Source: Leucothrix arctica
GTDB taxonomy: Bacteria; Pseudomonadota; Gammaproteobacteria; Thiotrichales; Thiotrichaceae
Reading direction: 5' to 3'
DNA length: 64,000 nt
Assembly: GCF_003172895.1 (NCBI RefSeq)
Contig: NZ_QGKL01000031.1
Location: 1-64,000 of the forward strand
Under the pieces are notes generated by a model. The model was given only the letters and a program-made list of their open reading frames with translations, searched no databases and was not told where the DNA came from. Shown here in pieces: positions 1 through 64,000 of the stretch; within the stretch, counting starts at the first letter, position 1; each line of letters begins with the position of its first letter. The position numbers and the translations under genes are program-made.

Positions 1-2
1 TT

Positions 3-170
3 TGGAAGAGTACCCGCAGGTCGAGCAAGTGGTTACAAAAGCTCTATAAAGAACTTCCTCCAGAAGAAATGATGACAAAGAAACAATACGCTGCTTTTAA
101 ATATATTGATGACATAGCAGACGGTAAGCAGTCATTAGCTACTGAACAATCAAGCTACACAAAAAAGCAG
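3..170 (+). other. Unidentified partial reading frame at left window edge
   Basis: One forward frame is open from the window edge through base 212 and stops at 213-215, well inside the transposase gene on the other strand. The part outside the transposase encodes about 56 residues, basic and Lys/Gln-rich near its end. I do not recognise it. It could be the end of a gene interrupted by the IS481-type element, or chance. It does not obviously match the missing N-terminal part of the helicase gene on the other side of the element. Confidence 0.3.
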
Positions 171-1165
171 TTACGTGTCGAGAACCGCGTGGTTGTAAAC
201 TTTCTTTTTGAATAAATCAGGTTTGTCTAATTGCCACTGCTTCATACTTTGAATAGGGGTCAAATGTCCAAGGTTTCTTTGAATAACGTGGTGATTATAC
301 GTGATTAAGTAACGTTTTAGCGTTGTTTCCATTTCTTCGGCAGAAGCAAAGTAGGTGGACTTAATCACCTGTGATATTCGACCATTAAAGCGTTCCACCA
401 TGCCATTAGTTTGTGGGTGTTTTGCTGGAATTAAACGGTGCTCTATTGTCAATGAGTCACACATTTTATCAAATAAGTGGTTGCCTGTGGGTTCACGCTC
501 GCCAGTGACACAGAAGCGGTCAGTAAACTCTTTCCCATTATCCGTGAGTATTTTTGTAATCTTAACAGGACACTTATTAGCTAGTGTCTTGATGAATTTG
601 GCGGCTGTCTTCGCTGTTTTATCGGTGATCACTTCCATATAGACCCAGCGTGTCGCACGATCAATGCCCACTAATAAATAACGTTTTTGCGTATCATCAG
701 GCATGTTGGGAAGGTACTTAATATCTACATGAAGGTAGCCAGGCTCATAATCTTTGAAGGTTTTAGGCTTCTTAGCCCCTGAGCTTTCTGACTGCTCTGC
801 ATAAAGCTGGGATAGACGGTTAGCACCATGGCGTTTGAGTAAACGAAGTAAGGAGGATCGAGAGAGTGTTTTATCAACAAACTCGCGCGACACCACCAAA
901 AGGTCATCCAGTGTTAATAGTAATGTGCGACGGAGCTCAACGATAATCGCTTCTTGAACGGGTAACAAAGCGGTGTTCAACCGGTTAGGTCGGTGAGATT
1001 TATCATTGAAGTTCTTACGCTTACGCCACTTTATAATCGTGCCACGACTTACATTAAAGTGCTTTGCTGCCACATCAATGGTCATATGGCCTTTACTGGC
1101 ATGAATTTCTTCACGAGTCTTAGGAGTGGTTCGAGCGTTACGATGAACATTCATGTTTGCTTTCC
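150..1165 (-). mobile_element. IS481-type insertion sequence, apparently intact copy
   Basis: The element is defined by its single transposase gene. Its outer ends are only estimated, because I could not identify convincing terminal inverted repeats or a target duplication. The right side abuts the degraded 5' region of a helD-like helicase gene. A diverged and broken relative lies about 19 kb away in the opposite orientation (20317-21260). Confidence 0.6.
171..1154 (-). CDS. IS481-family-type DDE transposase
   Basis: This 327-residue protein should catalyse cut and strand transfer of its own insertion element. The N-terminal 60 residues form a helix-turn-helix region (HFNVSRGTIIKW). The integrase catalytic core follows, with the DDE acids readable in HVDIKYLP (first Asp), LTDNGKEFTDRF (second Asp) and HPQTNGMVERFNGRI (Glu). 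The ATG at 1152-1154 gives a full-length product with no internal stop, so it is probably functional. It faces away from the helicase gene on its right. The second copy in the window aligns along its whole length with many substitutions, so the two are not recent duplicates. The IS481 assignment is from length and motif style. Confidence 0.9.
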   Translation of the reverse strand: MNVHRNARTTPKTREEIHASKGHMTIDVAAKHFNVSRGTIIKWRKRKNFNDKSHRPNRLNTALLPVQEAIIVELRRTLLLTLDDLLVVSREFVDKTLSRSSLLRLLKRHGANRLSQLYAEQSESSGAKKPKTFKDYEPGYLHVDIKYLPNMPDDTQKRYLLVGIDRATRWVYMEVITDKTAKTAAKFIKTLANKCPVKITKILTDNGKEFTDRFCVTGEREPTGNHLFDKMCDSLTIEHRLIPAKHPQTNGMVERFNGRISQVIKSTYFASAEEMETTLKRYLITYNHHVIQRNLGHLTPIQSMKQWQLDKPDLFKKKVYNHAVLDT

Positions 1166-1268
1166 AGAGTTTAAAAGATCTTTCATCACTTGACGAGCAT
1201 GGTATAGTTTATCAAATTTAGAAAGCCCATAACCAGTTGGATCTAAACAGTTACGCCAATATAAAGAC

Positions 1269-3689
1269 TTGTTTGATACCGTTGAAAGCAATCCTCTGAC
1301 GGATAAGCAAAGACTCGCCTGCGTGATGGGTGAAGAAAACAACCTCGTTCTCGCGGGGGCTGGTTCTGGAAAAACCAGTGTGATGATTGGTCGAACAGGC
1401 TATTTGCTTGAGTCTGAACAGGCAACCGCTGATGAGATTTTGATGTTGGCCTTTGGTAATAAAGCGGCAGAGGAAATGTCGACAAGAGTTTTAGATAAAC
1501 TCAACACCGATACTGTCAAAGCCAGTACCTTTCACAGTCTTGGCCAGCAAATTATTACAGCCGTAGAAGGACGGAAACCTTCACTATCAGCGCTGGCAAC
1601 AAACACTATGGCGCTAGATCAGTTCTTAGAAAGTTCATTTAATGAGTTGATGTCACAAGACGCCTATAAGGCGGTCGTTGTTCGGCACTTTTTGTATTTC
1701 AGATTTGAGCCTATTAACCCGTTTGCTTTTAATACGCTTGCTGACTACAACCGAGCAGTCAAAGACAACGACTTGAAAGCCAATCAAGGAGAGCTCGTTA
1801 AGGGATATCAAGCGCTGCTTATCGCTAACTTTTTGTATAAAAATGGCATTGAGTATCAATATGAAGCGAAGTACGAACGACAAACTAAAACGCTAGACTT
1901 TCGCCAATACCAGCCTGATTTTTACCTACCTGAGTTTGGGGTTTATATCGCGCATTATGATATTGATCGGGACGGTAATACGGCTCCCTATGTTGATGCA
2001 GCGAAATACCTTGAGGGTATAGAGTGGAAACGAGAACTACACGAAACCAACAACACTCGTTGCATTGAGACTTTCCATTACGAGTGGACGGAAGGAAAGT
2101 TGTTGCAACAGCTTGAAGATAAGCTGAGTAATTTCGGGGTTGATTCACACCCTCTTTCCAATGATGAAATCATCGCCCAACTAGAAAGCGCAGAAGACAG
2201 ACCCCTCGCGGAACTTTGTGCGCTATTGGGTAAGATGCTGAAGCTATTTAAAGCCTCAAATATGAATGGCGAGTTGTTTACGCCTGAAGAGCAAACGTTA
2301 GCGCCAACCACATTCTTTCAAAAGATCTTTGAGCGAATACTGAGGTTACTATCAAATAAGCACCAGACAGCGAATGACTTGAATCGAATGAAGTCAGCAC
2401 AGCAGTTGATGATGCCGCTGTATATGATGTATGAAAATCACTTACTCGAAAATGATGACATTGATTTTGATGACATGATTATCAAGGCTACCCAATACGT
2501 CGAAAATGGTGATTTTACATCGCCTTGGAAACACATCATGGTCGATGAGTTTCAGGATATTTCTAGTTCACGCGCTGACTTAATTATCGCGCTGCGTAAT
2601 CAATCTAAGGATTGCTCGCTCTTTTGTGTGGGTGATGACTGGCAGGCGATCTATCGTTTTGCAGGGAGTGACCTGAGTTATATCACCGCCTTTAAAAAGC
2701 ACTTTGGTGTGACTCAAACAACGACGCTTGATATGACTTTTCGTTTTAATAACAGCATCAGCGATATCGCTTCAAGCTTTGTTACCCGTAACCCTGAGCA
2801 GATTGAAAAGGATATTTCTACCTTTAGCCAAGTGAGTAAGCCTGCTGTTTCACTGTTTAGAACGAATGGTGGTAATGAGTCGCAGCAACTTGCAAATGTA
2901 GAGATTGTACTAAAGGCTATTTCTGCTCTTAAAAGTGAGTCGACCATCCTTATATTGAGTCGGTACTCTTTTACGCTTCCCGATACGCAAATACTTGAGC
3001 GGTTTGAAAAAGACCTTGGGAATATACACCTTACCGCAATGACGATGCATGCTTCAAAAGGTAAGGAGGCTGACTTTGTCATTGTCATGGGGTTGGAAGA
3101 TGGCAAGTTTGGGTTTCCTTCTGAAAATCAAGAGCACCCGCTGGTAGATGTATTATTGCCACCCTCTCAGGCATACCCTTTTGCGGAAGAGCGTCGGCTT
3201 TTCTATGTCGCTATCACACGAGCGAAACACCGTACTTACTTAATCGCGGATATGAAAAAGCCGTCTAGCTTTATACTTGAACTAATTAATGAAGCGTATG
3301 AGATTGAGCTGGATGAGTTTGGGACTTCTGACGCTCAGCTAGTCCATCAAAGTGTGCATTGCCCTGTGTGTGAGATTGGAAGCATGATGCTTCGCTCGGG
3401 CAAGCACAGCGACTTTTATGGCTGTAGTGGCTATCCGCGTTGTAACCACATTGAGAATGGATGTCAGGAGTGTGGCGCAGTTATGCAGCGCTCTGGAGAG
3501 CGTAAAGTGTGTACGGATGCTTCTTGCCAGGTGTCTGTTCCTATTTGCCCTAAGTGTGGTGCGGAGTTGGTTTATCGTAAAGGCAGAAATGGCAACTTTT
3601 GGGGATGTAAGAACTATCGCTCAGAAGGGGTTTCCTGTGGGTATTCGGTGAGTAGTGTTGAGACAGCTAAGGTTAAAGGTTTTGAGTGA
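1269..3689 (+). CDS. helD: Helicase IV (HelD-like) SF1 helicase with topoisomerase-type zinc ribbons, 5'-truncated
   Basis: This is a UvrD-type SF1 3'-5' DNA helicase, close to E. coli HelD in its motifs. Walker A GAGSGKT is at residues 30-36, motif II VDEFQD at 425-430, VGDDWQAIYRFAG around 454-466, and the RRLFYVAITRAKHR motif near the end of the helicase part. A nuclease-like insert lies at about 175-275. The last 110 residues carry paired-cysteine zinc ribbons like those of topoisomerase I. The usual 170-190 residue N-terminal region is missing: HelD-like residues (QYKDLF) continue upstream of the TTG start but hit a stop at 1230-1232, and a HelD-like HNQ motif reads in another frame at 1228-1236. 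The gene therefore seems frameshifted and cut by the adjacent insertion element. Whether the remainder is translated from TTG is unclear. Confidence 0.85.
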   Translation: MFDTVESNPLTDKQRLACVMGEENNLVLAGAGSGKTSVMIGRTGYLLESEQATADEILMLAFGNKAAEEMSTRVLDKLNTDTVKASTFHSLGQQIITAVEGRKPSLSALATNTMALDQFLESSFNELMSQDAYKAVVVRHFLYFRFEPINPFAFNTLADYNRAVKDNDLKANQGELVKGYQALLIANFLYKNGIEYQYEAKYERQTKTLDFRQYQPDFYLPEFGVYIAHYDIDRDGNTAPYVDAAKYLEGIEWKRELHETNNTRCIETFHYEWTEGKLLQQLEDKLSNFGVDSHPLSNDEIIAQLESAEDRPLAELCALLGKMLKLFKASNMNGELFTPEEQTLAPTTFFQKIFERILRLLSNKHQTANDLNRMKSAQQLMMPLYMMYENHLLENDDIDFDDMIIKATQYVENGDFTSPWKHIMVDEFQDISSSRADLIIALRNQSKDCSLFCVGDDWQAIYRFAGSDLSYITAFKKHFGVTQTTTLDMTFRFNNSISDIASSFVTRNPEQIEKDISTFSQVSKPAVSLFRTNGGNESQQLANVEIVLKAISALKSESTILILSRYSFTLPDTQILERFEKDLGNIHLTAMTMHASKGKEADFVIVMGLEDGKFGFPSENQEHPLVDVLLPPSQAYPFAEERRLFYVAITRAKHRTYLIADMKKPSSFILELINEAYEIELDEFGTSDAQLVHQSVHCPVCEIGSMMLRSGKHSDFYGCSGYPRCNHIENGCQECGAVMQRSGERKVCTDASCQVSVPICPKCGAELVYRKGRNGNFWGCKNYRSEGVSCGYSVSSVETAKVKGFE

Positions 3690-3790
3690 ATTCGTGACTG
3701 TTAACAACCCAAAGAATCGAACCCTTAAACTACTATAAAATAGCGACACTGACACTTTTAAGATGTAATCAACTTACGCAGCTAATAATT

Positions 3791-3826
3791 ACAAATATTG
3801 ACAAGTTTTAACAAATAATGATAAGT
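3791..3826 (+). promoter_or_regulatory. Promoter with 20-bp-spaced direct repeats upstream of the SDR gene
   Basis: A perfect -35 hexamer TTGACA (3798-3803) lies 16 bp before a weak -10 GATAAG (3820-3825). The same stretch holds two direct repeats, ACAAATATTGACAAGT (3791-3806) and ACAAATAATGATAAGT (3811-3826), which differ at 2 of 16 positions and sit exactly 20 bp apart. This arrangement suits a regulator binding one face of the helix over the promoter. The regulator is unknown. Confidence 0.45.
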
Positions 3827-3872
3827 AGTTATTTGCACTCCCGTAATAAACTCTACTCATTAGGACAATAAA

Positions 3873-4643
3873 ATGGATACCAACAATAAATTAGCCGGCA
3901 AGAACGTGCTCATCACCGCCGGCGCACAAGGCATTGGTGAGTCAATCACCAAACACTTTATTGATAGTGGTGCCAATGTTGCTATCCACTATTTCTCAAG
4001 CGCTGACACGGCTAACGAGTTGATCGAATACGCGAGTAACAAAGGCCAGAAGGCAATTGCTATCAGTGGTGATTTAACCAAAGAAGCCGACGCAACGGCA
4101 CTGGTAGAGCAAACAGTAGAAGCATTTGGCGGTCTAGATATATTAATCAACAACGCAGGCTCACTGGTTGCGCGCAAAATGCTGAGTGAAATGGAAGCTG
4201 AGTTCTGGCACAAGGTAATGGATATTAACCTTACCTCGATGATGTTTGTAACCAGAGCCGCTGCACCTTATCTAGCAATAAATGACAACAGTAGTATTGT
4301 AAACCTAGCGTCACTTGCTGGACGTAAAGGCGGCCACCCTGGCTCACTCGCTTACTCGACTAGCAAAGGCGCTATCCTAACGCTAACGCGCGCACTTTCA
4401 GCAGAGCTGGGGCCTCAAGGTACTCGAGTTAATGCTGTTTCTCCGGGTCTTACCCTTGGTACATCATTTCACAACACACATACGACTAAAGAGTCGGCTG
4501 CTGCAACAACGGCTGGTATTCCCATCCAACGTGCAGGTAATGCTTCGGATGTAGCACGAGCTGTTTTATATTTAGCGTCTGAATACGATGGCTTTATTAC
4601 GGGTGCTACACTGGACATTAATGGCGGCGTTTACAACATGTAA
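3873..4643 (+). CDS. Short-chain dehydrogenase/reductase (SDR), FabG-like
   Basis: This 256-residue protein is a classical SDR that should use NAD(P)H to interconvert an alcohol and a ketone in the cytoplasm. The Rossmann motif TAGAQGIG is at residues 15-22, NNAG at 93-96, and the catalytic Ser147, Tyr161 and Lys165 are all present. Length is typical. It is followed by an RbsD/FucU mutarotase gene after a strong intercistronic hairpin, which suggests a sugar substrate such as an aldose oxidised to a lactone. That is inference from the neighbour only; the sequence does not give the substrate. A promoter with direct repeats lies 50-80 bp upstream. Confidence 0.9.
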   Translation: MDTNNKLAGKNVLITAGAQGIGESITKHFIDSGANVAIHYFSSADTANELIEYASNKGQKAIAISGDLTKEADATALVEQTVEAFGGLDILINNAGSLVARKMLSEMEAEFWHKVMDINLTSMMFVTRAAAPYLAINDNSSIVNLASLAGRKGGHPGSLAYSTSKGAILTLTRALSAELGPQGTRVNAVSPGLTLGTSFHNTHTTKESAAATTAGIPIQRAGNASDVARAVLYLASEYDGFITGATLDINGGVYNM

Positions 4644-4661
4644 TTTGTTGTTAAAAAATAC

Positions 4662-4696
4662 AAAGCACTAAGAATCACTCTCACTCTTAGTGCTTT
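4662..4696 (+). terminator. Intercistronic 12-bp perfect hairpin
   Basis: AAAGCACTAAGA (4662-4673) and TCTTAGTGCTTT (4685-4696) form a perfect 12-bp stem with an 11-base loop. No T-run follows beyond the stem's own TTT, so it may be an attenuator or mRNA-stabilising element between the SDR and RbsD/FucU genes rather than a full terminator. Confidence 0.6.
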
Positions 4697-4725
4697 AAAT
4701 CCACCCAATTTTTAAGGAGATCATC

Positions 4726-5160
4726 ATGCTAAAAACACCTGTAATACATCCTACTATTATGGAAGTACTTGCGCGTTCTGGCCATTTTGCACAAGTCATC
4801 ATTGCAGATGGAAATTTACCAGTCGGTGCAATGACAGGTCCAAACTCGACCACTGTACACCTCAATTTTCGTCCAGGTCTGTTGGATGCTTTAACCGTTC
4901 TTGAAGGCATCTTAGAAGTTTGCCCTGTGCAAGGGGCAATCGTGATGGAAAAAACTGCTGAAGCCAACGCCGAAATACATGATGCTTATAAAGCGCTGTT
5001 AGGAGATGTCTCGTGGGACGAGATGGAACGCTGGGCGTTCTACGACAAAATTAGAGAGCCTGCCACCACATTAATTATTCAAACGGGCGAGCAGCGTCGC
5101 TTCGCTAATTTGATTCTGACGGTAGGTGTCGTCAAAATGGCAGAGGAAAGTGAATTCTAG
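4726..5160 (+). CDS. RbsD/FucU family sugar mutarotase
   Basis: This 144-residue protein belongs to the RbsD/FucU fold, which interconverts anomers of sugars such as L-fucose or D-ribose. The start region (LARSGHFAQVIIADGNLP) matches the FucU pattern with the conserved His, and TGEQRRFANLIL near the C terminus matches the conserved TGE...N segment. It is closer in length and motifs to FucU than to RbsD. The start is fixed by a strong AAGGAGA (4714-4720). No other fucose or ribose genes such as kinases, aldolases or transporters lie nearby, so the sugar cannot be assigned. The upstream SDR may oxidise the same sugar. Confidence 0.85.
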   Translation: MLKTPVIHPTIMEVLARSGHFAQVIIADGNLPVGAMTGPNSTTVHLNFRPGLLDALTVLEGILEVCPVQGAIVMEKTAEANAEIHDAYKALLGDVSWDEMERWAFYDKIREPATTLIIQTGEQRRFANLILTVGVVKMAEESEF

Positions 5161-5251
5161 TGGTATTAATACACAATAGCTTTTTAGATTCAGCTTGCAA
5201 TAGGCTCAGTCACGCTAGAATGGTGAATACTAATTTTCCCCTGCTCAAGAT

Positions 5252-7537
5252 ATGAATAATACAACGTTAATACAACGCATAACCACTAGCACCACCCGAT
5301 GGGTATTTTTTGTATTAATGTTTGTATCTATCCCCCTTTCCGTTTCAGCTAAAGATGCTCTAATACTGGATAAATTGTCACCCGCAGAGATGCAGTGGCT
5401 TAGTGAAAATAAAACCATTCGGCTCGGTATTGATCGTGCTTTTCCTCCTTTTGGTACCATCACTGAAGACAATGAATATGTCGGCTTTACTGCGGACTGG
5501 ATGAGACTAGTCTCTGAAAAACTGGGCATTGAATTCGAAATATTCAAAGACTCAACATGGAATGAAACGCTCAGCCTCGCTAAGTCCGGTAAAATCGACA
5601 TGATTGCAGGCTTAGTTAATACCCAAGAGCGACAGGCTTATCTTGAGTTTTCAAAATCTTACATCGAAACACCGACGGTAATATTTAATGATGGGCTGAA
5701 AAACGGCTACATCGGCACCATTAAAAACCTGAAAGGCAAAACCGTTGCTGTAGAGCAAGGCTCGTTTGCTTCAGATATGTTAAGCAAGGAATACCCTGAC
5801 ATAAACCAATTACAGGTTAAAAACACAGGCATAGCGTTGAGTATTGTTGCTACTAACAAAGCTGACGCTTATATCGGTAATGCCGTCACAGCCAGTTACT
5901 TGATTAAAAAAATGGGCTTCCATAACCTGTTTTATTCTGGCGACACTCCTTATTCAAGCAATCATAGTATTGGTGTTATTAAGCACAATCCGCTACTCGC
6001 TTCTATTATGAACAAGACGCTCGCGTCTATTAATCAAAAAGCTAGGGATAAGATTGCTACAAAATGGTTTGGAATGCAGGTATTCCCAAGTATCCGTCGC
6101 AGCACTGTCATAGGAATGGGAGTCATTGGACTCGTTGCTTTGCTACTATCAGCGCTCTGGATCAAAACCCTGTACAAGACACGTAAAGACTTACGAATTA
6201 GTGAACGAAAGGTCAGACATCAAGCTAATATTGACTCGTTAACCGGCCTAATCAATCGACGTCATATGTATGATATACTCACTGAAAAAACGACCTCATC
6301 TCAAGAAGGTTTCGCGCTATTCTTCTTAGATCTAGACGCATTTAAAGAAGTAAATGATTCCCTTGGTCACAGTATTGGCGATGAGCTATTAAAGAGTGTT
6401 GCTAGACGCTTGCGAAATCATGTCAGCTCTGACGACATCGTTGGTCGCCTTGGTGGTGATGAATTTATCATCATATTAAATACCACGAATCAACCTAAAG
6501 ATATTGCCAGCATTGCTCAAGACATTTGCGACTCATTGAGTAGTGACTTTATTGTTCAGGGCCATAGTATTGATGTATCAACGAGTATTGGTATCACGCT
6601 ATTCCCTCAGGATGCAGCGACACCTGATAATCTGCTGGTCAACGCAGATCAGGCAATGTATGCATCAAAAAAGAATGGCAGTAACGGCTTTATGCTGTTT
6701 GATGAAACGATGCGTGAGTCGATGGCTCTGCGTAATGAAACATTGCGAGATCTTAAACTCGCACTCCCTAAGGGTCAATTTGAGCTTTATTACCAACCGA
6801 TTTATAACTTATTGACCGGTGAAATTACTAAAGCTGAAGCACTGATTCGCTGGAATCATCCGGAGCGCGGAATGATTCGACCTGACTTATTTATCCAACT
6901 TTCAGAAGAAAGCGGGATGATCAATGAACTTGGTGAATGGATTTTTCACGAAGCGGCCACTCAAGTCGCAGAATGGCGAGCAAAATATGCACCTCACCTC
7001 CAAGTCAGTATCAATACATCACCCATTCAATACCGTGATAAAGGCTTCGACATAAAAAACTGGTGTGCTCACTTAGAAAGTTTAGGTCTCAGTGGTCAGG
7101 CCTTGATCGTTGAAATTACTGAAGGCTTGCTGATGGAGAGCAGCTCAGCAGTTAAGGCAAAACTGTGGGGGCTTAGGGATGCAGGTATTGAGGTGGCTAT
7201 TGACGATTTTGGAACGGGTTACTCTTCTTTATCGTACCTCAAAAAATTCCATATCGATTACCTGAAAATTGATCAGTCGTTTGTTTCAAACCTGAGTGCT
7301 CACTCTGAAGACTTTGTTTTGTGTGAGGCCATTACAGTGATGGCCCATAAACTAGGGTGCACTGTCGTTGCTGAAGGCATTGAAACTGAAGAGCAGTCCC
7401 TACTTCTAAAAGAAGCAGGCTGCGACTATGGGCAAGGCTATTTATTTTCAAGACCCATACCCGCTAGCGAATTTTCAGCATTGCTGTCCAATGTTTCTAG
7501 ACAATCGAAAGTGTGCCAGCTCGCTTCTCACGCATAA
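5252..7537 (+). CDS. Membrane GGDEF-EAL cyclic-di-GMP protein with periplasmic SBP_bac_3 sensor
   Basis: This 761-residue protein probably senses a small ligand in the periplasm and sets cyclic-di-GMP levels. Order of parts: signal segment or membrane anchor (about 17-33), solute-binding domain of the amino-acid-binding type (about 40-275), a transmembrane helix (about 285-305), GGDEF domain with intact GGDEF at 401-405, then EAL domain with intact EAL at 529-531, Asn588, the DDFGTGYSSL loop at 651-660, Lys672 and AEGIE at 708-712. Both catalytic cores look usable. The autoinhibitory RxxD site expected just before GGDEF reads SSDD, so product feedback inhibition is probably absent. It stands alone; no sugar or amino-acid transporter is adjacent. 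Confidence 0.93.
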   Translation: MNNTTLIQRITTSTTRWVFFVLMFVSIPLSVSAKDALILDKLSPAEMQWLSENKTIRLGIDRAFPPFGTITEDNEYVGFTADWMRLVSEKLGIEFEIFKDSTWNETLSLAKSGKIDMIAGLVNTQERQAYLEFSKSYIETPTVIFNDGLKNGYIGTIKNLKGKTVAVEQGSFASDMLSKEYPDINQLQVKNTGIALSIVATNKADAYIGNAVTASYLIKKMGFHNLFYSGDTPYSSNHSIGVIKHNPLLASIMNKTLASINQKARDKIATKWFGMQVFPSIRRSTVIGMGVIGLVALLLSALWIKTLYKTRKDLRISERKVRHQANIDSLTGLINRRHMYDILTEKTTSSQEGFALFFLDLDAFKEVNDSLGHSIGDELLKSVARRLRNHVSSDDIVGRLGGDEFIIILNTTNQPKDIASIAQDICDSLSSDFIVQGHSIDVSTSIGITLFPQDAATPDNLLVNADQAMYASKKNGSNGFMLFDETMRESMALRNETLRDLKLALPKGQFELYYQPIYNLLTGEITKAEALIRWNHPERGMIRPDLFIQLSEESGMINELGEWIFHEAATQVAEWRAKYAPHLQVSINTSPIQYRDKGFDIKNWCAHLESLGLSGQALIVEITEGLLMESSSAVKAKLWGLRDAGIEVAIDDFGTGYSSLSYLKKFHIDYLKIDQSFVSNLSAHSEDFVLCEAITVMAHKLGCTVVAEGIETEEQSLLLKEAGCDYGQGYLFSRPIPASEFSALLSNVSRQSKVCQLASHA

Positions 7538-7601
7538 CCTGATGTGAAACGCGGCTGGTTTCGATGTTATTAGACACTTTAAAACATTTACTTTTGAGCT
7601 A

Positions 7602-8624
7602 TCAGTCGATGGTTAACGCCACCATTTTCAACGGATGATTATCATCAAACGATGGAAAGTCTGAATAACTATCTAACCAAATCGTGTCACTAACAGAACG
7701 CCCCTGCTTCTCAACACAGCGCACTAAGCTCTTATACCAAGTTTCTCTATCTACCTTCGCGACGTTATTGCAGGCAATAATCATCCCACCAGGTTTAGTC
7801 GTTAATACCGCAGGTTTAAACAGGCTTTGGTAGTCGTTAACCAAGTCAACGGTTCCAAATGGACTTTTAGCAAACCGTGGCGGGTCTAGAAACACAATAT
7901 CAAACTGTGACGCTGACATCTTTGGATAACTAGGCAGTTTGTTTTTATTACGGCTAGTGACCTTTAGCCCAGCTAGTTGGCGTAGCGCGGGAAAGGCATC
8001 ACTGTGTATAAACTGACACACCGACTCGACCCCATTTAACTCCGCATTTTTTATTCCAGCGTCTAAAGCAAATGATGAGAAATCAACATTTACCACTCGC
8101 TTAGCACCACCGACGGCAGCAGCCGTTCCTATGCCACAGGTGTAAGCGAACAGATTCAGTACACTCTTTTTTTGGCTATTTTCTGTGACAAACTCTCGAC
8201 CAATTCGCATGTCCAAAAACAACAGTGGGTCTTGCCCGGTATGACGTAATTGACTGGTATATAAAATACCATTCTCAGTAATGACTTGCTCTGATTGCGC
8301 GTAAGCTTCAGTGTCAGCATCAAGCTTATTTAGGATGCGCGAGTGCTTATCCGAGCGGTCGTTATATACAATTGGCAAATCAGCAACGGCTAATAGTGCC
8401 TCGTGAATAACCTCAAGCTCTTCTTCGGTCAGCGTTTGGTGAAAAGTTTGAATTAACCAAGCTTCACCATAACGATCAATATTAAGGCCATTTACGCCTT
8501 CAACGGTGCCATGAAATACCCGAAAACAATCCGTTTTTGGTATATCTGTCGATGGGCTATTAAGTTGATCAATAAGATCAGCACGTTTAGCTAAAGCAGT
8601 CTGCAGCAGAGAAGCTAGTGGCAT
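7602..8624 (-). CDS. Class I SAM-dependent methyltransferase, RlmI/RlmK-like
   Basis: This 340-residue cytoplasmic enzyme should transfer a methyl group from S-adenosylmethionine, probably to rRNA by family resemblance. The SAM-binding loop NLFAYTCGIGT is at residues 157-167 and the catalytic DPPRF motif at 247-251, which marks the RlmI-like group. It lacks the N-terminal PUA domain of E. coli RlmI and is about 55 residues shorter, so I do not assign it to RlmI or a given nucleotide. It converges with the GGDEF-EAL gene and follows the transporter gene in the same direction. Confidence 0.85.
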   Translation of the reverse strand: MPLASLLQTALAKRADLIDQLNSPSTDIPKTDCFRVFHGTVEGVNGLNIDRYGEAWLIQTFHQTLTEEELEVIHEALLAVADLPIVYNDRSDKHSRILNKLDADTEAYAQSEQVITENGILYTSQLRHTGQDPLLFLDMRIGREFVTENSQKKSVLNLFAYTCGIGTAAAVGGAKRVVNVDFSSFALDAGIKNAELNGVESVCQFIHSDAFPALRQLAGLKVTSRNKNKLPSYPKMSASQFDIVFLDPPRFAKSPFGTVDLVNDYQSLFKPAVLTTKPGGMIIACNNVAKVDRETWYKSLVRCVEKQGRSVSDTIWLDSYSDFPSFDDNHPLKMVALTID

Positions 8625-8674
8625 AATTCAGGAACTCGTTTTGGGGTGGGTGCAATGCGGCGATATTATAACAC

Positions 8675-9871
8675 TTACGCATCTTTATGTAGGGTGATAT
8701 TACGCCCACCGAGGTATCCAAACACACCGCACACTAAGCTGAGGACAGCGCACAACCACAATACCGATGCCCAACTTTCAAAGTAGCTGTGCATCGCACC
8801 AGCGATCATAGGCCCTGTCGCTGCCAGTAAATAACCGACGAATTGCGCCATGCCTGATAAGGAGGCTGCTTGTCCCGAGTGGTGAGTGCGTAAGCTTATA
8901 AAGGACAATCCCAATATAAAAACAGCACCCGAACAAAAGCCTAAGGTTGTTGACCAGATGAAGGAGTAACTAGGTATATACAGTAACCCTAATGAACAAA
9001 GACACCCGCAAAGTGCAAATGTGAGCGTCAGTAAGCTTTGGTCTTTTAATTTGGCCAGCAGTGGAATAAGCACAATACCGGGTAATGCAGTAGCGATTTG
9101 AAACATGCCCTGCAGTACACCCGCATGCTCCGCATCAATATCACTATCCATTAAGATACTGGGTAACCACGCAATGATCACATACGTGAAAAAGGAGTTA
9201 AGCCCTAACAGTAAGGTAACTTGCCACGCTAAAGCATGATGCCAAATTCGCCCTTTCCCTATTTGTTGTATAGGCTTTGATTTGAGTTTGCTATGTGACC
9301 TTAGTTGAGGCAACCAAATAACAATAGTGATAAAAGTGACTATGCCGTAACAGGCTAACGCAAGCTGCCAACCCATGTCTTTATAAGCAGCTAAAGGGAT
9401 GAGCAAAGCGGCATAGCTACCTGAGAAAATCCCCATCGATAACACATAACTAGACGTCATGAGGGCGACTTTATGTGGAAAGTCTCGCTTGATAAGGCTG
9501 GGCAATAACACATTACCAATCGCGATACCTATACCAATCACAGCGGTGCCGACATAAAGGACAAGCACAGAGTCGATCACACGTGACGCTAAGCCAATAC
9601 CAATCAGCAACAACGCTATAAACAGTGATATTTCTAACCCCTGCCTTCTAGCTAAGGCGGTTGCCAGTGGCGATGCGAGCGCAAAGGCGAGTAATGGCAA
9701 AGTCGTTAACATGCCTGCTTGAGGTGCGCTGAGATGTAAGCTTTCAATCACCTGATCGAGTACTGAGCCTATTCCTGTTACTGGGCCACGTAAGTTCGCC
9801 GCTATCAGTAAAATCCCGAGGATTAGAATAGCAGAAGATAAGCTGGATCGCTTGGGGGACGTTAATTGCAC
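8675..9871 (-). CDS. MFS transporter, CynX/NimT type
   Basis: This 398-residue protein has about 12 hydrophobic segments and sits in the inner membrane. The motif AANLRGPVTGIGSVL near residues 24-38 is typical of the CynX/NimT branch of the major facilitator superfamily, which includes the cyanate and 2-nitroimidazole transporters of E. coli. The substrate here is unknown, since no cyanase or other diagnostic neighbour is present. It lies 50 bp upstream of the methyltransferase gene on the same strand, perhaps cotranscribed. ATG start near 9871 gives the expected short cytoplasmic N terminus. Confidence 0.88.
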   Translation of the reverse strand: MQLTSPKRSSLSSAILILGILLIAANLRGPVTGIGSVLDQVIESLHLSAPQAGMLTTLPLLAFALASPLATALARRQGLEISLFIALLLIGIGLASRVIDSVLVLYVGTAVIGIGIAIGNVLLPSLIKRDFPHKVALMTSSYVLSMGIFSGSYAALLIPLAAYKDMGWQLALACYGIVTFITIVIWLPQLRSHSKLKSKPIQQIGKGRIWHHALAWQVTLLLGLNSFFTYVIIAWLPSILMDSDIDAEHAGVLQGMFQIATALPGIVLIPLLAKLKDQSLLTLTFALCGCLCSLGLLYIPSYSFIWSTTLGFCSGAVFILGLSFISLRTHHSGQAASLSGMAQFVGYLLAATGPMIAGAMHSYFESWASVLWLCAVLSLVCGVFGYLGGRNITLHKDA

Positions 9872-9925
9872 TGTGCAAGACCACGGTGAGTAGAAGTCAC
9901 GCCAGAATAACAGAAGGTATGGCTA

Positions 9926-10013
9926 GGCTGTGTGGTTTTTACTAATTGTTATTATCGCAACTTGGGGATAATTAATTGTTATCACAACTCTAAGAAAGTA
10001 GCCCCACACAGCC
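9926..10013. repeat. Long-loop inverted repeat with internal direct repeats
   Basis: GGCTGTGTGG (9926-9935) and CCACACAGCC (10004-10013) are perfect 10-base inverted arms separated by 68 bases. The AT-rich loop contains TAATTGTTAT twice. It lies between the DUF3025 gene and the transporter gene, both on the minus strand. It may be a structured leader for the transporter gene or a small RNA; function is unknown. Confidence 0.5.
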
Positions 10014-10026
10014 AGCATAATTTGAC

Positions 10027-10923
10027 TTAGGCTTTCTTCCTTCCCGGCCTAAAGTAGCGCTCATTATCATAAAACGTCTCTATTTCATTATCTTCATGCC
10101 ACCCCGGTAATCCAAGCAATGGAAATGGTGATAAGTCCTTAGGCTTCTTATAGATCTCAGCACTCTGCAAAATCTGCGCTAACTCAGTATCAATATAATC
10201 AAGCTGCGCTCGCTCACCCTGCTGCATGACCGACTCATCCACATGAATCAATATGCAATTAGCCGTCATCCCAATATAAGTTGATAGACCCTTCTCATAC
10301 AAAGCATGACCAAACGTCACCAGCTTTAGCTTTGCTTCCAACTCTTCCCTACGCTCCCAAAACAGTTCCTTCCATTGAAAGTCACGAATCATTTGCAACA
10401 TTGACTCATCACTACTAATGATCACCGCGCCACCTTCATCAAAAAGAGACAGCATATTTTCAATGGGAGAGCGTCGACCAGGGTCTTCATTATTTTCAAT
10501 TCGTGCTTTTGCAGCAGGAATATGTAGAGAGTTAATCACCGCTTTGGTTTTTGGAAACATAAACCACGTCAAAAACTGAAAGAAGTCATGCCAGTTTTCT
10601 GTGCGTGTTTGAATCTCGCCCGTTAGGTAAATACGCGGTGCATAATGCTCATGAAAATGACCGGGTTTACCCGCTTGAGCAACGATTTTAATCGATTGTC
10701 CAGATAACACCTTAATTGGTTCAGGCAAGCTACTCAATTCTGACTGATAGTCTTCCAGCGCAGGCCACTGATTGTCGAAATGACTATACTTTTTAGCCAA
10801 GTATTCAAGTGGCTCAAAAATGGGAGACAAGGCAACAAAGTCAGCGTCCCATTCTTTTTCTGCATCGATTTTTTGTGAAAACATAAAAAAGTTCGTCATT
10901 ACTGGATTAAAACAACGCGGCAT
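10027..10923 (-). CDS. DUF3025 domain-containing protein
   Basis: This protein of about 298 residues matches the DUF3025 family by its central segment (WHDFFQFLTWFMFPKTKAVI), its acidic DEGGAVIISSDESM stretch and its GLPGWHEDN region near the C terminus. The family is common in gamma- and betaproteobacteria and has no known function. No signal peptide or membrane segment is visible, so it is probably cytoplasmic. I use the ATG at 10921-10923; a TTG at 10944 and an internal ATG a few codons later are alternatives. It follows the thioesterase gene closely on the same strand. Confidence 0.8.
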   Translation of the reverse strand: MPRCFNPVMTNFFMFSQKIDAEKEWDADFVALSPIFEPLEYLAKKYSHFDNQWPALEDYQSELSSLPEPIKVLSGQSIKIVAQAGKPGHFHEHYAPRIYLTGEIQTRTENWHDFFQFLTWFMFPKTKAVINSLHIPAAKARIENNEDPGRRSPIENMLSLFDEGGAVIISSDESMLQMIRDFQWKELFWERREELEAKLKLVTFGHALYEKGLSTYIGMTANCILIHVDESVMQQGERAQLDYIDTELAQILQSAEIYKKPKDLSPFPLLGLPGWHEDNEIETFYDNERYFRPGRKKA

Positions 10924-10957
10924 TCTAACAGACAAATCTATCAATGATACGCCTACC

Positions 10958-11428
10958 TTACGCGGGTGGATTTATCTCAAAGGCACAGATCAAGTCTCGG
11001 GCTGACTCAGGTATTACCTTCTTGTCATTGCCTTTAAAGTCAAAATAAACCAACGTCGCTCTAGACGTGTTCACTAACGTATCACTCCCTTTAGTAAAAA
11101 TAGCCGCGTCTAACACTAAACTGCTGTTACCCAAACGACTAACACGAGAGCCTATTTCCATTTCTGTCGGATAGTGAAGTTGCTGCAAAAAAGCTATTTT
11201 CATATCCGCTAAAATAAGCCCTTCCTTGCTGTCCATTTTGAATTCCATATCCATCGCTTTTTCAAAATAGGAAACACGCGCCGATTCGTAATAACGTGAA
11301 TATAGCGCATTGTTAATATGTCCAAACGCATCTGAGTCACCCCAACGTGTCGGCATATCAAAGAAGTGACTGAAGTCACTACGCTGCATCTTTCTATAGT
11401 CATCTAAATACTTGCTTTCTGCTGGCAT
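10958..11428 (-). CDS. Hotdog-fold acyl-CoA thioesterase (4HBT/YbgC-like)
   Basis: This 156-residue protein should hydrolyse acyl-CoA thioesters. The signature RWGDSDAFGHINN with the catalytic Asp of the 4-hydroxybenzoyl-CoA thioesterase group is at about residues 28-40, followed by YSRYYESAR. The start is the ATG at 11426-11428, because GGAGGG (complement of 11433-11438) lies at proper distance; a TTG four codons upstream is overlapped by that site. It is near but outside the fatty-acid oxidation cluster, from which a terminator separates it, so a link to that pathway is only suggestive. Confidence 0.88.
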   Translation of the reverse strand: MPAESKYLDDYRKMQRSDFSHFFDMPTRWGDSDAFGHINNALYSRYYESARVSYFEKAMDMEFKMDSKEGLILADMKIAFLQQLHYPTEMEIGSRVSRLGNSSLVLDAAIFTKGSDTLVNTSRATLVYFDFKGNDKKVIPESARDLICAFEINPPA

Positions 11429-11512
11429 ACTGCCCTCCAAGGCTAGGTATTTTTAATTAAAGCGGCTAGTTAGAGTTCACATATTAAGCTAATTCTAACG
11501 ACCAATCATCCA

Positions 11513-11548
11513 CAAAAAAGCCGACAGTAAGTTCCCTCACTGTCGGCT
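11513..11548 (-). terminator. Rho-independent terminator
   Basis: A perfect 10-bp stem (AGCCGACAGT at 11519-11528 with ACTGTCGGCT at 11539-11548) is followed on the minus strand by TTTTTT. It lies just after the chalcone-isomerase-like gene and would end transcription coming from the fad cluster. Confidence 0.9.
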
Positions 11549-11573
11549 CCTTCACACATACACAATCTTAGAA

Positions 11574-12140
11574 CTACAAGCCTAAAAGTCCAGTTCTCAA
11601 TCTCGCATCAACCGGTGTTTTAGACAACCACATCCCAAACAACGCTTTCTTAAATGCTGGCGATCTAATCGTTAAAACTTTCTCACCATTCTTTCGTATA
11701 TGTAAGCCACTACCCACAACATTGATAATATCAAAGGCATCATTCACTGCGATTCCCTTATCAAATACCGTCAGTATTTGGTCTATCTGCGGTTGAATAG
11801 GCGCAAGGTTTCCCTTAGTTGATGTATGTAAACCATCAATAATTGCCTGCTTCATTTTCGCAACAGTAATACGTCCAGACGTCACGACTAAACGAATAGC
11901 CATAGGCTCATCCGCGGCAATAATAGCATCGTCATCTTTACTCTTTTTAGGGAGATAAAGACTACCCACGTACAGCTTTATAAAGAACTTCTTACGAAGC
12001 CCTGAGCCGTTATGCACCATGGTCTTTCCACCATATTGCAATATGTCAGGCACTGGCACACCTGCTAAGGTTGCTGCTGACGCCTGCGTTGTTAGTAACG
12101 CAAGCACCATTCCAAAGACCATCGAGTAGATAGCTTTCAT
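11574..12140 (-). CDS. Periplasmic chalcone isomerase-like protein
   Basis: This 188-residue protein has a signal peptide (residues 1 to about 22, ending TTQASA) and a chalcone-isomerase-like fold region starting with LAGVPVPDILQYGGKTMVHNG. Bacterial members of this family are exported and of unknown role; most are not flavonoid enzymes, and related folds bind fatty acids. It lies 35 bp after fadA on the same strand and before a strong terminator, so it may be the last gene of the fatty-acid oxidation operon. That link to fatty acids is inference. Start ATG at 12138-12140 is preceded by a GGAGGGA ribosome-binding site. Confidence 0.85.
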   Translation of the reverse strand: MKAIYSMVFGMVLALLTTQASAATLAGVPVPDILQYGGKTMVHNGSGLRKKFFIKLYVGSLYLPKKSKDDDAIIAADEPMAIRLVVTSGRITVAKMKQAIIDGLHTSTKGNLAPIQPQIDQILTVFDKGIAVNDAFDIINVVGSGLHIRKNGEKVLTIRSPAFKKALFGMWLSKTPVDARLRTGLLGL

Positions 12141-12174
12141 ACATTCCCTCCTTGTAGTTCAAACACTCAAACGA

Positions 12175-13365
<1,191 letters not shown>

Positions 13366-15519
13366 TTAGCCCGCTACCGGAAAGTATTTGCCATTATTTT
13401 TAGCCATCTCACGCATTTTTTCAGTAGGTACATAAAGTGCACCTAAGTCAGCATGCTTGTCTGCTAGTGCGCAGAATGCATCTAAGCCCATCTGATCCAT
13501 ATAGTTCAGCGCCCCCCCTAAGAAAGGCGGGAAACCAATACCATAAATAAGACCAATATCAGCTTCTGCTGGTGATGCCACAATGCCATCTTCAACACAA
13601 CGTGCTGTCTCAATACATAATGGAATCATCATGCGCTCAATGATTTCGTCTTTATCAAACTCACGTGTCTCGCCAACAACATCTGACAATAGACCTGCAA
13701 CTTCGTCATCAACCAGCTTGGCAGGTTTGCCGCGCTTATCGATTTCGTAACGGTAAAAACCTTTGTCATTCTTTTGACCAAAACGCTCCAACTTGTATAG
13801 TCGGTCAATCGCGTTCTCATCCGTGTGTGCCATACGGTCTGGGAAACCTTCAGCCATTACCGCATCTGCTTTAAATGCCGTATCGATACCCACAACATCG
13901 AGTAGATATGCTGGGCCCATTGGCCAACCGAAACGCTCCATCACCTTATCAACTTGAAGGTAGTCAGCACCGGACTGTAGTAGTCCTGAGAAACCACCGA
14001 AGTAAGGGAATAACACACGGTTAACTAGGAAACCTGGGCAGTCATTAACAACAACAGGTGTCTTACCCATTGCCTTAGCGTATGACACGGTTGTTGCAAT
14101 TGTCTCTTCTGACGTCTTTTCACCACGAATAACCTCAACCAACGGCATACGGTGTACTGGGTTAAAGAAGTGCATACCACAGAACTGCTCAGGTCTTTTC
14201 AGATCTTTCGCTAGCTCAGTGATTGAAATAGTTGATGTGTTTGAAGCCAGTACTGCGCCTTCTTGTAGAGATGCCTCTACTTCTGCCAATACTGCTTTCT
14301 TAACATTTACATTTTCAACAACGGCTTCAACAACCAAGTCAACACGACCGAAGTCACCGTAGCTTAGTGTTGGAGTGATTTTGCTAACCACTTGAGCCAT
14401 CTTAATCGCATCGATACGCTTACGCTTCAACTGGCCACCCAGTAGCTTAGTCGCTTCGTTCATACCAAGATCAAGTGCCGCTTCGTTGATGTCTTTCATC
14501 AAGATTGGCGTACCACGAGAAGCAGATTGGTAAGCAACACCACCCCCCATGATTCCAGCCCCTAGCACTGCCGCTAGTTTTACTGGCTCAGCAATTTTTC
14601 CGTACTTCTTAGACACGCGCTTCACGTGCTGATCTTTAAGGAACAAACCAACCAGTGACGCAGTGACACTAGTAATCGCTAACTTAGCGAAGACCTTAGA
14701 CTCAACCTTTAGCGCTTTCTCACGTGTCATAGTGCTAGACTTTGACATCGCTTTAAGAACAGCCATCGGTGCAGGATAGTGTGGGCCCGCTTTAGCGCCG
14801 ATCACTCCACTTGCACTCTCATACGCCATCATGTGTTCCATGTTATTCAACAGAACAGATGTCTTCTTTTCAGTACGTCGTGCTTCATAGTCAAACACGC
14901 CATCCGCACAGTCGCTTAGCAGCTTCAGTGCAGAATCACGTAAAATGTCTAGTGCAACCACTGAGTCAACTGCGCCCACACTTAGTGCTGCAGGTGCTTT
15001 GTTTTCAGTACCACCACAAATCCACTCATTGGCATTATCTACACCAATCAAGCGAGGTAGACGTACCGTACCACCCCAACCTGGGCAGATACCTAGCTTC
15101 ACTTCTGGTAAAGCAATCTTTGCGCCCTCTGCCATCACACGGTAGTCACCCGTTAGTGCTAGCTCTAGACCACCACCAAATGCAACACCGTTAATCGCCA
15201 CAACCGTTGGAAACGGTAGGTCTTCAATAGCATTAAACACGCCGTTAGCTTTATCGAGGAAGTCTATAATAGTCTCCTCAGTTGCCGTGAATAGCGCAGT
15301 AAATTCTTTAATATCAGCACCGACAATAAAGTCGCTCTTAGCACTGCTAAACAGTAAACCGCGAACATCTTTCACTGCACTGATCTGTTCAATTGCCTCG
15401 CCCAATTCCGCCATAGTCTTTTGACCTAGCGTATTAATTGGTCCGTCTTGTGAGTCAAAAATCAGCTCGTAAAAGCCTGACTCAAGCGCTTCCACGCGAA
15501 TGGAGTTACCTTTAAACAT
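13366..15519 (-). CDS. fadB: Multifunctional fatty acid oxidation complex subunit alpha FadB
   Basis: This 717-residue protein has an N-terminal enoyl-CoA hydratase domain and a C-terminal 3-hydroxyacyl-CoA dehydrogenase domain. The hydratase acids Glu119 ([12 protein letters not shown]) and Glu139 ([14 protein letters not shown]) are at the same numbers as in E. coli FadB. The NAD site GAGIMGGG is at 320-327, and the dehydrogenase His is in [14 protein letters not shown]. It hydrates trans-2-enoyl-CoA and oxidises the 3-hydroxyacyl-CoA for FadA. It is preceded by a small SCP2-domain gene and followed by fadA, all on one strand. A modest AGAGG site precedes the ATG. Confidence 0.97.
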
Positions 15520-15546
15520 GTAATTAACCTCTATAAGGAGTTGAGC

Positions 15547-15858
15547 TTAAGCCGGGAAAATGGCAGTTAATTGTGTCGCCAGCATCATATTCCCTGACGC
15601 TTTGATTTTGCCTTCCATAAAGGCCTGCATACCGTCGAGTTCACCACTCATTACGTTAGCCAATGTCTCTTCATCCATTGTCAACGTGACGCTTGGGTCA
15701 TCATGCTCAGTTTCTGAGATATCACATGTGCCATCGGCAATCGTCGCACACCACATTTCATCATCGATATCGAACTGAAAAATCTCATCAACACCTGATG
15801 CAGCGTCTGAATCAAATCGCTCACCCATTTTCTGGAAAATTCCGCTTACGTTACTCAT
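15547..15858 (-). CDS. SCP2 sterol-binding domain protein
   Basis: This 103-residue protein consists of one SCP2-like lipid-binding domain. Visible family traits are FQFDIDDEMWCATIADGT, DPSVTLTMDEETL and the MQAFMEGKIKASGNMMLA segment near the C terminus. It has no signal peptide. SCP2 domains bind acyl chains or acyl-CoA, and its place between the acyl-CoA dehydrogenase and fadB suggests that it carries or buffers acyl-CoA intermediates of beta-oxidation. That job is inference from context. Its stop is 27 bp from the fadB start, so it is likely cotranscribed. Confidence 0.88.
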   Translation of the reverse strand: MSNVSGIFQKMGERFDSDAASGVDEIFQFDIDDEMWCATIADGTCDISETEHDDPSVTLTMDEETLANVMSGELDGMQAFMEGKIKASGNMMLATQLTAIFPA

Positions 15859-15911
15859 GATTAATTCCTCGCAAATTTGTTTGTATAATCTGGCAATACT
15901 TAATTCTTATC

Positions 15912-17714
15912 TTATTCAACACTAAACAGCTCAGCATCTAGTGCCATTAAATTATCTGAACCTGACAACATGGTCTCAACCAAGCTGCTTGTTCTAGGTA
16001 AGATGCGCTCAAAGTAGAATGTTGCCGTCATTAGCTTAGCTTTGTAGAAGCCTTCAGGATCTTGACCCGCATCAACTTTAAGCTGTGCAGCGACTGCCAT
16101 ACGTGCCCAAAGGTAAGCTAGCGTCACATAACCTGAGTACATTAGGTAATCTACTGATGCTGCACCGACTTGATCACGATTCTTCATCGCTTTCATGCCC
16201 ACTTTCATAGTGATGCTGCCCCACTCACTGTTCATGTCAGACAACTTACTAACGAATGGCTTCACACCCTTATTAGACTTATTCTCTTTACAGAACTTAT
16301 GAATGATCTTCGTAAACTTACGTAACGAATCACCCTGCGTCATCAATACTTTACGACCTAATAGATCCAATGCCTGAATCTGTGTCGTTCCTTCGTATAG
16401 CGTTGAAATACGGCTATCACGAACGTTCTGCTCCATGCCCCACTCAGCGATGTAACCGTGTCCACCGAACACCTGCACACCGTGGTTAGCTGACTCAAAA
16501 CCAACTTCTGTCAAAAACGCTTTAGCGATAGGCGTCAAAAGACCTAGTAGTGTATCGGCTTCTTCACGTTCTTTTTCATCGTCAGCTTTCGCCGCTTTAT
16601 CAACCATCATTGCTGTGTAATACACTAGTGCACGACCACCTTCTGCAAAGGCTTTTTGTGTCAATAACAGCTTACGCACTTCTGGGTGAACAATGATTGG
16701 ATCTGCTGGACCGTCTGGATTTTTCTTACCCGTCAAAGAACGCATTTGTAAACGATCTTTCGCGTAAGCAAGTGACCCTTGGAAACCAAGCTCAGCATGT
16801 GCAACACCTTGAATCGCTGTACCAACGCGGGCAGCATTCATAAAGGTAAACATGCAGTTTAGACCGCGATTTTCTTGACCAATCAGGAAGCCTTTCGCGC
16901 CGTCGAAGTTAAGTACGCACGTCGCATTACCGTGAATACCCATCTTATGTTCGATAGAGCCACAGTTAACGCCATTTCGATCAGAGATTTCACCGTTTGC
17001 ATCTGGTAAGAACTTAGGCACGAGGAATAACGAAATACCTTTAGTACCTTCTGGTGCATCGGGTAGTTTCGCCAACACGATATGAACGATGTTACCCGCC
17101 ATGTCGTGTTCACCTGCAGAGATAAATATCTTGGTTCCCGTGATGTTGTAGCTACCATCATCGTTTGGCTCTGCACGAGAGCGCATCATGCCTAAGTCTG
17201 TACCACAGTGAGACTCGGTCAAGCACATCGTACCTGTCCATTCCCCACTAATTAATTTTGTTAAATACGTGTCTTTCTGGCTTTGAGTACCGTGCTCTTC
17301 TAGTGTTGCCATCGCACCGTGACTCAGGCCTGGGTACATACTCCATGACCAGTTCGCCGTACCGATAAGCTCACTCATCACAATACCCAGTGACTCTGGT
17401 AAGCCTTGGCCACCGTATTCTGGGTTATGAGACAGTGAAGGCCAGCCAGCTTCTACATACTGTGCGTAAGCTTCTTTGAAACCGTCTGGCGTAGTCACTA
17501 CACCATTGTCAAATGTACAACCTTGCTCATCACCAATTCGATTTAGTGGTGCGATCACACGCTCTGAAAACTTGGCGCCTTCCTCGATGATCGTCTCAAC
17601 TAATTCCATCGTTACTTCATCGCCACCCGGCAAAGTTTGGTAATGAGACTCAAAGTCCAGCACTTCATTTAGGACAAACTTCATTTCTTTCTGGGGAGCC
17701 TTATAATCTGGCAT
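15912..17714 (-). CDS. Acyl-CoA dehydrogenase with extra C-terminal domain
   Basis: This 600-residue flavoenzyme should perform the first oxidation of beta-oxidation, acyl-CoA to trans-2-enoyl-CoA. The flavin and substrate region CLTESHCGTDLG and the catalytic-Glu region RISTLYEGTTQIQALDLLGR are clear. The final 130 residues form the additional C-terminal domain seen in the 590-600 residue group, unlike E. coli FadE (about 814), so I leave the symbol empty. It lies between fadH and the SCP2 gene on the same strand. The gap to fadH is 93 bp without an obvious promoter, so a single operon is plausible. Confidence 0.95.
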   Translation of the reverse strand: MPDYKAPQKEMKFVLNEVLDFESHYQTLPGGDEVTMELVETIIEEGAKFSERVIAPLNRIGDEQGCTFDNGVVTTPDGFKEAYAQYVEAGWPSLSHNPEYGGQGLPESLGIVMSELIGTANWSWSMYPGLSHGAMATLEEHGTQSQKDTYLTKLISGEWTGTMCLTESHCGTDLGMMRSRAEPNDDGSYNITGTKIFISAGEHDMAGNIVHIVLAKLPDAPEGTKGISLFLVPKFLPDANGEISDRNGVNCGSIEHKMGIHGNATCVLNFDGAKGFLIGQENRGLNCMFTFMNAARVGTAIQGVAHAELGFQGSLAYAKDRLQMRSLTGKKNPDGPADPIIVHPEVRKLLLTQKAFAEGGRALVYYTAMMVDKAAKADDEKEREEADTLLGLLTPIAKAFLTEVGFESANHGVQVFGGHGYIAEWGMEQNVRDSRISTLYEGTTQIQALDLLGRKVLMTQGDSLRKFTKIIHKFCKENKSNKGVKPFVSKLSDMNSEWGSITMKVGMKAMKNRDQVGAASVDYLMYSGYVTLAYLWARMAVAAQLKVDAGQDPEGFYKAKLMTATFYFERILPRTSSLVETMLSGSDNLMALDAELFSVE

Positions 17715-17807
17715 TTTCGTTCACCTTTAGTATTTTATATTGTGATGATCTTCTATTTTACCCGTTGAGCCAATGACAAAAGCTACCAACATCAGTGACA
17801 ATCTCGA

Positions 17808-19871
<2,064 letters not shown>

Positions 19872-19905
19872 CTAAAGGGCTTCCTTTTTTAGATTAGCAG
19901 ATAGT

Positions 19906-19919
19906 TGACGTATACGTCA
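19906..19919. promoter_or_regulatory. Perfect 14-bp palindrome, candidate operator for the fad cluster
   Basis: TGACGTATACGTCA is a perfect palindrome lying 59-72 bp upstream of the fadH start, where an operator would be expected. ACGT-centred palindromes are reported for some regulators of acyl-CoA and branched-chain catabolism in proteobacteria (for example LiuR); I am not certain of the match. No second copy was noticed upstream of the other genes in the cluster. Confidence 0.5.
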
Positions 19920-20006
19920 CCCTAAACTTACTTAAATGATTTATCCAAAGGAAGTGAAGCAACCTAGCGGCTTATAAGGTACTAAAAATAAAGCGTTTAA
20001 CCACTA

Positions 20007-20303
20007 TTACTCGCCGACTTTATAAAGCTCATCCACACGTGTCGTGTAGCTTGGTGACTTCATATTTTGATTCATTCGCCAGTCACCACCATAAGACTCA
20101 CCGGCAAAACGAACCATTCCTCTTCCCATTTTTTTGTTTATTAAATCAACTGTATCCATAAGAGAGCCTGAACGATCAGTATATTTAGGAGAAAATAAGT
20201 CACCTTGTTCAAAACTATGAGGCACTAACCCCATAAATAAAACACCAGCACGCTGATAACTATGGCCCTGTAGGTAGACTTTAAGCAGTAAACGCTGCGC
20301 CAC
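20007..20303 (-). pseudogene. umuC: UmuC (DNA polymerase V) C-terminal remnant cut by an IS481-type element
   Basis: This open segment of about 98 codons matches the last part of UmuC, the Y-family translesion polymerase subunit: GHSYQRAGVLFMGL, then DTVDLINKKMGRGMVRFAG, then SPSYTTRVDELYKV at the end. These correspond to the E. coli segments GHRYQKAGV, TLNAKEGRGTLYFAG and SPRYTTRSSDLLRV. An in-frame stop lies just upstream of the GTG, and the reading frame meets the start of the transposase copy within about 15 bp. The catalytic polymerase domains are therefore gone and no umuD is visible here, so this piece cannot act as a polymerase. Confidence 0.9.
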
Positions 20304-21275
20304 TTCAAGTCACTTGATGAATATTCACAGCCAAGCACGTACCACACCAAAAATGCGCGAAGAAATTCATGCCAGTAAGGGACATATGACACTTGCTGAA
20401 GCAGTCCACTTTAATGTGAGTCGATCCACTATTATTAAGCGGCAGAACCGTGATAATTTTGATGACAAGTACCACCGACCTCATCAACTTCATACCTCAC
20501 TGACACCGCTTCAGGAGGAAATTGTTGCTCAGCTACGGCGTTCTTTACTCTTAACCATTGAAGACTTATTAGTGGTCGTTCGTGGGCTCATCAAGCCCGA
20601 GATGGGGCGCTCTTCATAAAAGCCTTATACATCGAACAATCAGGTAAATATGATGTTGAGAAGCCTAAACGGTTTAAGGATTACGAACCTGGTTACCTTC
20701 ATGTCGATATAAAGTATCTGCCAAAGATGCCAGATGACCCACAAAAATACTACCTACTAGTCGCTATCGACCGAGCCACACGTTGGGTTCACATGAGGAT
20801 AATTAATGATAAGACCGCAAAGACTACCTCTAATTTCATTAAAGACCTCTACAAAGTCTGTCCAATCAAAATCAACACTATTTTGACGGACAACGGTAAA
20901 GAATTTACTGACCGCTTTACAGTAAGTGGTGAGCGAGAGCCGACGGGGCAGCATTTATTTGATCAGGCATGTACTGAATTGACGATTAATCATCGCCTTA
21001 TTCCACCCAAGCATCCTCAAACAAATGGCATGGTAGAACGCTTCAACGGGCGTATTGCTCAGGTGGTTAAAACAACTTATTTTGCTGATGCGGATGAAAT
21101 GACTCTGACGCTTAATCAATATATGAAGACATATAATAACCACATTATACAGCGAAACTTGACGCACTTAACGCCCGTGCAAGCAATGAAAAAATGGTAC
21201 CGTGAAAAACCCGAACTGTTTAGAAAAAGAATTTATGAACAGGCGGGTCTTGACAGCTAACCGCTTTAGTTCGGC
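20304..21275 (+). mobile_element. IS481-type insertion sequence, degenerate copy
   Basis: The extent is estimated from the transposase remnant. The left end lies within about 15 bp of the point where UmuC homology stops. After the transposase stop, only about 8 bases resemble the corresponding flank of the other copy, so the right end is probably close to 21270. I found no clear terminal inverted repeats. Confidence 0.55.
20317..21260 (+). pseudogene. IS481-type transposase, disrupted copy
   Basis: The ATG at 20317 begins a protein that follows the intact copy at 171-1154 for about 95 residues and then stops at about 20617. The rest resumes in another frame (FKDYEPGYLHVDIKYLP onward) and runs to a stop at 21258-21260. 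Compared with the intact copy, about a dozen codons around the LLRLLKRHG region are deleted, with a shift of frame. The DDE residues remain in the downstream piece, but the helix-turn-helix and catalytic parts can no longer be joined. Many substitutions separate the two copies, so this is an old insertion, inside umuC. Confidence 0.9.
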
Positions 21276-21293
21276 TTAAATTACTTGCTAGGC

Positions 21294-22186
21294 CTACTTA
21301 CCAAGAAGAAGCATATCTTTCATTTCAGCTATGGTTTTCATTGAGTTAGTCCGATTAATAATACGATGACAATTCGAACAAACTACTGACAGGTCTGACA
21401 ATGTTGTTTCTACATATTTTTCCGCGTCAGCTAATTTTTTTAGATGATGGACTTCGCAAAACTCCGCACCTAGCTCACCATAAACTTTCTTAAAATCAAA
21501 AGAACACACTTTACAAGCTAATGGTCCTGAGCTCTCAATTACTTGTTTCTTTTTTAATTTGACAAGCTTCTGGTTTCTTTCTCTTTTAATGTGAGCTAGT
21601 AACCCAGGATTTCCTTCTAATACGGAGAAGTCAATATCTGGTATAAGCTCACGACCTCCATAATTTTCAATAAAATCTAAGATCGGCTTTGTGTATTGAT
21701 CACTATCTTCAGCGCTTGCATACCAGATATTACTCTACCCAATCCCTCCCTTAACTGCTCTTGGGATCATCAACGAACGCTGCTCCATCGGGAGCAATGT
21801 CACGTTCTTCTTATTAGCTTTAATTCGAAATATCTCTAATTAATTTTGCGCATGCTTACGGCTTTTTGCAGTTAATTTCTGTTCATGCCTGAATACCGTA
21901 GCATTCTGGTACCAACCAACTACAGCAGTACCGCCAGCCTCAGGCCCAGCGGTCCAAATAACTAACACATTGTCTACCGAATCATCTTTTTTCGATACAC
22001 CTAAATTTTCTAGCTTAATCTGCCCCGTAGGCCTAACATAACCAAAAACAGACTCACCCACTTCAGTGAAGTTACAGACTTCGTGTCCAGTATCATCTTT
22101 ATTGTAAGCCCCCCGCGTTCGAGAGTATCACCATCAATACCATTGTATTCCGCCATCCAACCTATATTACAGAATAAATACTTCAT
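21294..22186 (-). pseudogene. HNH endonuclease family gene with a frameshift and two nonsense codons
   Basis: The ATG at 22184-22186 opens a frame (MKYLFCNIGWMAEYNGIDGD) that breaks at a run of six G (complement of 22109-22114), where one more G would restore the frame. The next part encodes GYVRPTGQI, VIWTAGPEAGGTAVVGWY and a C-terminal HNH motif: CKVC, then FCEVHHLKKL, then SVVCSNCHRIIN. It is interrupted by TAA at 21840-21842 and TAG at 21735-21737, both in the same frame; the latter lies in GGIG-stop-SNIWYAS, where Gln (CAG) is expected. Repaired, the protein would be close to 297 residues. Its original role, perhaps defence or restriction, is inference. Confidence 0.85.
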
Positions 22187-22310
22187 TATCTCTCCCTCTC
22201 CTTTTTAAACTCCAAATAGCTTATTAAACTAAAGACTCCAGCAACTAACACTACCGGCAGTAATTAATTTTCTTGGGCTAACATATAAAGCAGACATAAC
22301 GCTTTACTAG

Positions 22311-22625
22311 CTAAACTTTAATTTCCCTTGTCATATTGAGCGCACTCATAAACTCTTGAAAGTCTTTTATATTAGAACTTAGGCCTTCAAGGTCACTAAA
22401 TATACCTTCTAATATAAAACTCGCGAGTTTATTTAGTACTACCATCCACATAAATTTACCATAAATATTAGGATAACCAGATTTGCTCTCTCCGACCATC
22501 CACCTCATACCTATGGAGTCATGAGATTGATTTTTATAAACCCTTTTCATTAAAACAATTTGACCATCAAAATAAAATACTTCTTTATAAGGGTAATTAT
22601 TGAGTCTTGGAAACTCAGGTTCCAT
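22311..22625 (-). CDS. Hypothetical protein
   Basis: This protein of 104 residues starts at the ATG 22623-22625, because AAGGAG lies 7 bases upstream on the minus strand; an upstream TTG would overlap that site. It is rich in aromatic residues at the N terminus (YPYKEVFYFDGQIVLMKRVY) and has WMVGE and MWMVVLNKLASFIL segments, the second being moderately hydrophobic. I do not recognise the family. It lies between the HNH pseudogene and tex in a patch of decayed accessory DNA, with AT-rich codons, so horizontal origin is likely but unproven. Confidence 0.55.
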   Translation of the reverse strand: MEPEFPRLNNYPYKEVFYFDGQIVLMKRVYKNQSHDSIGMRWMVGESKSGYPNIYGKFMWMVVLNKLASFILEGIFSDLEGLSSNIKDFQEFMSALNMTREIKV

Positions 22626-22732
22626 TTGTTGCTCCTTAAGATAATACAAATAAAGATAGAGAGACTCTCAGCCTTTATTTATATAAAAAAACCCACAAAG
22701 TGTTACCTATTTTGAGCATAGACCATTAAGTA

Positions 22733-25090
22733 TTATTTACTCTTACTAGCCTTTGCAAACGCATCCGCAAACGCATTATTCACTGGCGCAGCACTACTCC
22801 CACCAGACTCACGACGCGAACCACCCTGATTAATCTTATTATGATTAGCCACACGCTTACTATCATTCGCATTCTTAGGCGCAGGCTTTTTACCCGCTGG
22901 CTGCTCAGACTCTAAAGGATCATCAAGTCGCAAACTCAACGCAATACGCTTACGCTCAGGCTCTACTTCCATCACTTTTACTTTGACAGTTTCACCCGCT
23001 TTAACGACCTCATGTGGGTCTTTAATAAACTTATCAGACATCGCTGATATGTGTACCAAACCATCCTGATGGACACCGACATCAACGAAAGCACCAAAGT
23101 GAGTAACGTTGCTCACTGTACCTTCCAATATCATGCCCGGCTTAAGGTCAGATAGCTTTTCAACGCCGTCTTTAAACGATGCTGTTTTAAACTCAGGACG
23201 TGGGTCACGACCCGGCTTATCAAGCTCCGAAATGATGTCAGTCACGGTCGGTAAACCAAACTTCTCGTCAGTGTACTTCTCAGCTTGTAAGTGACTGATC
23301 TGTTCTTTATTACCAAGCAGTGACTTCATGTCGCACTTTAAGTCAGCAATCATTTTTTCAACCACAGAGTACGACTCTGGGTGAACGGCTGACGCATCCA
23401 GTGGATTATCCGAGTTACGAATACGCAAGAAACCAGCCGCTTGCTCGAACGACTTGGCGCCCAAACGAGGTACTTTCTTTAGCTGCTTACGGTTAGTAAA
23501 AGCACCGTTCTCATCACGATAAGCAACGATGTTTTGTGCGATCGTTTTGTTCAAACCAGCAACATGCTCAAGTACCGCTGCAGAAGCCGTATTCGCTTCA
23601 ACACCTACCAAATTCACACAGTCCTCAACAACTGTCTCAAGGTTATTTGCAAGCTGTGTTTGGTTTACGTCATGCTGGTACTGACCAACACCAATCGACT
23701 TAGGGTCAATCTTAACCAACTCAGCCAATGGATCTTGCAAACGACGCGCGATAGAAATAGCACCACGAATCGTTACGTCTAAGTCAGGGAATTCTGCAGC
23801 AGCAATTTCGGATGCTGAGTAAACCGAAGCACCCGCTTCACTGACCATGATTTTCGTTAAACCAAGCTCAGCATGCTTCTTGATCAACTCACCACAAAGC
23901 TTGTCCGTTTCTCTTGAAGCCGTACCATTACCAATCGCTAACAAGTTAACGTTATGCTTCGCTGCCATTTTAGCTAATGAAGCAATCGACTCATCCCACT
24001 GATTACGTGGCTGGTGCGGGAAAATCGCCATCGAGTCTAAATACTTACCCGTATTATCAATCACCGCAATCTTCACACCGGTACGCAAACCAGGGTCTAA
24101 ACCCATCGTTGCTTTTTGACCAGCAGGTGCAGCTAATAATAAATCTTTCAAGTTTTGACCAAATACATGGATCGCTTCAACTTCTGCACGTTGACGTAAC
24201 TCAGATAAAAGCTCTGTTTCAAGTTTTAGCTGTAGTTTGATTTTCCATGTCCAACGAACGACTTCGTTTAACCAAGCGTCAGCAGGTTTTCCTTGAGCGG
24301 AGATATGATTGCGTTGTGCAATTTTGAACTCACACGGGTGCATGTCAGAACCGTCTTCAGGCACATCCACCTTAATTTGTAGGAAGCCTTCATTACGACC
24401 ACGCAACATCGCCAATATGCGGTGAGAAGGTACTTTCTTCAGCTTGTCAGCGTTGTCAAAGTAATCACTAAACTTAGCCGCTTCTTGTTCTTTACCTGCG
24501 ACTACCGATGACTTTAGCTCACCACGGTCAGATACAAACTCACGTAAGTCACCTAACAAGTTAGCATCTTCCGCAAAGCGTTCCATTAAGATGTATTTAG
24601 CACCATCCAACACGCCTTTCTCATCTTCGAATGACTTTTTGAAGTCTTCATCAGTATTAAAGTACTTAACCGCTTCTGTTGCAGGGTTAAGACTTGGGTC
24701 TGCCAATAGCGCATCTGCAAGCGGCAACATACCCGCTTCGATAGCAATCTGCCCTTTGGTGCGACGCTTTAGCTTGTAAGGCAAGTACAAGTCTTCAAGA
24801 CGCGTCTTGCTGTCAGCAGTCAGAATTTCTTTACGTAGCTCGGGTGTTAGCTTGTCTTGCTCATCAATCAACTTAATGATTGCATCACGTCGTGACTCTA
24901 ATTCTCGTAAGTAGCCTAAACGCTCTAACAGCATTCTCATTTGACCGTCATCCAGCCCGCCAGTTACCTCTTTACGGTAACGTGAGATAAAGGGTACTGT
25001 TGCACCTTCATCCAGTAAGCCGATGGCCGCATCTACTTGCTGGCTTTTTACGTTTAATTCTGTCGCGATACGTTCTGCTATAGCAATCAT
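22733..25090 (-). CDS. tex: Tex family transcription accessory / RNA-binding protein
   Basis: This 785-residue cytoplasmic protein has the full Tex layout. An N-terminal helical region contains [20 protein letters not shown] (about residues 32-51), a YqgF-like RNase H fold starts near [16 protein letters not shown], helix-hairpin-helix segments include [18 protein letters not shown], and an S1 RNA-binding domain ([20 protein letters not shown]) lies near residues 650-720. The tail is basic and low-complexity. Tex binds nucleic acids and affects transcription and RNA turnover. The gene diverges from the DUF599 gene across a 71-bp gap that must hold both promoters. Confidence 0.96.
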
Positions 25091-25161
25091 ATTTGTTTTT
25101 TTGTAATGATTTTGAAGCGTCGCATTATGATCAATTCTAACCGCCGATAAAAGGTCTATTT

Positions 25162-25884
25162 ATGACAGCATTATCTAACCTAACCATACCCACACTAGAT
25201 CTTGTTGCTGTCATTTGGGCAACGACTTGTTGGTTGGGTTACAACTACTATGCTAACAACGCCAAGCGCTCACTCATGAACACCATGGTGAAGTGGCGCA
25301 TTAAGTGGTCACACACCATGATGTCTCGTGAAAACCGCATAGTAGACTCTCAAGTGATTAATGGATTATCGAGAGTCGTGACCTTCTTTTGCTCAACCTC
25401 TATCTTTATTACCGCTGGTTTATTTGCGTCGATCGGTGCCTCACAGCAGATCATGGAAATAATCAATCAAATATCATTCATGCAGACAACCACCCTACAG
25501 GCCATTGAATTTAAGTTTTCGTTCTTGGTTCTGATATTTGTATTTTCATTCTTTAAATTTGGCTGGGCAATCACGCAACATTCTTACAGCGCTGTTGTAT
25601 TAGCGGCGGTACCAGATTCAAAACAGATCGATATGGAAAGGGATTCAGAATTAGCACAACTGATGGGAACACTAAGTGGCTTAGGTTCGCGACATTTTAA
25701 TGATGGGATTAGGGCGTATTATTTTGCAACGGCAACCATGACTTGGTTTATACATCCGCTGGTTTATATGCTTGTTGTGACGTGGGTGATACTGATACTT
25801 CATCGTCGTGACTTTCGCTCTAAACTATTACAACACCTAAATAAATTAGATGATGTAATAGATACAGAAAGAGTCAGTCGATAA
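25162..25884 (+). CDS. DUF599 family inner-membrane protein
   Basis: This 240-residue protein has about four hydrophobic segments, near residues 12-30, 68-90, 115-135 and 190-215. It matches DUF599 by LDLVAVIWATTCWLGYNYY, the MSRENRIVDSQVINGL stretch and the motif LGSRHFNDGIRAYYF before the last membrane helix. The family is widespread in proteobacteria and uncharacterised. It converges with the YqiK-type gene, whose stop lies only 8 bp away. No further function can be read from the sequence. Confidence 0.85.
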   Translation: MTALSNLTIPTLDLVAVIWATTCWLGYNYYANNAKRSLMNTMVKWRIKWSHTMMSRENRIVDSQVINGLSRVVTFFCSTSIFITAGLFASIGASQQIMEIINQISFMQTTTLQAIEFKFSFLVLIFVFSFFKFGWAITQHSYSAVVLAAVPDSKQIDMERDSELAQLMGTLSGLGSRHFNDGIRAYYFATATMTWFIHPLVYMLVVTWVILILHRRDFRSKLLQHLNKLDDVIDTERVSR

Positions 25885-25891
25885 TAAAGTG

Positions 25892-27505
25892 TTAGCGTTC
25901 TTCTGGTAAGTCAGACTCTAAATCACCGTGATCTATCTCACCCACACTAAAGAAGCTAGCGCCAGAGACTGCTTCGTCTGGTAGATCAGACTGACCCAGT
26001 TCAGTCGTACCTTCATTACCCTTAGGCTTTATTTCACGCTGCAAGCTTTTGGTAAAATCCTTTATACCAGAACCATTTAGGCCGATCTCATTAAGTAATG
26101 ATTCAACCATTGGCGCTTGTGCTCGATAACGCAATGCGCCATCCACCACTTGATCTGCAAGACTTCCGCCGCCAGAACCCCCACCACCGCTCGCTGCGCC
26201 ACCACCAGAACCAGAACCGCCTCGACTAGTCACATTTGAAAAGCCATCAACTTGCATGATCTTAATGCCGTCGATATTCTCCAAAGGCTTAACACTTTCA
26301 CGAATTATTTCAGGTAGTTGCTGAACTATCTTAGTTTTAACATTAAGGGCTACTTGCTCAGTGGACATCTCATTCGCTGCTTTGTTTAATGCACTCTTAC
26401 CTTCAGCTTCTACTTTAAAGCGTACCTTAGCAGCCTCTGCTTCACGCACCTCTGCATCAGCATGAGCAGTTGCAAATATACGTTGGCGATCAGCTTCTTT
26501 CTCGGCACTAATCACTTCTACAATACGATTTCGATCGGCACCTGCCTTCTCTAAAGCCGTAGTAATTTCTTCTCTTTTGGTAACGGCTTTTGCCTTTGTT
26601 TCATCGGCATCTATTTGCGCTTCGGCGACTGATTTTTCAGCCGCTGCAAGTGCAAGGCTTTGCAAACGACGCGCTTCTTCCAAATCAATTTCAGTTTGGA
26701 TTTTTGCTTCTTCAATCTTGCGCTCAGTACTAAATTTAACTTGCGCAACCGCTAGTTGTTGTTCTTGCTCTGCTTGCTCACCCTGCCTTACAAGTTCAAG
26801 CTTTTTGTTGCTTGCTTCCAAGTCACCTTTTTGAATCGCAACCATTTTGTTGTTTTCAACTTCGTTTTGCTTCTTTTCATTGTCTGCAATTTTCTCTAGG
26901 ACATAAGTCAGACCCTGAGCGTCAAATGCATTCTGAGCATCGAAGTATTGCAAACTTGTCTGGTTTAATTGGGTCAGTGCAACTGATTCCAACATAAGAC
27001 CCATTTTTTCCAAATCGGTCTTAACACCCTCTTCGACATTGAGGCCAAACTCACTACGCTTGTCATTCATTTCCTCAAGACTCATGAGTACAGCGGCACG
27101 ACGCAAGGCATCATCACAACGACCTTCTACTTGCTCTTTTAACGCTTCAGAGTCCATTGTTTTAGAACCCAGCGTCTGTGCTGCTTTAGAAATGGAAGCA
27201 GCTTCAGGCTCAACACGCAGGAAGAACTCTGAATTAACGTTGATTTTAATTCGATCACGGGTTCGTAGCGACTGCTCGTTACCACGACTGATAACAATTT
27301 TCAGTGTCTTCATATTTACTTCAATCACATCATGAAGCACTGGAAAAACGAAACCACCGTTATCCCTAAAAACTCGCTCACCACCAAAACCTGTTCGAAC
27401 AAAAGACATTTCTTTGGTAGAGCGTTTATAAAACAGCTTAAATGCGAGTGCTGCCAAGGACAGCGCAATAATGATTGCCACTGTAATATAAATTGTTGTA
27501 CTCAT
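25892..27505 (-). CDS. YqiK-type flotillin / SPFH domain protein
   Basis: This 537-residue protein is a bacterial flotillin relative that probably scaffolds membrane domains. One transmembrane helix is at residues 4-23, followed by the SPFH/Band 7 domain (about 30-200, with VRTGFGGERVFRDNGGFVFP). A long charged coiled coil covers about 210-380, rich in Glu, Ala and Lys. A glycine/serine linker near 425-445 precedes an acidic C-terminal part. Length is close to E. coli YqiK. The NfeD partner often found with flotillins is not adjacent, so the assembly partner is unknown. Confidence 0.9.
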   Translation of the reverse strand: MSTTIYITVAIIIALSLAALAFKLFYKRSTKEMSFVRTGFGGERVFRDNGGFVFPVLHDVIEVNMKTLKIVISRGNEQSLRTRDRIKINVNSEFFLRVEPEAASISKAAQTLGSKTMDSEALKEQVEGRCDDALRRAAVLMSLEEMNDKRSEFGLNVEEGVKTDLEKMGLMLESVALTQLNQTSLQYFDAQNAFDAQGLTYVLEKIADNEKKQNEVENNKMVAIQKGDLEASNKKLELVRQGEQAEQEQQLAVAQVKFSTERKIEEAKIQTEIDLEEARRLQSLALAAAEKSVAEAQIDADETKAKAVTKREEITTALEKAGADRNRIVEVISAEKEADRQRIFATAHADAEVREAEAAKVRFKVEAEGKSALNKAANEMSTEQVALNVKTKIVQQLPEIIRESVKPLENIDGIKIMQVDGFSNVTSRGGSGSGGGAASGGGGSGGGSLADQVVDGALRYRAQAPMVESLLNEIGLNGSGIKDFTKSLQREIKPKGNEGTTELGQSDLPDEAVSGASFFSVGEIDHGDLESDLPEER

Positions 27506-27610
27506 AAACTAAATCCATTTAGAACAAATTTAAGGTGTGCAAAAAGAGAGCTTTGCCTTATCAAAACAAGCTAGATGTAGTTTAACACAGGCTTGAATAG
27601 TCAACTAACA

Positions 27611-28936
27611 TCAACGAGGTGATTTATTTTTTGCCGCTTCGTCTAATGCCCGCAAAGCGGCAAGTTTATCTTTGATTTTGATTTCCAAACCACGAGCAAC
27701 AGGTTCGTAATACTGACGCCCTTCTAACTGCTCTGGCAAATAGGTTTCACCTGCCGCGTAGGCATCATCTTCGTTATGGGCATAGCGATAACCATCACCA
27801 AAACCCATTTTTGACATCATTTGCGTAGGCGCATTACGTAAGTGCATAGGTACATCTAAACTACCTGACATTGATGCGTCAACTTTTGCTTGGTTATAAG
27901 CCTTATAAGCTGCATTACTTTTAGGTGCGACAGCAAGATACAAAACCGCTTGCGCCAGTGCTAATTCACCTTCTGGGCTACCTAAACGTTCGTAGGTTTG
28001 CCATGCGTCTAAAGCGACACCTAATGATCTAGGGTCAGCGTTACCTACTTCCTCACTAGCCATACGCAATATACGGCGAGCAACATAATGAGGATCACAA
28101 CCACCATCAATCATCCGACAAAACCAGTACAAAGCCCCATCGGGATTACTACCACGTACTGACTTGTGTAGTGCTGATATTTGCTCATAGAACAGATCAC
28201 CCTTCTTATCAAAGCGATTACCACTTTCTTTAGCCAACTCCGCAATAACAGACTCAGAGATAACGGTACCCGAACCATCTTCAGCAGGTTCTGCCAAATC
28301 AGCCGCAATTTCCAACCAATTCAACGCACGGCGCGCATCACCATCTGCGGCATTCGCTAATTTTTCAATTACGTTATCAGATACTTGAAGGGATAACTTA
28401 CCCAAACCATGCTCTTCATCTTTTATCGCACGCAATAATACAGCTGTTATATCTTCAACCTCTAACGGTCTTAATATATAGGTACGGACGCGAGACATGA
28501 GTGCGTTATTTAATTCGAACGATGGGTTTTCGGTGGTAGCGCCGATGAAAACAAAGGTTCCATCTTCGATATGCGGTAAAAATGCGTCTTGCTGTGCTTT
28601 GTTAAACCGATGGACTTCATCAACAAACAACACGGAAGCACGCTTATTAATCTCAAATTGCTGTTGGGCTCGCTCTACTGCGATACGGATATCTTTGACA
28701 CCAGACAATACCGCAGAAAGTGTTTGAAAAGCAGCACCACTATAATTAGCTATTAGTCGAGCAAGCGTTGTCTTTCCTGTTCCGGGAGGCCCCCAAAACA
28801 ACATAGAATGAAGGCGATCTTGATTGATCGCCGCACGGAGCGGCCGCCCTTCACCCAACAAATGAGTCTGCCCCGAGTAATCTTCTAGAGTCTCAGGGCG
28901 CATGCGATCCGCAAGTGGTTGAAAGCGGCTAGTCAT
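27611..28936 (-). CDS. rarA: Replication-associated recombination protein A (RarA/MgsA)
   Basis: This 441-residue AAA+ ATPase acts at stalled replication forks and is related to clamp-loader subunits and to Werner-interacting protein. Walker A GPPGTGKT is at residues 49-56, Walker B and the following His are in VLFVDEVHRF at about 102-111, and sensor 1 is GATTENPSFELN. The C-terminal tetramerisation part includes MRNAP-like HLRNAPT and GYRYAHNEDDAYAAGE, typical of RarA. It lies 12 bp after rnt on the same strand, so the two are probably one operon. Confidence 0.96.
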   Translation of the reverse strand: MTSRFQPLADRMRPETLEDYSGQTHLLGEGRPLRAAINQDRLHSMLFWGPPGTGKTTLARLIANYSGAAFQTLSAVLSGVKDIRIAVERAQQQFEINKRASVLFVDEVHRFNKAQQDAFLPHIEDGTFVFIGATTENPSFELNNALMSRVRTYILRPLEVEDITAVLLRAIKDEEHGLGKLSLQVSDNVIEKLANAADGDARRALNWLEIAADLAEPAEDGSGTVISESVIAELAKESGNRFDKKGDLFYEQISALHKSVRGSNPDGALYWFCRMIDGGCDPHYVARRILRMASEEVGNADPRSLGVALDAWQTYERLGSPEGELALAQAVLYLAVAPKSNAAYKAYNQAKVDASMSGSLDVPMHLRNAPTQMMSKMGFGDGYRYAHNEDDAYAAGETYLPEQLEGRQYYEPVARGLEIKIKDKLAALRALDEAAKNKSPR

Positions 28937-28948
28937 ATAATAGAGTAC

Positions 28949-29590
28949 TTACTCAGACACTAACTCAGGGACATGCTCTTGCCATTTGTTCATGACGTGA
29001 CAGAACAAGTCAGCTGTTTTCTCAGCATCATAAACCGCAGAGTGTGCTTCTGTAGGATCCCAGTCAAAACCAGCTTTCTTTACAGAGCGAGCCAATACCG
29101 TTTGCTGGAAAGCCATCGCAGCTAACGTCACAGTATCGAAGGTACTAAATGGGTGGAATGGATTGCGCTTTTGCTTTAAACGGTCAACCGCTGCATTCAT
29201 GAAATTCAAATCAAATGCTGCGTTGTGTCCAACTAGGACGGCACGATTACATTCGTTGAGTTTGATCTCTTGACGTACCGCTTTAAACATTTCGTTAATT
29301 GCGACACTTTCATGAACAGCTATCTGTTGACGAAAAGGCTGAAACGGGTCAATACCATTAACCGCTAGTGATTCAGGCTCTAGATTACTCCCTTCAAAAG
29401 GCTCTACGTGCCAGCTAAGCGTGTTGTGGCGATGAAGATACCCATTTTCATCTCGGCGTAAGAAAACAGCGGCAACTTCTAAAAGTGCATCTGTGTGGTG
29501 GTTAAAGCCACCTGTTTCCAGGTCAATAACAACAGGCAAAAAGCCTCTAAAACGCCCTCCGAGAGGGTATACATTGGATTCATCAGTCAT
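28949..29590 (-). CDS. rnt: Ribonuclease T
   Basis: This 213-residue DEDDh exonuclease trims tRNA and other stable RNA 3' ends. Asp23 and Glu25 lie in VIDLETGGFN, the next Asp in LVGHNAAFDLNFM, and the His and last Asp in EAHSAVYDAEKTADLF. PFHPFSTFDTVTLAAMAFQQTVLARS is typical of RNase T rather than of polymerase epsilon-type exonucleases, and the length is near E. coli RNase T (215). It diverges from aceE across 210 bp and is followed closely by rarA. Confidence 0.96.
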   Translation of the reverse strand: MTDESNVYPLGGRFRGFLPVVIDLETGGFNHHTDALLEVAAVFLRRDENGYLHRHNTLSWHVEPFEGSNLEPESLAVNGIDPFQPFRQQIAVHESVAINEMFKAVRQEIKLNECNRAVLVGHNAAFDLNFMNAAVDRLKQKRNPFHPFSTFDTVTLAAMAFQQTVLARSVKKAGFDWDPTEAHSAVYDAEKTADLFCHVMNKWQEHVPELVSE

Positions 29591-29800
29591 CCATGAATCT
29601 TACAGTAATGGAAAATAAATTAACATAAGATTCAATTCCTATAACCATTAAAAAAATGGGTTAACAACACCGAAAAAACAAAAACATTTTCTAAGTCATT
29701 GCTTTTGTTATTGTTATTTTTTCGACTGCATTTTTATTGGAATATAAACCTAATCACTGTTATTCTTTCGCGGTAATCTATCTCGAGGAGAGACACTGTT
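29591..29800. other. Divergent intergenic region between rnt and aceE
   Basis: This 210-bp AT-rich region must hold the promoters for rnt (minus) and the pyruvate dehydrogenase operon (plus). A strong GAGGAG precedes aceE. I did not see a PdhR-like AATTGGT-N-ACCAATT box, nor a convincing promoter pair that I would assign. Confidence 0.5.
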
Positions 29801-32464
29801 ATGCCGATCGATAACCAAAATGTGGATATTGACCCACAAGAAACGGCGGACTGGAAAGAGTCCATCGAAGCGATCATTGAAGCAGAGGGCGTAGACCGCG
29901 CTCACTTCATTATTGAAAACCTAATCGCAACTGCTCGTGTTAATGGCGCTAACCTGCCTTATTCTTCTAACACGGCATATATCAATACAATCCCTACTCA
30001 CCTCGAGACTCCGAATCCTGGTAATCAAGCGATTGAAAGCCGTATTCGCTCGTTCATCCGTTGGAATGCTGCGGCAATGGTTGTACGTGCTAACCGTAAA
30101 GCTTCTGAGCTTGGTGGTCACATTGCATCATTTGCATCTTCTGCAACGCTTTACGATGTTGGTTTCAACCACTTCTGGAAAGCACCTTCTGCAGAGAACG
30201 GCGGCGACTTGATTTATTATCAAGGCCACATCACTCCGGGCATCTACGCTCGTTCATTCTTGGAAGGCCGTATTTCGGTTGAAGATATGGATAAGTTTCG
30301 TCAGGAAAGTAACGGCGGCGGTTTGTCTTCATACCCTCACCCTTGGTTGATGCCTGACTACTGGCAGTTCCCGACAGTATCTATGGGTCTTGGTCCGATC
30401 AAGTCTATCTACCAAGCACGTTTCATGCGTTACCTACACCAGCGTGGTCTTGCTAACACTGAAAACCGTCGCGTATGGGCATTCCTAGGTGATGGTGAGA
30501 TGGATGAGCCAGAATCACTAGGTGCTTGTTCTCTTGCAGGTCGTGAGAAGTTAGACAACCTAACTTGGGTTATCAACTGTAACCTACAGCGTCTTGATGG
30601 CCCTGTACGTGGTAACAGTAAAATCGTTCAAGAGCTTGAAGCTAATCTACGTGGCTCAGGCTGGAACGTTATCAAAGTAATGTGGGGCTCTTACTGGGAT
30701 CCGTTACTAGCTAAAGACAAAAACGGTCTTTTACAGAAGCGCATGCTTGAAGTAGTTGATGGAGATTTCCAGAACTATAAAGCGAAAGACGGCGCTTATG
30801 TTCGTGAGCATTTCTTCGGTGCATCTCCAGAGCTTAAAGCAATGGTGTCTAAGATGTCTGATGATGACATCTGGCGTCTAAACCGTGGTGGTCATGATCC
30901 ACACAAGGTTCATGCTGCATACCACGCGGCAGTTAACCACAAAGGTCAGCCTACGGTTATCTTAGCGCATACTGTCAAAGGTTATGGTATGGGTGCTGCT
31001 GGTCAAGGCCAGAACAGAACTCACGGACAGAAGAAACTTAACGAAGAAGAGATGGTTTCATTCGCTAAGCAATTCAATATTCCGATTAGTGAAGAAGATG
31101 CAGCAGCAGCGAACTACTACATGCCTGCTGAAGACAGTGAAGAAATTCAGTACATGAAGGCACGTCGTAAAGAGCTAGGTGGTTCACTACCTCAGCGTCA
31201 AACGGCTGCTACTCCACTGACTATCCCTGAGCTTTCAATTCTTGATCCGATCCTTAAGGGTTCTGGCGATCGTGAAATGTCTACGACTATGGCATTTGTA
31301 CGTATCCTGACTATCCTTACTCGTGATAAGAAATTAGGTAAGCACATCGTTCCTATCGTTCCAGACGAAGCGCGTACGTTTGGTATGGAAGGTATGTTCC
31401 GTCAGTTAGGTATTCATTCTTCTGTAGGCCAGCTGTACACGCCTCAGGATTCTGAGCAGGTTATGTTCTATAAAGAAGATAAGACTGGTCAAATCCTTGA
31501 AGAAGGTATCAACGAAGCAGGTGCATTCTCATCTTGGATTGCAGCAGCAACGTCTTACAGCACACACGCTGTAAATATGGTTCCTTTCTACATCTATTAC
31601 TCAATGTTCGGTTTCCAGCGTATTGGTGATTTAGCATGGGCTGCGGGTGATTCTCGTGCACGTGGTTTCCTTGTTGGTGCTACTGCTGGTCGTACTACCC
31701 TAGCGGGTGAAGGACTACAGCATCAAGACGGACACGGAATGGTTCAAGCGGCTTTGATTCCTAACTGCGTGAGCTATGACCCAACTTATTCTTATGAGAT
31801 GGCGGTTATTATTCACGACGGTTTGAAGCGCATGTACGCAAACCAAGAAGATATTTACTATTACATTACTGCGATGAATGAGAACTACACGATGCCTGCA
31901 ATGCCTAAGGGTGCTGAAGAAGGCATCTTGAAAGGTATGTACTTGCTTCAAGGCGGCGGAAAGAAGAAGAAGAAGGTTCAGCTACTGGGTTCTGGAACAA
32001 TTCTTCGTGAAGTTATCGCGGGTGCTGAGTTGCTACTTAACGACTGGGGTGTTGATGCTGACATCTGGAGTGCGACAAGTTTCAACGAGCTACAACGTGA
32101 AGCGAATGACGTTGAGCGCTGGAACAGACTACACCCTCTAGAAGACGCTAAAGTACCTTATGTTACTAGTCTTCTGAAAGGACACCGTGGTCCTGTTATT
32201 GCTGCAACTGACTACATCGCATCTTACTCTGACCAGATTCGCCAGTGGGTTCCTGCTGCTTACTCTGTATTGGGTACGGATGGTTTTGGTCGCAGTGATA
32301 CACGTAAAGAACTACGTCGTCACTTCGAAGTTAACCGCTTCCACGTGGTAGTTGCTGCACTTAAGGCACTAGCTGACGAAGGTACTTTACCTGCTGTTAA
32401 GGTTGCAGAAGCAATCGAAAAGTACGGTATTGATGCTGAAAAAATCAACCCACTAAAGGCCTAA
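29801..32464 (+). CDS. aceE: Pyruvate dehydrogenase E1 component, homodimeric type
   Basis: This 887-residue thiamine diphosphate enzyme decarboxylates pyruvate and passes the acetyl group to lipoyl domains of E2. The ThDP-binding motif begins FLGDGEMDEPES and ends at WVINCNLQRLDGPV, and TVKGYGMGAAGQGQNRTHGQ and GLQHQDGHG are typical of AceE. Length matches E. coli AceE (887). The start is fixed by GAGGAG 8-13 bp upstream. It is the first gene of an operon with aceF (9-bp gap), lpd (9-bp gap) and a DUF924 gene. No pdhR-like regulator gene is adjacent. Confidence 0.98.
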   Translation: MPIDNQNVDIDPQETADWKESIEAIIEAEGVDRAHFIIENLIATARVNGANLPYSSNTAYINTIPTHLETPNPGNQAIESRIRSFIRWNAAAMVVRANRKASELGGHIASFASSATLYDVGFNHFWKAPSAENGGDLIYYQGHITPGIYARSFLEGRISVEDMDKFRQESNGGGLSSYPHPWLMPDYWQFPTVSMGLGPIKSIYQARFMRYLHQRGLANTENRRVWAFLGDGEMDEPESLGACSLAGREKLDNLTWVINCNLQRLDGPVRGNSKIVQELEANLRGSGWNVIKVMWGSYWDPLLAKDKNGLLQKRMLEVVDGDFQNYKAKDGAYVREHFFGASPELKAMVSKMSDDDIWRLNRGGHDPHKVHAAYHAAVNHKGQPTVILAHTVKGYGMGAAGQGQNRTHGQKKLNEEEMVSFAKQFNIPISEEDAAAANYYMPAEDSEEIQYMKARRKELGGSLPQRQTAATPLTIPELSILDPILKGSGDREMSTTMAFVRILTILTRDKKLGKHIVPIVPDEARTFGMEGMFRQLGIHSSVGQLYTPQDSEQVMFYKEDKTGQILEEGINEAGAFSSWIAAATSYSTHAVNMVPFYIYYSMFGFQRIGDLAWAAGDSRARGFLVGATAGRTTLAGEGLQHQDGHGMVQAALIPNCVSYDPTYSYEMAVIIHDGLKRMYANQEDIYYYITAMNENYTMPAMPKGAEEGILKGMYLLQGGGKKKKKVQLLGSGTILREVIAGAELLLNDWGVDADIWSATSFNELQREANDVERWNRLHPLEDAKVPYVTSLLKGHRGPVIAATDYIASYSDQIRQWVPAAYSVLGTDGFGRSDTRKELRRHFEVNRFHVVVAALKALADEGTLPAVKVAEAIEKYGIDAEKINPLKA

Positions 32465-32473
32465 GGAATCGCT

Positions 32474-34129
32474 ATGTCTAATAAAAACATTATTGTTCCC
32501 GATATTGGCGATATAGATGAAGTTGAAGTCATCGAAATCCTAGTATCTGTAGGTGACACTGTTCAAGCTGAGGACTCTCTGATTACCGTTGAGTCTGATA
32601 AAGCGTCGATGGAAATCCCTTGCTCTGACAGCGGTGTTGTTAAAGAGATTAAGATTGCTATTGGCGACACAGTGAAAGAAGGCAGTGTAGTTATTGTACT
32701 AGACGTTGCTGAGTCAGCTGCGGAAGCACCTGCGAGTGTTGACACCGCTGGCGTTGAAGCTGCACCTGCTCCAGCAGCGGCCCCTGCACCGACTCCAGCT
32801 CCAGTTCAGGCGGCTCCGGCCGCTGCAGCAACTGTTTCTGCTGGTCCAAAGGAAATTGTTGTACCTGATATTGGCGATGTTGATGAAGTTGAAGTCATCG
32901 AGATCCTAGTATCTGTGGGCGACACTGTTCAAGCTGAAGACTCACTAATTACTGTTGAGACTGACAAAGCTTCGATGGAAATTCCTTGCTCTGATGCTGG
33001 TACCGTTAAAGAAATCAAAGTCAACATCGGCGATACTGTTGCTAAAGGCTCTGTTGTTGTAGTACTTGATGTAGAAGCGCCAGCACAAGCAGCAGCGCCT
33101 GCTCCTGCGGCGGCACCTACACCAGCGCCTGCTCCTGCAGCACCTAAAGCAGCTGCTCCGGCACCTGCTGCGCCAAAAACGTCACCAACAGCAAATATTG
33201 ATGAGGTAAGCTTTAAGCGTGCTTATGCTAGCCCATCTATTCGTCGCTTGGCGCGTGAGCTTGGCGTTGATCTTGGCTCTGTTAAAGGTTCTGGTCGCAA
33301 ACAACGTATCGTTAAGTCTGACTTATTCGACCACGTTAAAGCGGTTATGTCTGCACCTGCTTCTGCTGCTGCACCAGCGTCTGGTAATGCACTGGGTGTT
33401 GCGCCAATGCCTGAGATTGACTTCAGCAAGTTTGGTGAAGTTGAAACTCAAGCACTTAACAAGATCAATAAGCTTACAGGTCAGTTCCTTCACAGAAACT
33501 ACCTTACAGCTATTCACGTTACACAGTTTGATGAAGCTGACATCACTGAGATGGAAGTTTTCCGTAAGCAAGTAGCGAAAGATCGTGAAAGAGAAGGTAT
33601 AAAGATCACACCTTTGGCATTCATTATCCAAGCAGTTGCTGCAGCACTTAAGGCTTTCCCTCGCTTTAACAGCTCTTTGGATGCGTCTGGCGAAAACTTG
33701 ATTCTTAAGAAGTACATCAACATCGGTATTGCTGTTAATACACCGGGTGGACTTGTTGTTCCGGTTATTAATGACGCTGATAAGAAGTCACTTATTGAGC
33801 TATCTAACGAGATTCGTGTACTAGCGGGTAAGGCAAAAGATAAGAAGCTTAAACCTTCAGATATGCAAGGTGCTTGCTTCACAATTTCTAGCCTTGGTGG
33901 TGTTGGTGGAACTAGCTTCACACCGATCATCAACTTGCCAGAAGTGGCGATTCTTGGAGTATCTAACTCTAAAGTTGCTCCTGTTTGGGACGGTAAAGAA
34001 TTCCAACCACGCACTATGTTGCCGTTATCGTTATCATACGATCACCGTGTAATTGATGGTGTTGCTGGTGCGCAATTCACTACTTACCTATCAAGCATGC
34101 TTTCTGACATTCGTCGTTTACTGGTTTAG
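32474..34129 (+). CDS. aceF: Dihydrolipoyllysine acetyltransferase (E2) with two lipoyl domains
   Basis: This 551-residue core subunit of pyruvate dehydrogenase transfers acetyl groups to CoA. Two lipoyl domains, at about residues 5-78 and 127-200, each carry DKASMEIPC; the lipoylated lysines are Lys43 and Lys165. The two domains differ at only about nine residues. Long Ala-Pro linkers separate them from the peripheral-subunit-binding domain (YASPSIRRLARELGVDL) and the catalytic domain, whose active-site motif SYDHRVIDG is near residue 520. E. coli AceF has three lipoyl domains, so this version is shorter. Confidence 0.97.
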   Translation: MSNKNIIVPDIGDIDEVEVIEILVSVGDTVQAEDSLITVESDKASMEIPCSDSGVVKEIKIAIGDTVKEGSVVIVLDVAESAAEAPASVDTAGVEAAPAPAAAPAPTPAPVQAAPAAAATVSAGPKEIVVPDIGDVDEVEVIEILVSVGDTVQAEDSLITVETDKASMEIPCSDAGTVKEIKVNIGDTVAKGSVVVVLDVEAPAQAAAPAPAAAPTPAPAPAAPKAAAPAPAAPKTSPTANIDEVSFKRAYASPSIRRLARELGVDLGSVKGSGRKQRIVKSDLFDHVKAVMSAPASAAAPASGNALGVAPMPEIDFSKFGEVETQALNKINKLTGQFLHRNYLTAIHVTQFDEADITEMEVFRKQVAKDREREGIKITPLAFIIQAVAAALKAFPRFNSSLDASGENLILKKYINIGIAVNTPGGLVVPVINDADKKSLIELSNEIRVLAGKAKDKKLKPSDMQGACFTISSLGGVGGTSFTPIINLPEVAILGVSNSKVAPVWDGKEFQPRTMLPLSLSYDHRVIDGVAGAQFTTYLSSMLSDIRRLLV

Positions 34130-34138
34130 GAGAATCTC

Positions 34139-35899
34139 ATGAGTCAGCAAATAGAAATTATTGTTCCAAACGTCGGTGACTTTGACAGTGTTGAAGTTAT
34201 CGAAGTATTGGTCGGTAAAGGCGATACCGTTGAAGCTGAGGACTCACTGGTAACAGTTGAATCTGATAAAGCATCAATGGAAATCCCATCTTCACACAGC
34301 GGTGTTATCACTGAAGTACTTGTGAAGGTTGGCGACAACATTGCAGAAGGTAGCTTAATCTTCAAAATGGAATCAAGTGCAGCGGCTGAGCCTGCTGCAC
34401 CTGCTCCGGCAGAAGCGGCTCCAGCAGCGGAGGTGGCACCCGCTGCCGCCCCTGCTCCTACTGCATCTAGCTACGATGGTAAATCTGACCAACATGCACC
34501 ACTTGTTGTTCTTGGTTCTGGCCCGGGTGGTTACACTGCTGCATTTAGAGCAGCTGACCTTGGTCTAGACGTTATCATGATCGAAAAATACGAAAGTATT
34601 GGTGGTGTTTGCTTAAACGTGGGTTGTATCCCATCAAAAGCACTTCTACACACTGCTGAGATCATGAACGAAGCCGCTGAGTTTGCAGATCATGGTGTTA
34701 CTTTCGGTAAGCCTACCGTTGATTTAGACAAAGTACGTGCTAACAAAGACAAAGTTGTTAGCCAGTTAACTGGCGGACTAAAAGGTCTTGCTAAGCAACG
34801 TAAAGTTAAAATCGTACATGGCTACGGTAAGTTCAGCTCTGCGAACAGCATTACTGTGACTGCAGAAGATGGTAGCACTCAGGTAATCAGCTTTGATAAT
34901 TGTATTATCGCTGCGGGCTCTCGAGTCACTAAGCTTCCGTTCATTCCTTGGGATGACCCACGCGTTATCGACTCAACAGGTGCACTAGAGCTTGCAGAAA
35001 TTCCTGAGCGCATGCTGGTTGTTGGTGGTGGAATCATCGGTCTTGAAATGGCCACGGTTTATGATGCATTAGGTGCAAAAATCACAGTCGTTGAGCTTGG
35101 ACCAGGAATTATTCCTGGCCCAGATCGCGACTTGGTTCGCCCACTCGAGAAGCGCATTAAAGCTAAATATGAAAATATTTACGTCAACACAATGGTTACT
35201 GCTATCGAGCCAACAGAAGCAGGTTTAGTTTGTCACTTTAAAGGCGACAGCTCACCTGAAACTGAGACGTTTGATCGCGTACTTGTTGCTATCGGTCGTA
35301 GTCCAAACGGCCTATTGATTGATGCTGAAAATGCAGGCGTCGCTGTCGATGAGCGTGGTTTCATTAACGTTGACAATCAGATGCGAACTAACGTAGATCA
35401 CATCTTTGCGATTGGCGATGTTGTTGGTCAACCGATGCTTGCTCACAAAGCAACACACGAAGGAAAAGTTGCAGCAGAAGTTATTGCGGGTCACAAAGCA
35501 TACTTTGATGCTCGCACTATTCCATCTGTTGCTTACACAGATCCTGAGATTGCTTGGATGGGTGAGTCTGAGATTTCTTGTAAAGAAAAGGGTATTGAGT
35601 ACACGAAAGGTGTATTCCCTTGGGCTGCAAGTGGTCGCTCACTAAGTCGTGGACGTAACGAAGGTCTCACTAAGGTTCTTTTTGATAAAGAAACTGGTCA
35701 GATCATCGGATCAGGTATTGTTGGTTCAAATGCGGGTGAACTTATCGCTGAATCAGTATTAGCTTTAGAGATGGGTGCTGATGCACACGATCTAGGTCTA
35801 ACAATCCACCCTCACCCTACTTTGTCAGAGACGCTGAACTTTGCGGCAGAAGTAGCTGAAGGTACTTGTACTGATATCTACGCACCGAAAAAAGGTTAA
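34139..35899 (+). CDS. lpdA: Dihydrolipoyl dehydrogenase (E3) with N-terminal lipoyl domain
   Basis: This 586-residue flavoprotein reoxidises dihydrolipoamide with NAD. Unlike E. coli Lpd (about 474 residues) it begins with a lipoyl domain (about 5-78, with DKASMEIPSS) joined by an Ala-Pro linker to the FAD domain. GSGPGGYTAAFRAADLG binds FAD, the redox-active cysteines are in GGVCLNVGCIPSK, the NAD loop is VVGGGIIGLEMA, and the His-Glu pair is in HPHPTLSE near the C terminus. Lipoylated E3 is known in other proteobacteria such as Neisseria. It is cotranscribed with aceE and aceF. Confidence 0.97.
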   Translation: MSQQIEIIVPNVGDFDSVEVIEVLVGKGDTVEAEDSLVTVESDKASMEIPSSHSGVITEVLVKVGDNIAEGSLIFKMESSAAAEPAAPAPAEAAPAAEVAPAAAPAPTASSYDGKSDQHAPLVVLGSGPGGYTAAFRAADLGLDVIMIEKYESIGGVCLNVGCIPSKALLHTAEIMNEAAEFADHGVTFGKPTVDLDKVRANKDKVVSQLTGGLKGLAKQRKVKIVHGYGKFSSANSITVTAEDGSTQVISFDNCIIAAGSRVTKLPFIPWDDPRVIDSTGALELAEIPERMLVVGGGIIGLEMATVYDALGAKITVVELGPGIIPGPDRDLVRPLEKRIKAKYENIYVNTMVTAIEPTEAGLVCHFKGDSSPETETFDRVLVAIGRSPNGLLIDAENAGVAVDERGFINVDNQMRTNVDHIFAIGDVVGQPMLAHKATHEGKVAAEVIAGHKAYFDARTIPSVAYTDPEIAWMGESEISCKEKGIEYTKGVFPWAASGRSLSRGRNEGLTKVLFDKETGQIIGSGIVGSNAGELIAESVLALEMGADAHDLGLTIHPHPTLSETLNFAAEVAEGTCTDIYAPKKG

Positions 35900-35901
35900 T
35901 C

Positions 35902-36447
35902 ATGCAGTCTGCTGAAGAAGTTCTAGCGTTTTGGTATAGCGAACCGATGAAGTCTCATTGGTTTAAGTCAACTCCTGAGATTGATGAGTTGATCACCGAA
36001 CAATACGAATTTCTTTGGCAGTATGCTGCGGATTATAACCTTGAGCTTTGGCAGGATAGCCCTGAGGGCTGTCTTGCCTTATGCATCACTCTTGATCAAT
36101 TCCCGTTAAATATGTTTCGCAATAAAGCACTGGCTTACAGCACAGAACAACACGCTGTTGATGTCTGCAAACATGCGATTGTGAATGACTTTGATCAACA
36201 GATTGATAAGTCACAACTTAGTTTTCTCTATATGCCACTGATGCACAGTGAAAATATTGATGACCAGGACCTTGGTGTAGAACGTTTTATACACGCAGGA
36301 CTGGATGACAACGTACGATTCTCTAAGCATCACAGAGAAATAATCGCGCAATTTGGTCGATTCCCTCATCGTAATGAGGCTTTGGGCCGTGAAAGTACAC
36401 CTGAAGAAATCACCTATCTCAACTCCAAAGCCGCATTTAAGGGATAA
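35902..36447 (+). CDS. DUF924 family protein
   Basis: This 181-residue cytoplasmic protein matches DUF924 by its start (AEEVLAFWYSEPMKSHWFKS), its central CLALCITLDQFPLNMFRN segment and its C-terminal FGRFPHRNEALGRESTPEE motif. The family has an all-helical, TPR-like fold and unknown function. It starts 2 bp after the lpd stop, so it is translated from the same message as the pyruvate dehydrogenase genes. Whether it has any role in that complex is unknown. Confidence 0.88.
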   Translation: MQSAEEVLAFWYSEPMKSHWFKSTPEIDELITEQYEFLWQYAADYNLELWQDSPEGCLALCITLDQFPLNMFRNKALAYSTEQHAVDVCKHAIVNDFDQQIDKSQLSFLYMPLMHSENIDDQDLGVERFIHAGLDDNVRFSKHHREIIAQFGRFPHRNEALGRESTPEEITYLNSKAAFKG

Positions 36448-36536
36448 CACCTCTCTATAGCTTTCATGTTATTATCAGCAATATCGTCAGTCACTGGATA
36501 GACAGACAAAGATAATAAAAGGGCTAGATAGAACAA

Positions 36537-37265
36537 ATGCCACACCCACTATTTAAATACTTCCCACAAAACCATGAAGGTAGAGACTTCGTTGTCGGCG
36601 ATTTGCACGGCATGTTTCACTCTCTAGAAGTACTCATGGAAACAGTGAAATTCGACACCGTAATCGATCGAATGTTTTCGGTTGGGGATTTGGTTGACAG
36701 AGGCCCTGAGTCTAAGCGTGTTGTCGCGTTTTTAAAACAACCTTGGTTTCATGCTATTCAAGGTAACCACGAACAGCTACTGATCCAATCTAAAGAATCT
36801 GAGTCTATCTATAAGTCTTGGACTGAGCGAGCGGGTGGTCAATGGTGGATTACAGCATCAGATACTGAGCGTGCGGAAATCTACGATAGAGTTAACGAAC
36901 TACCATTAGCTTTTCAAGTTTCGACTGATACTGGTGAGATTGGCATAATCCATGCGGACATACCTATCGGTCTAACGTGGCAGGAATTCATAAAGCAATT
37001 ACAAGGTAGCGTCGAGTTACAGCAACATGCACAGTGGTCTAGACTACGCCATCGTTATATTACTGCGTCAGAAACAGTACCTAAGATAGACGGAATCGAC
37101 TTAGTTGTGGTTGGACATTCGATAGTTAAGAAGCCGATTTTTACAGCAAATCTTTGCTATATAGACACTGGGGCCGCCTATATTGAGCATGATATAGACT
37201 CTCAATTGACGTTACTTCAGATACACCCGCAACAGCAGATATTTCAGACTAAAACGAGCGCGTAA
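36537..37265 (+). CDS. PrpA-like serine/threonine phosphatase, metallophosphoesterase fold
   Basis: This 242-residue protein is a calcineurin-like phosphoesterase close to bacterial PphA/PrpA phosphatases and phage lambda phosphatase. Metal ligands are visible in VGDLHGMFHSL (about 21-31), SVGDLVDRGPESKRV (about 49-63), IQGNHEQLL (about 74-82), IIHADIP and VVGHSIVKKP. The substrate may be phosphoproteins or nucleotides such as diadenosine tetraphosphate; the sequence does not decide. It sits alone between the pyruvate dehydrogenase operon and the convergent iscR gene. Its start is the ATG at 36537. Confidence 0.88.
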   Translation: MPHPLFKYFPQNHEGRDFVVGDLHGMFHSLEVLMETVKFDTVIDRMFSVGDLVDRGPESKRVVAFLKQPWFHAIQGNHEQLLIQSKESESIYKSWTERAGGQWWITASDTERAEIYDRVNELPLAFQVSTDTGEIGIIHADIPIGLTWQEFIKQLQGSVELQQHAQWSRLRHRYITASETVPKIDGIDLVVVGHSIVKKPIFTANLCYIDTGAAYIEHDIDSQLTLLQIHPQQQIFQTKTSA

Positions 37266-37275
37266 CGCGTTTGAC

Positions 37276-37758
37276 TTAGTGCGAGCCCGTCACAGGTTGA
37301 AACATTTTGTTGATGTGATTAGACGTCGAACCTTGATCGACAGAAACACGCTTCACTTCTGGACGCTTAATAAAGTCTGAAAGCGTAATGCCGTTTAAAA
37401 ATTCGTATAAACGAAAACTCAAATCTTCCCATAGCTGATGAGTCATACATCGGTCGCCTGCGTGACAATCTTCAGTACCTTGGCATTGCGTACTGTCTAT
37501 CGACTCATCTACAGCTAAGATAATTTCAGCAATGGTTACCTTATCAACTGGTTTGCCAAGACGATAACCACCACCCGGCCCTCTGACACCTTCAACTAAG
37601 CCAACTTTTCGTAGCTTTGCAAATAACTGCTCAAGATATGATAATGAAATACCCTGACAGCTAGATATTTCAGCAAGGGTAACTGGACCATTACGATCAT
37701 TAATTGCCAAGTCCATCATTGCGGTTACTGCGTATCGACCTTTTGTAGAAAGCTTCAT
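37276..37758 (-). CDS. iscR: IscR-type Rrf2 family Fe-S regulator
   Basis: This 160-residue transcription regulator has an N-terminal winged helix ([18 protein letters not shown], then [19 protein letters not shown]) and Fe-S ligands Cys92, Cys98, Cys104 plus His107, at the same numbers as in E. coli IscR. It should bind a 2Fe-2S cluster and control Fe-S assembly genes. Unusually, no iscS, iscU or iscA follows: the next gene on its downstream side is a convergent phosphatase 10 bp away. A good ribosome-binding site (GGAGG) precedes the ATG. A promoter and an IscR-like half-site lie about 85-112 bp upstream, which suggests autoregulation. Confidence 0.93.
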
Positions 37759-37842
37759 TGTATAACCTCCGGACTGTTGTCATTAATTGAAATAGAGTTA
37801 GCTTCTCTATTCACCCTATTCCCGAGTGAATCACTAGGTATT

Positions 37843-37870
37843 AGTATAAGTAACCTAGTACATTAGTCAA
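37843..37870 (-). promoter_or_regulatory. iscR promoter with overlapping IscR-like site
   Basis: On the minus strand a -35 TTGACT (37865-37870) and -10 TATACT (37843-37848) are 16 bp apart, upstream of iscR. GACTAATGTACTAGGTTA within it partly fits the E. coli IscR type 1 pattern (GACT, four A/T-rich bases, then a complementary half). The second half matches only in part. Confidence 0.55.
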
Positions 37871-37906
37871 TAATATAAAATTTAATTAATAGCCATGAGT
37901 CAACTG

Positions 37907-38395
37907 CTAAAAATGATACCCCTGACGCAGCAAGTACTTAACCCATTTAAAAAGGAACCGATTGCTTCTCCAGTGGCATAATAACTGACTGTCTTTATGC
38001 ATCTTACGTGTTGATATTTGATCACCTAAAAACTTACAACGGCGACTAATTACATTTGCTTGTCGTGAGTCATGAAAAACATGAATTTGTAAATCAGGTC
38101 GATGATCGTAGCCACCCTCAAAGTCATAAGTGAGTAACAACATGCTGGTATGTTTACTCTGCTCCAGTACTTTTAGACGCAGTGGAATTCCCTTTTCTTG
38201 CTTTGAAACATACTCCCCATCAAGACTTCGAATATCCCTACATAAGATACGTAGTTGCATGTAGTTAATTTCATACATCTCCATAAGTGCAGCAAAAGAC
38301 TTGGGGCGTGGCGGAAATATTGCCTGCTCTATATTACTAAGGAGTTCGATATCTTTTGAGTTTAACTTGTTCGCTAGTTCAGTTTGCATAGACAC
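37907..38395 (-). CDS. DUF1249 (YqiB-like) protein
   Basis: This 162-residue protein matches the YqiB/DUF1249 family: MEMYEINYMQLRIL, LRLKVLEQSKHTSMLLLTYD, then QIHVFHDSRQANVIS and a C-terminal FLFKWVKYLLRQGYHF. It has about 25 additional residues at the N terminus relative to E. coli YqiB. The family function is not known; in enterobacteria it neighbours the cAMP phosphodiesterase and ADP-ribose pyrophosphatase genes, neither of which is here. It diverges from pgm across about 139 bp. Confidence 0.85.
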   Translation of the reverse strand: MSMQTELANKLNSKDIELLSNIEQAIFPPRPKSFAALMEMYEINYMQLRILCRDIRSLDGEYVSKQEKGIPLRLKVLEQSKHTSMLLLTYDFEGGYDHRPDLQIHVFHDSRQANVISRRCKFLGDQISTRKMHKDSQLLCHWRSNRFLFKWVKYLLRQGYHF

Positions 38396-38448
38396 TTCTT
38401 TGCTTGGTGAGAGACCTTCATGGCTTGGACACTCCTATTAATCTTATT

Positions 38449-40172
<1,724 letters not shown>

Positions 40173-40211
40173 AACTACAGGTTAAAAATTAAACATTATA
40201 GTTAAGTATTT

Positions 40212-40266
40212 TGGCCTTTGCCGTACAAAGAATGCATCAATAAATAATTTTGTACGGTAAAGGCCA
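40212..40266. repeat. Large 18-bp-stem inverted repeat downstream of pgm
   Basis: GGCCTTTGCCGTACAAA (40213-40229) and TTTGTACGGTAAAGGCC (40249-40265) are inverted arms with a single G-T wobble, plus one more outer pair at 40212/40266, around a 19-base AT-rich loop. It begins 40 bp after the pgm stop and about 105 bp before the lipoprotein gene. No T-run follows, so it is not a standard terminator. A short CCGC-TTA-GCGG hairpin lies just beyond it. Confidence 0.75.
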
Positions 40267-40371
40267 CCGCTTAGCGGGAATAAGCAAGATAAATCCCTTG
40301 AATGACCTTAATATATATCCAACGTTAAAACACACATCGAAATATCACCCATCAAGGGGATTAAAAAAACT

Positions 40372-42069
40372 ATGAATACAACAATTAAATTATCCGTCTC
40401 TAGTGTACTGCTAGCAGGATTAATGACTGGTTGTAGCCAGCAACAATTCCAGGGTGGTGGGCAACAAATTGCTGGTGGCTCTCAAGTTGCTGGTGGTTCA
40501 CAACTAGCAGGCGGACAACAAGTCGCCGGTGGTCAGCAAGTTTCAGGCGCTGACTCACAAGTTCAGTCTCGAATGATGACGGACGCACATTCTCACAATG
40601 TTGCAGTACGTACAGATGTACATTCACATAATGTACAAGCACAAAAACGTGTTTATGTACCACTTCCAGCAAAACTTCAGCAAAAGCCACCTGCAGTGGT
40701 TATGTTTAAGCAGCCTAAGCCTGTTGCTAGAGCTGTCGTTAAACCAGCTGTTAGACCTTACGTTGCGCCAAAGAAAGTACACCAACCTAAGCCTGTTGTA
40801 AGACATAAAGGCATCGGCATGCCACCAGCACAGCCTGGTCAGTGTTTTGCTAAAGTTAAGACGCCAGCTAAGTTCAAGAATACGGTTAAACGTATTCAAG
40901 TAAGCCCAGCAGTTAACAAGCGTGTACAAGTACGTGGACCTCAGTACACATGGATTAACAAGAGAGTATTGGCTCGCCCTGCTACTCAACGCTTCCAATA
41001 TGTACCTGCACAGTACCGTACTGTCACTAAGAAAGTACTTGTTAAACCCGCTCATTACACTTGGCAGAAAGGCAAAACAGGCCCTGTTACTCGTATCGAT
41101 AACATGACGGGTGAGATTCTTTGTCGAGTTAAAGTGCCTGCGGTTTACCGCACAGTAACGCAGAAAGTTGTAGCACGTGCTGCTCAGCGTATTAAACGTC
41201 ATGTACCTGCTGTATACAAAACGGTTAAGCAGAAGAAGCTTTCTTCTCCTGCTCAGTTCAGAAACATCAATACACCAGCACGTTTTGTAAACAAGACTTA
41301 CCGCACAAAAGTAAGCGAAGAACGTTACCAGTGGAAGCCAATTGCTTGTAAAACACCAGCAAAACAGGTTAGACACGTTGCTCAACCTCAAAAGCGCGTC
41401 GTAACACCACAGCAGCGTAAGCAGACTGTCGCTTTCAATAATGAGCAACAAGTTCTTCGTCAGCTATGGGTTAAGCAAGAAGCTCAGCGTCAACGTGAAG
41501 CATCTGCTAAGAAAGCACGCTCTACTAACCAAAACCGTCAAGCACACCAAGCTCGTCAGCATCAAGCTAACGCAGCACAAGCAGCTAGACAACAGCAAGC
41601 GCTTGCAGCACAACGCCAGCGTCAAGCGAAGCAACAAGCAGTTGTAGCTCAGAGACAGCGTCAGGCGAAACAGCAAGTACTTGTGGCTCAGAAGCAGCGT
41701 CAAGCTAAGCAGTTAGCAGAACAGCGTAGAGTCGCTCAAATGAGAAAAACTTCTCACGTACAGCCTTCTTACGCAGCGCCTAAAGTACGTACTGTAGCGG
41801 TTAATAAGCCAGTACAAACTAGAGTTCAACCTGCAAAAGTTCAAGCTAAGTCAACGTTCATCGACAATCCTGCAACACCTCTAACGCGTGAGAATGCAGT
41901 ATTTAGAATACAAAAAGCGTTACAGCAGCGTGGGTATAACCCAGGTACTCTAGATGGTCGCTTAGGACCAACCACAGTTAAAGCACTAACTTCTTTCCAA
42001 GAGTCTAAAGGCCTTAAGACGGGTACTTTGAACAAAGATACACTTCGTGCATTAAATCTAGTTAGCTAA
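40372..42069 (+). CDS. Repeat-rich outer lipoprotein with C-terminal peptidoglycan-binding domain
   Basis: This 565-residue protein is probably a lipoprotein anchored at Cys21 (lipobox LMTGC) that reaches the cell wall. Parts in order: a hexapeptide repeat of the form AGG(S/Q)Q(V/L), about residues 34-57; a duplicated HSHNV element (73-88); a Pro/Lys-rich linker; a region of beta-like repeats with the pattern VPAxYxTVxxKVLVxPA (about 158-320) bracketed by GQCFAKV and WKPIAC; a Gln/Arg-rich segment with QRQAKQQ repeats (about 370-455); and a PG_binding_1 domain (about 505-563, with GYNPGTLDGRLGPTTVKAL). Proteins with the central pattern occur in other bacteria without known function. It is monocistronic, with a terminator after it. 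Confidence 0.85.
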   Translation: MNTTIKLSVSSVLLAGLMTGCSQQQFQGGGQQIAGGSQVAGGSQLAGGQQVAGGQQVSGADSQVQSRMMTDAHSHNVAVRTDVHSHNVQAQKRVYVPLPAKLQQKPPAVVMFKQPKPVARAVVKPAVRPYVAPKKVHQPKPVVRHKGIGMPPAQPGQCFAKVKTPAKFKNTVKRIQVSPAVNKRVQVRGPQYTWINKRVLARPATQRFQYVPAQYRTVTKKVLVKPAHYTWQKGKTGPVTRIDNMTGEILCRVKVPAVYRTVTQKVVARAAQRIKRHVPAVYKTVKQKKLSSPAQFRNINTPARFVNKTYRTKVSEERYQWKPIACKTPAKQVRHVAQPQKRVVTPQQRKQTVAFNNEQQVLRQLWVKQEAQRQREASAKKARSTNQNRQAHQARQHQANAAQAARQQQALAAQRQRQAKQQAVVAQRQRQAKQQVLVAQKQRQAKQLAEQRRVAQMRKTSHVQPSYAAPKVRTVAVNKPVQTRVQPAKVQAKSTFIDNPATPLTRENAVFRIQKALQQRGYNPGTLDGRLGPTTVKALTSFQESKGLKTGTLNKDTLRALNLVS

Positions 42070-42088
42070 TATTAACTAGTGACTTATA

Positions 42089-42119
42089 AAAAGGCTTGCC
42101 ATTGGCAGGCCTTTTTTTT
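42089..42119 (+). terminator. Rho-independent terminator after the repeat lipoprotein gene
   Basis: AAAAGGCTTGCC and GGCAGGCCTTTT form a stem of 12 pairs, one of them a wobble, with an ATT loop. A run of T ending at 42119 follows on the plus strand, 20 bp after the stop codon. Confidence 0.92.
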
Positions 42120-42188
42120 ATTCCTACTTTTCATTATGTTGTATTGCCCTTATGATGGTGTCCATCGATTGTATAGGCGTATATAAAA

Positions 42189-43661
42189 ATGGCAGTATCG
42201 AATGGCATCTTGCTCGGTAAAGGCGACCATCAAGTTTTTCTAGATCCACGATTTGCAAACCGACACGGTTTAATCGCTGGAGCAACAGGTACAGGTAAAA
42301 CTGTTTCCCTTCAAGTGCTTACCGAAGGCTTTTCAAAGCTTGGCGTACCCGTTTTTCTTTCAGATATAAAAGGCGATCTCACAGGTATTACTCAACCAGG
42401 TAAACCTCACAAGAAAGTCGACGAAAGAATCGAAAAAATCGGCATTACAGACTACGAAGCAGAAGGCTTCCCTGTTGTTTTTTGGGACCTATTTGGAAAG
42501 CAAGGCCACCCTGTTCGCACAACTATCACAGATATGGGTCCGCTTCTTCTTTCACGCCTACTAGACCTTAATGACACACAAGAAGGCATCATCAATATTG
42601 CATTCCGCTTTGCTGATGAAGAAGGATTATTGCTCCTAGACCTTAAAGACCTTCGCTCTGTTTTGAATTATGTGGGTACAAATAGAGCACAATTCCAAAC
42701 ACTCTACGGTAATATTAGCACTGCATCTGTTGGTGCGATATTGCGACGGTTGCTTGTTTTAGAGCAACAAGGTGCTGATTCGTTTTTTGGCGAACCCGCA
42801 TTGGATATCTGGGATTTCATGCGTACTGGCGCTAAAGGTTACGGCCAAATAAACATCTTAGCTGCCGATGAGCTAATGATGAAACCTCAACTCTACGCTA
42901 CATTCCTTTTATGGTTACTCTCAGAACTATTTGAAACACTTCCAGAAGTTGGAGACCTAGATAAACCTAGGCTTGTATTTTTCTTCGATGAAGCTCACTT
43001 ATTATTTGATGATGCGCCAGATGCTCTTGTTAATAAAGTTGAGCAAGTTGTAAAGTTAATACGTTCTAAGGGCGTTGGTATTTACTTTGTTACTCAAAAC
43101 CCTCTGGACATTCCTGATGGTGTATTGAGTCAACTAGGTAATCGCATTCAACATGCATTGAGAGCATTCACACCGAAAGACCAAAAAGCAGTTCGTGCGG
43201 CAGCTCAGACCTTTAGAGCAAACCCAAACTTAGATACAGAAGAAGCTATTGGACAACTAGGTGTAGGTGAAGCATTAGTGTCTGTACTACAGGAAGATGG
43301 TGTACCAAGTATCGTTGAAAAGACGCTAATCTGCCCTCCTCACTCCCTGATTGGCCCTGCACCTGAAGGGACTCAACAACAAGTTATGCGTAGCAGTCCA
43401 TTTAATGGGCGCTATGATGTACTTGTTGATCGTGAGTCTGCCTACGAAATTTTAACCGTTCGAGCTGAAAAAGCTGAAAAGATTAAAGCGTCGGAAGAGC
43501 ACTTACAAGCTCAAGTTAAACTGGCAAACAGTACGAAAAAACGGGTTTCAAATAGGCAAAGTGTCGGTGAAGCTTTTGCTAAGACAATGGCAAGGTCTGT
43601 AGCGTCTAGAATAGGCACACAGATTGTAAGAGGCTTATTAGGCTCTCTTTTCAGAAAATAA
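42189..43661 (+). CDS. HerA-like/DUF853 ATPase, YjgR-type
   Basis: This 490-residue cytoplasmic ATPase belongs to the FtsK/HerA superfamily, YjgR (DUF853) branch. Walker A GATGTGKT is at residues 31-38 and Walker B is in PRLVFFFDEAHLLFDD. VYFVTQNPLDIPD-like IYFVTQNPLDIPDGVLSQLG and IQHALRAFTPKDQKAVRAAA are diagnostic for YjgR. A basic C-terminal tail follows. The function of this branch is unknown; related HerA proteins move DNA with NurA nucleases, but no nurA is nearby. It is monocistronic by context. Confidence 0.92.
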   Translation: MAVSNGILLGKGDHQVFLDPRFANRHGLIAGATGTGKTVSLQVLTEGFSKLGVPVFLSDIKGDLTGITQPGKPHKKVDERIEKIGITDYEAEGFPVVFWDLFGKQGHPVRTTITDMGPLLLSRLLDLNDTQEGIINIAFRFADEEGLLLLDLKDLRSVLNYVGTNRAQFQTLYGNISTASVGAILRRLLVLEQQGADSFFGEPALDIWDFMRTGAKGYGQINILAADELMMKPQLYATFLLWLLSELFETLPEVGDLDKPRLVFFFDEAHLLFDDAPDALVNKVEQVVKLIRSKGVGIYFVTQNPLDIPDGVLSQLGNRIQHALRAFTPKDQKAVRAAAQTFRANPNLDTEEAIGQLGVGEALVSVLQEDGVPSIVEKTLICPPHSLIGPAPEGTQQQVMRSSPFNGRYDVLVDRESAYEILTVRAEKAEKIKASEEHLQAQVKLANSTKKRVSNRQSVGEAFAKTMARSVASRIGTQIVRGLLGSLFRK

Positions 43662-43892
43662 CTAAGTTATTAATAATCGACCACAAAGCTAGCCGCTGCA
43701 TTTACTTTGGAGTAAAATGTCGCGAAAATTCACTAACACCGTCTAACTTCGAAAAAGTTGACATTTATCGTATATTTTACTGAAAAGCGGACTAATCTAT
43801 CAATTAGAAAGGCTATTTAGATAATAAAATTACAACAAATGCCGCCTTTGAGTATATTTTGACGACCCAATAACCACAGGGGACCCTAGACA
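43662..43892 (+). other. Upstream region of accB
   Basis: This 231-bp AT-rich region contains the promoter and leader of accBC-prmA. An imperfect hairpin (CATTTACT and AGTAAAATG around 43696-43718) may end the YjgR message. TTGACA appears near 43758 but I see no well-spaced -10 for it. A GGGGACC site precedes accB. Confidence 0.45.
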
Positions 43893-44330
43893 ATGGACGT
43901 TCGTAAAATAAAAACACTGATTGAGCTAATCAATAGCAGTGATATTGCAGAAATTGAAATTAAAGAAGGTGAAGAGTCAGTACGTATCTCACGTTATAGC
44001 TCTGCTGCACCAGCACCAGTTGCTGCGCCTATGGCAGCTGCTCCTCTTGCAATGGCGGCAACTGCTGACTCTACACCAGTAGCACAAGCACCAAAAGGCG
44101 AGACTATTGACTCACCAATGGTTGGAACTTTTTACAAGTCAGCTTCACCAACGGCTAAGCCATTTGTTGAAGTGGGCCAGATGGTTTCTATTGGTGACAC
44201 ACTTTGCATTGTAGAAGCGATGAAAATGCTGAACCAGATTGAGTCTGAAAAGTCAGGCAAGATCATTGAAATACTTGTTGAAAATGAACAGCCTGTTGAG
44301 TTCGGCCAGCCACTATTTGTCATTGAATAA
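43893..44330 (+). CDS. accB: Biotin carboxyl carrier protein of acetyl-CoA carboxylase
   Basis: This 145-residue protein carries biotin for acetyl-CoA carboxylase. The N-terminal part (about 1-36) is followed by an Ala/Pro linker and the biotinyl domain, with biotin attached to Lys111 in the motif EAMKM. The thumb-like segment and [19 protein letters not shown] are typical of gammaproteobacterial AccB, and length is near E. coli AccB (156). It starts an operon with accC (12-bp gap) and probably prmA. Confidence 0.97.
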
Positions 44331-44342
44331 TAGGAGTTAAAT

Positions 44343-45689
44343 ATGATTAAAAAACTCTTAATTGCAAATCGTGGTGAGATTGCTTTACGCATCTTACGCG
44401 CTTGCCGTGAACTAGGAATCAAAACAGTTGCCGTTCATTCGACTGCTGATCGTGACCTTAAACACGTGAGATTAGCCGATGAGTCTGTTTGTATCGGACC
44501 GCCTTCTTCTACAGATAGCTACCTAAATATTCCTGCAATCATAAGTGCTGCAGAAGTAACAAATGCCGATGCTATTCACCCAGGTTATGGTTTCCTATCT
44601 GAGAATGCTGACTTCGCTGAAAGAGTCGAAGAAAGTGGCTTTATCTTTGTTGGTCCAACTGCTGCAACTATTCGCCTAATGGGCGATAAGATCTCTGCGA
44701 AAGAAGCGATGATTAGAACGAATGTACCTTGTGTACCTGGTTCTGAAGGCGCTATTCCAGATGATGGTACAGAAGCTAAAGCAATGGCTGAAGAGATTGG
44801 ATACCCAGTCATCATCAAAGCAACAGGTGGTGGTGGTGGTCGTGGTATGCGTGTTGTACACGATAGCGCGACACTTCTAGACTCGATCGTACTGACCAAA
44901 ACTGAAGCTCGCGGTGCATTTGGTAACGATGTGCTGTACATGGAAAAATACCTTCAGACACCACGTCATATCGAATTTCAGGTACTTTCTGACACTCATG
45001 GCAATGCTATTCACTTATGTGAACGCGACTGCTCGATGCAGCGTCGTAACCAAAAAGTTGTGGAAGAGGCGCCAGCACCAGGTATTACTCCAGAGCAACG
45101 TGCACGAATGGGTAAAATACTAACTGATGCCTGTACAGATATTGGCTACCGTGGCGCAGGTACATTTGAGTTTCTGTATGAAAACGATGAGTTCTATTTC
45201 ATAGAAATGAACACTCGTTTACAAGTAGAGCACCCAGTAACAGAAATGATTACTGGCGTTGACTTAGTTAAACAGCAGTTACTTATCGCATCTGGTGAAG
45301 TACTTCAGATAAAACAGGAAGATATCATTCCTAAAGGTCATTCTATTGAATGCCGAATCAATGCTGAAGACCCAGAAACGTTTATGCCCTCACCTGGTCG
45401 TATCGATCGTTTTCACCAACCTGGTGGCTTAGGTATTCGCGTAGACACTCATGTCTATGGTGGCTACTCAGTCCCCCCTTACTACGACTCGATGATTGGA
45501 AAGCTAATCGTTCATGGTGAAGATAGAGAAACTGCTATTGCTCGCATGACTGGCGCGCTGGATGAAATGTTTATTGAAGGTATTAAAACTAACATTCCAC
45601 TGCAACGCCGTATTCTAACTGACGAAGCCTTCATAGCTGGCGGTGCGAATATTCACTACCTTGAGAAAAAACTGGAAAAAGAAAGATAA
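44343..45689 (+). CDS. accC: Biotin carboxylase subunit of acetyl-CoA carboxylase
   Basis: This 448-residue ATP-grasp enzyme carboxylates biotin on AccB as the first half-reaction of fatty-acid synthesis. [19 protein letters not shown] marks the N terminus, [15 protein letters not shown] the ATP-binding glycine-rich loop, [20 protein letters not shown] the central active-site loop, and [19 protein letters not shown] the catalytic Glu/Arg region. Length equals E. coli AccC (449) within one residue. Its TAA overlaps the ATG of prmA by one base, which indicates translational coupling. Confidence 0.98.
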
Positions 45690-46573
45690 TGTGGTTACAA
45701 CTGATTTGCCAAGCATCAAAAGAAACTGAGCCTTTAATTAGTGAAGCCGCTGAAAATAGAGGGGCGTGCTCAATTACTTTAGCTGACGCAGGTGATAACC
45801 CTGTACTTGAGCCTCTTCCAAACGAAACACCATTATGGGATGACATCATCATTACCATGCTGTTTCGTGAAGAGGAACAATTACTAATTGACCAGCTTGA
45901 AACGCATTTAAATGCGAATAAGGACGCTTGGCAGATCAGTAAACTTCATCAGGAAATACTTGAAGAACAACAGTGGGAAAGACTTTGGATGGATGACTTT
46001 CATCCAATGAAGTTTGGCGAAAACTTATGGATTTATCCAAGTTGGTCTGAAGTTCCTGAAGATGATAGTGTTAAAATTATGCTTGATCCCGGCCTAGCGT
46101 TTGGTACGGGCACTCATGCTACAACAGCACTTTGTCTTGAGTGGCTGGATCAAAACCCGCCAACAGGAAAGTCAGTGGTGGACTATGGTTGCGGTAGCGG
46201 CATACTTGCGATTGCAGCCATTAAGCTTGGTGCTACATCAGTAGTAGCAACCGATATTGACAATCAAGCACTGATAGCGACTGTCGATAACCAAGAGAAA
46301 AATGACATTCCCAACGGTACAATTCATTGCTACTTACCAGAAGACATGCCTACCGACAAAGTAGATTTAATGCTTGCAAACATACTTTGCGGACCATTAA
46401 TTGAACTCGCTGAATCACTTTGTGCACTAACCAATAGCGGCGGTACGATAGTCCTTTCAGGTGTTCTCGAAGAACAGCAGTCAGCACTTTCTGAAGTTTA
46501 CCAGCCTCTCTGTAAAGACATTCAGTTTGAGACGCAGGACGGCTGGGTTAGAATGTCTGCAACAGTACGATAA
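45689..46573 (+). CDS. prmA: Ribosomal protein L11 methyltransferase
   Basis: This 294-residue SAM-dependent enzyme trimethylates ribosomal protein L11. An N-terminal substrate-binding region begins [14 protein letters not shown], followed by LDPGLAFGTGTHATTALCLE and the SAM loop VVDYGCGSGILAIAAIKLG. ANILCGPLIELA matches the catalytic NIL motif region. Length matches E. coli PrmA (293). Its ATG overlaps the accC stop, an arrangement common in gammaproteobacteria. It is followed after 41 bp by the zinc-ribbon gene. Confidence 0.97.
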   Translation: MWLQLICQASKETEPLISEAAENRGACSITLADAGDNPVLEPLPNETPLWDDIIITMLFREEEQLLIDQLETHLNANKDAWQISKLHQEILEEQQWERLWMDDFHPMKFGENLWIYPSWSEVPEDDSVKIMLDPGLAFGTGTHATTALCLEWLDQNPPTGKSVVDYGCGSGILAIAAIKLGATSVVATDIDNQALIATVDNQEKNDIPNGTIHCYLPEDMPTDKVDLMLANILCGPLIELAESLCALTNSGGTIVLSGVLEEQQSALSEVYQPLCKDIQFETQDGWVRMSATVR

Positions 46574-46614
46574 TTAACATAAACCCTGCTTAACTCGCAG
46601 TAAGCTTTTAGCCT

Positions 46615-47283
46615 ATGTATACAAAGTGCAGCCATTGCAAAGCGATTTTTCGCGTTACAATGAAAGAACTCACTGCCGCTCAGGGGAAACTCCGATGCGG
46701 CGAATGTGGCTCTGTATTCAATGCTATGGATAGTTTATCTACTAAGCTTCCTGAGCAGTCAGATCCTAGCGATAACGTTTCTTTTGAATCACTTAACAAT
46801 AAACAGCTAGAAAGTTACCGTGTCGCAACGACAAAACCTGCCAAAACAAAAACTCCAAAACAACCTACCTCAAAAGCAAATAAAAAGTTATGGGGCGTTG
46901 TTGCTACTGTAGCGCTTGCTGGCTTACTAGTAACTCAGGTATGGGCAACTAGGGATACTTGGTTATCTCCATCCAAAGAACCTGAAAAAATTAAAATGAC
47001 TAGTCGTAAGGTCTTCTCGCACCCTAGCGAACCTAATTCATTAATTATTACTGGACTGATTGAGAACACCTCTAACAATGATCAGCCATACCCTTTTTTA
47101 GAAGCTAAACTTCTCGATAATCGTAATCAATTAGTTGCACTAAGGCGCTTTCGCCCAGAGGAATATCTAGAAAAGTACAACCCTAAAAAGCTACTGAAAA
47201 GCTCAGAGATAACATCCATTCGGTTAAAAATCCAAGACCCTCCTGATAATAAAGCTAAACATTTTCAGTTTTCATTTTTATAA
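46615..47283 (+). CDS. Zinc-ribbon and DUF3426 domain membrane protein
   Basis: This 222-residue protein begins with an MJ0042-type zinc ribbon (CSHCKAIF at residues 5-12 and CGECGSVF at 28-35), continues with a charged linker, one transmembrane helix (LWGVVATVALAGLLVTQVW, about 95-113), and a C-terminal DUF3426 domain expected in the periplasm (SLIITGLIENTSNNDQPYPF). Genes of this type are often found between prmA and dusB, as here. Function is unknown; a role in sensing or envelope organisation is only speculation. Confidence 0.88.
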   Translation: MYTKCSHCKAIFRVTMKELTAAQGKLRCGECGSVFNAMDSLSTKLPEQSDPSDNVSFESLNNKQLESYRVATTKPAKTKTPKQPTSKANKKLWGVVATVALAGLLVTQVWATRDTWLSPSKEPEKIKMTSRKVFSHPSEPNSLIITGLIENTSNNDQPYPFLEAKLLDNRNQLVALRRFRPEEYLEKYNPKKLLKSSEITSIRLKIQDPPDNKAKHFQFSFL

Positions 47284-47298
47284 AAACTTAATCCATCA

Positions 47299-48297
47299 AT
47301 GACACTTAAAATTGCAAACTTCGAATTAGCAAGCTCACTGCTACAAGCCCCTATGGCTGGCGTAACTGACAGAGTCTATAGAGACTTAGTGCGAGAGCAC
47401 GGTGCGGGCTTAGCGACTTCAGAAATGATTACAAGCGACCTTTCTTTACTCAACACAAAGAAAACCCAGCTTCGCTTACCACAAATGGATGAAAGTTCAC
47501 CACGCAGCATTCAGATTGTCGGAACAGAACCTTCAGTGATGGCCGAAGCCGCAAAATTCTATGCCGAACAAGGTGCTGAAATAATTGATATTAATTTTGG
47601 ATGCCCTGTAAAAAAAGTCGCAGGGAGTAAAAAACTCGCAGGCTCAGCATTATTAAAAGATGAGGTCCGAGTAAAGCGAATAATTGAATCAATTGTCTCG
47701 GCTGTTAACGTACCAGTCACAATCAAATATCGCACTGGCTGGGACATGAAAACACGAAATGCTATACGTATTGCTCAAATTGCTGAAAACGCGGGTGTTG
47801 CGGCAGTAGCACTTCATGGACGTACCCGTGAAGATAAGTACAAACCTTATGCAGAATACGAGACTATTCGTCAGACAAAAAAATATGTTAGTATTCCAAT
47901 TATTGCTAATGGTGACATTTGCAATGCTAAACAAGCTGCATTTATCTTAGATTACACCCAAGCCGATGGACTCATGGTTGGAAGAGCTTCATTTGGTCAG
48001 CCTTGGATATTTTCAGAATTAAATAAGTTATTGTTCAAAATCCAACCTACTTGTGAAATTACTGACACTTATAAGCGAGAAATTGCGCTTAAACACTTAA
48101 GGGGCGTGTATAAGTTACACAATCTGGATGCTAATCGTCTGGATGATTGCACCACTAATCATTCGCGATTTGCTAATAAAGTAATCAACTGGTATTTATT
48201 AAGCATGTCTATTCAAACTGATTTGAGACCTAAAATACTAGGCGCTAGAACGGTAAGAGAACAACTATCTCTGTTTGAAGAAGCACTCTTCAAGTAA
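47299..48297 (+). CDS. dusB: tRNA-dihydrouridine synthase B
   Basis: This 332-residue flavoenzyme reduces uridine to dihydrouridine in tRNA. LLQAPMAGVTDRVYRDLVRE marks the FMN barrel start, IDINFGCPVKKVAGSKKLAGSALL contains the catalytic cysteine, VPVTIKYRTGWD and VALHGRTREDKY are typical, and ADGLMVGRASFGQPWIF binds the phosphate of FMN. Length and the position directly before fis are typical of DusB. A 15-bp gap links it to the zinc-ribbon gene. Confidence 0.97.
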   Translation: MTLKIANFELASSLLQAPMAGVTDRVYRDLVREHGAGLATSEMITSDLSLLNTKKTQLRLPQMDESSPRSIQIVGTEPSVMAEAAKFYAEQGAEIIDINFGCPVKKVAGSKKLAGSALLKDEVRVKRIIESIVSAVNVPVTIKYRTGWDMKTRNAIRIAQIAENAGVAAVALHGRTREDKYKPYAEYETIRQTKKYVSIPIIANGDICNAKQAAFILDYTQADGLMVGRASFGQPWIFSELNKLLFKIQPTCEITDTYKREIALKHLRGVYKLHNLDANRLDDCTTNHSRFANKVINWYLLSMSIQTDLRPKILGARTVREQLSLFEEALFK

Positions 48298-48394
48298 TTA
48301 TAGCTCTAACGTTTTTTGGGCCATACAACCCTCCATCGGCTTTGTATCTGACAGAAATACAACCCCATAAAATAATATATAGGTCACTTCAACA

Positions 48395-48643
48395 ATGACA
48401 AACACACCATTAAATGCTGATTCGCTTTCTGAGGCTACAGACAAAGCTGTTTCTGATTATCTAGATCTTCTAGGTGACCACGATGCAACGAACCTTTATC
48501 GTCAAGTTGTCGATGAAGTTGAACGTCCACTGCTTGAAGTTATCATGAAACATACTCGTGGCAATCAATCTAAGGCTGCAATGTGCTTGGGTATGAATCG
48601 CGCGACATTGAGATCTAAGCTTAAACGTCACGGCCTGCTTTAA
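48395..48643 (+). CDS. fis: DNA-binding protein Fis
   Basis: This 82-residue nucleoid-associated protein bends DNA and regulates growth-related genes. The C-terminal half VERPLLEVIMKHTRGNQSKA and AAMCLGMNRATLRSKLKRHG is the Fis helix-turn-helix. It is about 16 residues shorter than E. coli Fis at the N terminus, including part of the beta-hairpin arms used for Hin/Gin inversion, so it may lack that activity. It is preceded by dusB (97-bp gap, probably with the promoter or a shared message) and faces ispF across a large inverted repeat. Confidence 0.95.
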   Translation: MTNTPLNADSLSEATDKAVSDYLDLLGDHDATNLYRQVVDEVERPLLEVIMKHTRGNQSKAAMCLGMNRATLRSKLKRHGLL

Positions 48644-48657
48644 TCCAATTATAAAAT

Positions 48658-48707
48658 AGTAAAGTACACTGCCATAATGCTTACAGGCATACTGGCTGTA
48701 CTTTACT
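48658..48707. terminator. Long inverted repeat between fis and ispF, candidate bidirectional terminator
   Basis: AGTAAAGTACA (48658-48668) and TGTACTTTACT (48697-48707) are perfect 11-base arms, with a smaller TGCC/GGCA stem inside the loop. It lies between the convergent ends of fis and ispF and overlaps the last codons of ispF. There is no long T-run on either strand, so efficiency is uncertain. Confidence 0.55.
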
Positions 48708-49185
48708 CATTTATTAATAAAACTGTTACATGCACCGCGATTCCTTGCTGCATTCCAACAAAGCCCAACTTTTCAGTTGTGGTTGCTTTTATCCCAACCT
48801 TGTCTATTTTTGACTCTAAGTCTTCAGCGATTACTTCTCGCATATGATCAATATGGGGAGACATTTTTGGGAATTCAGCACAAATGACTGAGTCTAGATT
48901 TTGTAGTCTATAGCCCCTATCCTTTATCAGCCCATATACATGTCTCAATAAAGTTCGGCTATCTATACCTTTGTATTCATCGGATGTATCCGGAAAATGC
49001 TTACCTATATCACCCAGCGCCAAAGCACCAAGCAACGCATCGCACAGCGCGTGAATGAGTACGTCGCCATCAGAATGAGCAATAAAGCCTTTGTGGTGAG
49101 GAATCTTAACGCCACCGAGCATAATATGTTCACCCTCACCAAAAGCATGAACGTCGTAACCACAACCTATTCTCATATCGAACAT
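48703..49185 (-). CDS. ispF: 2-C-methyl-D-erythritol 2,4-cyclodiphosphate synthase
   Basis: This 160-residue enzyme forms the cyclic diphosphate intermediate of the MEP isoprenoid pathway. [19 protein letters not shown] near the start holds the zinc-binding Asp and His, [19 protein letters not shown] the other His, and [12 protein letters not shown] the cytidine-binding loop. Length is typical. It lies 8 bp after ispD, and the two enzymes act two steps apart. It is the last gene of the minus-strand run that begins with pyrG. Confidence 0.97.
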
Positions 49186-49192
49186 TATTGAA

Positions 49193-49924
49193 TCACCTAG
49201 CTTTTAACAAAAATTCTATTAAACGTAAATCTGACGGGGATGTTAGCTTTATATTATCTGAAGCCCCCTCAACCAAACCGACCTTCTTTCCTAAAAACTC
49301 CATCGCTGACGCCTCATCAGTCACCACATGTTTTGCGAGCTTAGCCTCAACCAGAGAATCAAATAACTCTTTTAGTCTAAACATCTGGGGAGTCAGAGCA
49401 TGCCACAAGTTTTCACGTGACTCAGTGAATCCAATCTTTGAAGCATCTGCATTAGAGCGTTTCATCGTGTCTTTTACTCGATAGCCTAAAATCGCACCAT
49501 CAAGATCACAGTCGTCACGAACAGCTAACAGTGCCAGCAGGTCATCCAGCCTTACACAAGGCCTTGCAGCATCATGTACCATCACCCATTGATCATCACT
49601 CAAACCGATATCATTCAACAAATAATGTAGGCCGTTTTGTACCGTCTCTGCACGGTCCGAACCACCATAGGTATAGCGTATTTTCAGTTTGCCGTTACTA
49701 AATAATTGGGACTCTTGAAGCAAAGACTGCCAATAGGTATCTTCATGATTGACAACAACAATAATGCCTGCTAATTCTGACAGGTCAGTAAAACAGCGAA
49801 GTGTGTGCTCGAGAATGGTAGCACCACATACTGATAAATATTGCTTGGGAATTTCTGACCGCATTCGAGAACCGATGCCAGCCGCTGGAATCAATACCCA
49901 AACTTTATTTTCAGATATTGACAT
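49193..49924 (-). CDS. ispD: 2-C-methyl-D-erythritol 4-phosphate cytidylyltransferase
   Basis: This 243-residue enzyme joins CTP and MEP in isoprenoid precursor synthesis. The nucleotide-binding motif is [18 protein letters not shown] (about residues 13-30), followed by [15 protein letters not shown] and [13 protein letters not shown]; the final DASAME-like [12 protein letters not shown] is also present. Length is close to E. coli IspD (236). It lies 9 bp after ftsB, the usual order in this group of bacteria. Confidence 0.97.
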
Positions 49925-49932
49925 AAAACGTA

Positions 49933-50259
49933 TTACTTAACTTGTGCAGCTCGTATGCTTTGCGCACCTAATTGCTGCGTATCCGTAGGCTCAAGTATAA
50001 CCTCAAAAAACGTTTCTTGATTACGAATCATACCCAACTCACTACGGGCACGTTCTTCTACAGCATCACTACCAGACTGAGCATCTTCAAGCTCGGCACG
50101 TATCTGCCTATTAAGCTCTTCTTGATGCTCATTCTGCTTATCGAGTGTCGCTATTTCTTTTTCAAGCTGCCACTTGGCAGGATAACTGCCATGCCCAATC
50201 CACAAGCTTGCAAGTAGCAACACCAGTAAAGCAAACATAACAGTTATCAAATACTTCAT
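49933..50259 (-). CDS. ftsB: Cell division protein FtsB
   Basis: This 108-residue divisome protein has a single transmembrane helix (about residues 3-22), then a periplasmic coiled coil (about 32-65), and a C-terminal EERARSELGMIRNQETFFEV segment typical of FtsB. It should form a complex with FtsL and FtsQ to activate septal wall synthesis. Position between eno and ispD is conserved in gammaproteobacteria and supports the assignment. Confidence 0.95.
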   Translation of the reverse strand: MKYLITVMFALLVLLLASLWIGHGSYPAKWQLEKEIATLDKQNEHQEELNRQIRAELEDAQSGSDAVEERARSELGMIRNQETFFEVILEPTDTQQLGAQSIRAAQVK

Positions 50260-50277
50260 GAAACTTTCTCGACTATC

Positions 50278-51555
<1,278 letters not shown>

Positions 51556-51585
51556 TTACCAATTAAATAGGTTAAAAGTGAGTGT

Positions 51586-52419
51586 TTAAAGTGTGCTTTC
51601 TAAATACGGATTCGCTTTCACTGCATTATCAATATCCATTAGGATTTTGAGCAGTTCTTCCATCCTATGCACTGGCCATGAGTTTGGACCGTCACTCAAA
51701 GCTTCTGCTGGGTTAGGGTGTGACTCCATAAATAAACCGGAAACACCTGCTGCCACAGCGGCACGCGCTAACACAGGTACATGCTGGCGCTCGCCACCTG
51801 ATGCATTACCTTGTCCACCAGGTAACTGCACTGAATGCGTTGCATCAAATACCACCGGACAACCAGTATCTCGCATTGTTGCAAGACCTCGCATATCCGA
51901 TACTAAGTTATTATAACCAAAAGTATAGCCTCGTTCACAGACCATTATGTCCTGATTTCCAGTTGCTTTGGCTTTATTAACAACGTTACCCATATCCCAA
52001 GGCGCTAAAAACTGACCTTTCTTGATATTTACTGGGCGACCAAGCTTAGCAATACTTTGGATAAAGTTAGTTTGACGGCACAAAAATGCGGGCGTCTGAA
52101 GTACATCCGCAACCGCAGCAACTTCATCTAACGGTGAGTCTTCATGAATATCAGTGAGTACGGGTACACCGATTTCAGTTCTGACTTTTTCAAGAATGCG
52201 CAAACCTTCAGCAATACCTGGTCCACGATAGCTATCATGAGATGAACGATTAGCTTTGTCGTAAGACGCCTTGAAAATATAAGGGATACCCAATCGATCA
52301 GTCATCTCTTTAAGTGACTCAGCGATTTCCATCGTTAGCTTTTCAGACTCAACAACACAAGGACCTGAGATAAGGAAAAACGGCTGCTGTTCACCAACTT
52401 CATAACCACATAATTTCAT
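51586..52419 (-). CDS. kdsA: 3-deoxy-8-phosphooctulonate synthase
   Basis: This 277-residue enzyme condenses phosphoenolpyruvate and arabinose 5-phosphate to KDO 8-phosphate for lipopolysaccharide. [19 protein letters not shown] begins the barrel, [20 protein letters not shown] and [19 protein letters not shown] are active-site regions. Arabinose 5-phosphate comes from KdsD and the phosphatase is KdsC, both encoded in this window at 54.3-55.9 kb. It lies 14 bp after pyrG. Confidence 0.98.
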
Positions 52420-52433
52420 AGGACGACCTCTTT

Positions 52434-54080
<1,647 letters not shown>

Positions 54081-54211
54081 CTAACAGTTTTCAGGTAGTC
54101 CCTGAATGAGTATGAGGTTCTGTCTAAAGTTTCAGCTGCTAACTAAACACAAAAGAAACCCTAGAAAATATTCTGCGAATCCTATCATACACCGCAAATG
54201 GAAACACCCTA

Positions 54212-54239
54212 TTGACCACTGCATTTGATGCAAAATACT
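54212..54239 (+). promoter_or_regulatory. Candidate promoter for the kdsD operon
   Basis: A -35 TTGACC (54212-54217) and -10 AATACT (54234-54239) are 16 bp apart, about 105 bp upstream of kdsD. The spacer contains a short TGCAT/ATGCA inverted repeat. The pyrG-kdsD gap of 273 bp must also carry the pyrG promoter, which I could not place. Confidence 0.35.
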
Positions 54240-54344
54240 GAAGATTCATAAAAGCTAACGGAAGCTTACATTTGTAGCCAAAAGACTTCTGATTTACTAT
54301 TCGCCCATCCGTTCGACAGCGGCATAAAAAATAAGGACTTTCTT

Positions 54345-55334
54345 TTGGGCGAATTACGCACTGTACAACAAAACGATATCATCAAGAATGCGACTAAAGT
54401 TATTAGTGATGAAATAGAAGCAATACAAGAACTTACAAGCCGCCTTGATGATAATTTCATTCGTGCCTGTGAAACCATTTTAAACTGTAAAGGCAGAGTC
54501 ATTATTGCTGGCATGGGTAAGTCTGGACATATAGGTCACAAGATTGCAGCCACCTTAGCAAGTACTGGCACACCATCATTCTTCGTACACCCGAGTGAAG
54601 CACTACATGGTGACATTGGTATGATCACCGCTCAGGATATTGTTATTACGATATCTAACTCTGGCGGCACCGATGAGCTTATTACTTTGTGCTCGGTCAT
54701 CAAGCGCCAAGGCACTTTTATTATTGCCATGACTGGAAAAACCGACTCCGTTCTCGCAAAACTTGCGCATTGCCATATTAACGTTGGTGTTAGCAAAGAA
54801 GCGTGCCCACATAACTTAGCGCCAACATCCAGCACCACGGCAACTCTGGTTATGGGTGATGCAATCGCAGTTTCTTTACTTAAAGCACGTGCCTTCACAC
54901 CTGAAGATTTTGCTCGCTCTCACCCGGCAGGTCGCTTAGGTAAACGACTTAGCATTATGGTCAGTGACTTAATGCATAGTGGTGAAGACATGCCTAAGGC
55001 TGCTCCAGAACTTACACTGCAAGACGCCATTTTAATTATGACGGGCAAGCAACTAGGCGCAACACTTGTCGTTGATGCCGATAACAAGCTTCGTAGTGTG
55101 TTTACCGATGGTGATTTACGTCGTGCCTTTGAGTCGGGTGCAGACTTGAAACAATTGAAATTAATTGATGTCATACAAGAAGGCTGCCATAGAATTACCG
55201 AGTCTTCATTAGCCATGCAAGCGCTTGTAATGATGCAAGAGCATACGATTACTGTACTACCCGTTGTTGATGAAAATGATGCACCTGTTGGGATAATACA
55301 CATGCATGATTTGTTAAAAGCAGGTATTGTTTAG
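54345..55334 (+). CDS. kdsD: Arabinose-5-phosphate isomerase
   Basis: This 329-residue enzyme converts ribulose 5-phosphate to arabinose 5-phosphate, the first step of KDO synthesis. An SIS domain with VIIAGMGKSGHIGHKIAATL and SNSGGTDELITL is followed by SHPAGRLGKRL and two CBS domains (about 205-329). I take the TTG at 54345 as start because AAGGA lies 7 bases upstream; no in-frame ATG exists before the conserved part. It heads the kdsD-kdsC-lptC-lptA-lptB run. Confidence 0.95.
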   Translation: MGELRTVQQNDIIKNATKVISDEIEAIQELTSRLDDNFIRACETILNCKGRVIIAGMGKSGHIGHKIAATLASTGTPSFFVHPSEALHGDIGMITAQDIVITISNSGGTDELITLCSVIKRQGTFIIAMTGKTDSVLAKLAHCHINVGVSKEACPHNLAPTSSTTATLVMGDAIAVSLLKARAFTPEDFARSHPAGRLGKRLSIMVSDLMHSGEDMPKAAPELTLQDAILIMTGKQLGATLVVDADNKLRSVFTDGDLRRAFESGADLKQLKLIDVIQEGCHRITESSLAMQALVMMQEHTITVLPVVDENDAPVGIIHMHDLLKAGIV

Positions 55335-55360
55335 CCAAAACTTATACGGCGTCTTTTACC

Positions 55361-55891
55361 ATGGAAAGAATTCAATCTATTGCTCAAAACATTAAGCTAT
55401 TAATAATGGATATTGATGGCGTGCTTACTGATGGCAGCCTGTTTTTTGATAACAATGGTGATGAGTATAAAGCCTTTAGTGCAAGAGATGGCTTAGGCAT
55501 GAAGATGCTTTACGCGAGTGGACTGCAAGCGGCTTTAATCACAGGCAGAAAGTCTTCCCTTGTGGTACATCGTGCAAATAATTTGAAAATCCCGCTAGGC
55601 CTTGTTTATCAGGGTTACATGAACAAACGACCAGCACTTGACGATATTTTGAAGAAGACGGGATTTTCACCAGAGCACGTGGCTTACATTGGTGATGACC
55701 TAATTGATGTCCCTATTATAAGAGCCGTTGGCCTTGGGGTTGCTGTTGGGGACGCACATGATTTTGTTAAAGAGCATGCTGACTACATTACAGTAAAGAA
55801 TGGTGGTAAAGGTGCAGCAAGAGAGGTCATTGAACTGATCTTAGATGCACAAGGTAAACTTCAACCAATGCTCGACAGCCATTTGAAATGA
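55361..55891 (+). CDS. kdsC: 3-deoxy-manno-octulosonate-8-phosphatase
   Basis: This 176-residue HAD-type phosphatase releases KDO from KDO 8-phosphate. The nucleophile motif is LLIMDIDGVLTDGSLFF (residues 13-29), followed by ALITGRKSSLV and the metal site AYIGDDLIDVPIIRAVGLG. No cap domain, as usual for KdsC tetramers. Its TGA overlaps the ATG of lptC by the four bases ATGA, indicating translational coupling. Confidence 0.96.
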   Translation: MERIQSIAQNIKLLIMDIDGVLTDGSLFFDNNGDEYKAFSARDGLGMKMLYASGLQAALITGRKSSLVVHRANNLKIPLGLVYQGYMNKRPALDDILKKTGFSPEHVAYIGDDLIDVPIIRAVGLGVAVGDAHDFVKEHADYITVKNGGKGAAREVIELILDAQGKLQPMLDSHLK

Positions 55892-56454
55892 AAACCTTTG
55901 GACGCATTTTCTTTGTATTAGCCATCCTCTTTGCTTCAGCAGTGACGTGGCTCAACTTATCATGGAAGTCCATAGAGCAGTTAACAAACTCACCCAGTGA
56001 GTCTCGCATTGATTACTATTTAAATGACTTTACCCTCATGAAAACTGATGGGGATGGCAAGGTAAGTTACCATGTCACAGGACAACATTTGACACATAAC
56101 CAAGGTACGGGCGCGAGTGATATTTATCAGCCGTACGTTGAGGCACGATCGGATAATGGGGAACTTGTTACCATAAACGCACAAAAGGCAACTCAAGAAG
56201 GCAAAAGTGGTAATATGTCGCTAAGTGGTGAAATAAAGGTATATAAACCTTTATTTAAAGATTCACCTGAGTTCATGCTGACGACACAAAACATGACTTA
56301 CAATCCAACAACACAAACGATTTCAAGCGCCGATGATATTGACCTTGTAAGTGATCAAGGATATTTACATGGCACAGGCTTCGAAACTAATCTAGACGAA
56401 CAAGAATTAAGGATACTTTCAAATGTACAAGCAGAATTTAAACCCGCTCAATAA
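55888..56454 (+). CDS. lptC: LPS export ABC transporter periplasmic protein LptC
   Basis: This 188-residue protein is anchored by one N-terminal transmembrane helix (about residues 4-21) and has a periplasmic beta-jellyroll of the OstA type. It bridges the LptBFG transporter and LptA in moving lipopolysaccharide to the outer membrane. ESRIDYYLNDFTLMKTDGDG and NMTYNPTTQTISSADDIDL fit LptC. It overlaps kdsC by 4 bases and lptA by 32 bases. Confidence 0.93.
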   Translation: MKTFGRIFFVLAILFASAVTWLNLSWKSIEQLTNSPSESRIDYYLNDFTLMKTDGDGKVSYHVTGQHLTHNQGTGASDIYQPYVEARSDNGELVTINAQKATQEGKSGNMSLSGEIKVYKPLFKDSPEFMLTTQNMTYNPTTQTISSADDIDLVSDQGYLHGTGFETNLDEQELRILSNVQAEFKPAQ

Positions 56455-56950
56455 ATCCTTCATTGCGCTTGCTCTCGTCTTATTCAGCGCACCATCTTTT
56501 GCACTTCAAGGCGACGTGACAAAGCCTGTTAGAATTGAAGCGGATACAATCGTATTTAATAAAGCTAAAGGTTTTGGTAAGTACTCTGGAAACGTTGTAA
56601 TTGTTCAGGGAAGCTTACAAATCAGAGCGTCTGAGATTGAGATCAAAGCACCAAATAGTAGTATTGAATTAATTACCGCTAAAGGCTCACCGGTCAGATT
56701 CCAACAAACAATGGATGATGGAAAAGTAGCTAAAGGCCAGGCCAACTTATTACGCTACGCTGTTAAAGAGAAAAAACTTTACTTAGACGGATCAGCAGAG
56801 CTAAGTCAAAATAATGATAAGTTTAGCAGTCAACATATCGAATACTCGACACGCACGGGCGAGCTTAAAGCAGGTGTGGCGAAGGTTAAAGGCCAGAACA
56901 CTAAAGCAAAAGGTCGTGTTAGCGCCATTTTCTACCCAACTAATAAGTAG
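56423..56950 (+). CDS. lptA: LPS transport periplasmic protein LptA
   Basis: This 175-residue protein has a signal peptide ending near SAPSFA (about residue 27) and an OstA-type periplasmic domain ([20 protein letters not shown], then [20 protein letters not shown]). It polymerises head-to-tail to bridge the periplasm for lipopolysaccharide. The ATG at 56423 is preceded by AAGGA and lies inside the end of lptC, so translation is probably coupled. The next gene is lptB, 8 bp away. Confidence 0.94.
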
Positions 56951-56958
56951 GTATTTCG

Positions 56959-57684
56959 TTGAGTGTTCTAGCTGCAGAGTCACTGTATAAAAGCTACAAG
57001 AAGCGCAGCATTTTGCGTGGGATTTCCCTAGAAGTTAATAGTGCGGAAGTCGTTGGTTTACTTGGCCCTAATGGTGCGGGTAAAACCACATGCTTCTATA
57101 TGGTTGTGGGACTAGTTTCTATCGACCAAGGTCGCATTACGCTTGACGGAAAAGACCTTACTAAACTGTCCATGCATCAACGTGCACGTCACGGTGTTGG
57201 TTATCTTGCCCAAGAAGCCAGTGTATTTAGAAAGCTCTCTGTAGAAGACAATATCTTAGCTATTTTGCAAACCCGCAAAGGCATGAGTCGAAAGGATCAA
57301 CGCGCTAAGATGGAAAGCTTATTAGAAGAGTTCCAGATCACGCATATAAGGGACAGTTTAGGTATAAGCTTGTCAGGTGGTGAGCGTCGCCGTGTTGAAA
57401 TCGCAAGAGCCCTAGCCACTGATCCTGCGTTTATTTTATTAGATGAACCATTTGCGGGTGTCGACCCTATCTCCGTTATTGAGATACAAAAAATTGTGAC
57501 TCAACTTAAACAAAGAGGTATTGGCGTGCTTATCACTGATCATAATGTCCGTGAAACACTGGGTATTTGTGATCGTGCCTACATCCTTGGTAATGGCTCG
57601 ATACTGACACAAGGAACACCCGAAGAAGTACTACAGAACAAACAAACTCGTGAAATCTACTTAGGTAAAGACTTCAAACTATAG
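56959..57684 (+). CDS. lptB: LPS export ABC transporter ATP-binding protein LptB
   Basis: This 241-residue ATPase drives lipopolysaccharide extraction with LptF and LptG, which are not in this window. Walker [10 protein letters not shown] is at about residues 36-44, the signature motif is [16 protein letters not shown], and Walker B is [13 protein letters not shown], all typical of LptB. The start is a TTG at 56959-56961, since no in-frame ATG precedes the conserved part. It ends 210 bp before rpoN. Confidence 0.97.
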
Positions 57685-57894
57685 GTGTTTAGTGACTACA
57701 TTGGCTTGAAATACCACCAATCGGTTTAGCGACTTTCTCTATTAACATCGTGATATGCTCAATTTAGAACTCATGGAATTACTACACAAACCCATTTCGG
57801 TAGTCCGTAAAAATGATATTCACAGGGGGATTTTCACCAAGAATATCTGTGTCATAGGATTGACCGCAAGCAGCAAAAAGATAATTATAAAAAT
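57685..57894 (+). other. Intergenic region between lptB and rpoN
   Basis: This 210-bp region probably holds a promoter for rpoN. I see no clear -35/-10 pair and no -24/-12 sigma-54 site. Some AT-rich tracts lie near the start codon. Confidence 0.4.
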
Positions 57895-59334
57895 ATGCTG
57901 AAACAAGGAATTCAACTCAAGCTCGGTCAAAGTCTTTCAATGACCCCACAACTGCAACAAGCGATTAAAATGTTGCAACTGTCGTCATTAGAGCTCGAGC
58001 AAGAGATACAAACGGTATTGGAATCTAACCCGCTTCTGGAACGCCCTGAAGATACCGATAACTTTGACGCTTCTGATAGTAATGCGGAAGTTGACGAAAC
58101 ACCTTCAGAAAGCCTCAGTGAGACGATACCCGACGAACTTAGCACTGACTCCGACTGGGATGACACTTACGACCCTGAATGGAAAGTAAGTAACGCTGAC
58201 GGTGAGAGTGCATCCGACTATATTGAAAAGTTACACTCAAATGCTGAAGGCTTAGCTGAGCATTTACTCTGGCAAATAGATCTAAGCAATCTTAGTGTCA
58301 TTGATAAGGCCATCGCTCACCTCGTTGTCGATTATATAAATAACGATGGACTGCTGACAGAGTCACCAGAACAAATACTTAATAGCCTAGAATCAGAATT
58401 ATTGATAGATCTTGACGATGTCGAAGCAGTACTAAGTTTCGTACACCACCTAGACCCAATAGGAATGGGGGCTAGAGACCTAGGTCAAAGCCTTTGGTTA
58501 CAATTCAATTACCACTATCCTAAGCACCCTCTGAAGAAGAAGGCTCAACTGCTATTAGAAAAAAATCTGGACTTACTGGCAAAACGAGACTATAAAAGTA
58601 TTAAGAAAGAGACTAGATTAAATAATGACCAACTCGAAATTCTAGTCAATTTAATGAAAACGCTAGATCCGAATCCAGCGAGCCGCTTTAGTAGTGAAAA
58701 CGTCGATTATATTAAACCTGATGTCTATGTACGAAAAGTAAAAGGACGCTGGCTAGTGTCACACAATGCAGAGACGTTACCAGATCTTCGCATCAATGAT
58801 ACTTACGCAGAAATGGCTTCTGACAGCCGCACAGATAAAGCGGCATCGGACTATATTAAAGATAACCTTCAGCAAGCGAGGTGGTTTATTAAGAGTCTAG
58901 ATAACAGAAATACGACCATTCTTAACGTTGCTAACGCAATTGTTGATCGCCAAATGGCGTTCCTACAGTATGGTGATGAAGCGATGAAGCCTATGGTACT
59001 TAAAGACCTTGCCGAACAGTTAGATCTTCATGAGTCCACTATTTCTCGCGTAACTACCCGAAAATTCCTTCATACACCGCGTGGTGTTTATGAATTCAAA
59101 TATTTCTTCTCAAGTCACGTCAATACCGATACTGGTGGTGAGTGTTCTGCTACGGCAATTCGCGCCATGATAAAAAAGCTAATAACAGCGGAAAACCCAC
59201 GCAAACCTTACAGTGATAACAAATTGACTAACTTGCTCAATGAGCAAGGCATCAATGTAGCGCGACGCACTGTCGCTAAGTACCGTGAAGCACTGGCAAT
59301 CCCCTCTTCACATGATCGCAAAGCATTATCGTGA
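57895..59334 (+). CDS. rpoN: RNA polymerase sigma-54 factor
   Basis: This 479-residue sigma factor directs transcription from -24/-12 promoters with enhancer-binding ATPases. Region I is Gln/Leu-rich (LGQSLSMTPQLQQAIKMLQL), followed by an acidic linker (about 50-110), the core-binding region, and the helix-turn-helix HESTISRVTTRKFLHTPRGV. The RpoN box reads ARRTVAKYRE near the C terminus. Length matches E. coli RpoN (477). It heads the set hpf, ptsN, rapZ. Confidence 0.98.
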   Translation: MLKQGIQLKLGQSLSMTPQLQQAIKMLQLSSLELEQEIQTVLESNPLLERPEDTDNFDASDSNAEVDETPSESLSETIPDELSTDSDWDDTYDPEWKVSNADGESASDYIEKLHSNAEGLAEHLLWQIDLSNLSVIDKAIAHLVVDYINNDGLLTESPEQILNSLESELLIDLDDVEAVLSFVHHLDPIGMGARDLGQSLWLQFNYHYPKHPLKKKAQLLLEKNLDLLAKRDYKSIKKETRLNNDQLEILVNLMKTLDPNPASRFSSENVDYIKPDVYVRKVKGRWLVSHNAETLPDLRINDTYAEMASDSRTDKAASDYIKDNLQQARWFIKSLDNRNTTILNVANAIVDRQMAFLQYGDEAMKPMVLKDLAEQLDLHESTISRVTTRKFLHTPRGVYEFKYFFSSHVNTDTGGECSATAIRAMIKKLITAENPRKPYSDNKLTNLLNEQGINVARRTVAKYREALAIPSSHDRKALS

Positions 59335-59416
59335 CCTGGTTGCTAGTACAGAATGGTCTGACCCCGCCTTTTAAATAGGTAGAGTCTTTAATAAAACTGA
59401 ACAGGAGACAATTAGT

Positions 59417-59743
59417 ATGCAACTAAATATTACAGGTCATCACATCGAGATTACTCCCTCTCTCAGTAATTATATAAAAGAGAAGACTGAACGACTCACT
59501 CGCCATTATGACCAAGTGATTAATATTAACGTTATTCTAGAGGTTCAAAAACTAACTCACAAAGCTGAAGCATCAATCCTTGTGAGTGGTAATCACCTCT
59601 TTGCTGAATCTGTTGAAGAAGACATGTATGCAGCAATTGACTCCTTAGCGGACAAACTAGATCGACAAGTGCTAAAGCACAAAGAAAAGATAACTAGTAA
59701 ACATCGACAGGAAGGCAGCCACCGTAATATTATTGCGGAATAA
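59417..59743 (+). CDS. hpf: Ribosome hibernation promoting factor, short form
   Basis: This 108-residue protein has the S30AE/RaiA fold (MQLNITGHHIEITPSLSNYI at the start and DMYAAIDSLADKLDRQVLKH in the C-terminal helix). It binds the ribosome decoding site and promotes dimerisation of inactive 70S ribosomes. It lacks the long C-terminal extension of the long form. Its position after rpoN is conserved in gammaproteobacteria. Confidence 0.96.
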   Translation: MQLNITGHHIEITPSLSNYIKEKTERLTRHYDQVININVILEVQKLTHKAEASILVSGNHLFAESVEEDMYAAIDSLADKLDRQVLKHKEKITSKHRQEGSHRNIIAE

Positions 59744-59764
59744 TCCTTAACCTCGGAAGCACTT

Positions 59765-60238
59765 ATGCTAAGTGACATAAGTAAGCTATTAAGCCCTGAA
59801 CGAGCATTGTTTGTTCAGGAGCTTGAAAGTAAGAAACGCGTCTTTGATACATTAGCCAGTCTATTATCAAAAAAACAGACACAGCTAGATAAGGATACAA
59901 TCTTTGACAGCCTGATTGAACGTGAAAAACTAGGTAGCACCACACTCGGTTGTGGCATTGCCATACCTAGAGCCAGAGTTCCTATTAGCAAACCCTATGC
60001 TGCTCTGCTTGTTTTAAAACAAGGTATAGATTTAGAAACACCTGACAAAAAACCTGTTTCTGTTTTTCTAGTCCTACTTCTGCCAGAATCAACGCCAGAG
60101 TATTATTCGGAGATGATTGCTAATTTGATGAGAAAAATCTCCTCTCGTCCTGTTGCAGAAGAACTGTCTGAAATATCAGAACCACAAATCGCCGTAAATT
60201 ATTTAGAAACCTTACTACTTCCGGAAAAGGCCGCTTGA
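59765..60238 (+). CDS. ptsN: PTS IIA-Ntr-like protein lacking the phosphorylation histidine
   Basis: This 157-residue protein has the PTS EIIA type-2 fold and occupies the ptsN position between hpf and rapZ. KLGSTTLGCGIAIPRARVPI corresponds to the E. coli PtsN region with AIPHG, where His73 is phosphorylated. Here that position is Arg69 (codon AGA at 59969-59971), and the protein contains no histidine anywhere, so normal phosphotransfer cannot occur. The rest of the fold (VSVFLVLLLPES, ANLMRKISSRPVAEEL) is well kept and the frame is open, so a phosphorylation-independent role is likely. NPr (ptsO), the usual donor, is not found after rapZ. Confidence 0.93.
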   Translation: MLSDISKLLSPERALFVQELESKKRVFDTLASLLSKKQTQLDKDTIFDSLIEREKLGSTTLGCGIAIPRARVPISKPYAALLVLKQGIDLETPDKKPVSVFLVLLLPESTPEYYSEMIANLMRKISSRPVAEELSEISEPQIAVNYLETLLLPEKAA

Positions 60239-60242
60239 TATT

Positions 60243-61115
60243 ATGCACGCTGTTATTATTACGGGTATGTCTGGCGCAGGAAAAACACAAGCGCTAAATA
60301 CACTTGAAGATCAAAGCTACTATTGCATAGATAACCTTCCGCTAAACATGCTTGAAGAGTTATTTACTAACGAGTGGGTGCTTTCCAAAGAGAAAGTAGC
60401 GATTGGTGTTGATGTTCGAAGCGGTAAGAAATTACTTGAATCATTACCAGCAATTGTTCAACGACTTAAAGATCAATTTCGAACTGACCTTGTCTATCTT
60501 TACTCGTCTAAAAGTATCATTTTTAAACGCTACAATGAAACCCGCCGTAAACACCCACTATCTGATGAAAAAACAGGGCTAGGAGCTGCCATTGCAGCAG
60601 AGTATGAACTGCTAACAACCGTCAGATCTATTGCTGATTTCCAACTTGAGACAAGCGATACCGATATCTACCAACTAGCAACGCTTATTAAACAACGTAT
60701 CTGTGTACTTAGTAAAAAACAGCTATCACTATCCTTTCAATCTTTTGGCTTCAAGTATGGCGCACCAAGAGACTCTGACTTTATCTATGATGTACGATGC
60801 CTACCTAACCCTTACTGGGTGCCTGAGTTGCGAATCAAGTCTGGTCAGACTGAAGCCGTGTCAGCTTGGCTGGATGAGCAAACCCTTGTTCAAGATATGT
60901 ATGAAGACATCAAAAACTTCATTGAGCGCTGGATGCCGCACTTTATAGACAATCAACGAGCTTACTTAACCTTATCTATTGGATGTACCGGTGGACATCA
61001 TCGATCTGTATATTTAATAGACAAACTTTCTGAATACTTTCGTCAAAATGAAACCGTTTCTATCATCACAAATCATCGCGAGATAGAAGCAAAAAACAAA
61101 CAGAAAACAATCTAA
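60243..61115 (+). CDS. rapZ: RNase adapter RapZ
   Basis: This 290-residue P-loop protein delivers the small RNA GlmZ to RNase E in E. coli and controls glucosamine 6-phosphate synthesis. Walker A is GMSGAGKT (residues 7-14), and ALEDQSYYCIDNLPL-like NTLEDQSYYCIDNLPL follows. The C-terminal RNA-binding part has DVRCLPNPYWVPELR and the motif IGCTGGHHRSVYLID. It begins 4 bp after ptsN. The presence of GlmY/GlmZ in this organism is unknown, so the RNA target cannot be claimed. Confidence 0.95.
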   Translation: MHAVIITGMSGAGKTQALNTLEDQSYYCIDNLPLNMLEELFTNEWVLSKEKVAIGVDVRSGKKLLESLPAIVQRLKDQFRTDLVYLYSSKSIIFKRYNETRRKHPLSDEKTGLGAAIAAEYELLTTVRSIADFQLETSDTDIYQLATLIKQRICVLSKKQLSLSFQSFGFKYGAPRDSDFIYDVRCLPNPYWVPELRIKSGQTEAVSAWLDEQTLVQDMYEDIKNFIERWMPHFIDNQRAYLTLSIGCTGGHHRSVYLIDKLSEYFRQNETVSIITNHREIEAKNKQKTI

Positions 61116-61158
61116 TTTGCTAGTATAGGCGCTTCAATAAATCCAATAATATTGCCTC

Positions 61159-62535
61159 ATGGTTAACTCAGACAATCTTAGCAAAGAAGAACGACTAGCC
61201 TCCCTCAGTGGTGCTATCGAAAGTGGTTCGCTATTCACGTTACAGCGAATGCTTAACGCCCTTCACCCTGCTGAAATTGCTCACTTATTAGAATCATCTC
61301 CCCTAGAGCAACGTAAAATTGCGTGGGAACTTATCAAGCGCGAAAACGAAGGTTTAGTGCTTATTGAGCTAAACGATGATGTACGCTCGCAACTCACCGA
61401 AGAGATGGATACTGTCGACTTGGTTGAGGCGCTGAAAGACCTTGATACGGATGACATGGCCGACTTTCTACAAGGCCTGCCTGACACTGTCATACAAGAA
61501 ACACTGGCTGGCATGGGCCGCCAAGAGCGTGAACGTGTAGAAGTTGTCCTTGGGTATGATGAAGATACTGCTGGCGGTATGATGGATACCGAAGTAGTCA
61601 CCATCCGCTCAGACGTTAATGTTGACGTGGTACTACGTTATTTGAGAATAAAAGGTGAACTACCCTCACATACCGATCATGTGATCGTGGTCGACAGTTA
61701 TGATAAATACCTCGGCGTGGTCTCACTCACACAACTGATCACTAGCCAACCGGATGACGCTATTCTCGACATCATGGATACTCGTTATTTATCTATTCCT
61801 GCGCACTTAGAAAACGCTGAAGTCGCTGACTTATTTGAAGATCGCGATTTAATCTCCGCACCTGTTGTAAGCGACCTAGGAAAGCTACTTGGACGCATCA
61901 CGATCGATGATGTGGTTGATGTTATTCGTGAACAAGCGGAACATTCAATTAAAAGTATGGCCGGTGTAAATTCGGAAGATGATCTGTTTGCGCCTATTTT
62001 ACCGAGCGTTAAACGTCGTGCTGTTTGGTTAGGCACAAACCTAATTACCGCTTTCATGGCCGCTGCGGTCATTTCACAGTTCACAGATACAATCGAATCA
62101 GCGGTTGCACTTGCAGTGCTGATGGGTATTGTCCCTAGCATGGGCGGCATTGCAGGTAGCCAAACACTGACAATGGTTATCCGAGGTATTGCACTAGGAC
62201 AAATTGGTAAGTCCAACACGCGAGACTTACTTAAAAAAGAATTACTACTGGGTGTTATAAATGGCGTCTTATGGGCATTCGTCGTGTTCTGCATCTCTGC
62301 GGTAGCACTGAAAGATATTGAAATTGGGATATTGATTGCAGTCGCAATGATGCTTAATTTGATAGCAGCACCACTGTCTGGGGTACTGCTACCACTCGGT
62401 CTTCGTAAGCTAAATATAGACCCTGCCTTAGCTGGCAGCGTCTTACTTACAACCGTCACTGATATTGTCGGTTACGCTGGCGTACTCGGTTTAGCGGCTT
62501 TATTATTACCTTACCTACGCTCCGTATTTTCCTAA
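61159..62535 (+). CDS. mgtE: MgtE family magnesium transporter
   Basis: This 458-residue inner-membrane protein has the N-terminal MgtE helical domain (about 25-130), two CBS domains (about 135-260) and five C-terminal transmembrane helices (about 285-455). NLITAFMAAAVISQF, PSMGGIAGSQTLTMVIRGIALGQI and the pore region near LIAAPLSGVLLPLGL are typical. It conducts Mg2+ and the cytoplasmic domains gate the pore according to Mg2+. The gap to rapZ is 43 bp, so no ptsO can be present between them. Confidence 0.96.
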   Translation: MVNSDNLSKEERLASLSGAIESGSLFTLQRMLNALHPAEIAHLLESSPLEQRKIAWELIKRENEGLVLIELNDDVRSQLTEEMDTVDLVEALKDLDTDDMADFLQGLPDTVIQETLAGMGRQERERVEVVLGYDEDTAGGMMDTEVVTIRSDVNVDVVLRYLRIKGELPSHTDHVIVVDSYDKYLGVVSLTQLITSQPDDAILDIMDTRYLSIPAHLENAEVADLFEDRDLISAPVVSDLGKLLGRITIDDVVDVIREQAEHSIKSMAGVNSEDDLFAPILPSVKRRAVWLGTNLITAFMAAAVISQFTDTIESAVALAVLMGIVPSMGGIAGSQTLTMVIRGIALGQIGKSNTRDLLKKELLLGVINGVLWAFVVFCISAVALKDIEIGILIAVAMMLNLIAAPLSGVLLPLGLRKLNIDPALAGSVLLTTVTDIVGYAGVLGLAALLLPYLRSVFS

Positions 62536-62540
62536 CCCGA

Positions 62541-63362
62541 CTACCTCATACCACGCTTTTCTTTAATCATATCGTAAGCTGTTTGAATTTCTTTCGAACG
62601 CTCTGTTGCTACCTTAATCATGTCGTCCGGCAAGCCTTGCCCCATTAGTCGGTCAGGGTGAAACTCTTTTATCAACTTACGGTATGCACGCTTTAACTCT
62701 GCATCAGAAATAGTTTTCTCAACACCCAGTGCTTGATAAGCAGCATCAATAGACTGAGTAGGGTTGGCTGAACGTGATTGACCACCTGCACCATGATAAC
62801 TTCCACCAGAGAAGTTACTCTGCGCTTGAATCATCATTAATAATTGCTGGAACGACTGCTGAGAGAAGCCTAACTTAATCGCAATTTCTTGCAATAACGA
62901 CTGCTCAGCCTCAACCATTTTGCCGTCTGCCATCGCAGTGCCTAGCAAATACATAATGATTAATTGTCGAAGGTTTTTAGCTTCGCCACAAACAGCCTTA
63001 AATTCATTAATCGTGTCATCTACTGAAAAGTCAGGTTGTGTGCCTAGTTTAAAAGCACCAATCGCTTCTTTACGGCCTTCAGGCGTCATCGCTAGCTGAG
63101 TCATAAATTTTTCAGCTTGTGCAATTTCAACTTCAGATACACGACCATCCGACTTCGCTAAATTACCCATTAACAAAAACAACGTTCTGGTAAATGTAGA
63201 CTGGCGAAGTGCACGCTTTTGAGGGTTAATTCCAAATAAACCGGCACTGCTGCGGCGGAAACGATTCGCTATCCACGCACCAGCGATGAAGCCAAAAATA
63301 GCGCCCCAAAAACCCCAAACGATATAACCTAAAACAGCACCAATGTACTTTGCGTAACGCAT
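62541..63362 (-). CDS. djlA: Membrane-anchored co-chaperone DjlA
   Basis: This protein of about 273 residues has one N-terminal transmembrane segment (about residues 5-28), a TerB-like helical domain (about 45-180, with SKG-like AKSDGRVSEVEIAQAEKF and MADGKMVEAEQSLLQEIA), and a C-terminal J domain (about 205-272) with the DnaK-contacting HPD in KEFHPDRLMGQGLP. I start at the ATG 63360-63362, which fits E. coli DjlA; an upstream start at 63407 would overlap folP. It converges with mgtE. Confidence 0.93.
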   Translation of the reverse strand: MRYAKYIGAVLGYIVWGFWGAIFGFIAGAWIANRFRRSSAGLFGINPQKRALRQSTFTRTLFLLMGNLAKSDGRVSEVEIAQAEKFMTQLAMTPEGRKEAIGAFKLGTQPDFSVDDTINEFKAVCGEAKNLRQLIIMYLLGTAMADGKMVEAEQSLLQEIAIKLGFSQQSFQQLLMMIQAQSNFSGGSYHGAGGQSRSANPTQSIDAAYQALGVEKTISDAELKRAYRKLIKEFHPDRLMGQGLPDDMIKVATERSKEIQTAYDMIKEKRGMR

Positions 63363-63385
63363 AAAAATTCCAAATAAAAGACGGC

Positions 63386-64000
63386 TTATGCCGAATGAAT
63401 TGCCCAAGCAACATCAGCTGCTTGTCGGTTGGCAAGCACATCATGTACTCGCACGATACGCACACCGGAGCGAACAGCCAACGCTGTAGTCGCTGCAGTT
63501 GCAACCGCTAATTGATTAGACTCTTGATCACAAATAGTCGCCAAAAATCGCTTTCGACTAGTACCCAATAATACCGGGTAACTACTTTGACAGAGCTTTT
63601 CTAAATTCTTTAATAATTGAAGGTTATCTTCAAAACGTTTACCAAACCCAATACCTGGATCCAATATTATATTCTCAGCTAGCACACCTGCTTTCAGTGC
63701 TTCTTCAGCACGCGCAAGCAGATAGCTAAATACCTCATGAGACACATCTGTATACGAAGGATTATCTTGCATGGTTGCCGATAAACCCTGTCGATGCATC
63801 AACACAATGGGGATTCGTTTCTTAGCCGCTAGCGTTAGCATTTCAGGCGAGTCTTCCGCCGCTGAAATATCATTTAGCCAATTCACACCGGCTTCAACAG
63901 CTGCTTTAGCAACTTCAAAACTAGTCGTATCGATACTCAACGGGAAGCTAGCGGGTAACACGTTACATAGTGATGTAATGACAGGGATAACGCGACTAAG
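63386..64000 (-). CDS. folP: Dihydropteroate synthase, partial at window edge
   Basis: This enzyme joins dihydropterin pyrophosphate and p-aminobenzoate in folate synthesis; sulfonamides target it. The C-terminal 204 residues are present and the frame continues past 64000, so the true start is missing. LSIDTTSFEVAKAAVEAGVN, WLNDISAAEDS, IVLMHRQG, ILDPGIGFGKRFEDNLQLL and LLGTSRKRF are the family motifs, with VRIVRVHDV near the C terminus. It ends 23 bp before djlA on the same strand. The usual partner glmM would lie outside the window. Confidence 0.95.
   Translation of the reverse strand, partial: LSRVIPVITSLCNVLPASFPLSIDTTSFEVAKAAVEAGVNWLNDISAAEDSPEMLTLAAKKRIPIVLMHRQGLSATMQDNPSYTDVSHEVFSYLLARAEEALKAGVLAENIILDPGIGFGKRFEDNLQLLKNLEKLCQSSYPVLLGTSRKRFLATICDQESNQLAVATAATTALAVRSGVRIVRVHDVLANRQAADVAWAIHSA

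Follow-up and report, generated by a model that had tools for sequence, protein, structure and literature searches.

A PtsN (EIIA-Ntr) variant with arginine at the phosphorylation site and without a recognizable phosphorelay is fixed in Leucothrix and Cocleimonas

PtsN (EIIA-Ntr) of Leucothrix and Cocleimonas is a relay-less, naturally unphosphorylatable EIIA-Ntr variant fixed in this clade, which suggests that an old phosphate switch has been reused as a plain binding protein. We consider it probable that the relay was lost, that the phosphorylation His was then replaced once by Arg and that PtsN was kept as a constitutively unphosphorylated binding protein. The absence of the relay genes, the clade-wide Arg, the frames without stops and the conserved residues are established at the level of sequence. 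The gene was noticed in a stretch of 64,000 nucleotides of Leucothrix arctica (family Thiotrichaceae; contig NZ_QGKL01000031.1, positions 1 to 64,000), which is referred to as the window. Its source genome has 4.75 Mb and is 99.6% complete. The features of the locus are listed in Table 1.

Table 1 Features of the ptsN locus in the window
Feature	Position	Strand	Remark
rpoN (sigma-54)	57895..59334	+	Upstream of ptsN, in the same conserved order
hpf (ribosome hibernation factor)	59417..59743	+	Profile matches
ptsN (EIIA-Ntr)	59765..60238	+	157 aa; Arg69 in place of the phosphorylation His, Tyr114 in place of the second active-site His, Arg53 kept
Arg69 codon AGA (His in EIIA-Ntr)	59969..59971	+	Read from the sequence
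ptsN-rapZ gap, 4 bp	60239..60242	+	hprK sits here in most outgroup clusters read
rapZ	60243..61115	+	Profile matches
rapZ-mgtE gap, 43 bp	61116..61158	+	manX, ptsH (HPr) and ptsI (Enzyme I) sit here in most outgroup clusters read
mgtE	61159..62535	+	Flank beyond the missing PTS genes; profile matches

The window protein belongs to the EIIA-Ntr family by its domain, its predicted fold and the place of its gene. It contains a PTS_EIIA_2 domain (Pfam, E 2.2e-24), and ptsN lies in the rpoN-hpf-ptsN-rapZ cluster, which is the location expected of the family. TIGR01419 (PtsN) was the best-scoring NCBIfam model despite a score of 88.2 bits, which is below the equivalog cut-off of that model (138.7). 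The EIIA-Ntr fold is supported by an AlphaFold2 model based on 26 sequences (mean pLDDT 88.6, pTM 0.86). Structural comparison of the model ranked four EIIA-Ntr entries first, with Z 22.1-22.3 and an rmsd of 1.7-2.2 over 145-151 residues; for E. coli 1a6j, Z was 22.3 and the rmsd 1.7 over 147 residues. Sugar EIIA proteins (Z 15-17) and domains of SLC4 anion exchangers (Z 10-13) were further matches. The best match bearing a species name was the L. pacifica protein (76% identity). Viral carriage of ptsN was rejected, since viral contigs gave no relative of the window protein, which was the sole query.

The active-site segment reads GCGIAIPRARV, and the ORF contains ...STTLGCGIAIPRARVPISK.... 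The first-pass annotation of the window had placed an Arg codon (AGA) at the position of the phosphorylation His; the reading of the ORF and the alignment with solved EIIA-Ntr proteins confirmed this. Arg69 takes the place of the His in the AIPHG-type segment of these proteins, including E. coli 1a6j, while Tyr114 aligns with His120 of 1a6j and Arg53 with a conserved Arg. The phosphorylation His, E. coli His120 and the conserved Arg are active-site residues of EIIA-Ntr. Both histidines of a functional phosphoacceptor, the phosphorylatable one and the second one, are therefore replaced. The window protein contains no His at all, as had been claimed, but this holds for only three of the seven Leucothrix PtsN proteins; the other four have one or two His residues elsewhere.

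Arg was found at position 69 in all seven Leucothrix proteins and in 10 of the 11 from Cocleimonas (g5), the remaining one having Lys, so that all 18 proteins read from the two genera have Arg or Lys at the phosphorylation site. The codons AGA, AGG, CGT and CGC were all found across 15 Arg sequences (the single Lys is encoded by AAA), which indicates that the residue is kept while the codon drifts. These sequences come from separate assemblies. It is vanishingly improbable that the Arg reflects an error of sequencing or assembly, or a point mutation that arose recently in a single strain; this explanation was rejected because the Arg is clade-wide and its codons vary. Arg is thus fixed among the relatives in this clade.

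All 46 PtsN proteins found among 63 Thiotrichaceae genomes were read. Each of them has a basic residue (His, Arg or Lys) at position 69, and His is present in all 28 proteins from the other four genera, which form the Thiothrix side (g2, g4, g6 and g7). Thiothrix PtsN retains the first His and has mostly lost the second active-site His, which is kept in only 4 of the 46 family proteins versus 143 of 147 outside the family (among the matches listed). The phosphorylation His was present in 147/147 gammaproteobacterial PtsN proteins read outside the family, again among the matches listed. This class survey comprised 150 proteins (30 loci, 112 entries among the matches listed, with 255 of 370 genomes matched, and 8 further entries), three of which are family members; the sample leans to proteins nearest the profile and leaves out some matches, among them those of G094, G078, G068, G073, G242, G266, G256 and G391. 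Eleven further outgroup loci also have the phosphorylation His, some of which may duplicate surveyed genomes.

The phosphoryl-donor chain was searched for by profiles. In the window's genome, HPr and the Enzyme I N-domain gave no match at E <= 0.001 and HPr kinase gave no match; of 14 control genomes, the HPr profile gave matches in 7, and so did the Enzyme I profile. The NPr/HPr and Enzyme I-Ntr on which a functional phosphoacceptor depends were thus not detected. The domain search found a single EIIA-2 domain, so that a further ptsN copy in this genome was rejected along with a relay at another locus. Among 60 of the 63 family genomes (all except G095-G097; several are incomplete), 59 have neither HPr nor the Enzyme I N-domain, the exception being G033, whereas each of these profiles gave matches in 27 of the 35 class genomes searched outside the family. 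Among the genomes in which one of the searches found ptsN, HPr together with Enzyme I is present in 19 of 20 outside the family and in 1 of 43 inside. All 18 genomes with Arg- or Lys-type PtsN lack both, and 11 of these are at least 90% complete. HPr kinase was above the cut-off in 22 of the 35 outside genomes versus none of the 60 family genomes; four matches below the threshold, of about 50 residues each (G003, G015, G031 and G040), were not counted as HprK. The loss of the relay which the first-pass annotation had supposed is therefore borne out as far as the profiles reach, both in the window's genome and across the clade. The two findings that this annotation had named as refuting it, an intact relay set at another place in the genome and relatives with His pointing to a recent mutation or an error, were both looked for and did not turn up.

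In G033, an EIIC-GAT/IIB permease, an EIIA and an HPr-Enzyme I fusion are encoded in an operon-like run (locus L099, C45:2602-7160). Its HPr and Enzyme I were rejected as a nitrogen PTS because they are fused and lie behind EIIC-GAT/IIB and an EIIA of their own, i.e. in a sugar-type operon.

Since Arg occupies the site and a donor was not found, PtsN of the Arg clade would be permanently unphosphorylated at this position. It is very improbable that the protein is still phospho-switched through an unrecognised donor or another residue: the blank HPr and Enzyme I profiles in nearly all of the family, the lack of any His in the window protein and the loss of the second active-site His all argue against it, although the His kept throughout the Thiothrix side, where 24 of 25 tested genomes have neither HPr nor Enzyme I, could be taken in its favour.

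The order of the genes indicates what was lost from the cluster. The outgroup order is ptsN-hprK-rapZ-manX-ptsH-ptsI-mgtE, compared with ptsN-rapZ-mgtE in the window. In one outgroup locus (L120), which reads hpf-ptsN-hprK-rapZ-manX-HPr-EI-mgtE, the products of hprK and manX, HPr and Enzyme I were confirmed by Pfam. The manX, HPr and Enzyme I genes were found together in 10 of the 13 outgroup clusters searched; two of the remaining clusters, both of Pleionea, have HPr without Enzyme I, and one is on a contig that ends at hprK. None of these four genes was found in 16 Thiotrichaceae clusters, which were picked by hand, mostly for reaching mgtE. In 15 of the 16, rapZ is followed by mgtE, and three are without ptsN; mgtE was not seen beside rapZ in many Thiothrix-side loci. 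Re-reading of the locus upheld the earlier statement that the gap between rapZ and mgtE is too short for, and does not contain, a ptsO gene.

Clusters of a similar composition were also seen in other families. A genome of family f6 (G064, 62% complete) has the order hpf-ptsN-rapZ-mgtE without hprK, manX, HPr and Enzyme I (L278, C80:1-6747). HPr and Enzyme I were not found anywhere in this genome, and its PtsN has Gln at the position of the second active-site His; it is possibly a separate relay-less case. Two loci of family f86 (L275 in G341 and L276 in G256) read rpoN-hpf-ptsN-rapZ, with none of the four genes in the 9 kb read, and in G341 the second active-site His of PtsN is replaced by Lys.

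A FastTree phylogeny of 56 loci was built from the proteins encoded by lptB, rpoN, hpf, rapZ and mgtE. Genus g7 branches first, followed by a split between Thiothrix g2, g4 and g6 on one side and g3 together with Cocleimonas g5, Leucothrix g1 and g8 on the other. The last three are grouped with a support of 1.0, which was unchanged without lptB, and the pairing of g1 with g8 inside this group is weakly supported (0.438; 0.295 without lptB). Two of the lptB entries (G061 and G038) are evidently paralogues; the tree without lptB gave the same groups. Arg-type PtsN is monophyletic in the gene tree (support 0.969). No ptsN match was found in 17 of the 63 family genomes, namely all six of g3, all nine of g8, G022 and G058; the absence from G058 is weak, as its rpoN match is missing too and the genome is 85% complete. 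The gene is thus dispensable in close relatives. In the 12 ptsN-less loci read, rapZ directly follows hpf, and the gaps between them gave only chance-level matches to ptsN (best E 0.079). In the simplest history, the ancestor of the family lost the relay, His changed to Arg a single time in the common ancestor of Leucothrix and Cocleimonas, and ptsN was deleted on about three separate occasions. The change may predate the split of g3, because g3 has no ptsN.

These deletions, with no clear remnant left behind, bring in the main rival explanation, according to which PtsN is a remnant under weak constraint after the loss of the relay, whose His drifted to Arg and whose gene is eventually deleted as in the sister lineages. 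We regard this as a serious but rather unlikely explanation. It agrees with the loss of the second active-site His in most of the family and with the evolutionary rate. The identity of ptsN to its relatives in the genus is 66-76%, compared with 77-93% for hpf, rpoN, rapZ and mgtE, and its mean identity is the lowest among the cluster genes in every group examined. No other gene of the cluster evolves as fast, and its relative rate is higher still in the Arg clade. The ratio of the ptsN distance to that of rpoN is 1.89 in the Arg clade, 1.56 in the His clade and 1.56 in the outgroups; the corresponding ratios are 1.85, 1.51 and 1.27 to rapZ and 2.73, 1.67 and 1.92 to hpf. The ratios to rapZ and hpf favour decay slightly more than the rpoN ratio alone, and the ratios to rpoN within single genera are mixed (Leucothrix 1.49, Thiothrix 2.14). 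However, ptsN again diverges most when the four genes are compared within the outgroups, so that a part of its speed is ordinary.

Other observations argue against decay. The frame of ptsN is intact, as had been claimed, and none of the family ptsN matches contains an internal stop (the match in G017 is split over two contigs). Arg or Lys is held in all 18 proteins while the codons change. The pN/pS value of ptsN in Leucothrix is 0.22 (0.085-0.158 for its neighbours), i.e. well below 1, with dS saturated for most pairs. In the Arg clade, 30 positions reach at least 95% conservation, sequences with a gap at the position being left aside; R53-E-K-L-G57, T59, G62, A66 and P68, which surround the former active site, are among them. 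On the other hand, of P93-D-K-K-P-V98, a conserved run of the His clade, only D94 reaches 95% in the Arg clade, which counts against the explanation that we prefer. The first-pass statement that the rest of the protein is well conserved holds only in a relative sense, because no gene of the cluster is more divergent than ptsN.

Potassium uptake or KdpD had been proposed as the target of a PtsN locked in the unphosphorylated form. In E. coli, potassium systems are described as being acted on by unphosphorylated EIIA-Ntr (PMC11808508, PMC13104625), and this proposal has accordingly some precedent; for the window protein, it is nevertheless quite improbable. KdpD, which a KdpD-regulating EIIA-Ntr would need in the same genome, was not found in the window's genome; the search of all seven Leucothrix genomes was likewise negative, as was that of 58 of the 60 family genomes, and KdpD was rejected as the target. 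A full-length CvrA/YcgO was not found in the 60 family genomes with the E. coli query at E <= 1e-20, and this candidate was rejected as well. Partial matches, all within residues 8-400, occur in eight of them. The sole match in the window's genome at this threshold is a distant antiporter (27% identity) covering residues 11-391 of 577. The CorC domain, said to be the PtsN contact, is in the C-terminal region 384-578 of YcgO (PMC11808508), which lies almost wholly beyond the matched part. KdpD (3/35) and full-length CvrA (2/35) are rare in other genomes of the class too, and no conclusion on the relay can be drawn from their absence. KdpD was found in two family genomes, G057 and G042. The latter, a Thiothrix-group MAG, carries a second, His-type ptsN adjoining kdpD and a gene that resembles a response regulator by eye (L100, C141:2762-6656).

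According to the explanation that we prefer, loss of the relay followed by a single His-to-Arg change, the Thiotrichaceae ancestor would have lost HPr/NPr, Enzyme I, the linked HPr kinase and EIIA-Man while PtsN stayed in the rpoN cluster. The loss would have preceded the change in the active site: in the lineage of Leucothrix and Cocleimonas, the idle phosphorylation His would have been replaced once by Arg, which was then held (once as Lys). With its EIIA-Ntr fold and most of the active-site loop kept, PtsN may act as a permanently unphosphorylated EIIA-Ntr, Arg69 presumably keeping it in an unphosphorylated-like form. It probably binds a partner, putatively through the active-site face, which fits the conservation. 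The output of such a binding-only PtsN would be set by its amount and not by a relay fed by PEP. The retention of His in Thiothrix without the relay is not accounted for by this model and counts against it. Alternatively, Arg69 and the kept Arg53 might form a fixed positive site in the old pocket, with either an anionic partner or a metabolite that carries phosphate as its ligand. We consider this unlikely; if true, Arg69 would be a gain that turned a covalent phosphate switch into a non-covalent sensor or a permanent effector.

The related genera represent a series of stages: the relay with His (outgroups), His without the relay (Thiothrix), Arg (Leucothrix and Cocleimonas) and no gene (g3 and g8). 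A phosphorylation-independent function of PtsN is thus directly testable in them. It also follows that the presence of ptsN is by itself no safe sign of a working PTS-Ntr.

The window protein resembles the known EIIA-Ntr proteins (E. coli 1a6j, Burkholderia 3urr and 4gqx, Neisseria 2a0j) in its predicted fold, in the rpoN-hpf-ptsN-rapZ order and in the conserved residues of the loop from Arg53 to Pro68 given above. Unlike them, Leucothrix PtsN has Arg for the phosphorylation His and Tyr for the second His, and NPr and Enzyme I were not found in the genome. The cytoplasmic domains of SLC4 anion exchangers (band 3), which serve as binding domains, have an EIIA-like fold. The likeness is one of fold only; these are domains of eukaryotic membrane proteins without a gene link to the PTS. 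Among bacteria, Legionella, Acinetobacter and Moraxella are described as having a partial nitrogen PTS, with PtsN, PtsO or both missing (PMC13104625). The Leucothrix lineage is also without a part of the system, but here PtsN was kept and the carriers were lost. The gene-distribution section of the same 2026 review deals with lineages without PtsN and not with PtsN without carriers (PMC13104625), and no report of the latter was found among the titles and abstract openings listed in searches of the open-access literature, which is not proof of absence.

Most of the PtsN interactions described in known systems involve the unphosphorylated form, as stated in that review (PMC13104625). Unphosphorylatable EIIA-Ntr proteins have been made in the laboratory: the H68A variant of Azotobacter vinelandii PtsN is reported to be active (PMC4314083), and plasmid-borne PtsN1 H66A restored transport in Rhizobium leguminosarum, where the level of PtsN and its degree of phosphorylation were both considered crucial by the authors (PMC3665714). 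The phosphorylation site is removed in Leucothrix PtsN just as in these mutants. The mutants carry a His-to-Ala exchange in species with a relay, whereas the exchange in Leucothrix is natural, clade-wide and to Arg, and the relay is gone. The His-to-Ala experiments on unphosphorylated EIIA-Ntr thus have a parallel in nature, spread across a whole clade, in PtsN of Leucothrix and Cocleimonas.
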